Source of the DNA: a virus
Virus record (IMG/VR): IMGVR_UViG_3300042465_003266
Span: 1 to 23,955 of that record
Strand: one strand, 5' to 3'
DNA length: 23,955 nucleotides
Shown: positions 1 through 23,955 of the stretch, one piece after another
Numbering within the stretch: the first letter of the stretch is position 1
Layout of the letters: the number at the start of each line of letters is the position of its first letter
Made by a program: the position numbers and the translations under genes
Notes under the pieces: generated by a model
The model's database searches: none
Told to the model about the DNA's origin: nothing
The model's input: the letters and a program-made list of their open reading frames with translations, nothing else

Positions 1-2
1 CG

Positions 3-341
3 CAGGTCTACGTTGATACTGATGGTATCTACAACTTCCAGACCTCAATCCAGCTAGACTCTAGCGTGGCCACTGCGCAGAACTTCTATCTGTGGTTCCG
101 GCTCAACGGCGTGGATGTTACCAACTCGACCAGCCAGTTGAGGGTGCAGGGTAACAACGCAGAGGTGTTTGTGGCCCTCAATTATTTCTTTAGCCTAAAG
201 GCTGGCGATTACGTCGAACTGATGTACTCGGTCAGCAATCTGGGCGTCGTCCTGTTGGCATCTGGCGCAGTAGCGCCGCATCCCGGCATAGCATCTATAA
301 TTCTGACAGTTGCCAACAACATAGGGGGCATTGACTCATGA
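3..341 (+). CDS. Small virion-associated protein, C1q/jelly-roll-like (5' end cut)
   Basis: The reading frame is open from the left edge of the window, so the true start lies outside; the GTG at 66 is probably internal because coding-like sequence (VYVDTDGIYNFQTSIQLD) continues upstream of it. The visible 112 residues look like a beta-rich trimeric jelly-roll domain: a G-x-Y-x-F/Q strand, a W-x-R-x-N-G-V-D-V strand, then LKAGDYVELMYS near the C-terminus. Similar domains are known in phage capsid decoration proteins and fibre tips. Its last codon overlaps the next gene as ATGA (338-341), so the two are probably translationally coupled. Position just before the P22 gp14/gp7/gp20/gp16 block fits a head or tail accessory protein. 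No catalytic residues are evident. The exact role is inference; that it is a phage structural protein is fairly likely. Confidence 0.6.
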   Translation, partial: QVYVDTDGIYNFQTSIQLDSSVATAQNFYLWFRLNGVDVTNSTSQLRVQGNNAEVFVALNYFFSLKAGDYVELMYSVSNLGVVLLASGAVAPHPGIASIILTVANNIGGIDS

Positions 342-670
342 CCGTGACCGTACAAGCGCTTATCTCAAAACAGCTTGAGGCAGTCCAGACCACTCAATAC
401 ACGTCTACGAATGCGCGGACGATCATTGATAAATTCACGATCACTAACACCGATACGGTCAACCGGACGGTGTCTATCAACCTTGTGACCTCTGGCGGTA
501 CTGCCAGTTCGGCCAACCTGATCATCGACACAAAGACCATTGTGCCTGATGAGACTTACCTTTGCCCTGAGCTGATCGGGCAGGTATTGAACCCTGGCGA
601 CTTCATTTCGACCATCGCCAGTTCGGCAACGGTACTGACGGCGCGGTGTAGCGGTCGGATCGTAACCTGA
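338..670 (+). CDS. Small conserved phage structural protein
   Basis: A 110-residue beta-rich protein beginning with an ATG that overlaps the TGA of the preceding gene (ATGA). It has a pattern seen in small podovirus structural proteins: TIIDKFTITNTD near residue 28, a strand with VSINLVTSGGTA, then ETYLCPELIGQVLNPGDF and a final strand ending in CSGRIVT. The layout (a hydrophobic ligand-free beta sandwich with IxPxE..xCPExxGxxLxPGDFIST) suggests a decoration, head-tail joining or fibre-associated protein, but I cannot assign the structural position. There is no signal peptide, membrane segment or enzymatic motif. It forms a pair with the upstream jelly-roll gene and precedes the gp14-like gene. 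Function is inferred from context. Confidence 0.6.
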   Translation: MTVTVQALISKQLEAVQTTQYTSTNARTIIDKFTITNTDTVNRTVSINLVTSGGTASSANLIIDTKTIVPDETYLCPELIGQVLNPGDFISTIASSATVLTARCSGRIVT

Positions 671-754
671 CAAAACGGGTGATGTGTGCAACACTGTATC
701 AAGCTGAGTACACCGAGCCGCCAGCACCTCACCCGTCTACCGGAGACTGTCGCC

Positions 755-1219
755 GTGAGCGTGACCGAAGGTGCTACTACTGAGCAGCTTGTCGAGGTCT
801 ATTCTGACCCATTCATCGGCCGTATTGCGCACGACCATCGCCGTCACTATCCGGTATTCAGCCCTGCGGCCACCTATGTAAGCGCATGGGTCAATGGTGT
901 TTTCTCCGGTGTCTTTCTGGCCATACAGCAATCCGATATCGAACTAGACGTGCATGTGCTGCTCAAGCGCAGCGCCACTAGATACTCGCGCAAGCTGGGG
1001 GCGGCCTTTCTTGCGTGGTGCTTCTCAAAGCCTGGCATCCTCAGACTGACCGGGTACATTCCCGACTGGATACCTGCGGCCCGCAATCATTGCGAGAAGA
1101 TGGGTTTCAAATACGAAGGCATGAGACGACACGCTCATGTTAAAGACGGTAAACCGCGAGGGGTCTGGATTATGGGCCTACTACGCGACGAATGGGAGGC
1201 TCATTCATGGGCGCAATAG
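755..1219 (+). CDS. P22 gp14-like head-completion protein, GNAT fold (DUF2824-like)
   Basis: The protein has the layout of the GNAT-like DUF2824 family that includes P22 gp14, a head-assembly protein: a central strand with YVSAWVNGVFSGVFLA, a helix with AAFLAWCFSKPGI, and the end RNHCEKMGFKYEGMRRHA, which resembles the C-terminal half of an acetyltransferase. Acetyl-CoA binding is not assured, because the classical Q/R-x-x-G-x-G/A loop is not clear. Start choice: GTG at 755 has GGAG at 742-745 (9-nt spacer) and gives 154 residues. An in-frame GTG at 686 would give 177 residues and a tighter gap to the upstream gene, but its extra 23 residues look non-native. Position directly before the gp7-like gene matches P22 order (14-7-20-16). 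Confidence 0.7.
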   Translation: MSVTEGATTEQLVEVYSDPFIGRIAHDHRRHYPVFSPAATYVSAWVNGVFSGVFLAIQQSDIELDVHVLLKRSATRYSRKLGAAFLAWCFSKPGILRLTGYIPDWIPAARNHCEKMGFKYEGMRRHAHVKDGKPRGVWIMGLLRDEWEAHSWAQ

Positions 1220-1956
1220 GCGACGCATTTAGTGGCGTTGGAAACTTTATCGGTGACACCATTGGTGGGATCACTGGCGCAGCACAAGCCGGTGAAGCGG
1301 CTGAGAAGGCCGGGCAGGTACAAGCTGCCGCTGCTCAACAGGGTATAGAGGAACAGCGTCGCCAGTTTGACCGCATGATGGAGGTGTTGGAGCCTTTCCG
1401 CACGCAAGGGGTCACAGCGCTTGGCGGCCTACAACCATACGCGCAAGCAGGCCTACCAGCCCTTGAGGCACAGCAGGCTCTTGCCGGCCTGAGAGGACCG
1501 GAGGCGCAACGCGCTGCTATCTCACAGATTGAGTCTAGCCCTGAGTTTCAGGCACAGGTAGAGCAGGGCGAGCGTGCCTTGTTGCAACGTGCTGCGGCCA
1601 CTGGTGGCCTTCGAGGCGGCAACGTGCAGGAGGCCTTGGCCCAGTTCAGACCTGCCATGCTCTCTGATCTGATCAACCAGCAGTACTCACGCCTTGGCGG
1701 TTTCACACAGTTGGGGTCGCAGACCGGAACTAACATCGCTCAGATTGGCCAATCTTCTGCGGCTGGACAGGCGACTGGAGCGCTTCGCACTGGAGAGGCT
1801 ATTGCTGGCCTGCTTGGCGAGAAAGGCGCGGCACGCGCTGGCGGTATTCTCGGCCAGGGCGGCGTGGTTGGCCAGACGTTTGGAGACATTCTGTCTCTTG
1901 CCACTGCTGCATCGAAAGCATATCAGCGAATGAATACTGGCGGCCTTTCTGGCTGA
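1207..1956 (+). CDS. P22 gp7-like DNA ejection protein
   Basis: This is a 249-residue Ala/Gly/Gln-rich protein. The N-terminus (about residues 1-35) is glycine-rich and amphipathic with repeated G-x-x-x-G spacing (FSGVGNFIGDTIGGITGAA). Then come a helix with many E/Q/R residues (about 35-65) and an ERALLQRAAATGGLRGGN segment that is typical of gp7-type ejection (DNA transfer) proteins. In P22, gp7 leaves the capsid with gp16 and gp20 and helps DNA cross the cell envelope. The start at 1207 is preferred to the in-frame ATG at 1192 because GGGAGG (1194-1199) lies 7 nt upstream of 1207. The length is close to that of P22 gp7. It overlaps the end of the gp14-like gene by 13 nt and is followed 15 nt later by the gp20-like gene. 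Confidence 0.75.
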   Translation: MGAIGDAFSGVGNFIGDTIGGITGAAQAGEAAEKAGQVQAAAAQQGIEEQRRQFDRMMEVLEPFRTQGVTALGGLQPYAQAGLPALEAQQALAGLRGPEAQRAAISQIESSPEFQAQVEQGERALLQRAAATGGLRGGNVQEALAQFRPAMLSDLINQQYSRLGGFTQLGSQTGTNIAQIGQSSAAGQATGALRTGEAIAGLLGEKGAARAGGILGQGGVVGQTFGDILSLATAASKAYQRMNTGGLSG

Positions 1957-1971
1957 TAGGAGATAGATACC

Positions 1972-3234
1972 ATGCCAGCACCGTATAACTACATGGCCAT
2001 GATTCCACGGCCAAACCTTGCACAAAGCGTACAAGCTGGCGCCGCCCTCGGCGAAGCCATCGGCGGGGCTGTCCAAGCCGGACGCCAGCGCGAGCAGGAA
2101 GAGATGTTTCAGACCGACCTGCAATCCGCGCTCAAGAACCCAACCTTCGGATCATTCCGCGATCTGATGGCAAAATACCCAACGCAAGCCGAGAACATCG
2201 CCAAGCTAAACCAGACGATGAGCGATGAGGAGAAAAGGTCAAGCTACGACGCTGGTATTGACGTTTATACGGCGATGGAGAGCGGAGACAACACGACAGC
2301 AATCCGACTGATGGATGAGCAGATTGCTGCCAGAAAGAATGCAGGCCTTGACGTTGGCCGGCTTGAAAACATCAGGAACCAAATGCAAGCCAACCCAAAC
2401 GCTGCAAAAGCTGGCATCGGTCTGTGGCTTGCTGGCACTGACCCTAAGCGCTGGGGAGACACTGCCACTGCTTTTGAGATTCGTGCAAAGTCGAAGGCAG
2501 AGCGCGAGAAAGAAGAGATAAGCGTAAAGAAACTAGGCGAAGAAATCGGCCTTACCCGCGCACAAGTCAAACAGGCAGAAGCTGCTGCGGCAGCCTCGCG
2601 TGCAGCAGAGAAAAAGTCAGGCGCAGAAGCTGAAAAGGCAAAGGCAGAAGCCGAAAGGATCGCTCTTGGGATCATCTCAGAAGAGGAACGGCCAGAAGCC
2701 GAGGCGAGGTTACGCAAAGAGTACATAGACAACACCAAAGACTTTTCGTCTATCCGTGATGCCTATGGGAAAATTGTGTCTGTTTCTGATCCTAAAACGC
2801 CAGACGAGGAAGGGCCTTCGGATCTAGCCTTGATCTTTAGCTACATGAAGATGCTTGATCCTGGCTCCGTGGTTCGTGAAGGAGAGTTTGCTACAGCTCA
2901 GAACGCCGCCGGTGTTCCTGACAGAATCAGGAATCAATTTAACAATTTGCAGACTGGCGGCCGATTAAATCCAGAGCAAAGAAAGTCATTCAGGCGTCAA
3001 GCAGAAAAACTCTACGACGTTTCAGCCAAGCGCGAGCAGGAAGTCAGGACTGGTCTGTCTCGCATTGGGAAAGGGTATGGTTTGAACCTTGAAAATGTTT
3101 TCTATTCGCCTGGTGGCGTAGAAAAGCCAATGCCTCCAGCAGAACGTGCGGCACAGCCAACAAACCCGACGGTCAATGTTCCAGCTGGAAGCCCTCTCAG
3201 CAATGCAATGGACATATACGGCGGTAGAAAATAA
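1972..3234 (+). CDS. P22 gp20-like DNA ejection protein
   Basis: A 420-residue largely helical protein with a strong SD (AGGAG at 1958-1962). The N-terminus has GAALGEAIGGAVQAGRQREQEEMF, an amphipathic glycine-rich helix. Residues of roughly 160-245 are a long charged Ala/Glu/Lys coiled coil. The C-terminal third contains a globular segment (LALIFSYMKMLDPGSVVREGEFA) that recurs in ejection or internal virion proteins of podoviruses. By order between gp7-like and gp16-like genes and by length it corresponds to P22 gp20, one of three proteins delivered into the host with the DNA. Its stop overlaps the next start as TAATG (3232-3236). The call rests on synteny and composition; sequence families here diverge quickly. 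Confidence 0.72.
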   Translation: MPAPYNYMAMIPRPNLAQSVQAGAALGEAIGGAVQAGRQREQEEMFQTDLQSALKNPTFGSFRDLMAKYPTQAENIAKLNQTMSDEEKRSSYDAGIDVYTAMESGDNTTAIRLMDEQIAARKNAGLDVGRLENIRNQMQANPNAAKAGIGLWLAGTDPKRWGDTATAFEIRAKSKAEREKEEISVKKLGEEIGLTRAQVKQAEAAAAASRAAEKKSGAEAEKAKAEAERIALGIISEEERPEAEARLRKEYIDNTKDFSSIRDAYGKIVSVSDPKTPDEEGPSDLALIFSYMKMLDPGSVVREGEFATAQNAAGVPDRIRNQFNNLQTGGRLNPEQRKSFRRQAEKLYDVSAKREQEVRTGLSRIGKGYGLNLENVFYSPGGVEKPMPPAERAAQPTNPTVNVPAGSPLSNAMDIYGGRK

Positions 3235-5234
3235 TGGCGCAATATTCGTTGCAGGAAATAATGTCTGCCCGCGATGCTGCCAGTGCCGCCGGCGACACAG
3301 AAAGCGTACAGGTGCTGTCGGCTGAGATTGACAGACTCCGCGGCCAGATCACCAGCAGCGTGCAGTCGCCTGACACCACAGCAGCAGGCGTGGTTGGGGC
3401 TGTCACCCGCGGGGCCGCTCCTGTCGCCACTGGTGCCGCTCTGGGCGCTTTGGCTGGCGCTCCTGTTGGTGGTATAGGGGCAGTGCCAGGCGCAGCCACA
3501 GGCGCAGCCATCGGCGGCCTAAGTACGCTTGTGGGCGATCCTGTCATCAATGCCGTGAACACTGCTTTCGGCACAAACTACTCTACGCCGACTGAGGCGA
3601 TGGAGTACATGCTGACCCGGATCGGTGTTCCAGAGGCCAGAAGCGAGGCCGAGAAAATCATTCAGACGGCCGTGGCTGGTGGCGCTGGCGCTGGCGGCAT
3701 GGCTGGCCTTGGCAGATCCATGCAGGCCCTTGGCACCACGCCACAGGCGCAGGCTGTCGGCCAGACGTTGGCCGCTCAACCTGTCCAGCAGATTGCTGGC
3801 GGTGCGGCTGGTGCTGCCACTGGTGAACTGGCTGGTGAGGCTGCTCAGGCGATGGGTGCAGGCCCAGTTGTCCAGACGGCTGCTGAGCTGGTGGGTAGTG
3901 TGGCTGGAGGTGCGGCAGGTGCCAGAGCCGCAGGACTTCGGGCGCGTGAGACTGCCATCCAGTTGCCCTCTGACATTGCCGAGGCTCAACGCCGTGGCAT
4001 TCGCGTTCTGACAACTGACGTTGTGCCGCCCAGGACGTTCATGTCCAAGTGGGTGCAGACCGTTGGCGAGCGCATCCCGTTTGTTGGTACCAGCGGGCAA
4101 CGACTGGCGCAGCAGGAAGAGCGGATAAGCGCCGTAAAGGATGTGCTGCGCGACTATGGCGTCACTGACATATCGCCAAACGTGCTTGCCTCTCAAACGG
4201 ACGATATATTTAAGGAATTGGCCTCGAAGCGTGCCGCAGACCTTGATAGATATGTATCTGCGAAAAAAGACGTTATTGAGCGCCTTGATACGATGGGAAC
4301 AGTGCCGGTAGACCGCACTGTGGCAAAGATTGACGATGAAATCGCAAAGCTCACTGCGCTTAAATCGGTCCAGTACAAACCAGCGATTGACATACTGGAG
4401 GACTGGAAGGCGTCTATTCAGGGTCAGGGGCTAAAGAACATCGAGGAGCTGCGGAAGGGCATCGGTAGCGCGTTCTCTGACCCTGGCCTTGCTGGCATAA
4501 AAACCACAGGCGAAGCCGCTCTCAACCGCATCTATGCACCTTTGCGGCAGGATATGGCGGACTTCATCAAGGCAAACGGAGAGCGTCGCGACTTCGACAA
4601 GTGGTCAGTCGCAAACAAGCGGCTTGAAAATATGTCTGGCGAACTCGAATCTTCAGCCCTCAAAACTGCGCTCGACAAAGGGGATATTACTCCAGAAGTG
4701 GTCGATAAAATGCTGTTCAGCCAGAAGCCCAGCGAGATCCGGCTACTGTACCGCAACCTGACGCCAGACGGCCGCGCACTGGTCAGAACCAGAATCATGT
4801 CGAAAGTGGCTGAGAGGTCTGGCGGGCTGGATGAGATCAGCCCACAGAAGTACCTAAGCGCAGTCCAAAAGTACGGTAACTCGGTCGGGGTGTTCTTTAA
4901 GGATGACGACCTTAAAAACATCGAAGGTCTGTCGCGTGCGCTACAATTCACCAGAAGGGCGCAAGAGGCAGCCGTGGCCCCGCCGACTGGTGTGCAGGCT
5001 GTCCCGATCTTGGGCGCTGACTTATTGATGCAGACCTTTGGCAACTTCATGGGCGCGACAGCAGCCGCGACGACGGCCGGTCTAGCGGCTAGACTGTATG
5101 AGTCGAAGCCTGTCCGCAATGCGTTTGCCAAGGTAGCGCAGACGGTGGAAGGAACGCCAGAAGAGGCGGCAGCGATTAAACGTGCGATGGCAGCACTGCA
5201 ACAGCAGGCCACGCAACAGCAGGAGAAAGAATAA
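3234..5234 (+). CDS. P22 gp16-like DNA ejection protein
   Basis: A 666-residue protein, near P22 gp16 in size, coupled to its upstream neighbour by TAATG. Residues about 45-100 and 140-225 are extremely rich in Ala, Gly and Val, with several stretches able to insert in a membrane. The central and C-terminal parts (about 240-600) are charged and helical, with repeated D/E/K heptads. In P22, gp16 acts from the virion during DNA entry and can associate with membranes, which fits these hydrophobic tracts. No lysozyme or transglycosylase signature was visible. The stop overlaps the tailspike start, again as TAATG, and the SD of the tailspike gene (AGGAGA, 5221-5226) lies in its last codons. Confidence 0.72.
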   Translation: MAQYSLQEIMSARDAASAAGDTESVQVLSAEIDRLRGQITSSVQSPDTTAAGVVGAVTRGAAPVATGAALGALAGAPVGGIGAVPGAATGAAIGGLSTLVGDPVINAVNTAFGTNYSTPTEAMEYMLTRIGVPEARSEAEKIIQTAVAGGAGAGGMAGLGRSMQALGTTPQAQAVGQTLAAQPVQQIAGGAAGAATGELAGEAAQAMGAGPVVQTAAELVGSVAGGAAGARAAGLRARETAIQLPSDIAEAQRRGIRVLTTDVVPPRTFMSKWVQTVGERIPFVGTSGQRLAQQEERISAVKDVLRDYGVTDISPNVLASQTDDIFKELASKRAADLDRYVSAKKDVIERLDTMGTVPVDRTVAKIDDEIAKLTALKSVQYKPAIDILEDWKASIQGQGLKNIEELRKGIGSAFSDPGLAGIKTTGEAALNRIYAPLRQDMADFIKANGERRDFDKWSVANKRLENMSGELESSALKTALDKGDITPEVVDKMLFSQKPSEIRLLYRNLTPDGRALVRTRIMSKVAERSGGLDEISPQKYLSAVQKYGNSVGVFFKDDDLKNIEGLSRALQFTRRAQEAAVAPPTGVQAVPILGADLLMQTFGNFMGATAAATTAGLAARLYESKPVRNAFAKVAQTVEGTPEEAAAIKRAMAALQQQATQQQEKE

Positions 5235-7141
5235 TGTCCGCACTTTCGATCAACCCGCCGTACCCGGTCTTTACCGACACGGAAGGCCAGCCGCTGGAAG
5301 ATGGGTATATCTGGATTGGGACGGCGAACCTTAACCCGCTGACCAGCCCCATCGTGGTCTATTGGGATGCGGCACTGACGCTCCCAGCCGGCCAGCCTAT
5401 CCGGACAGTGAATGGCTATCCTTCTCGGGCCGGCACGCCTGCGCGGTTGTACGCTGGTTCGGACTACTCGATCCAAGTGCAGAACAAGAACGGGTCGGTG
5501 CTGTATAGTGCGCCAGAGCCGACTGACCTTCTTTCGTCTAGTCTTGTGACGTTTATACAGGCTGGCACTGGCGCAGTTCAACGCACAGCGCAGAGCAAGA
5601 TGCGTGATTTTGTAAGCGTCAAAGATTTTGGAGCTGATGCAACTGGTGCTTTAGATTCTACAACTGCGATTTTGAACGCAATCATATCGTTGCGAGCCAA
5701 TCCAGTCACAATTTTAGACACCATAGGTGGGAATCTGATAACGGTATATTCATCTGGAACGGTTTATTTCCCACCAGGCGTTTACAAAGTCGCTCCTGAT
5801 CAGCTCAAAATTTATCAAGACTTGGGCCTTATCCTTAAAGGCTCAGGAAGCCGAAGAACAAATAATGCCGTTAAAGGGTCAACTACTCTTTTGATATCTG
5901 GCACATCGTCTGGTTTTGGCATTCAAGCCTACAGAAACGGCGGGCGTGGGTTGACCATAGAAGATATGGACGTGTGCTACGAAACGTCTGCGTTCACTGG
6001 ATCAGTTATCGACGTGCTGGATTGTCCAGGGGTTACATTAAATCGCGTCTATCTCGGGACATATGGCATAACTGGGCCTACCAGATTGACGACCGCAATT
6101 GCTTGCCTTCGTTCGACTTATGACGAGTTCATTACGCTGAATAACTGCGTTTTGAGTGGGGCGCAGAGGGGCTGGTGGTCTGACGATACGCGGACAGAAC
6201 TTGGCAATACTTTCGGCGGGAGCATTACGCATTTTAATGACTGCGTGTTTTATGACTTCTCCGAAAACATGGTCTATCACGGAGGAAGCCGCACAAGGGA
6301 AACGGTAAATTTCACGAATACTACTTTCAATCCGATTGCAGTTTCGCCTTCTAGTTCCGGCATCAACATGGATAACGTGGACGGCCTTAACATTCTTGGA
6401 TGCAACTTTGCTCCGTCCACAACCGAATACCCTGCGTCGCAATGGCTGCGCGCCACAAATGCAACAGCAGTTATTAATGGGAACATTTTTGGTGACTTGG
6501 CAGTTTCTGCCTTGTTGTCAGGGCAGATTAGCCTGAATGGAAATAAGTTCGCAGGCACTGCCGGCCCGACGATGAAGTCCGGCGTCATCAGCGGCGCAAA
6601 CAATGAGTTCCAGACAGGAACCGGCCCACTGATCAGTCCAGACAACTCAATTGTTGTTAATCTTGGCCCCGATCTTTTCAAGCCTGCGATAACTTATTCA
6701 TACGATATACCATCAGACTCCGCGTTTTTAGCTGGTCGCATTCATTACGACTCCGCAAGCGATGGATCTATCAATAAATTTAGGAACACGTCTGTTAGAG
6801 TGACGATCCGAAACGTTGATGAAAAGATTTTTGCTGTTTCTTCAACTCCATATGTACTGTCATCATTAGATACTGGCAGATGCATTCTTGCTTCCGGAGC
6901 AGGAAATCAAGCATTTGTTTTGCCTGCTCCTGTTCCTGGCACGCGCCTTTCTGTTTCTAAAATATCGTCCGTAAACTTAACGCTTACTTGCGCTGGCGGC
7001 ACCAACTATTACGGGCAAGGGAATTCTTATGACACGATAGCCACGCTGACAGGTGCAAATATGGGATCAATTGATCTTGAAGCATATGGTACTGTCGGAT
7101 GGATCGTAAGAACTGTGCAAGGAAATTGGGTATTCACATAA
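5234..7141 (+). CDS. Tailspike protein with P22-type head-binding domain and pectate-lyase-like beta-helix
   Basis: Residues 1 to about 110 match the P22 tailspike head-binding domain in pattern: NPPYPVFTDTEGQPLEDGYI at the start, then VYWD, RTVNGYPSRAGTPARLY and YSIQVQNKNG. Residues 126-138 (FVSVKDFGADATG) are the classic entry into a right-handed beta-helix of the pectate lyase superfamily, and the body (about 140-470) has the repeated short strands and N/G turns of such a helix. The C-terminal about 130 residues form a separate beta-rich domain. Tailspikes bind and usually cleave surface polysaccharide. Catalytic residues cannot be assigned by eye and the glycan is unknown. Base composition drops sharply at about codon 119, just before the beta-helix, so the specificity part appears to have been exchanged. 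Confidence 0.9.
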   Translation: MSALSINPPYPVFTDTEGQPLEDGYIWIGTANLNPLTSPIVVYWDAALTLPAGQPIRTVNGYPSRAGTPARLYAGSDYSIQVQNKNGSVLYSAPEPTDLLSSSLVTFIQAGTGAVQRTAQSKMRDFVSVKDFGADATGALDSTTAILNAIISLRANPVTILDTIGGNLITVYSSGTVYFPPGVYKVAPDQLKIYQDLGLILKGSGSRRTNNAVKGSTTLLISGTSSGFGIQAYRNGGRGLTIEDMDVCYETSAFTGSVIDVLDCPGVTLNRVYLGTYGITGPTRLTTAIACLRSTYDEFITLNNCVLSGAQRGWWSDDTRTELGNTFGGSITHFNDCVFYDFSENMVYHGGSRTRETVNFTNTTFNPIAVSPSSSGINMDNVDGLNILGCNFAPSTTEYPASQWLRATNATAVINGNIFGDLAVSALLSGQISLNGNKFAGTAGPTMKSGVISGANNEFQTGTGPLISPDNSIVVNLGPDLFKPAITYSYDIPSDSAFLAGRIHYDSASDGSINKFRNTSVRVTIRNVDEKIFAVSSTPYVLSSLDTGRCILASGAGNQAFVLPAPVPGTRLSVSKISSVNLTLTCAGGTNYYGQGNSYDTIATLTGANMGSIDLEAYGTVGWIVRTVQGNWVFT

Positions 7142-7151
7142 GGTATTGGCC

Positions 7152-7517
7152 ATGTTAAAGACTGTTTCAAATCAAATTCAACAATCGACCTATACACCAA
7201 CTTGGGGCGGTGGCACTGTTACTGTTAATTCTGCGTACTTTTCAAGGTCTGGAAATTTGATAACTGTTTTTTTTGATGTTCTTTTTGGAGCGTCAGCAAG
7301 CGTTGCAGATTCAGACCTTTCGCTCCCGACAGCAGGGGCTGTGACTTGGGGAACAGGTCAAGTAAATTACACAGACATTGGCGCAACACTGGTTATAAAC
7401 ATAGACCCAACTGCTGACAAAATACTGTTTAGATCAGCTATAAATGGCGGGAATCTCACCAGATTGGCAATGTCGGGTGTACGTGTCATTGCATCGGCAT
7501 CATATTTATCAGAATAG
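7152..7517 (+). CDS. Small tail-appendage / fibre-tip-like protein
   Basis: A 121-residue beta-rich protein starting at ATG 7152, with AAGG at 7140-7143; a TTG two codons upstream is less likely. The pattern YTPTWGGGTVTVNSAYFSRS followed by GNLITVFFDVLFG resembles a C-terminal domain found in many phage tail fibres and minor tail proteins, where a strand with Y-x-R-x-G-x-x-V/I-x-V-x-F/V recurs. It follows the tailspike by 10 nt and shares its low GC content (one sampled 60-nt line, 7261-7320, is 38% G+C against 65-70% in lines outside the module). It may therefore have moved together with the tailspike as part of one receptor-binding module. A role as accessory spike, chaperone or glycan-binding protein is inference. 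Confidence 0.6.
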   Translation: MLKTVSNQIQQSTYTPTWGGGTVTVNSAYFSRSGNLITVFFDVLFGASASVADSDLSLPTAGAVTWGTGQVNYTDIGATLVINIDPTADKILFRSAINGGNLTRLAMSGVRVIASASYLSE

Positions 7518-7527
7518 AGGAAAACAA

Positions 7528-7884
7528 ATGGCTACGAACTCACAAATCCCATTCATCCCACAAGGCGAAACCTACGTCATCCCTGCGGCTGCGGCTGCTC
7601 CGGCTGGCGTGCAGGTGCCGGTCTATCCCAAGTACGGCTACGACCCGAAAGGCCAGTACCGCATCGTCAACGCCAGTGCCAACCTCGTGCATCTGGCATG
7701 GGGCAACTCAGCCTCAGAAGCCCAGACCAAGGCGGTAGCGGCTGTGGCTGGCAACCCGTCCGAGACGGTTGTGCTGGTCGCTGGCGCGGTTGAGATCCTG
7801 CGCTTCCCGGTCGATGCCTTCTTCTCTGGCATCGCTCCTGCTGGCGCGTCCACGGTTTACATGGTTCAAGGCGAGGGTATCTGA
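7528..7884 (+). CDS. Small conserved phage structural protein
   Basis: ATG at 7528 follows AGAGG (7516-7520) by 7 nt and gives 118 residues; longer in-frame starts would run into the previous gene. The sequence has a compact beta-sandwich pattern: Ala/Pro-rich N-terminus, YRIVNASANLVHLAWG in the middle, then VEILRFPVDAFFSGIAPAG and a C-terminal VYMVQGEG. This pattern is familiar from small structural proteins of podoviruses and siphoviruses encoded near tail fibre or lysis genes, but I do not know its exact place in the virion. Base composition returns here to the high GC of the late operon, marking the right boundary of the AT-richer tailspike module. Confidence 0.6.
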   Translation: MATNSQIPFIPQGETYVIPAAAAAPAGVQVPVYPKYGYDPKGQYRIVNASANLVHLAWGNSASEAQTKAVAAVAGNPSETVVLVAGAVEILRFPVDAFFSGIAPAGASTVYMVQGEGI

Positions 7885-7885
7885 C

Positions 7886-8095
7886 ATGAAGAACGGCAAA
7901 ATGAAAAACGGCAAAGGCCCGTCAATCATGATCGCAGTGGCTATCCCATCGCGCCAGGCTAAGACCAAGGTCGAAGAGCGCAAGAAGAAGATGGAAGAGG
8001 CTGCCGAGATGAAGAAGGAAAAAATGGAAACGAAAGCGTATGAGGCCATGATTAAAGTGGCCAAGGGCGCGAAGTCAAAGAAGAAGGGGAAGTGA
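7886..8095 (+). CDS. Lys-rich small basic protein, unknown function
   Basis: 69 residues from ATG 7886, with GAGGG (7873-7877) 8 nt upstream and one base after the previous TGA. The N-terminus carries a short direct repeat (MKNGKMKNGKG). The middle to C-terminal part (about residues 25-69) is one long K/E/M-rich helix predicted to be coiled coil, ending in a KKKGK tail. Predicted charge is strongly positive. No family was recognised. A nucleic-acid or scaffold-binding role is possible, but the sequence does not show one. The next gene, also tiny and Lys-rich, starts one base after its stop, so the two are probably translated together. Confidence 0.55.
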   Translation: MKNGKMKNGKGPSIMIAVAIPSRQAKTKVEERKKKMEEAAEMKKEKMETKAYEAMIKVAKGAKSKKKGK

Positions 8096-8096
8096 C

Positions 8097-8204
8097 ATGG
8101 CAGCCAAGCCTAAAGCCAAGCCGTTCAAGCCATGCGCTGCTTGCCCTAGCCCTGCGAAGTGTAAGGCTGCCGGCCAGTGCCTGCTGAAAGCCAAGAAGAA
8201 GTAA
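8097..8204 (+). CDS. 35-residue Cys/Lys-rich miniprotein
   Basis: A very short gene: ATG 8097, TAA 8202-8204, with a GGGGAA purine tract just upstream and only one base between the previous TGA and the ATG. The product has ten lysines and four cysteines spaced C-x2-C-x5-C-x5-C (residues 13, 16, 22 and 28), inside AACPSPAKCKAAGQCLLK. Four regularly spaced cysteines in 35 residues suggest a metal-binding knuckle. Tight packing between two other genes and the lack of any other use for this stretch support it as a gene. The function is unknown; a redox-sensitive or zinc-bound DNA/RNA-binding peptide are possibilities only. Confidence 0.5.
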   Translation: MAAKPKAKPFKPCAACPSPAKCKAAGQCLLKAKKK

Positions 8205-8214
8205 GGGCCTCGCC

Positions 8215-8478
8215 GTGGACTACCAAGCCTTGTTTAACATCGCTGGCGGCCTCGCGGCGTTCCTTGGGGGCTGGTGGATGAAAGTGCTTCACGAGTCAAT
8301 CAGGGACTTGCAGGACGGCGAGAAGAAACTTGCCGAAAAAGTCTCCAGCATTGAGATTTTAGTAGCTGGTAACTATGTGAAGCGCGACGACTTTGACAAG
8401 TCAGTCCAAGCTATTTTCCACAAGCTGGATCGCATTGAGGACAAGCTAGACGGCAAAGCCGACAAAGGGGGTCACTGA
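8215..8478 (+). CDS. Membrane-anchored coiled-coil protein of the lysis cassette (XhlA-like)
   Basis: 87 residues from a GTG at 8215 with AAGGG (8203-8207) 7 nt upstream. Residues about 5-24 form one hydrophobic helix (ALFNIAGGLAAFLGGWWM). The rest is a charged coiled coil ending with the YVKRDDFDKSVQAIFHKLDR pattern, common in small phage proteins next to holins and resembling haemolysin XhlA-type proteins. It overlaps the holin candidate by one base (TGATG). With membrane segment, coiled coil and neighbours, a role in lysis (holin partner, antiholin or anchor) is likely. It has no lipobox cysteine, so it is not an evident u-spanin or Rz1. Confidence 0.65.
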   Translation: MDYQALFNIAGGLAAFLGGWWMKVLHESIRDLQDGEKKLAEKVSSIEILVAGNYVKRDDFDKSVQAIFHKLDRIEDKLDGKADKGGH

Positions 8479-8660
8479 TGAACGAAGATGCAAAAGCCTA
8501 CATCCGCGCCAGACTGCGCGAGCCTTCGACCTGGCGCGGCCTGATCCTGATCCTGACCGCGGCTGGCGTACCTATCGCTCCGGCCATGAGCGAGGTCATC
8601 ATCTGCGTCGGTCTGGCCATGGCTGGCGGCGTTGGCGTTGTCACGCCGGATAAGAAGTAA
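8478..8660 (+). CDS. Holin candidate
   Basis: 60 residues, directly coupled to its neighbours (TGATG upstream, TAATG downstream), with GGGGGT (8467-8472) as SD. There are two hydrophobic segments: WRGLILILTAAGVPIA (about residues 19-34) and VIICVGLAMAGGVGVV (about 40-55), separated by a proline-containing turn, with a charged N-terminus and a KK tail. Small size, hydrophobic hairpin layout and position immediately before the endolysin are those of a phage holin, which would permeabilise the inner membrane at lysis time. Holin families share little sequence, so the call rests on topology and position. Confidence 0.75.
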   Translation: MNEDAKAYIRARLREPSTWRGLILILTAAGVPIAPAMSEVIICVGLAMAGGVGVVTPDKK

Positions 8661-9136
8661 TGGACTTCGACACGGCCTTTACTCAGCTGCTTGGCCATGA
8701 GGGCGGATACAGCAACCACAGCGCCGATCCGGGCGGTGAAACGATGTGGGGCGTAACTGTCGCTGTGGCCCGCCAGAACGGCTATCAGGGGCCAATGAAG
8801 TCCATGCCGGTAGACTTGGCCAAGGCTATCTACCGCAAGCGCTTCTGGACGCCAGCCAAGTGCGACCAACTGCCGCCAGCAGTGCGGTACCCGATGTTCG
8901 ATGCCGCGGTGAACTCTGGCGTACTACAGGCCACTAAGTGGCTACAGCGTGCGGCAAGAGTCGAGGATGATGGCATCATCGGAGACGGGACACTCAAGGC
9001 CGTCGCTTTGACAGACGCTAACCTGCTGGTGCGTCGAATGCTCGGCCAGCGGCTGCGCTTCATGACCGACCTGCGAACATGGGATGCCTTCGGGAAGGGC
9101 TGGGCGAGGCGCATAGCCTCGCTGCTTGATGCTTGA
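8660..9136 (+). CDS. Endolysin, GH108 N-acetylmuramidase
   Basis: 158 residues. The N-terminus carries the family signature of glycoside hydrolase 108: LGHEGGYSNH with catalytic Glu14, followed by DPGG (23-26) and MWGVT (29-33). The C-terminal half (about 95-158) looks like the peptidoglycan-binding domain usually joined to GH108 (VNSGVLQATKWLQRA, then DGIIGDGTLKAV). The enzyme is expected to cleave glycan strands of peptidoglycan once the holin opens the membrane. There is no signal peptide, so release should depend on the holin. The start overlaps the holin stop by one base. Its last 195 nt are overlapped on the other strand by a possible small membrane-protein gene. Confidence 0.9.
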   Translation: MDFDTAFTQLLGHEGGYSNHSADPGGETMWGVTVAVARQNGYQGPMKSMPVDLAKAIYRKRFWTPAKCDQLPPAVRYPMFDAAVNSGVLQATKWLQRAARVEDDGIIGDGTLKAVALTDANLLVRRMLGQRLRFMTDLRTWDAFGKGWARRIASLLDA

Positions 9137-9220
9137 TCTGTCCCGCCAGAGCAGGAAGGCCAGACCGGCGGCAGTGCAAAGTATCAGCAGCCCGCCGGCC
9201 ATTAAGTCAGTGTCAGTCAT
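8942..9220 (-). CDS. Possible small membrane protein, antisense to endolysin 3' end
   Basis: The start ATG at 9220 overlaps the stop of the upstream minus-strand gene as ATGA, exactly as at the two preceding junctions in this operon (9581/9584 and 9375/9378). The first 28 or so codons lie outside the endolysin gene and encode a charged N-terminus plus one good transmembrane helix (MAGGLLILCTAAGLAFLLW), followed by basic residues (positive-inside pattern). The remaining 64 residues are antisense to the endolysin and have low-complexity-free but unremarkable composition. A lysis-regulating or otherwise membrane-bound role would be speculation. The long antisense overlap is a reason for doubt; the membrane helix and the coupled start support it. 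Confidence 0.45.
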   Translation of the reverse strand: MTDTDLMAGGLLILCTAAGLAFLLWRDRSSIKQRGYAPRPALPEGIPCSQVGHEAQPLAEHSTHQQVSVCQSDGLECPVSDDAIILDSCRTL

Positions 9221-9378
9221 AGATCAAACAGGGTAACCAGCTCCCGTCTGAGTGGCAGGACATCGAGATCCGGGTGTCGGGCCGCAAGCAGTTCGAGGTA
9301 GCGCAGCGCACCGCGGGCCTGTTTGGGCGTCTGGCAGGAGTTGATGACGCGCCAAGCCTTGTTGATCAGTTCGTTCAT
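9217..9378 (-). CDS. 53-residue hypothetical protein
   Basis: ATG at 9378 overlaps the stop of the preceding gene (ATGA at 9375-9378) and has a purine-rich GGGGGCAGGA just upstream. Longer in-frame starts would extend deep into that neighbouring gene. The product is a short helical, basic protein (MNELINKAWRVINSCQTPKQ at the N-terminus, then ARGALRYLELLAARHPDLD) with two predicted amphipathic helices, compatible with a small protein-interaction module. No family was recognised. It sits in a chain of tiny overlapping genes at the distal end of the early operon, where phages often keep host-takeover genes. Confidence 0.55.
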   Translation of the reverse strand: MNELINKAWRVINSCQTPKQARGALRYLELLAARHPDLDVLPLRRELVTLFDL

Positions 9379-9584
9379 TCCTGCCCCCTTGCCCAAATGG
9401 CATCGCGCAGTTCTACAGCTGCGTTTTGCGAAGAACTGTTGAACGCCGTTTGTGCGTATTTGTGGCATACCGTCGCACACGCCTCGCGCTCATCCCGTTG
9501 AGCCGTGGCGATTATCTCCAGCAGTACAGAGCCGGGGATAACGTAAAGGCTACGCTCTCTGTCGTAGTAAGGTTCCAGTGTCAT
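9375..9584 (-). CDS. 69-residue conserved phage hypothetical protein
   Basis: ATG 9584 overlaps the DUF3310 gene stop (ATGA) and has GGAGG about 6 nt upstream. The N-terminus (YYDRERSLYVIPGSVLLEII) is followed by the recurring phage motif DEREACATVCHKYA and a C-terminal RDAIWARGQE. The pattern D/R-E-R-E-A-C-A-x-V/L-C followed by an AIRARGQ-like end is common in small early proteins of many phages; its function is not known to me. Two cysteines (in ACATVC) might bind metal or be incidental. It is part of the ATGA-coupled series at the end of the early operon. Confidence 0.6.
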   Translation of the reverse strand: MTLEPYYDRERSLYVIPGSVLLEIIATAQRDEREACATVCHKYAQTAFNSSSQNAAVELRDAIWARGQE

Positions 9585-9907
9585 TTCTGCCTCCGCTCAA
9601 TCTCACGTTCTATGTACCAAACCGCCTTGCGGAGGTCTTCAATTGCATCGTGCTTGAGGTCAGCACGCCACAGGTATTTAATGGCATTTCCCAAACAGAA
9701 CCCCATGTGCTCGGTTATCTGAATACACTCCACGCCGCTTGGGTGAGCGGTGTAGTGCTTAGGATGGTTAACACTGTCGTAGTGCAGGCCATCGTTCCCG
9801 TTCTGGCCGATAATGTCCATGCGATTTTCCTCCGGGTGCCAGCACAATTCGGCGCACTCGCCATCGGGATAGTTGCAGCCGTGGATGGCGCAAAGTTTAG
9901 TTGCCAC
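9581..9907 (-). CDS. DUF3310 protein with Cys-rich N-terminus
   Basis: The C-terminal 65 residues fit DUF3310, a small helical phage domain (often annotated nucleotide-kinase-like without proof): DSVNHPKHYTAHPSGVECIQ, then GFCLGNAIKYLWRA and AIEDLRKAVWYIEREIERR. The chosen GTG at 9907 has AGGTGG five bases upstream and gives 108 residues, including an N-terminal C-x2-H-x-C-x6-C-x3-C cluster (CAIHGCNYPDGECAELC). The alternative ATG at 9820 gives only the DUF3310 domain. It overlaps the upstream 56-residue gene by 11 nt and the downstream gene by ATGA. Cys/His spacing suggests a small metal site; no enzymatic function is shown by the sequence. Confidence 0.75.
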   Translation of the reverse strand: MATKLCAIHGCNYPDGECAELCWHPEENRMDIIGQNGNDGLHYDSVNHPKHYTAHPSGVECIQITEHMGFCLGNAIKYLWRADLKHDAIEDLRKAVWYIEREIERRQK

Positions 9908-10067
9908 AATCCACCTCGCCGGCCCGGTAGTCAGGCCAGAGGCCGTCGGCCACCATTTGACAATACTGCTCTTGGGCCTTCTGTTCGTCTTCGGCGACCA
10001 TTGCACCGACAGCGCCCATGAGCAGGGCAAGCAGAACAGCGGTGATAAGTTGCTGTTTAGTGTTCAT
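9897..10067 (-). CDS. 56-residue protein with signal peptide or membrane anchor
   Basis: A short gene with AGGA 7 nt before ATG 10067. It starts inside the 3' end of the VRR-NUC gene and ends inside the DUF3310 gene (both overlaps 11 nt). Residues 1-5 are polar with one lysine, residues 7-24 are hydrophobic (LITAVLLALLMGAVGAMV), and a charged, soluble part with two cysteines follows (YCQMVADGLWPDYRAGEVDC). The end pattern C-x-M-V ... W-P-D-Y-x-G/A ... C recurs in small membrane or exported proteins of other phages. It may stay anchored by its uncleaved signal or be exported, with the two cysteines forming a disulfide. No lipobox is present. Its role is unknown. Confidence 0.65.
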   Translation of the reverse strand: MNTKQQLITAVLLALLMGAVGAMVAEDEQKAQEQYCQMVADGLWPDYRAGEVDCGN

Positions 10068-10428
10068 TTTGTATCCTTAGTTGTTGGGTTTGGTTGATAG
10101 CATCAGTTTTCCCAAGACAAACTATAACCGTATATCCGCAATAGTCCAGATATTCGAGCCAATCTTTTTGATCTTTTGAAACTTTCCCGCCTTTGGCCCG
10201 CTTCATCTCGATCCACAGGCCCCATTCAGGGACGAACAGGTCAGGCACTCCGGCACAGACGCCCTCGGCCTTGAGGCGGGCGGCCGTGGCTGGCGACCGC
10301 GCCCCTCCGTTTGGGATAGCCAGTATCCGCACCCCAGAGTAAGTCTGCCGGAACCACTGGACATACTCGCGCTGCTCGATGTGTTCGGATGGCGTTAGAA
10401 CGGTACGTCGTACTCCCAACTTTGGCAC
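10057..10428 (-). CDS. VRR-NUC domain nuclease
   Basis: 123 residues carrying the whole VRR-NUC (PD-(D/E)XK-type) core: Glu18/Glu21 in an N-terminal helix (HIEQREYVQWF), the IPNGGAR loop (38-44), AGVPDLFV with Asp63, WIEMKRAKGG with Glu74 and Lys76, and a following helix with Gln87. The family comprises small structure-selective nucleases, including FAN1-type Holliday-junction or flap nucleases in other contexts. In phages they are encoded beside helicases, as here. The start is a GTG at 10428, inside the upstream gene and without a strong SD; a TTG at 10419 is the other option. It probably processes recombination or replication intermediates; the exact substrate is inference. Confidence 0.85.
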   Translation of the reverse strand: MPKLGVRRTVLTPSEHIEQREYVQWFRQTYSGVRILAIPNGGARSPATAARLKAEGVCAGVPDLFVPEWGLWIEMKRAKGGKVSKDQKDWLEYLDYCGYTVIVCLGKTDAINQTQQLRIQNEH

Positions 10429-10586
10429 TGGTCAATCTCCTGCGTGAACTCGGCTGGCGGTTCCATTTGGAACACTTTGCATTGGCCGGACTCAGTATAG
10501 TTCCAGCAGGTATGACAGCAACGGGGCGGCGGCTGGCGTATGGCCTCCTGCCAGTCAATTACAATCTTCGGCGGCTTTGCCCGCAT
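10395..10586 (-). CDS. 63-residue Cys-rich protein, putative zinc-binding
   Basis: ATG 10586 has a strong SD (GAGGAGG) and lies inside the 3' end of the helicase gene. The protein contains CCHTCWNYTESGQCKVFQ followed by CQSWEYDVPF: cysteines at about residues 23, 24, 27, 36 and 54, giving C-x2-C-x8-C-x17-C spacing suited to one zinc site. Similar short Cys-rich proteins with the end W-x-x-D/E-x-P-F occur in other phage early regions. It lies between a helicase and a VRR-NUC nuclease and overlaps both, suggesting a cofactor or adaptor of that pair, but no function is known to me. Confidence 0.7.
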   Translation of the reverse strand: MRAKPPKIVIDWQEAIRQPPPRCCHTCWNYTESGQCKVFQMEPPAEFTQEIDQCQSWEYDVPF

Positions 10587-12150
10587 AACTCCTCCTCAAA
10601 ACCCTAAAAAATTTACCGTCCATTTTGTACTCAATTCTGGCTGGCGGCTGTGCAGCGCTTAGTCTAGATGCCGTTTCCTCAAGGTTGTCCGATGGAGTCA
10701 CGTTTGACCAAAGAAGGTACTTGCTGACCGTATTTCTGGCCTTTCCTCCTGCAATGCCCTCATGCAGCACCGTCAGGTACTCCCGGACAACCGGGTCAGA
10801 CAGCCCACCGTAATAGGACACGACCAGCATTTTCTTTCCGCTCTGCGCCATCTGCACGCGCCAAGCCCATGACTGCACATGCAGCGTTTTGCCCTCCAGC
10901 CCCATGATGTCATCGTCATGGAGTTTGAGTTTCTTTGGTTTGCGCTCCGGGAATGGAGTACCACAGGCCGGGCAGACCTTGGCCGACAAGGCCACTAGTT
11001 CGCCGCATGAATCGCATACCTTAACTGGCGCATCGCCAGAGCCATCGCCGCCTTTGCGGGGCGGCACTACGGCAGTGATAGGGCCATGAGTGGCAACCAC
11101 GCCCGCGAAGTCCAGCACGAGGCAGTGGTCGGTGTGCGACTTAGGGCGCATACCTCGCCCGGCCATTTGGACGTAAAGGCTCGCGCTCATGGTCGGCCGC
11201 AGCATCGCAATCAGGTCTATGTCAGGATAGTCAAAGCCGGTCGTCAAAACGTTTGCATTGGTCAGCGCTCGCAATTTGCCAGCCTTAAAATCAGCAATGA
11301 TCCGTTCCCGCTCGGCCTTCGGTGTTTCGCCAGTAATACAGGCGGCCGGTATGCCGTGGATAAAATCCAACACAAAAGCAACCATTTTGGCATGATCCAC
11401 GCCAGCGCAGAAAAACAGCCAGGCCTTGCGATCCTCGGCCAGACGTATAACCTCCTGCACCACAGCCAAGTTGTTTTTGTCGGTGTTTACCGCCTTTTGC
11501 AACTCGGCCTCGATGTACTCGCCACCTCGTTTATGCACGCCAGATACGTCTAGCTTGGCGCTGGTGACCTTCGAGCGCAGCGGGGCTAGATAGCCTTTGT
11601 GTACCAGCTCCTCGATGCTCACAGGCTCAATGAGGGCGTCGAACAGGGCCGGCTTGTCAGTGATCAGTCCATGCCCAAGGCGGTACGGCGTGGCAGTCAG
11701 CCCTACCACACGCAAGCTCGGATTGATGTAGGATAAAGCTGACAACAGCGTGCGATAACTGCCCTCATCTTTGTGAGACACCAGATGGCATTCGTCGATT
11801 ATTACTAGGTCAACGTGGCCTAGCTGGTCTGCCTTGTTGCGTATCGACTGGATGCCGGCAAAGGTTATATGGTCAATCTGCTTTTTGCCTATGCTGGCCG
11901 AGTAGATGCCGAGTGGCGCATCCGGCCAGTGGTGCAGCATCTTCTCGGCGTTCTGCTCGATAAGTTCTTTGACGTGCGTAAGCATCAAGATTCTAGTCTC
12001 CGGCCACTGCTGTAGGGCGTCTTTGCATAGGGCTGCCACGATGTGGCTCTTGCCAGAGCCAGTCGGCGCGACAATGCAGGGATGGCCTTGGTGCTTTGAT
12101 AGCCAGTCGTAGAGCTGATCTAGGGCGCGTTGTTGGTAGTCTCTTAACAT
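10555..12150 (-). CDS. SF2 DEAD/H-box helicase (type III restriction helicase-like) with C-terminal zinc ribbon
   Basis: 531 residues with the full superfamily 2 helicase set: motif I APTGSGKS (28-35), motif II DECH (119-122), motif III LTATPYRLGHG (151-161), a second RecA domain with LTTGFDYPD (302-310), and motif VI QMAGRGMRP (328-336). After the helicase core comes a C-x2-C-x10-C-x2-C zinc ribbon (C379, C382, C393, C396), then a basic C-terminal region. Such ResIII-type helicases of phages take part in replication or recombination-dependent repair. Its start overlaps the end of the methyltransferase gene by 7 nt, and it is followed by overlapping genes for a Cys-rich protein and a VRR nuclease, suggesting one functional set. 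Confidence 0.9.
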   Translation of the reverse strand: MLRDYQQRALDQLYDWLSKHQGHPCIVAPTGSGKSHIVAALCKDALQQWPETRILMLTHVKELIEQNAEKMLHHWPDAPLGIYSASIGKKQIDHITFAGIQSIRNKADQLGHVDLVIIDECHLVSHKDEGSYRTLLSALSYINPSLRVVGLTATPYRLGHGLITDKPALFDALIEPVSIEELVHKGYLAPLRSKVTSAKLDVSGVHKRGGEYIEAELQKAVNTDKNNLAVVQEVIRLAEDRKAWLFFCAGVDHAKMVAFVLDFIHGIPAACITGETPKAERERIIADFKAGKLRALTNANVLTTGFDYPDIDLIAMLRPTMSASLYVQMAGRGMRPKSHTDHCLVLDFAGVVATHGPITAVVPPRKGGDGSGDAPVKVCDSCGELVALSAKVCPACGTPFPERKPKKLKLHDDDIMGLEGKTLHVQSWAWRVQMAQSGKKMLVVSYYGGLSDPVVREYLTVLHEGIAGGKARNTVSKYLLWSNVTPSDNLEETASRLSAAQPPARIEYKMDGKFFRVLRRSYAGKAAEDCN

Positions 12151-12767
12151 TGGAACACCAAAAAATAACTGTGAAATATGCGGGCGTGTTTTTGCTGGCC
12201 TTTTCGGTTTGGCGCTGGCAGCCGTCTTGCAGCCGGCAAAACGAACAGGTCAAGCAAAGACAATCCATGCTCAGCCGCCCAATTGATGACGTTAGCGTGC
12301 GTGCAGTGCATTCTGTGGTTATGGATTATGTCCTGACACTTGAACACTAAAACGCCCTTCTTTTTCAGTACGCGGGCGCATTCCTTGAGAGTGGCGCGGT
12401 AATGCTGTTCAAGTTCTTTGTACGTCCAGTACCCGGCAAAGCGCCTTGCCATGATCATTTTGCCGTTGCCTTCTCGGCCAGCACGAACATAAGTCAGAAA
12501 AGGCGGGTCAAACACGACGCTGTTTATTGATGAGTCGCCAATCGGCAAACAATCGCTTGATGCCTGCACGACGCCATGCACTTGCGGCTCTATGTCAAAC
12601 TTCAATGCAGGCGCACGCATGGCGCCGTAAAACGCGCCGTTTCCATAGGTTATGTCTGCATCGAAACCGTCCGGACAATGAAGCGCCACGATTGCGCGTA
12701 ATATATCGTCTTGGTCAAGGTAGACCGACTTGTACACTTGATTGGACACAAACAGGTCAGTTTGCAT
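12144..12767 (-). CDS. DNA methyltransferase-like protein (DPPF motif)
   Basis: 207 residues with a class I methyltransferase layout. There is an early segment YGNGAFYGAM (41-50), likely the S-adenosylmethionine site region, a strand KFDIEP (57-62) with the expected acidic residue, a central DPPF (87-90) as catalytic motif IV of amino-methylating DNA methyltransferases, and VLKKKGVLVFKCQDI with the following strand. A C-terminal segment ends HARIFHSYFLVFQ, as seen in small phage methyltransferases. The likely product is N6-methyladenine or N4-methylcytosine DNA; the target site is unknown. The start lies inside the HTH gene (11-nt overlap). The role could be protection from restriction or marking of replicated DNA. 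Confidence 0.8.
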   Translation of the reverse strand: MQTDLFVSNQVYKSVYLDQDDILRAIVALHCPDGFDADITYGNGAFYGAMRAPALKFDIEPQVHGVVQASSDCLPIGDSSINSVVFDPPFLTYVRAGREGNGKMIMARRFAGYWTYKELEQHYRATLKECARVLKKKGVLVFKCQDIIHNHRMHCTHANVINWAAEHGLSLLDLFVLPAARRLPAPNRKGQQKHARIFHSYFLVFQC

Positions 12768-12942
12768 CGGTCTTTGCCCATGTATGGTTGCTGACGATCC
12801 GACAAATTGCAGACTGACTCAGGCCAAACTTTGCCGCCAACTGCTTTTGCGTCATCTGGCGCGAGAAGTACAGCCGCCTCACTTCGTCTGCGTCCTCTCG
12901 CTTAAAATGCCGATAATTACGCATAGGATTGTGCTGCCTCAT
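12757..12942 (-). CDS. Small helix-turn-helix DNA-binding protein
   Basis: 61 residues. The start ATG 12942 overlaps the stop of the nuclease gene as ATGA and has GGGAGA 8 nt upstream. The central part is an HTH: DADEVRRLYFSRQMTQKQLA (17-36), turn at KFGLS, recognition helix QSAICRIVSNHTW (43-55). The pattern resembles the homeodomain-like HTH of resolvases and of helices used to target HNH endonucleases, but no catalytic domain follows, so it may act as a regulator or as an accessory DNA-targeting protein. It lies between the Cas4-like nuclease and the methyltransferase. Confidence 0.75.
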   Translation of the reverse strand: MRQHNPMRNYRHFKREDADEVRRLYFSRQMTQKQLAAKFGLSQSAICRIVSNHTWAKTDAN

Positions 12943-13964
12943 CCAGTGATTCTCCCATCAAACTCAGAGCGCAGACGGCCGACAAACTCATTATCCTCAG
13001 CGCATAAGTCGGGGTTAGCTAGTATCTCGCGGCTTGAGTAGCCGCCAGCGCCGTTCCTGACCTTCTTGCCGTTGATGATATAAATGGCGTCATTCTCGTC
13101 TTCCGCCTCGCCATCAAGTTTCCACGGCACAAGATCAGGGTGCAGCACATGGCCGTTACAGCCCTCGCGCTGGTAGTCTAGCGGGATATTCCCTTCTTGA
13201 TGGCGCTCGCAAAACCAAGTGCCATTTTCAAGAGTAATGCCATGAACGCAGGTGCGGCAGTTGACCTCCGCGGTCGGTTGTTTGCCGTGGCACATGCTCT
13301 GCGCTGGACACCATTTGCACTGATACCAGCTTGCGTTAGTGCTGATGGGCGGCGGTATCTCAGGAGTGCGTACTATGCGCTGGCCTCTCTCAAGTGCACG
13401 TTGTGCGTGCGCCTCGTCAAAGCGTATCCGCTCGGTATAGATGCGGTCATCGTCTTTGCAGATGGCAACGTATAGCGCTCGGTCTATCTTGAGGCCAAGC
13501 ATGTACAGCTGCATTTGCGTGTAGTGCTGCGGTTTGGACTTCTCAACGCCCTGCTTTTCCACATCCTCAAACGACTTGAGGCTGTGCGTCTTTATCTCCA
13601 GCACATGGCGCTTTTGAAACGCCTCGGGAACGCCATACTCAATAATGCCGTCCACGCTTCCAGAGACGTGCCAGTCAAACTTAACGCGGCTCTGGCTGTT
13701 GCCAACGCTGACTACATGCAGGCCAGCAGCCCGCAGGTCGGCAACAACAATATCTTCCTCATTCCTGCCACGCCGGAACATCCGCAAAACACGTCCGGGG
13801 AACTTCTCCACCACCGACCAGCGGAATTTGTACCAGAGGTACCGCTCGCAGTGGTGGCCTATCTCGGAGCAGCCCATGTGGCCGCGTGGGGGCTCTGCAA
13901 CCTCTTCGTGGTAGAGGTCAATGCGAGCGGTTATGCTGTTTTTTGGTTCGGGTATTTTAGCCAT
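12939..13964 (-). CDS. Cas4/RecB-like PD-(D/E)XK exonuclease, putative Fe-S protein
   Basis: 341 residues with the motifs of the Cas4-like RecB nuclease family. There is an N-terminal cysteine (C32 or C39 in MGCSEIGHHCERYLWYKF), then SVDG with Asp105, LEIKTH with Glu123 and Lys125, and the QMQLYM helix (Gln150, Gln152), followed by C-x2-C-x5-C (C216, C219, C225). The one-plus-three cysteine layout is that of [4Fe-4S] Cas4/AddB-type nucleases. A second cysteine set follows (C236, C239, C252, C269, with His255), which may bind zinc and is not usual in compact Cas4 proteins. The likely activity is 5'-to-3' resection for phage recombination. The upstream signal is weak (GGTAG), and a terminator-like hairpin lies in the 53-bp gap before the gene. 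Confidence 0.85.
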   Translation of the reverse strand: MAKIPEPKNSITARIDLYHEEVAEPPRGHMGCSEIGHHCERYLWYKFRWSVVEKFPGRVLRMFRRGRNEEDIVVADLRAAGLHVVSVGNSQSRVKFDWHVSGSVDGIIEYGVPEAFQKRHVLEIKTHSLKSFEDVEKQGVEKSKPQHYTQMQLYMLGLKIDRALYVAICKDDDRIYTERIRFDEAHAQRALERGQRIVRTPEIPPPISTNASWYQCKWCPAQSMCHGKQPTAEVNCRTCVHGITLENGTWFCERHQEGNIPLDYQREGCNGHVLHPDLVPWKLDGEAEDENDAIYIINGKKVRNGAGGYSSREILANPDLCAEDNEFVGRLRSEFDGRITG

Positions 13965-13984
13965 GCTGGTCTACCGTAGTTTGT

Positions 13985-14010
13985 AAAAGGATGGCCCCGT
14001 CCATGGGGCC
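13985..14010 (-). terminator. Terminator-like hairpin between DUF669 gene and Cas4-like nuclease gene
   Basis: On the minus strand, GGCCCC (14010-14005) pairs with GGGGCC (13998-13993) around a 6-nt loop and is followed by ATCC and then TTTT. The stem is strong, but the T-run is only four bases and four positions away, so termination is probably partial. It lies in the largest gap of this part of the operon, where leaky attenuation between proximal and distal early genes would make sense. Confidence 0.45.
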
Positions 14011-14017
14011 GGTTGTC

Positions 14018-14509
14018 TCAGCGCTTAGCCCAGGGCGGCGCTGCCTTTGCTGTCGCTTGCGTAGCCGCAGGTGCCTTTTCTTGCAGATACGGTGGTACAG
14101 GCGCGGCTGAACCAGTAACGGCCCTATAGGCTTTCACATCGTTTTTGTCGCCCCACTGCTCGTCACGGCGGACGCTGACCTTAATGGACAGTTGCCCGCC
14201 GATCAGCTCGTCAGTGTCGCGCACCGTGGCAAGGCCAACAGCCCGCATAATGTCGCCCAACTGCTGGCGGCCAATTTCCTCAGCCTTGGGGTTGCTGTTG
14301 CGCACGGTCACGTTACCGAACACTTTGCGGCCTTGGTGCGTGGGGCCGGTAATGTCATAGGCCATCGAAATATACTGGCCGTCTCCGGCCTTGGTAGGGC
14401 GCAGGTCAGCGCTGGTGATAGTAGCGTTGTACCAGCCTTCCGGCAGCAGGTCATAAGACCGTGATTCGGGAAGCTCAGAAACGCTGATTGGGTTGTCGAG
14501 AAAAGCCAT
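14018..14509 (-). CDS. DUF669 family protein, single-strand-DNA-binding-like
   Basis: The start ATG 14509 has AGGAG 8 nt upstream (163 residues); in-frame sequence farther upstream belongs to the neighbouring gene. The pattern LLPEGWYNATITSADLRPTK near residue 21, followed by a G-D-G-Q-Y-I strand and KVFGNVTVRNSNPKAEEIGR, is that of DUF669, an OB-like phage family usually found beside recombinases and thought to bind single-stranded DNA. The end is Ala/Pro-rich with PPWAKR, comparable to the C-terminal tip that single-strand-binding proteins use for contacts, although basic rather than acidic. Context (ATPase upstream, nuclease downstream) supports a recombination role. Confidence 0.82.
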   Translation of the reverse strand: MAFLDNPISVSELPESRSYDLLPEGWYNATITSADLRPTKAGDGQYISMAYDITGPTHQGRKVFGNVTVRNSNPKAEEIGRQQLGDIMRAVGLATVRDTDELIGGQLSIKVSVRRDEQWGDKNDVKAYRAVTGSAAPVPPYLQEKAPAATQATAKAAPPWAKR

Positions 14510-14514
14510 GGTAA

Positions 14515-14919
14515 TTACTCCTGATTGTCGATGGTGATTGCGAAAGATGGTCGGCCAGGCTGTACGGTGATTGCTCCCGCCAGTGGGCCAGTGATAGACG
14601 GGTCTGCTGCCCGCCAAGTTTTCATGTCAATTTCCGGCTTCCACCTGAAAAGGCTGGAGAGGTGATCTGACAGACCGTGTTCGGCTGCCAGCTCTTGCAG
14701 CATGTCGGAATCGACCTTGCGGGTCAGGCGGCCGACGACCTTAAAGATATAGCCACCCTGCTTGACGTTTTTGGTGCCGTCCAGATCGGCAGGCACCTCA
14801 AAGCGCATGGCAAGATTATCCTCGATGGCGCGGCGGCGTTCGATGGCTGCCTTTTCTGCCTCCTTGGCATCAATCCAAGCCTCAGCCAGCTTGGCATCGG
14901 ACATGTCCAGCAGGCTCAT
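14515..14919 (-). CDS. Conserved protein of the phage recombination block
   Basis: 134 residues, start overlapping the stop of the ATPase gene as ATGA. The N-terminal third is a charged helix (AEAWIDAKEAEKAAIERRRA), followed by YIFKVVGRLTRKVDSD, and a tryptophan-containing segment (SSLFRWKPEIDMKTW). The overall impression is of a coiled-coil start plus a small alpha/beta domain, similar in layout to phage nuclease-inhibitor-like or recombination accessory proteins. I know of similar proteins regularly placed between Sak4-like ATPases and DUF669 proteins, but their activity is not established to my knowledge. The gene ends 5 nt before the DUF669 start. Confidence 0.65.
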   Translation of the reverse strand: MSLLDMSDAKLAEAWIDAKEAEKAAIERRRAIEDNLAMRFEVPADLDGTKNVKQGGYIFKVVGRLTRKVDSDMLQELAAEHGLSDHLSSLFRWKPEIDMKTWRAADPSITGPLAGAITVQPGRPSFAITIDNQE

Positions 14920-15593
14920 TTGCCACCCCCGATTTTGCTGATGATTGCACCAAGGTCAGCAGGCTCCCACGCAGCCAGCTTGCCAGACCGATCCTTGGCA
15001 ACCCACAAACCGTCCGAGTCACACATAAGCGCCCGCTGGGTTGCCCCCTCTGCATCCTTCTCCACGCGCAGGGCAAGCACCTCATCGAAAAAATATGGCA
15101 GCGCTTGGCCGGTTTTGTTGCCCGGCATCGAGGGGCTGTACAGCATCCTGCCCATTTCGTCTTGGCTCTTTTCCAGCTTGGCGCTCATGTAGACGTGCTT
15201 GCCGGGCAGGTCGCGGAAGGCGCGGATGATGTCAGTCATCTGTTCCTGCATTGCGCCATACGCTTGCCGCGGGTCTTTGGATGCCTTCTTCTCGGTGTTC
15301 AGGCAGACCTCGGCAATCTCGCTGATTGAGTCCAGCGCCACCGACTCAAACTGCGCGGCCTCTGTGCTGCTGGTCAGCCAGCGGTAAGCCTCCTGCAAGG
15401 TCGCCATCGAGTTGACCTCGATGTAGGGCAAATCTGCATCCTGAATGGACAGAAGGCCGCCCTCGGCGCTCAGGACTACCGGCTTTGGCAAGGTGGGTAT
15501 CAGACTGGTCTTGCCAGCCCCGGCCTGTCCGTACACCAGCAGCTTGACGCCGTTGGCGGTCAGGCGGCCGCTACGTTTAAGGATCATGCTCAT
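14916..15593 (-). CDS. RecA-fold ATPase, Sak4-like (AAA_24)
   Basis: 225 residues with Walker A GQAGAGKTS (22-30) and a Walker B-like strand ending in LDS (FESVALDSISEI, Asp88). Further on there is a conserved segment HVYMSAKLEKSQDEMGRM and a late YFFDEVLALRV strand. This is the AAA_24 / Sak4-like family, whose members are single-RecA-domain phage proteins that promote single-strand annealing with a single-strand-binding partner. The following DUF669 gene and the Cas4-like nuclease complete such a set. The start ATG overlaps the preceding stop (ATGA); a second ATG two codons later is an alternative. Confidence 0.85.
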   Translation of the reverse strand: MSMILKRSGRLTANGVKLLVYGQAGAGKTSLIPTLPKPVVLSAEGGLLSIQDADLPYIEVNSMATLQEAYRWLTSSTEAAQFESVALDSISEIAEVCLNTEKKASKDPRQAYGAMQEQMTDIIRAFRDLPGKHVYMSAKLEKSQDEMGRMLYSPSMPGNKTGQALPYFFDEVLALRVEKDAEGATQRALMCDSDGLWVAKDRSGKLAAWEPADLGAIISKIGGGK

Positions 15594-15847
15594 GCTGCCA
15601 CCTCTTCTACTATGCAGGCAGAAAGGCGCTTTTTCTTGCCGACTTCGCGCTGGGAGATGCCAGCCGCGTTGAAGGTTTGGCGCTTTGCCCCGGTACGGCT
15701 CTGGTAGCCGTTAGGAGCCTCGCCATCAATTGTCAGCACCTTAACTACAACAGCCATGCCTTTACTTACCTGCTCAGCCTCTGCCGTTATTTCGACAGAC
15801 CGCCAGCCGGCAGGAACCATCACACTTGCTTGGTATTTAATGATCAT
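15590..15847 (-). CDS. 85-residue hypothetical protein
   Basis: ATG 15847 has AGGA 7 nt upstream and is favoured over the in-frame ATG at 15937, which lies inside a strong hairpin and lacks an SD. The product is beta-rich with a basic tail: MIIKYQASVMVPAGWRSVEI at the start, AVVVKVLTIDGEAPNGYQSR in the middle, then GKKKRLSACIVEEVAA. No motif was recognised. Its stop overlaps the start of the Sak4-like gene (ATGA), so it is probably translated together with the recombination genes. It could be a small accessory nucleic-acid-binding protein, but the sequence does not prove it. Confidence 0.6.
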   Translation of the reverse strand: MIIKYQASVMVPAGWRSVEITAEAEQVSKGMAVVVKVLTIDGEAPNGYQSRTGAKRQTFNAAGISQREVGKKKRLSACIVEEVAA

Positions 15848-15903
15848 TTGTAAGTCCTCGGTTGATACGCCTGTCGGGGAATCCGGTCGGCGTTTGGTCA
15901 GTG

Positions 15904-15946
15904 TAGACCCTGATGCCCACTCGTCAAGAATGGGCATGGAGGTCTA
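15904..15946 (-). promoter_or_regulatory. 43-nt RNA hairpin beginning at a stop codon
   Basis: Read on the minus strand, TAGACC pairs with GGTCTA (outer 6 bp). A symmetric 3x3 internal loop follows, then ATGCCCA pairs with TGGGCAT plus three more pairs (TTC with GAG, one of them G-U) around a 5-nt TTGAC loop. The first three bases are the TAG stop of the 75-residue gene. The hairpin buries the ATG at 15937 and ends 57 nt before the start at 15847. No T-run follows, so it is not a typical terminator; mRNA processing, stability or translation control are possible. Confidence 0.6.
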
Positions 15947-16171
15947 GTGCTTAGCCCCGTATACGCTAACTTGGCGGTTGCAAATGACAATCACCGATCC
16001 ATCATAAAATGTATAACTGGTCGTTTCGTTCTCCCAGTCCTGATGCACGTCTTGCGCGATTTCCTCGCAATCCTCAATAAGGATTTTCCAGTCGAAATCT
16101 CCAAAAGTTTCTACACCATTAGCTGGATTGATTGAAACGTAAAAGGCTTTGATTCTTGATGCAATGTTCAT
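15944..16171 (-). CDS. 75-residue hypothetical early protein
   Basis: ATG 16171 has GGGAG 8 nt upstream, in the same hairpin-plus-ribosome-binding-site arrangement found in front of the 78-residue gene at 16805. The protein is acidic with a mixed alpha/beta pattern (MNIASRIKAFYVSINPANGV, DFDWKILIEDCEEIAQDVHQ, then YDGSVIVICNRQVSVYG). No family was recognised. It is the second gene of the second duplicated regulatory unit. Its TAG stop is the first element of a strong hairpin. As an early phage protein of small size it could modify host functions, but nothing in the sequence indicates a target. Confidence 0.6.
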   Translation of the reverse strand: MNIASRIKAFYVSINPANGVETFGDFDWKILIEDCEEIAQDVHQDWENETTSYTFYDGSVIVICNRQVSVYGAKH

Positions 16172-16207
16172 AACTGCTACTCCCTGAGGGGCGCTTACGC
16201 GCCCTTC
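16172..16207 (-). repeat. Stop-straddling hairpin plus RBS, copy 1
   Basis: On the minus strand, GGGCGC and GCGCCC (16204-16199 and 16194-16189) enclose GTAA, whose TAA is the stop codon of the 101-residue gene. The downstream arm is followed by GGGAGTAGCAG and then the ATG at 16171. The same 19 bases AAGGGCGCGTAAGCGCCCC, and the same distance to the next ATG, occur at 16806-16841. Confidence 0.8.
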
Positions 16208-16500
16208 CTCGCGTGGATTTTTGAGCATTCTTCGGTCAGGATGCGCTCTTGCTCTTCCTGCGATACTGGCTCCCACTGGTCAATCTCGTGCTGCTCAATG
16301 GCGGCCATGCCTTGGTCTGTAACGCCGACAGTCTCGCCGTTCGTCCAAACCAGTCCGGCCTCAAGTGCCTTTGAAAACACGCCTTTGTCATGGTTGGTTT
16401 TTACCACTTCGCTGATCCAAATATGTCGACCACCAAAATCATAAAATTTTGATTCATCAATGATTGCTTGCATGAACTTGATTTGATTTTCGGTTGCCAT
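16195..16500 (-). CDS. 101-residue hypothetical early protein
   Basis: ATG 16500 follows the repeated leader, which supplies an AGAGG-type SD. The N-terminal helix (MATENQIKFMQAIIDESKFY) and central part (KGVFSKALEAGLVWTNGETV, then GVTDQGMAAIEQ) give a helix-helix-beta-wing pattern reminiscent of a winged-helix domain, with an acidic C-terminal tail. No family was recognised. It ends in lysine-glycine-alanine and a TAA stop inside a hairpin, exactly like the 164-residue gene of the first unit, although the two proteins are otherwise unrelated. It may be a DNA-binding or protein-binding early regulator; this is only a hint from the layout. Confidence 0.6.
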   Translation of the reverse strand: MATENQIKFMQAIIDESKFYDFGGRHIWISEVVKTNHDKGVFSKALEAGLVWTNGETVGVTDQGMAAIEQHEIDQWEPVSQEEQERILTEECSKIHARKGA

Positions 16501-16550
16501 GTCTCTTTACCTCTGGTTACTGCCGGTCGGGTGATTCCGTTTGGCATAGG
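16501..16550 (-). repeat. Repeated 5' leader, copy 1
   Basis: The 50 bases before the ATG at 16500 match the 49 bases before the ATG at 17323. Both begin CCTATGCCAA and share CGGAAT, ACCGGCA and TAACCAGAGGTA; by hand alignment 37 of the first 43 positions agree. Each contains the SD-like AGAGG close to the start codon. The downstream proteins are unrelated, so the repeat is regulatory rather than a gene duplication remnant. Confidence 0.8.
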
Positions 16551-16553
16551 AAT

Positions 16554-16582
16554 ATATTAACCGTAAGGTTAAAATCCTGCAA
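16554..16582 (-). promoter_or_regulatory. Putative early promoter before 101-residue gene, with operator-like palindrome
   Basis: On the minus strand, TTGCAG (16582-16577), a 17-nt spacer and TAATAT (16559-16554) resemble a sigma-70 promoter. TTGCAG lies 26 nt before CCTATGCC, exactly as in the second leader. The spacer and -10 overlap the perfect inverted repeat TTAACC-GTAA-GGTTAA (16557-16572), well placed to be an operator. The -35 lies inside the 3' end of the 78-residue gene. Confidence 0.5.
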
Positions 16583-16805
16583 GACCTTTTTTCTCGTAAT
16601 ACTGAAAATCTTTGAAGTAGCCTACCCATTGTTCAAGCGTCAGGTCGCTAACCTTATAGACGTAGACAGAGTTAGATCGGCCCCACTTGGGACTCATCCC
16701 GCCGATGGACTCGCCATCGAAGTAGAAATAGCCTTTACCCTTGATAAGCTCGGCCGTTGGGTCGAGCTTGCGGATGGCTTTGTTGACAGTGGCAATCTTG
16801 ATCAT
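16569..16805 (-). CDS. 78-residue conserved early phage protein
   Basis: ATG 16805 is preceded by GGGAGTAGCAG after the stop-straddling hairpin. The protein begins IKIATVNKAIRKLDPTAELI and continues with KGKGYFYFDGESIG, SVYVYKVSDLTLEQW and an aromatic C-terminus. This pattern (a helix, then G-x-G-Y-F-Y-F and S-V-Y-V-Y-x-x-x-D-L-T-L-E-Q-W) recurs in small phage and plasmid proteins of unknown function. The mixed alpha/beta layout with exposed aromatics suggests a compact binding domain. It is the second gene of the first duplicated regulatory unit. Its stop TAA overlaps the operator-like palindrome of the next promoter. Confidence 0.7.
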   Translation of the reverse strand: MIKIATVNKAIRKLDPTAELIKGKGYFYFDGESIGGMSPKWGRSNSVYVYKVSDLTLEQWVGYFKDFQYYEKKGLAGF

Positions 16806-16841
16806 TGCTGCTACTCCCGGTGGGGCGCTTACGCGCCCTTT
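16806..16841 (-). repeat. Stop-straddling hairpin plus RBS, copy 2
   Basis: GGGCGC and GCGCCC (16838-16833 and 16828-16823, minus strand) enclose GTAA with the TAA stop of the 164-residue gene. GGGAGTAGCAG and the ATG at 16805 follow at the same distance as in copy 1. The three bases between hairpin and RBS differ (ACC here, TCA there), while stem and RBS are identical. Confidence 0.8.
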
Positions 16842-17323
16842 ACGTTTACGAGTACCCGCTGGTGCAGGCGTTGGATAGTGTGGCCGCCAGCTACGATGGA
16901 CTGGATTTTTACGCGCATTGTGTCGTTGACGGTGAAAATTCCGTCAAATCCGTCTGTGCAGTAAACAACCTCGGCGCTGTTCACCGTCTCAACACCAGCC
17001 TTGGCAAGCTTGGCAGCAATGCTCTGGTTGCGCTTCTTTGCAGTGGCAGCCGCATTTTTGCGCATGAATGCTTCGACGTTGGAAATGCTGTTGCCATTGA
17101 AAACGCTGTACCAAGTCTTACCACCACAAATTGCCCAGAGTTTCTGATACTTGCCTCCCAACTCGCCTTTGGCGTTGAGGATTTTGTATTCCTCAGACTT
17201 TTTGAACTCGCGCAGTGCGTTTGCGCGGTCAAGAGCCCATGCAACGTCGCCCTCAGCGATCTGCCCATCCTGCTCTGCGAAGAAAGGGGCAAGTTCTTTG
17301 GCAATGGTTTCGATGGCGTTCAT
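16829..17323 (-). CDS. 164-residue conserved early phage protein
   Basis: First gene of the early minus-strand operon, with promoter and leader directly upstream. The N-terminal part is helical (AIETIAKELAPFFAEQDGQI, then EEYKILNAKGELGGKYQKLW). The C-terminal part (about residues 95-164) contains NQSIAAKLAKAGVETVNSAE, then YCTDGFDGIFTVND and QSIVAGGHTIQRLHQRVLV. The TDGFDGxF and IxAGGxxIQxxHxRVLV pattern recurs in early proteins of many phages, often close to replication genes; its biochemical role is unknown to me. It lies where a lambda-like phage would carry the repressor gene opposite cro, but has no HTH or peptidase motif, so it is not a CI homologue. It ends K-G-A within the repeated hairpin. 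Confidence 0.7.
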   Translation of the reverse strand: MNAIETIAKELAPFFAEQDGQIAEGDVAWALDRANALREFKKSEEYKILNAKGELGGKYQKLWAICGGKTWYSVFNGNSISNVEAFMRKNAAATAKKRNQSIAAKLAKAGVETVNSAEVVYCTDGFDGIFTVNDTMRVKIQSIVAGGHTIQRLHQRVLVNVKGA

Positions 17324-17372
17324 TGTCTGTACCTCTGGTTAGTGCCGGTTGGTCAATTCCGCTTGGCATAGG
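17324..17372 (-). repeat. Repeated 5' leader, copy 2
   Basis: Second copy of the leader described at 16501-16550, ending at the ATG of the 164-residue gene. Differences are concentrated in TTGA against TCAC (after CGGAA) and a few single bases; CCTATGCCAA, ACCGGCA and TAACCAGAGGTA are kept. Confidence 0.8.
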
Positions 17373-17375
17373 GAA

Positions 17376-17404
17376 ACTATACCTGCGGCCCTCCTGCACT
17401 GCAA
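17376..17404 (-). promoter_or_regulatory. Putative main early promoter (leftward)
   Basis: Minus strand: TTGCAG (17404-17399), 17-nt spacer, TATAGT (17381-17376; five of six match TATAAT). The same TTGCAG lies 26 nt before CCTATGCC in both leaders. Transcription would start about 45 nt before the 164-residue gene. The palindrome found in the other copy is absent, so the two promoters may be controlled differently. Confidence 0.55.
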
Positions 17405-17422
17405 GAAGTTTTAGCAAATTAT

Positions 17423-17438
17423 TTCACCTTGAAGTTAA
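17423..17438 (+). promoter_or_regulatory. Operator-like site before cro
   Basis: TTCACCTTGAAGTTAA agrees at 12 of 16 positions with TTAACCTTACGGTTAA (minus strand of 16572-16557), the palindrome in the second leftward promoter. It overlaps a possible rightward -35 (TTGAAG, 17429-17434), with a weak TAGCCT (17452-17457) 17 nt further. A shared binding site for Cro or an absent repressor is plausible. Confidence 0.4.
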
Positions 17439-17454
17439 ACCCTTTGTGGTCTAG

Positions 17455-17477
17455 CCTGTTGATTCAACCCCAACAGG
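17455..17477 (+). promoter_or_regulatory. Inverted repeat covering the cro ribosome binding site
   Basis: CCTGTTG (17455-17461) and CAACAGG (17471-17477) form a 7-bp stem with a 9-nt loop. The 3' arm contains the first bases of the SD AGGAGG (17475-17480). In RNA this would hide the SD; in DNA it is a 23-bp palindrome that a dimeric repressor could bind. Both readings are open. Confidence 0.5.
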
Positions 17478-17488
17478 AGGCAATCCGC

Positions 17489-17668
17489 GTGACAACCCAG
17501 GAAGCAATAGACCACTACGGCAGTATCAGGGCATTGGCTGATGCCCTCGATATGTGGCCTCAGGTTATCTATAGGTGGGGCGAGTACCCGCCAATGGCCC
17601 GGCAGTACGAGATACAGGTCAAAACAAAAAACAAACTCAAGGCCGAGAAACAAGATGCAAAAAGGTGA
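17489..17668 (+). CDS. cro: Cro-like repressor (P22 Cro / YdaS-type)
   Basis: A 59-residue protein from GTG 17489 with a perfect AGGAGG 8 nt upstream. In-frame ATG 17429 would add residues encoded by the control region and is unlikely. The HTH is TTQEAIDHYGSIRALADALD (2-21), turn MWPQ, recognition helix VIYRWGEYPP; the arrangement IDHYGS-x-x-A-x-A-D-A-L and W-x-x-x-x-P matches P22 Cro, which has ALGISDAAVSQWKEVIP at the same place. The C-terminus is basic (KTKNKLKAEKQDAKR). It is the first gene of the rightward operon, divergent from the early leftward operon, as cro is in lambdoid phages, and overlaps the primase gene by 14 nt. Confidence 0.85.
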   Translation: MTTQEAIDHYGSIRALADALDMWPQVIYRWGEYPPMARQYEIQVKTKNKLKAEKQDAKR

Positions 17669-19544
17669 AGCCGCTTTACTTTACGCTTCATGGGGCTGGC
17701 GGGTGCTGCCAGTCGTACCTAATGGCAAGCTGCCAGCGACACAGCACGGAGTGCATGACGCCACGATTAACCCCGAGGTCATTACCCGCTGGTGGGCAAC
17801 CAACCCAGACTACAACGTAGCCATAGCGGCCGGAGAAGGCTCCGGGATCGTGGTCTTTGACATAGACCCGCGGAACGGCGGGACTGAAAGCTGGGACGAA
17901 TGGACGGCTACCAACGGCAGGCCGCCAGACTGCGCCATGCAGCTAACCGCTGGAGGCGGCCAGCACTATCTGGCTCAATGGGACGAGTCTATCCGATCCT
18001 GCAAGCTTGGCGAGGGCATAGACCTGCTGTCCAATGGGCGCTACTTCGTGGCATACCCTTCGACCATCGAGGGCCGGCGCTATGAGTGGGAGGCCAGCTC
18101 TGACCCGATGGAAGGAGTCGGGCCGTTTGCCATCCCGATCCGATGGAAGATTGCCATTGATGCCAAAAAGCGCACACAGCGCGAGGCAAAAGGAGTGGCC
18201 AGTGGTGGGCTGATCCAGGGCAACCGGAATGATGGCCTGACCAGCCTGGCCGGTGCTATGCGGCATTTCGGGATGACCGAGGCAGAGATTCTGGCCGCTA
18301 TCAGCATCGCTAATGAAACCCGCTGCGAGATACCGCTACCGTCCAGCGAAATCCGGCAGATAGTGCATTCGGTGTGCCGGTATGAGCCAGACTCAGACGT
18401 GGCCGCCTCAATGGCCCTTGGCAGTCAGGCCGCGGAGGCCCTGCTGGCCGCAGCAGACGAGCCGAGCGAGGACTACTACCTGACACGCGCCACGTCGTTT
18501 CTGAGCCAGCCTGCGCCTTTGCAGTGGATCATCAAGGGATGGCTGCCGGCCAGCAGCACCACGATGGTATTTGGCGAGTCAGGCGTTGGAAAGACCTTCG
18601 TCAGCCTTGATATATCTTGTTCCATTGCTACGGGCTTATCTTGGAACAACAGAAAAACAACAAGCGGCACAGTAGTTTACCTTGCTGGAGAGGGTAATTA
18701 CGGCATCAGGCAACGGGTCGCCAGTTGGGCCTTATCGAATGGCGTGGACAACCTAGACAACCTGCTGATCAGCAATAAGGCGATTGACATGGACAGCCCA
18801 GGTGCGGCCGCTCAAATCCTAAAGGCTATCCGCACCCTGACAGACGGCACCGTCACGCTGGTTGTAATAGATACCCTCAACAATCACATGAGCGGGGATG
18901 AGAATTCGGCCCGCGACACTCGCGCTATGCTGAACGCCTGCAACATAGTGGCAACAGCCGTCAAAGCCTCGGTCATGCTGGTGCATCACGTTGGCCATCA
19001 GGCCGAGAAGGTCAGGGCGCGTGGATCATCAGCATGGAGAGCTGCCCTTGATACCAGCATCGCCGTCATGCGATCTAAGGACGATGACAAGCTGATAGAG
19101 GTTTCCTGCACAAAGATGAAGGACGGCCCCGATCCTGAGCCGATTTATGGCCGACTGTCGCCCGTTGACCTAGGCTGGGCAGATGAGGATGGCGAGGTCA
19201 TCTACGGGGCTGTTTTCGCTATTGAGGACGCTCCTGCTCCGGCTGAAAAGAAGGAATCCGAGTTCAGATCCGAGATCAGAAAGTTCAGCAACGCATGGTG
19301 GAAAGCAGGGGCAGAGGTCATGGTCGGAATGCCCTATGTGGCCCGAAATGACCTCATCAAATACTTGGTCGAGAACGAGGGAGTGAAGGAGGACACGGCC
19401 AAAATGTACGTCAAGGAGAGCAAGAAAGGACGCTTGGTATACAACCTGTTGACCGCTCAGATTATCACCGCACATGAGCGAGGCTGGATAGTTTCTGATC
19501 AGGCTACCGCCTCTCAACTGCTGATACAGAAGGGACAGGCATGA
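17655..19544 (+). CDS. Primase-polymerase / RecA-like helicase fusion replication protein
   Basis: Start ATG 17655, overlapping cro; 629 residues. Domain 1 (about 1-165) is a bifunctional primase-polymerase: WRVLPVVPNGK, an IVVFDIDPRNGG acidic motif (Asp69, Asp71), GGGQHYL (100-106), and GIDLLSNGRYFVAYPS (121-136). Domain 2 (about 185-245) is the helical primase C-terminal type, with QGNRNDGLTSLAGAMR and IRQIVHSV. Domain 3 (about 295-480) is a RecA-fold helicase: Walker A GESGVGKT (307-314), AGEGNYG with Glu346, Walker B VVIDTLNN (403-410), HHVGH (444-448). The C-terminus resembles a winged helix. Such fusions start phage DNA replication and unwind DNA. The phased GGGACA array directly follows. 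Confidence 0.9.
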   Translation: MQKGEAALLYASWGWRVLPVVPNGKLPATQHGVHDATINPEVITRWWATNPDYNVAIAAGEGSGIVVFDIDPRNGGTESWDEWTATNGRPPDCAMQLTAGGGQHYLAQWDESIRSCKLGEGIDLLSNGRYFVAYPSTIEGRRYEWEASSDPMEGVGPFAIPIRWKIAIDAKKRTQREAKGVASGGLIQGNRNDGLTSLAGAMRHFGMTEAEILAAISIANETRCEIPLPSSEIRQIVHSVCRYEPDSDVAASMALGSQAAEALLAAADEPSEDYYLTRATSFLSQPAPLQWIIKGWLPASSTTMVFGESGVGKTFVSLDISCSIATGLSWNNRKTTSGTVVYLAGEGNYGIRQRVASWALSNGVDNLDNLLISNKAIDMDSPGAAAQILKAIRTLTDGTVTLVVIDTLNNHMSGDENSARDTRAMLNACNIVATAVKASVMLVHHVGHQAEKVRARGSSAWRAALDTSIAVMRSKDDDKLIEVSCTKMKDGPDPEPIYGRLSPVDLGWADEDGEVIYGAVFAIEDAPAPAEKKESEFRSEIRKFSNAWWKAGAEVMVGMPYVARNDLIKYLVENEGVKEDTAKMYVKESKKGRLVYNLLTAQIITAHERGWIVSDQATASQLLIQKGQA

Positions 19545-19658
19545 GGGGGACAAAAGGGGACAGACAGGGACAAATAGGGACAAATGTCCCCACGGCAAAG
19601 GCGAGGCAGAGGGGGACAGACAGGGACAACACCCTTTAGGGGTGTCCCCACTTGTCCC
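19532..19658 (+). repeat. Iteron-like array of GGGACA / TGTCCC with 10-bp phasing
   Basis: GGGACA begins at 19532, 19547, 19557, 19567, 19577, 19613 and 19623, and its complement TGTCCC at 19585, 19643 and 19653. Neighbouring units inside each cluster are 10 bp apart, i.e. about one helical turn, so bound proteins would line up on one face. The array begins in the last codons of the primase-helicase and continues into non-coding sequence. A 6-bp hairpin (ACACCC/GGGTGT, 19629-19645) is nested in it. Such an array next to the replication gene suggests an initiator-binding origin. Confidence 0.75.
19541..19639 (+). CDS. Possible 32-residue peptide encoded inside the GGGACA array
   Basis: ATG 19541 overlaps the stop of the primase-helicase (ATGA), and a frame stays open for 32 codons to TAG 19637-19639. 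The product (MRGTKGDRQGQIGTNVPTAK and 12 more residues) is basic and repetitive because it is written by the DNA repeat. The open frame may be a by-product of the iterons; only the coupled start speaks for translation. Confidence 0.2.
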   Translation: MRGTKGDRQGQIGTNVPTAKARQRGTDRDNTL

Positions 19659-19677
19659 CCCCACGATGCGGCGAAAC

Positions 19678-19738
19678 TTGTACTACGCTTTTTTAACCAG
19701 AAAAAAGAAAGACCACATAAACTTTAAGGGAAATAGTA
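19678..19738 (+). other. AT-rich tract next to the repeat array (possible DNA-unwinding element)
   Basis: After the GC-rich repeats the sequence turns abruptly AT-rich. It contains the inverted repeat CTTTTTT-AACCAG-AAAAAAG (19688-19707), then GACCACATAAACTTTAAGGG, which supplies the SD of the next gene (AAGGG 19726-19730). An AT-rich stretch beside phased iterons is the standard make-up of a theta-type origin. Confidence 0.5.
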
Positions 19739-20134
19739 ATGACCGAATGGGGCACCATCGACCTTCACGCAGACACCCGCCCAGAGCGGCCAGCATCGAC
19801 TCAGACGGCCCTCCGGCAGAAGGAGGCCGCAAGACAGGAGATACTCTCGGCCGTGGCGCTGTTCCTGGCTCAAGGGGGGTCAATCCAGACCATACCCTCT
19901 ACCATCAGCAAAGAGGCCCAACTTGGAGAGATGAGGGCCGGCAGGATGCCGACCATCTCCATGCGTGAGATCGCCGAGCGCTGGGACATCAACGTCAGGG
20001 CTATACCGTCCGTCATGGCCAAGTGGCCTACCCTCATGTACATCATGAGCGGCACAGATCGGCTATACTCGCTAGAGGACATCCAACGGGTGGAAAAGAC
20101 ACCCGGCTACAAGTTGCACAAAAGCACCATATGA
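19739..20134 (+). CDS. 131-residue hypothetical replication-region protein, HTH-like
   Basis: ATG 19739 has AAGGG 8 nt upstream. The N-terminal half is helical and charged (ALRQKEAARQEILSAVALFL). The middle has ISMREIAERWDINVRAIPSV, which fits a helix-turn-helix (helices REIAERW and VRAIPSVMAKW), and the C-terminus (DRLYSLEDIQRVEKTPGYKL) is basic. No family was recognised. It lies directly after the candidate origin and could bind it or regulate the late operon, but it has no sequence signature that proves this. Its stop overlaps the start of the small membrane protein as ATGA. Confidence 0.65.
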   Translation: MTEWGTIDLHADTRPERPASTQTALRQKEAARQEILSAVALFLAQGGSIQTIPSTISKEAQLGEMRAGRMPTISMREIAERWDINVRAIPSVMAKWPTLMYIMSGTDRLYSLEDIQRVEKTPGYKLHKSTI

Positions 20135-20289
20135 TCTACGACATCATCGCCCGGACAATGGCCGCGCTCCTGATCGCACTGCTGATGCCGTTTATCCTGA
20201 TGGTGTTCCTGCTGGTGGCTACCGTGGCTATGGTGCGGACGCTTTTTGAACCTAAAGACAAAGACCCTGACTTTTGGGATGAGAAATGA
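20131..20289 (+). CDS. 52-residue single-pass membrane protein
   Basis: ATG 20131 overlaps the previous stop and its own stop overlaps the next start, both as ATGA, so it is locked between two genes. Residues about 9-36 are hydrophobic (MAALLIALLMPFILMVFLLV and six or more further residues), a long membrane helix; the C-terminus is charged (FEPKDKDPDFWDEK). Such small inner-membrane proteins in phage replication or early regions are sometimes involved in superinfection exclusion or anchoring, but this cannot be concluded here. Confidence 0.65.
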   Translation: MIYDIIARTMAALLIALLMPFILMVFLLVATVAMVRTLFEPKDKDPDFWDEK

Positions 20290-21479
20290 AACAGGCTCGC
20301 CATCCGGCCGAACAGGTCACGCAAATGCCCATCGAGCGGCTAATACCCTACGCTCGCAACAGTCGAACCCACAGCGACGCCCAGGTGGCGCAGATCGCCG
20401 CCAGCATCAAAGAGTGGGGATGGACTACGCCCGTCCTGATTGATGAGGGCGGGCAGATCATTGCCGGCCACGGACGCATCATGGCAGCCCGTAAACTCGG
20501 CATGGCCGAAGTGCCAGTCATCATTGCCGAGGGCTGGACGGAGGCACAGAAAAAGGCCTACGTCATCGCAGACAACAAGCTTGCCCTAAACGCAGGATGG
20601 GATGAGTCCCTGTTGGCGTTGGAGTTTGGTGAGCTGGAAGGTTTGGGCTTTGACCTCGAGCTGACAGGCTTTAGTCTTGACGAGATAGCCGCCCTCAAGC
20701 CGGAGGAAGTGCCTGCCGCGCTGACCGACGAGGACGATGTGCCAGAGGTGCCGTCCGATCCAGTCACGCGCCTAGGCGACGTTTGGCTGCTTGGGCAGCA
20801 CCGGTTGATGTGTGGTGACAGTACAATGCTTGGTGATGTTGAGATGTTGATGGGCGGCGTATCGCCAGACTGTATACACACCGATCCACCGTATGGCATG
20901 AATGCAGTCAGCAAATCATCCGTTCTCAAAAAAAACTACAAGCAAGACATTCTTGGAGACGACACGCCTGACGTGGCAAAAGACTCATTCCGGCTTGTCT
21001 ATGGTTTGTGGCCAGATGCCAAGCAGATCTGGTGGGGAGCCAATTATTACTGCTCTGTTCTGCCAGACAGCGAATGTTGGCTGGTATGGGACAAAGACAA
21101 CGGCCAGTCAGATCAAACCGATTGCGAGCTTGCTTGGGCCAACTTTAGAAGCGTGGTTCGTCAATTTACCATGGCGTCCGAAAAGAAAAACCGCGTGCAT
21201 CCTACTCAAAAGCCAGTAGCGTTGATGGAGTGGATTTTTCGGCGGTTCAAATTGTCTGTTAAAACAGTGGCAGACTTTTTTGGTGGTTCGGGGACAACAT
21301 TGATAGCCGCAGAGAAGAATGGAGTTCAGGCTTTTGTCATGGAGTTCGATCCTCGGTTTTGCGACGTCATCGTAAAGCGCTGGCAAGATTACACCGGCAA
21401 GCAGGCAACGCTTGAATCCACTGGTCAAACATTCGCGGAGGTGAGCCATGGCAAAGCCAGCCAAACCGAAGCAGCCTAA
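20286..21479 (+). CDS. ParB-like N-terminal domain fused to DNA methyltransferase
   Basis: 397 residues, ATGA-coupled to the upstream gene. Residues about 12-100 are a ParB/Srx N-terminal domain: IERLIPYARNSRTHSDAQVA, then IKEWGWTTPVLIDEGGQIIAGHGR with the GHGR-type nucleotide-binding box (61-64) and VIADNKLAL. The C-terminal part is an amino-methylating DNA methyltransferase with permuted motifs (beta class): TDPPYGM (motif IV, Asp200) first, and VADFFGGSGTTL (motif I, 328-339) near the end. This fusion is common near phage terminase genes and probably methylates adenine or cytosine in phage DNA; the site is unknown. Some of the linker between the motifs (about 20900-21250) is AT-richer than its surroundings. 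Confidence 0.9.
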   Translation: MKQARHPAEQVTQMPIERLIPYARNSRTHSDAQVAQIAASIKEWGWTTPVLIDEGGQIIAGHGRIMAARKLGMAEVPVIIAEGWTEAQKKAYVIADNKLALNAGWDESLLALEFGELEGLGFDLELTGFSLDEIAALKPEEVPAALTDEDDVPEVPSDPVTRLGDVWLLGQHRLMCGDSTMLGDVEMLMGGVSPDCIHTDPPYGMNAVSKSSVLKKNYKQDILGDDTPDVAKDSFRLVYGLWPDAKQIWWGANYYCSVLPDSECWLVWDKDNGQSDQTDCELAWANFRSVVRQFTMASEKKNRVHPTQKPVALMEWIFRRFKLSVKTVADFFGGSGTTLIAAEKNGVQAFVMEFDPRFCDVIVKRWQDYTGKQATLESTGQTFAEVSHGKASQTEAA

Positions 21480-21885
21480 GACTGAAAAACCCGATCAAAT
21501 AAAAGGGCAAAATGGCGGGGCAAGGCCAGGCGCTGGCCGTCCGGCCTTTGAGCCTACCGACGAGGAACGCCGTCAGGTCGAGGCGCTGTCAGGCTACGGC
21601 TTGCCTCAGGAACAGATTGCCATTCTGATCCGTGGCGGCATTCACCTGGACACGCTGCGAACGCATTTCGCTACTGAGCTGGTGGCAGGCAAGGCCAAGG
21701 CCAACGGGCAGATAGGCAAGACGCTATTCCAGAAGGCCATGGGCGGCGATACCGCGGCGATGATCTGGTGGAGCAAAGCGCAGATGCGTTGGGCTGAAAC
21801 GCAGAAGCACGAGCACACTGGTGCCGATGGTGGCGAGATGGTTGTCAAAACAATACAGCGCACCGTAGTCAAGAATGATAAATAA
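21448..21885 (+). CDS. terS: Terminase small subunit
   Basis: 145 residues, strong SD (GGAGG 21437-21441), starting inside the methyltransferase 3' end. There is a Lys/Pro-rich start, then GARPGAGRPAFEPTDEERRQ, an HTH-like helical pair (LSGYGLPQEQIAILI and IHLDTLRTHFATEL), and the segment FQKAMGGDTAAMIWWSKAQM, which is typical of small terminase subunits that recognise the packaging site and form rings. The following gene is the large subunit, overlapping by 11 nt. The C-terminal tail (HTGADGGEMVVKTIQRTV) is probably the large-subunit contact. Confidence 0.82.
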   Translation: MAKPAKPKQPKTEKPDQIKGQNGGARPGAGRPAFEPTDEERRQVEALSGYGLPQEQIAILIRGGIHLDTLRTHFATELVAGKAKANGQIGKTLFQKAMGGDTAAMIWWSKAQMRWAETQKHEHTGADGGEMVVKTIQRTVVKNDK

Positions 21886-23113
21886 CGGCACGCTTGATAT
21901 ACCGACTCCTGAGTGGGCGCTGCCGCTGTTGCAAGCGTCACGCTATAAGGGCGCACACGGCGGCCGTGGTTCTGGCAAGTCGCACGAGTTCGCGCAAATG
22001 GTCATCGAGGCGCACATCATGGACGCCAACACGTCAACGGTGTGCGTGCGTGAATTCCAAAAGTCACTCAAACAGTCGGTCAAGCGCCTGCTAGAGATGA
22101 AGATTGAGGAACTCGGCGTCGGCAGCTATTTTGAGGTGCAGGACAAGCTGATAAAGAATCGTCATGGTGCCGGTCTGATTATCTTCGAGGGTATGCAGAA
22201 TCACACTGCTGACTCAATCAAGTCACTCGAAGGATTCGACCGCGCATGGGTTGAGGAAGCCCAAAGCCTTAGCCAGCGCAGCCTTGATATGCTGCGCCCT
22301 ACCATCCGTAAGCCTGGCTCAGAACTCTGGTTCACGTGGAACCCGCGTGAAGCCTCCGACCCGATAGACGCCCTCCTGCGTGGCGACAAGCCGCCTCCTG
22401 ATGCAGCAGTGATCGAGGTCAACTGGCAGTCGAACCCGTGGTTCCCAGACGTGCTGCGAGCCGAGATGGAGTACGACCGCAACCGCGATCCGGACAAGTA
22501 CGCTCACGTCTGGCAAGGCCAGTACTTGCAGAACAGCGAGGCCCGCGTGTTCCGCAGCTGGCGCGTGGAGGAGTTCGACGCTCCGGCCGATGCCGTTCAC
22601 AGGCTTGGCGCTGACTGGGGCTTTGCTGTCGATCCTACGGTGCTGGTGCGCTGTCACATCGTCGGCAGGACGCTCTACATTGACCACGAAGCCTACATGG
22701 TGGGCTGTGAGATCATGGACACGCCGTCGCTGTTTATGACCGTCCCAGAGGCCGAGAAGTGGCCTATCGTGGCTGACAGCTCCAGGCCGGAGACCATCGC
22801 CCATATGAGGAAGCATGGTTTTCCGAAGATCATGGCCGCAGTCAAAGGGCCTAAGTCGGTCGAGGAAGGCATTGAGTGGCTCAAGTCGTTTGATATCGTG
22901 GTGCATCCGCGCTGCACGCACACCATCGACGAGCTGACGCTGTACCGCTACAAGTCAGACCCGCTGACAGGCCGCGTCCTGCCGGTGCTCGAGGACAAAA
23001 GCAACCACCTCATTGACGCTTTACGCTATGCTTGTGAGGGAGTACGCCGCGCTGCGAATGTCAAGCCGGTGCAAAATTTTACGCCGTTGGCGACCGCCAA
23101 CCGCTGGAGGTAA
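21875..23113 (+). CDS. terL: Terminase large subunit (PBSX/Terminase_3 type)
   Basis: 412 residues. ATPase half: Walker A GGRGSGKS (29-36), Walker B DRAWVEEAQ (122-130, with the acidic pair Glu127/Glu128), then LWFTWNP (151-157) as coupling motif. Nuclease half with an RNase H fold: GADWGFAVDPT (Asp247), VADSSRPETI (Asp301) and NHLIDALRYA (Asp381), which together would bind two metal ions. It packages DNA into the procapsid and cuts it. The length is compact but normal for PBSX-like terminases. The C-terminal codons carry the SD of the portal gene. The start is at ATG 21875, with no clear SD, translation probably being coupled to the small subunit. Confidence 0.93.
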   Translation: MINNGTLDIPTPEWALPLLQASRYKGAHGGRGSGKSHEFAQMVIEAHIMDANTSTVCVREFQKSLKQSVKRLLEMKIEELGVGSYFEVQDKLIKNRHGAGLIIFEGMQNHTADSIKSLEGFDRAWVEEAQSLSQRSLDMLRPTIRKPGSELWFTWNPREASDPIDALLRGDKPPPDAAVIEVNWQSNPWFPDVLRAEMEYDRNRDPDKYAHVWQGQYLQNSEARVFRSWRVEEFDAPADAVHRLGADWGFAVDPTVLVRCHIVGRTLYIDHEAYMVGCEIMDTPSLFMTVPEAEKWPIVADSSRPETIAHMRKHGFPKIMAAVKGPKSVEEGIEWLKSFDIVVHPRCTHTIDELTLYRYKSDPLTGRVLPVLEDKSNHLIDALRYACEGVRRAANVKPVQNFTPLATANRWR

Positions 23114-23116
23114 CCG

Positions 23117-23955
23117 ATGGCCCGTATGACGAAAGACCAGTATCTAGCCAACCTGCACGCTGAGGCCCTACGCGAGTTCGATGACATCCAGTCAGCCCTC
23201 CGAGATGAGCGCTTGCAGTGCCTTCAAGACCGGCGGTTTTATTCGATAGCCGGTGCGCAGTGGGAAGGCCCTATCGGCCAGCAGTTCGAGAACAAGCCCA
23301 AGTTCGAGGTCAACAAGATCATGCTGGCGGTCATGCGGATCATCAGCGAGTACCGCAACAACCGCACGACCGTGGACTTTGTCAGCAAGGACGGCACCAA
23401 GGACAACAAGCTGGCCGATGTTTGCGACGGACTGTTCCGCGCTGACGAGATCGACAGCGTGGCCGAGGAAGCCTACGACAACGCCTTCGAGGAAGCCGTG
23501 GCCGGGGGTTTTGGGGCGTTCCGCCTTCGCACTGAGTGGGAGGACGAGTACGACGAGGATAACGACCGTCAGCGCATCCGCATCGAGCCTATCTTTGACG
23601 CTGACTCGTCGGTGTTTTTCGACCTCAACGCCAAGCGCCAGGACAAGTCCGACGCGACCCGCTGCTTTGTTATCACTGCCGTAACCCGCGCAGCCTATGA
23701 GGCCGAATGGGGCGATGACCCGGCAAGCTGGCCAAAGGAGGTCTACCAAACGGAGTTCGACTGGCTCACGCCTGATGTGGTCTACATCGCTGAGTATTAC
23801 CGCGTCGAGGACGTGCGCGAGACGGTGCGCATCTTCCAGAACCTCGACGGCACCGAAGAGCGCTACATGGAGCGCGACTTTGAGGCTGACCCTGAGCTGG
23901 AGACTACGCTGGCGGCCATCGGCAGCGTCGAGGTCAGGCAAAAGAAGGTCAAGCG
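23117..23955 (+). CDS. Portal protein, P22 type (3' end cut)
   Basis: ATG 23117 has GGAGG (23106-23110) 6 nt upstream, and the frame stays open to the edge of the window (279 codons plus two bases). The visible part shows the helical P22-portal start (LHAEALREFDDIQSALRDER), IAGAQWEG and FEVNKIMLAVMRIISEYRNN (the NK-I-x-x-V-x-x-x-x-x-E-x-x-x-N-R pattern), then ADVCDGLFRADEIDSVAEEA, GGFGAFRLRTEWEDEYD and a late EYYRVE (EY-Y-x-V-E). These are signatures of the P22-like portal family, the dodecameric ring that lets DNA enter the head. The remainder, including the barrel region, is outside the window. Confidence 0.9.
   Translation, partial: MARMTKDQYLANLHAEALREFDDIQSALRDERLQCLQDRRFYSIAGAQWEGPIGQQFENKPKFEVNKIMLAVMRIISEYRNNRTTVDFVSKDGTKDNKLADVCDGLFRADEIDSVAEEAYDNAFEEAVAGGFGAFRLRTEWEDEYDEDNDRQRIRIEPIFDADSSVFFDLNAKRQDKSDATRCFVITAVTRAAYEAEWGDDPASWPKEVYQTEFDWLTPDVVYIAEYYRVEDVRETVRIFQNLDGTEERYMERDFEADPELETTLAAIGSVEVRQKKVK

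Follow-up and report, generated by a model that had tools for sequence, protein, structure and literature searches.

Layout of the leftward early region

The window, by which we mean the whole 23,955-base virus record that was analyzed, carries five small minus-strand genes between a Cro-like gene and a gene for a Sak4-like single-stranded DNA (ssDNA) annealing protein. The best explanation of this slot region is that a tailed phage has its leftward early region here. The five genes (A to E) fall into three slots, each with an inferred promoter and a leader, as follows.

17489-17668, plus strand: Cro-like regulator, divergent from the slots (PF14549 P22_Cro, E 2.3e-15)
17376-17404, minus strand: inferred promoter P1 of slot 1 (TTGCAG, 17 nt, TATAGT); the hairpin begins 7 nt past the -10
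17327-17370, minus strand: leader 1, TGCC-AAG-CGG-AAUUGA-CCA-ACC-GGCA plus a tail with the ribosome-binding site (covariance model E 6.7e-6; covariation in the family)
16829-17323, minus strand: slot 1 gene A, 164 aa
16823-16838, minus strand: first stop-in-loop hairpin, GGGCGC-GUAA-GCGCCC, with the gene A stop codon in the tetraloop; the GGGAG ribosome-binding site of gene B follows
16569-16805, minus strand: slot 1 gene B, 78 aa (phrog_9154)
16554-16582, minus strand: inferred promoter P2 (TTGCAG, 17 nt, TAATAT)
16505-16548, minus strand: leader 2, TGCC-AAA-CGG-AAUCAC-CCG-ACC-GGCA plus tail (covariance model E 2.0e-7)
16195-16500, minus strand: slot 2 gene C, 101 aa
16189-16204, minus strand: second stop-in-loop hairpin, GGGCGC-GUAA-GCGCCC, with the gene C stop codon in the tetraloop
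15944-16171, minus strand: slot 2 gene D, 75 aa
15900-15936, minus strand: inferred promoter P3 (TTGACG at 15922-15927, 16 nt, TACACT at 15900-15905)
15852-15894, minus strand: leader 3, ACGCC-GAC-CGG-AUUCC-CCG-ACA-GGCGU plus tail (covariance model E 1.9e-6)
15590-15847, minus strand: slot 3 gene E, 85 aa, listed as a 115-aa open reading frame from 15937
14916-15593, minus strand: Sak4-like ssDNA annealing protein (phrog_124, E 1.2e-55), the conserved gene behind the leader

Comparison of relatives gave the composition of the recombination operon as Sak4, DUF7173, one more small gene, and a Cas4-type exonuclease. No near-identical match to the region was found among annotated phages.

A preliminary description of this DNA had read the region as a cassette occurring twice in tandem on the minus strand, and both the order (leader 1, 164 aa, hairpin, 78 aa; leader 2, 101 aa, hairpin, 75 aa) and the coordinates were confirmed. 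The two leaders that it reported are present as repeat D3 (85% identity across 47 nt), but it missed a third, more diverged copy at 15852-15894, just outside the interval that it delimited. Because leader 3 lies there, the start of gene E is most likely the ATG at 15847, giving 85 aa. In six close relatives leader 3 is found immediately upstream of Sak4, and gene E is absent; gene E is most likely a further slot gene. The number of leaders varies between relatives, a point that the description had raised: there are three in the window and in contig L087 and two each in L006, L007, L085, and L086, versus one in each of 19 long relatives (30 to 41 kb) searched with the covariance model, one of which had an additional weak match (E 0.14). 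The window's subgroup has one to three units of hairpin plus ribosome-binding site between Cro and Sak4.

Palindromes accompany several of these elements. A perfect TTAACC-N4-GGTTAA palindrome lies within the P2 spacer (16557-16572), and a version with one mismatch lies upstream of P1 (17423-17438), where L085 and L086 have TTGACCTCAAGGTCAA. Both are candidate Cro or repressor operators, and, if they act as such, slots 1 and 2 may be repressed together. A further palindrome, TGCCCA-N11-TGGGCA (15914-15936), encloses the -35 of P3; it is kept in five close relatives (L006, L007, and L085 to L087) and absent in L004, which has a Mom gene upstream. In the 5' untranslated region (UTR) of Cro (~17456-17480, plus strand), CTGTTG-N9-CAACAG overlaps the ribosome-binding site and may be an unrelated hairpin or an operator.

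Turnover of the slot genes

Seven contigs whose Sak4 proteins are at least 90% identical have six different slot contents. The window has 164+78, 101+75, and 85 aa in its slots; L085 and L086 have 95 aa, L087 has 102+73 and 43 aa, L006 has 84 aa, and L007 has 77+73 aa, the 73-aa protein being a relative of gene B. The slots of L004 hold a 76-aa gene B relative and a 219-aa Mom protein. The L004 Mom gene (3171-3830, minus strand; PF25680, E 8.5e-33) occupies the slot directly before a Sak4 gene that is 96% identical. Many other relatives have no slot gene at all.

The preliminary description had proposed fixed noncoding brackets around exchangeable small genes, and this stands: relatives with Sak4 proteins 90 to 99% identical have other genes behind the same leader, and the slots do not always hold the same four genes. 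Between slot leaders (leaving out the identical pair L085/L086), identity is 81 to 100% in the hairpin and 57 to 100% in the segment with the ribosome-binding site, compared with 33 to 90% in the promoter and 18 to 37% in the gene, the last being at chance level. The best conserved unit would thus be the 5' UTR of the mRNA rather than the promoter. As judged from these comparisons, slot genes are exchanged between phages, the segments with the hairpin and ribosome-binding site staying in place.

The nearest relatives of the five slot genes fall in different phage groups. Gene A is related to genes of Pseudomonas phage pf16 and of Rhizobium, Rhodobacter, and Vibrio phages; a search of viral contigs found no relative of this 164-aa protein. 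Gene B is closest to genes of large Pseudomonas, Serratia, and Sphingobium phages, gene C to one of Acinetobacter phage Ac42, gene D to one of Pararheinheimera phage KLER1-1, and gene E to those of Vibrio and Shewanella phages. Genes B and D, which have no detectable similarity, were ruled out as homologs of each other. AlphaFold2 models built from the single sequences of genes A and C were unusable, at mean pLDDT values of 40.5 and 45.9. An anti-host or anti-defense role had also been suggested for the slot genes; the Mom DNA-modification gene in one relative's slot speaks for it, and the other slot genes have no known function.

Where similarity stops bears on how this variation arose. In the window's subgroup it ends near the segment with the hairpin and ribosome-binding site on the gene side, and near-identical hairpins are carried by different promoters; both points argue against reading the brackets as ordinary shared regulation, with gene content varying by general phage mosaicism independently of them. 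We consider that reading unlikely, although turnover of small genes beside early promoters is common in phages and many slot genes in other subgroups stand behind a single leader without any duplication. Recombination at the leader, the reading that we prefer, is suggested by where similarity starts and stops, a pattern that selection on a fixed 5' UTR could also give.

The primase region of L085 and L086 is just 31 to 35% identical to that of the window despite their close Sak4, so that the replication module beyond Cro also differs in these two contigs.

The leader as a structured RNA element

The leader was compared in 80 contigs with a related primase and 80 with a related Sak4, and nearly all of these ~160 contigs for which the upstream region was covered had it ahead of the Sak4 operon. 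It has an outer stem of 4 to 8 bp, a 3x3 internal loop, a 3-bp inner stem of the form CNG/CNG, and a loop of 5 to 7 nt. The outer stem varies freely yet stays base-paired, and the A-rich internal loop and the AU loop are conserved. A direct search for the hairpin was positive in 59 of 63 distinct upstream regions, versus 119 of 1,260 shuffled regions. Among 75 distinct leaders, 23 versions of the four inner outer-stem pairs were seen, nearly every one fully complementary, and the inner stem occurs as CGG/CCG, CAG/CTG, CTG/CAG, and CCG/CGG.

In the founding set of 28 leaders, paired cells made up 93.3% versus 65.0% after shuffling, with a covariation score of 0.695 versus 0.179 (slid controls, at most 0.177). 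Because the founding leaders were partly chosen by pairing, the count was repeated on a second set of 42 leaders, which had been reached via Sak4 and had entered no model; in an alignment fitted to the model, and hence leaning toward the structure, paired cells made up 93.6% versus 66.5% and the covariation score was 0.679 versus 0.186. On the Sak4 tree, the five scored pairs underwent at least 6, 19, 12, 16, and 14 changes of pair type (at least 67 in sum). The conserved positions are the unpaired ones and the stems vary: the 5' side of the internal loop reads purine and then A (99%), the 3' side A (97%) and then A or C, and an A and a U of the apical loop are conserved at 92% each. Leader 1 is weak on its own, with a C.A mismatch in the inner stem and a hairpin that is not the minimum-energy fold. 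By the covariation across the family, the leader is a structured RNA element and goes beyond a mere two-copy repeat.

No Rfam family matched the window or seven relatives at gathering thresholds; relaxed searches gave only weak, unrelated matches in the slot region and none at E values up to 5 for two leader regions. A literature search turned up no relevant account of such a phage leader, and the motif is probably undescribed. A CsrA-type GGA site was ruled out, as GGA is not conserved (CAG, CTG, and CCG also occur).

The tie to Sak4 was also seen in a scan of 2.9 million viral contigs with two exact leader DNA patterns, which was independent of Sak4. It yielded 35 newly listed stretches, a few of which overlap contigs already seen, and in every one of the 35 Sak4 follows on the same strand, either 43 to 53 nt away or beyond an insert of up to ~490 nt. 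The leader start usually lies near the expected start of transcription, and the tail holds the ribosome-binding site. In 41 of the 75 distinct leaders, the hairpin starts 7 to 8 nt past the best -10-like hexamer. A promoter scan of the single window was not above chance; plausible -10 and -35 hexamers of the sigma-70 type were seen at similar spacing to the hairpin. These positions suggest that transcription starts at the hairpin, which would then form the 5' end of the mRNA.

A hairpin so placed could be passive. 5' stem-loops stabilize bacterial mRNAs, and in most leaders the hairpin begins near the expected transcription start, as it would if it shielded the mRNA from 5'-dependent decay with no specific protein reader. 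Such a stem, however, would have no need of the internal and apical loop sequences that are conserved while the stems vary, and just one operon per genome has the hairpin in the long relatives; we regard this alternative as doubtful. It is very unlikely that the leader serves the leftward operon in the manner of HK022 put, as a processive antitermination RNA. Its PL-like position at the start of that operon would fit, but put sites span ~70 nt and have two stem-loops, whereas the leader is a single hairpin of ~26 to 35 nt lying close to the first start codon (usually 43 to 53 nt from leader start to start codon), and it has no counterpart elsewhere in the long relatives. Least probable of all is that the leader acts as DNA, as a palindromic operator at which a repressor binds just past the promoter. 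Both sides of the internal loop are A-rich on one strand, which makes the leader non-palindromic as DNA, and the stems diverge freely with pairing kept, some of it as G-U pairs. In favor of an operator, the element adjoins the promoter and the divergent Cro gene, and true palindromes lie beside P2 and P3.

Conservation of the loops would instead fit a hairpin that is bound by a protein. Under this reading, the hairpin would be a cis-acting mRNA element at the start of transcription, most likely read by a phage or host RNA-binding protein through the A-rich internal loop and the AU loop, and the bound protein would set the translation or the decay of the early mRNA. Strong covariation, the lack of an Rfam match, and the tie to one recombinase operon together suggest that the motif marks a probable regulatory interaction between RNA and partner. 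It is quite possible, and we put it forward tentatively, that the leaders constitute an undescribed RNA family in which a protein-recognized 5'-terminal hairpin controls the Sak4 operon across a wide phage group and which some phages reuse as a portable tag before swappable accessory genes. The group consists mostly of uncultured phages, whose DNA-recombination operon mRNA would begin with a conserved and apparently uncatalogued hairpin. Among isolated phages with a related Sak4, Alteromonas phage PB15 and Idiomarinaceae phage 1N2-2 have just diverged forms of it.

Gene-end hairpins and relation to known systems

The second bracket is of another kind. Both copies read GGGCGC-GTAA-GCGCCC, and the tetraloop contains the TAA that stops the upstream gene; the segments spanning hairpin and ribosome-binding site (repeat D5) are 88% identical across 42 nt, and the folds predicted with flanks have energies of -13.5 and -15.1 kcal/mol. 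The pattern occurs at just two places in the window, and 0 of 100 shuffles gave as many. No U-tract follows either hairpin on the sense strand, and the terminator scan lists neither on the minus strand, so that by sequence they are not intrinsic terminators. A GC hairpin loop overlaps the stop codon in 7 of 46 slot genes versus 6 of 542 core gene ends, a difference whose P value (Fisher, 1.4e-5) is merely indicative because related sequences share descent. The stems differ (GGGCGC, GGCGCC, TGCCAGC), and the gene B relatives in L004 and L007 also stand behind a stop-in-loop hairpin. The idea that a gene-end hairpin is a slot-specific signal is weakened, since one core gene also has a GC hairpin behind it in 71 of 109 relatives. 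In the window, the hairpin GGCCCC-ATGGAC-GGGGCC lies just downstream of this core gene, which is on the minus strand and ends at 14018. In pf16, a GGGGCC-UUCG-GGCCCC hairpin follows the gene A copy at the same position.

The second bracket thus resembles known intercistronic hairpins, except that its stop codon is unusually placed. The T4 UUCG hairpins are stable intercistronic hairpins; like the present ones, those of T4 and pf16 lie between genes, combine a GC-rich stem with a stable tetraloop, and have a ribosome-binding site behind them. They differ in that the stop codon lies in the loop here, in 7 of 46 slot genes. The preliminary description had treated the two brackets as equals. Both exist, but the leader is near-universal at the Sak4 operon of these phages and the stop-in-loop hairpin is facultative.

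Comparison of the relatives shows a conserved predicted hairpin in the presumed 5' UTR of the Sak4 operon and, in one subgroup, extra copies with replaceable genes behind them. The explanation that we consider probable as a whole is that this hairpin was copied before swappable slot genes, that the repeats recombine, that the hairpin acts in cis on the mRNA, and that the stop-in-loop hairpin separates gene A from gene B. Replacement of slot genes would proceed by homologous recombination between the short repeats of hairpin and ribosome-binding site, with the Sak4 annealing protein and the exonuclease of the phage itself assisting. Phage annealing proteins pair sequences of 40 to 50 bp and also divergent ones (PMC8093625), and since this length is about the size of the repeats, such proteins would be a natural agent for the exchange. 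Transcription would continue through the stop-in-loop hairpin, which may stabilize the mRNA by blocking 3'-5' decay. If the hairpin is indeed a portable control tag, a gene inserted behind it would join the same early regulation as the Sak4 operon. The region would then offer a testable case of phages adding accessory genes under existing early control in which the best conserved part is the 5' UTR of the mRNA and not a promoter or terminator. The slots are also a place in which to seek small anti-host or anti-defense genes, given the Mom antirestriction gene in one of them.

Related arrangements have been described. Morons are inserts composed of promoter, gene, and terminator; the slots resemble them as extra genes with their own transcription signals between core genes, but the units here copy the 5' UTR element of the resident operon and have no evident terminator. 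The PeSL (promoter-early stem-loop) of T4-type phages is reportedly an early promoter paired with a terminator stem-loop. The fixed part here differs in being a 5' UTR hairpin plus ribosome-binding site that follows promoters of varying sequence; by sequence, no terminator stem-loop is supplied by the gene-end hairpins, which lack a U-tract. The likeness lies in the shuffling of slot genes between close relatives at a cassette with near-identical leaders, and shuffling of genes at regulatory cassettes is what is attributed to PeSLs in the passages of PMC4503421 that cite Arbiol 2010 and Comeau 2014. The SAS and ESAS repeats of cluster K mycobacteriophages lie directly upstream of several start codons, about half with a 17-bp imperfect inverted repeat (PMC3203893). 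They recur at many genes with a sequence consensus per genome, whereas most relatives have a single leader per genome, and it is the structure of the leader more than its stem sequence that is conserved. The slot arrangement resembles PeSLs and SAS/ESAS without having all the defining features of either; with these as precedents (for PeSLs, as far as those passages of PMC4503421 go; PMC3203893), the claim that it is a new kind of arrangement could not be upheld. The T4 gene 43 RNA operator, a hairpin ~40 bases upstream of the start codon that is bound by the gene product (PMC3014915), is likewise a 5' UTR hairpin of a phage DNA metabolism gene. The present element differs from it in also standing before unrelated genes and in that its binding protein is putative.

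The same layout with unrelated sequences occurs upstream of Sak4 in another subgroup (L052, L056, L057, L066, L074, L083, and L084), in which CAACCAAGGA precedes the next gene. Four of these contigs (L052, L056, L057, and L083) have a GGGGGCC/GGCCCCC hairpin behind the first slot gene. Upstream of Sak4 in L139, L143, L147, and L150, slot genes are followed by GC stems that differ from one another and carry GCAA (GNRA) tetraloops.

Follow-up and report, generated by a model that had tools for sequence, protein, structure and literature searches.

Two small genes of this viral sequence place their stop codons inside the loop of the same perfect hairpin, and in both cases the next gene begins a fixed, short distance beyond the hairpin's foot. 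The window, by which we mean the whole 23,955-nt stretch analyzed (IMG/VR record IMGVR_UViG_3300042465_003266), holds two exact copies of GGGCGC-GTAA-GCGCCC, at 16189-16204 and 16823-16838 on the minus strand, and none further. Based on comparison of related and unrelated viral sequences, the hairpin, the stop codon in its loop, the covarying stems, the constant distance to the AUG and the different genes that occupy the slot ahead of it are established. The role of the hairpin is a matter of more tentative interpretation; the reading that we favor, while stopping short of calling it probable, is that of a modular element between cistrons, which marks the limit of the downstream initiation site and insulates it, as one piece of the unchanging frame around a gene-swap slot.

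Results

A duplicated unit with two stop hairpins

The features of the region, listed in the direction of transcription, are as follows.

17326..17372, minus strand: leader repeat before A1; hairpin at 17343-17368, outer stem TGCC/GGCA, inner stem imperfect in this copy
16829..17323, minus strand: gene A1, 164 aa, slot gene, no family found (ORF list, family searches)
16823..16838, minus strand: stop hairpin 1, GGGCGC(GTAA)GCGCCC; TAA 16831-16829 is the A1 stop (exact match, folding, covariation)
16806..16822, minus strand: 17-nt linker CACC-GGGAG-TAGCAGCA from hairpin 1 to gene B1, Shine-Dalgarno inside
16569..16805, minus strand: gene B1, 78 aa, phrog_9154 (function unknown), also kept downstream of the slot in L196 and L198
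16504..16550, minus strand: leader repeat before A2; hairpin at 16521-16546
16195..16500, minus strand: gene A2, 101 aa, slot gene, no family above cut-off (ORF list, family searches)
16189..16204, minus strand: stop hairpin 2, GGGCGC(GTAA)GCGCCC; TAA 16197-16195 is the A2 stop (exact match, folding, covariation)
16172..16188, minus strand: 17-nt linker CTCA-GGGAG-TAGCAGTT from hairpin 2 to gene B2, Shine-Dalgarno inside
15944..16171, minus strand: gene B2, 75 aa, no family above cut-off, unrelated to B1
15867..15893, minus strand: third leader hairpin copy, ACGCC...GGCGT, before a gene with its ATG at 15847

The initial annotation had described the hairpin at two sites, with the TAA in its loop, proteins ending in Lys-Gly-Ala, the next ATG 18 nt on and nineteen shared bases, and all of this holds. 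The exact 16-mer carries the stop of the 101-aa and 164-aa reading frames, both A proteins have the C-terminus Lys-Gly-Ala, 17 nt lie between hairpin and ATG at both junctions (the A being the 18th base), and the 19 nt AAGGGCGCGTAAGCGCCCC have the same letters at both hairpins. A window-wide search for GGGAGTAGCAG returned these two sites only, downstream of the hairpins and ahead of the ATG, and the gap from stop to ATG is 23 nt in both cases. Allowing up to three mismatches, the 16-mer has four matches in the window (the two sites on both strands) against 0.36 expected, and 0 of 100 shuffles reach four; its recurrence exceeds chance.

A larger duplicated unit around the hairpin pair had been overlooked. 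The two hairpins sit in a 42-nt repeat at 88%, and another repeat, 47 nt long at 85% (16504-16550 and 17326-17372), precedes both upstream genes, so that the thing duplicated is a unit consisting of leader, gene A, stop hairpin with ribosome site, and gene B. Comparison of A1 with A2 and of B1 with B2 gave no detectable relationship. The unit starts just past a P22 Cro-like gene on the opposite strand (PF14549, E 5e-15) and runs toward the gene for a Sak4-like annealing protein (phrog_124). A distant blastn search with 15900-17400 against phage records returned no match.

Over 52 nt, the stop regions of the two junctions fold at -13.8 and -16.6 kcal/mol, values that are unremarkable against dinucleotide shuffles (z -0.8 and -1.4). 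The case for an RNA structure is comparative and does not come from single-sequence energy. The window has no match in Rfam at E 1, and 14 loci have none at gathering score. Judged by its letters, the GUAA loop of the window hairpins fits the GNRA pattern (G-N-R-A).

Different genes in the same slot

Protein comparison identified the relatives: gene B led to L198 (93%), L196 (79%) and the distant L199 (45%), and a Sak4 protein search led to L201, L202 and L203 at 97-99%, among 80 loci kept. L198 and L048 are one contig, and L201 and L202, which agree over 1980/1980 compared bases, were counted once. A different small gene stands ahead of the hairpin in each of L196, L198, L203 and L201; the L198 gene is cut by the contig end, beyond which its leader lies. 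Comparison of the six slot proteins (A1, A2 and those of the four relatives) gave no convincing similarity, the best E being 0.010 over 24 aa, and five of the six end in GA and one in PA. The five comparable slot leaders are 41-48/52 identical.

Each of the six slot genes, all distinct, finishes in a stop-in-loop hairpin; TAA is always inside the loop, and three different stems occur. GGGCGC(GTAA)GCGCCC ends A1, A2 and the slot gene of L048/L198, GGCGCC(TAAT)GGCGCC ends those of L196 and L203, and TGCCAGC(ATAA)GCTGGCA ends that of L201/L202. The TAAT and ATAA loops do not fit GNRA. In L201/L202 and L203 the hairpin is kept, but a new promoter-like stretch follows it in place of a close gene start; insulating the next gene is thus not its sole use. 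L199 has neither a slot nor a hairpin ahead of its gene B, and the slot is absent from the more distant Sak4 relatives (50 loci, 170 nt upstream read).

The leader hairpin

The leader in front of the slot has a two-tier architecture, with an outer stem of 4-6 bp and a core like AACGGAATnnCCCGAC, and precedes several genes. The third copy in the window lies downstream of a promoter-like match at 15927-15900, and the same leader occurs upstream of the Sak4 gene in L201, L203, L204, L206, L210, L215, L229, L242, L281-L284 and L287. In an alignment of 17 leaders, hand-picked so that each distinct type among the leaders read is represented once, pairing holds in 96.6% of cells and 5/7 pairs change on both sides, with 29 cells of both-sided change against 7.8 in shuffled alignments (0/500). 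The hairpin ends 17-23 nt before the AUG in the 11 measured of the 17 aligned sequences. The leader hairpin had no Rfam match in the loci tested, and it may represent a new structured leader RNA in these phages, with a possible role in antitermination or stabilization. Promoter-like TTGCAG...TATAGT/TAATAT stretches are visible by eye in both leader repeats; a consensus scan gives only 15927-15900.

Covariation and an unrelated phage

The same anatomy recurs in L044, an unrelated phage (L073 is the same phage, 2700/2700 bases) for which blastn against phage records matched only terminase genes, in three records of which two are Pelagibacter phages. Six stop-in-loop junctions lie within one gene cluster (4866-8143, minus strand, reverse-complement coordinates). 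Five have a GTAA loop, on the stems GGGCGC (two), GCCGC, AGCCGC and GGGGC, and the sixth has the stem AAGCCGC and the loop GTGA; by their letters, GUAA in five of the six and GUGA in the sixth fit GNRA. An AAC or TAC linker follows these hairpins, and then a Shine-Dalgarno. Across 12 junctions, a set that mixes two lineages, has related rows within a lineage and uses a stem register chosen by the analyst, 94.4% of cells pair and both-sided changes affect 4/6 pairs. Cells with both-sided change number 9 against 3.0 when shuffled (0/500), and slid controls score far lower.

Occurrence across viral sequences

The exact 16-mer was found at 77 sites in 75 viral contigs. For a loop control, the stem GGGCGC was held fixed and the loop varied, duplicates by context were removed, and reading frames of at least 60 aa were considered. 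The GTAA loop then gives 65 distinct sites, 29 of which have an ORF end in the loop and 23 also a ribosome site and ORF behind it, compared to 37, 13 and 5 for GTGA and 24, 6 and 1 for GTAG. Set against pooled usage of G-preceded stops at the same loci, the 23:5:1 split has a chi-square of 26 and a p of 2e-6, which is rough because the loci were picked by pattern. As GTGA is also a GNRA loop and is not enriched, the preference is possibly for TAA and not for the tetraloop fold. These direct counts of ORF plus ribosome site were used in place of a greedy gene caller, which missed obvious gene ends (its end-site counts were 15 for GTAA, 5 for GTGA and 0 for GTAG).

The hairpin is not common to phages in general, as gene ends at large are not enriched in it: 3/840 arbitrary viral gene ends (the L080-L197 set) and 1/546 in the Sak4 set have the stop in the loop, and the former figure marks it as a device of certain lineages. 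Hairpins at viral gene ends generally lie some 15-42 nt past the stop. The exact ribosome-site pattern GGGAGTAGCAGNNATG was set aside as mostly chance, a hairpin directly ahead of it being seen only in L048 and L196 among at least 119 stretches.

Further stems appeared in a set of T7-like portal genes, a label that is a reading of gene order and not a family search. The set returned 28 loci, of which 27 gave a readable gene end, L381 being excluded because it stops within the gene; a perfect stem of at least 6 bp with the stop in the loop occurs in 8/27. Four of the eight (L363, L364, L372 and L373) are contigs already picked by the 16-mer. The remaining 23 ends comprise four with a stop-in-loop hairpin (stems CCGGCGC twice, CTGGCGC and CGCCGC), two with a 4-bp stem and 17 with none, and 4/23 is an excess over the arbitrary 3/840 (p 1e-5, among related and non-independent phages). 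Recurrence in relatives, in L044 and at portal gene ends answers the search of other phage junctions that the initial annotation had suggested, and disposes of the idea that the motif might be absent elsewhere. Across L363-L390 the hairpin at portal ends looks as if its place were shifting, since some of these phages have a stop-in-loop form where several others carry a GC-rich hairpin at a greater distance downstream.

Geometry and predicted accessibility

The foot of the stop hairpin lies 17-20 nt from the A of the next AUG at 10/10 hairpins that precede a gene; at 23 other viral sites, the smallest distance is 17 and the largest 55. A position 17-20 nt before the AUG is approximately the 5' edge of the footprint of an initiating ribosome. 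With a gap of about 23 nt and a hairpin held at least 17 nt off the AUG, the only place left for it is on the stop codon, and this distance rule may be the whole reason why the stop lies in the loop.

The downstream Shine-Dalgarno starts 10-14 nt past the stop, outside the stem, with no predicted masking by the hairpin, whose 5' arm has a predicted pairing of 0.69-1.00. Averaged over 10 junctions, the predicted openness of the Shine-Dalgarno is ~0.43 for the native sequence; it falls to ~0.38 if the 5' arm may not pair and rises to ~0.57 if a ribosome occupies the stop. Individual junctions deviate in either direction, and the first L044 junction behaves oppositely (0.06 native vs 0.35 with the arm barred). 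Openness that is nearly independent of the hairpin indicates that the hairpin does not serve as a lock for translation to open.

Discussion

In the insulation reading, the hairpin, which carries the upstream stop in the loop and has the 3' foot 17-20 nt ahead of the next AUG, would fold whenever it is free of ribosomes. Once folded, it would wall off the linker, the Shine-Dalgarno and the AUG from pairing with the upstream coding sequence, and could hinder the drift of terminated ribosomes. Gene B would then rely on its own Shine-Dalgarno for translation and depend little on gene A. Such insulation would be useful in a fixed frame that has the leader hairpin in front, the stop hairpin behind and an exchanged small gene between them. 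We infer both the insulation and the exchange via shared flanks, the latter in a phage that encodes a Sak4-like annealing protein. An unmasked Shine-Dalgarno, together with the lower re-initiation published for comparable structures, favors insulation and leaves mRNA stabilization as its main rival. Against insulation, the predicted gain in openness from the hairpin is small (0.43 vs 0.38), and a terminating ribosome covers the hairpin, which therefore presents no barrier ahead of that ribosome. Further, the 23-nt gap of the window falls where bacteria show a depletion of such structures (PMC7518266).

The rival that survives best, though we regard it as unlikely, is that the hairpin is an mRNA 3'-end stabilizer or processing mark, which would protect the upstream RNA from 3'-5' decay or be cut, with the stop in the loop as the closest possible spot. 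Retention of the hairpin before a promoter-like stretch and not a gene start in L201/L202 and L203 speaks for a stabilizer, as do the GC-rich hairpins further downstream of several T7-like portal genes that lack the stop-in-loop form and the hairpins 15-42 nt past the stop at viral gene ends generally. However, each terminating ribosome would open the structure, and the constant AUG spacing at the six L044 junctions of one cluster is needless for a pure 3' stabilizer.

A recombination boundary is improbable as the primary role. Here the hairpin and leader repeat would be short homologies for exchange by the Sak4-like annealing protein, and folding would be incidental. The slot itself fits this idea, with differing genes between common flanks, leaders 41-48/52 identical, one hairpin common to three slot genes and another to two, and Sak4 encoded by the phage. 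At the mosaic joints of lambdoid phages, short conserved boundary sequences similarly flank the exchanged genes, but in the present case it is the RNA structure that is kept while the letters change. The stem is rebuilt in other letters with pairing retained in L201/L202 and L044, whereas homology arms would preserve the letters instead.

The initial annotation had proposed that the hairpin, melted by a ribosome that terminates in the loop, may couple the translation of two genes; in this reading, the melting switches on the next gene. The stop does coincide with the hairpin, and re-initiation is possible across 23-nt gaps, as described for the fr lysis gene (PMC12548453). Yet the Shine-Dalgarno and AUG lie outside the hairpin and the predicted openness of the Shine-Dalgarno (~0.43/0.38/0.57) barely depends on it, structure beside stops lowers re-initiation in the published library (PMC7518266), and the hairpin is retained without a next gene in L201-L203. 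This coupling thus finds little support, and we give it a poor chance. The weakest alternatives, a transcription terminator or chance followed by duplication of one lucky palindrome, are very improbable and largely refuted: whole-unit duplication would copy a hairpin and the single-sequence z-scores are weak, but the coding strand has no T-run after either stem, just as the initial annotation had noted in doubting a terminator (a weak terminator-like match, 16822-16839, is on the opposite strand only), and the same anatomy with different stems recurs in relatives and unrelated phages against 3/840 arbitrary viral gene ends. Three other candidates were dropped: lambda boxB-like antitermination (no boxA was seen upstream by eye), T4 gene 60-like bypassing, and readthrough (A1 has a second in-frame stop within a few codons).

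Within the known systems, the closest kind to the insulating hairpin proposed here is the ribosome termination structure (RTS), which is described in bacterial genomes as lying downstream of the stop, near the footprint edge of the terminating ribosome, and as depleted at gaps <25 nt (PMC7518266, a paper in which the word phage is absent). A stable structure just past the stop lowered re-initiation in a synthetic operon and was proposed as an insulator (Chemla et al. 2020, PMC7518266), and PMC12548453 likewise ties such structure to less re-initiation. The likeness is that of a stable mRNA structure at a gene end, to which a shielding of the next gene against re-initiation is ascribed, and the window energies of -13.8/-16.6 kcal/mol over 52 nt pass the -6 kcal/mol criterion, which was set for a 40-nt window (PMC7518266). 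The RTS model also asks for greater stability than codon-preserving shuffles across five consecutive windows, where the z-scores of the two junctions (-0.8 and -1.4) refer to dinucleotide shuffles. In contrast, the window hairpin sits on the stop and not after it, and its 23-nt gap misses the rule of at least 25 nt or a next gene on the opposite strand (PMC7518266). Coupling by RNA unfolding, as reviewed in PMC12548453, shares a hairpin between co-directional genes that is opened by the upstream ribosome, but there the structure masks the downstream initiation site and the window hairpin does not. By analogy only, the integron attC site is also a stem-loop 3' of an exchangeable gene, with a reported effect on translation of the next cassette (PMC8876359); the window hairpin differs in being a perfect 16-mer whose loop contains the stop. 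In the literature covered, from which subscription journals mostly fall out, we recognized no account of a phage junction hairpin that has a stop codon as part of its loop.

It is conceivable, if rather doubtful, that these hairpins form an unnamed class of phage element, with the stop in a G-UAA/G-UGA tetraloop (GNRA), a C-G-closed stem and a foot 17-20 nt before the AUG. The class would serve as serial modular punctuation in at least two unrelated groups and, in the window lineage, would be paired with a similarly spaced leader hairpin as the frame of the slot. Should insulation prove true, some phages would be able to add accessory genes to an operon without disturbing the neighbors, and the 16-nt stop-in-loop hairpin, taken together with the 17-nt linker, would make a small part that is easily moved to other constructs. 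It would also offer a test of whether structures under the terminating ribosome, and not only those beyond it, control re-initiation.

Several other features of the window were observed. A palindrome, TTAACC-TTAC-GGTTAA, lies at 16557-16572 at the end of gene B1 and overlaps the promoter-like stretch, identified by eye, of the second leader repeat; it could serve the Cro-like protein encoded at 17429-17668 as an operator. Clustered GGGACA-type repeats (family D1) at 19538-19629, directly after the primase-helicase gene, could be replication iterons. Lastly, positions 20286-21479 encode a DNA methyltransferase fused to a ParB-like N-terminal domain.
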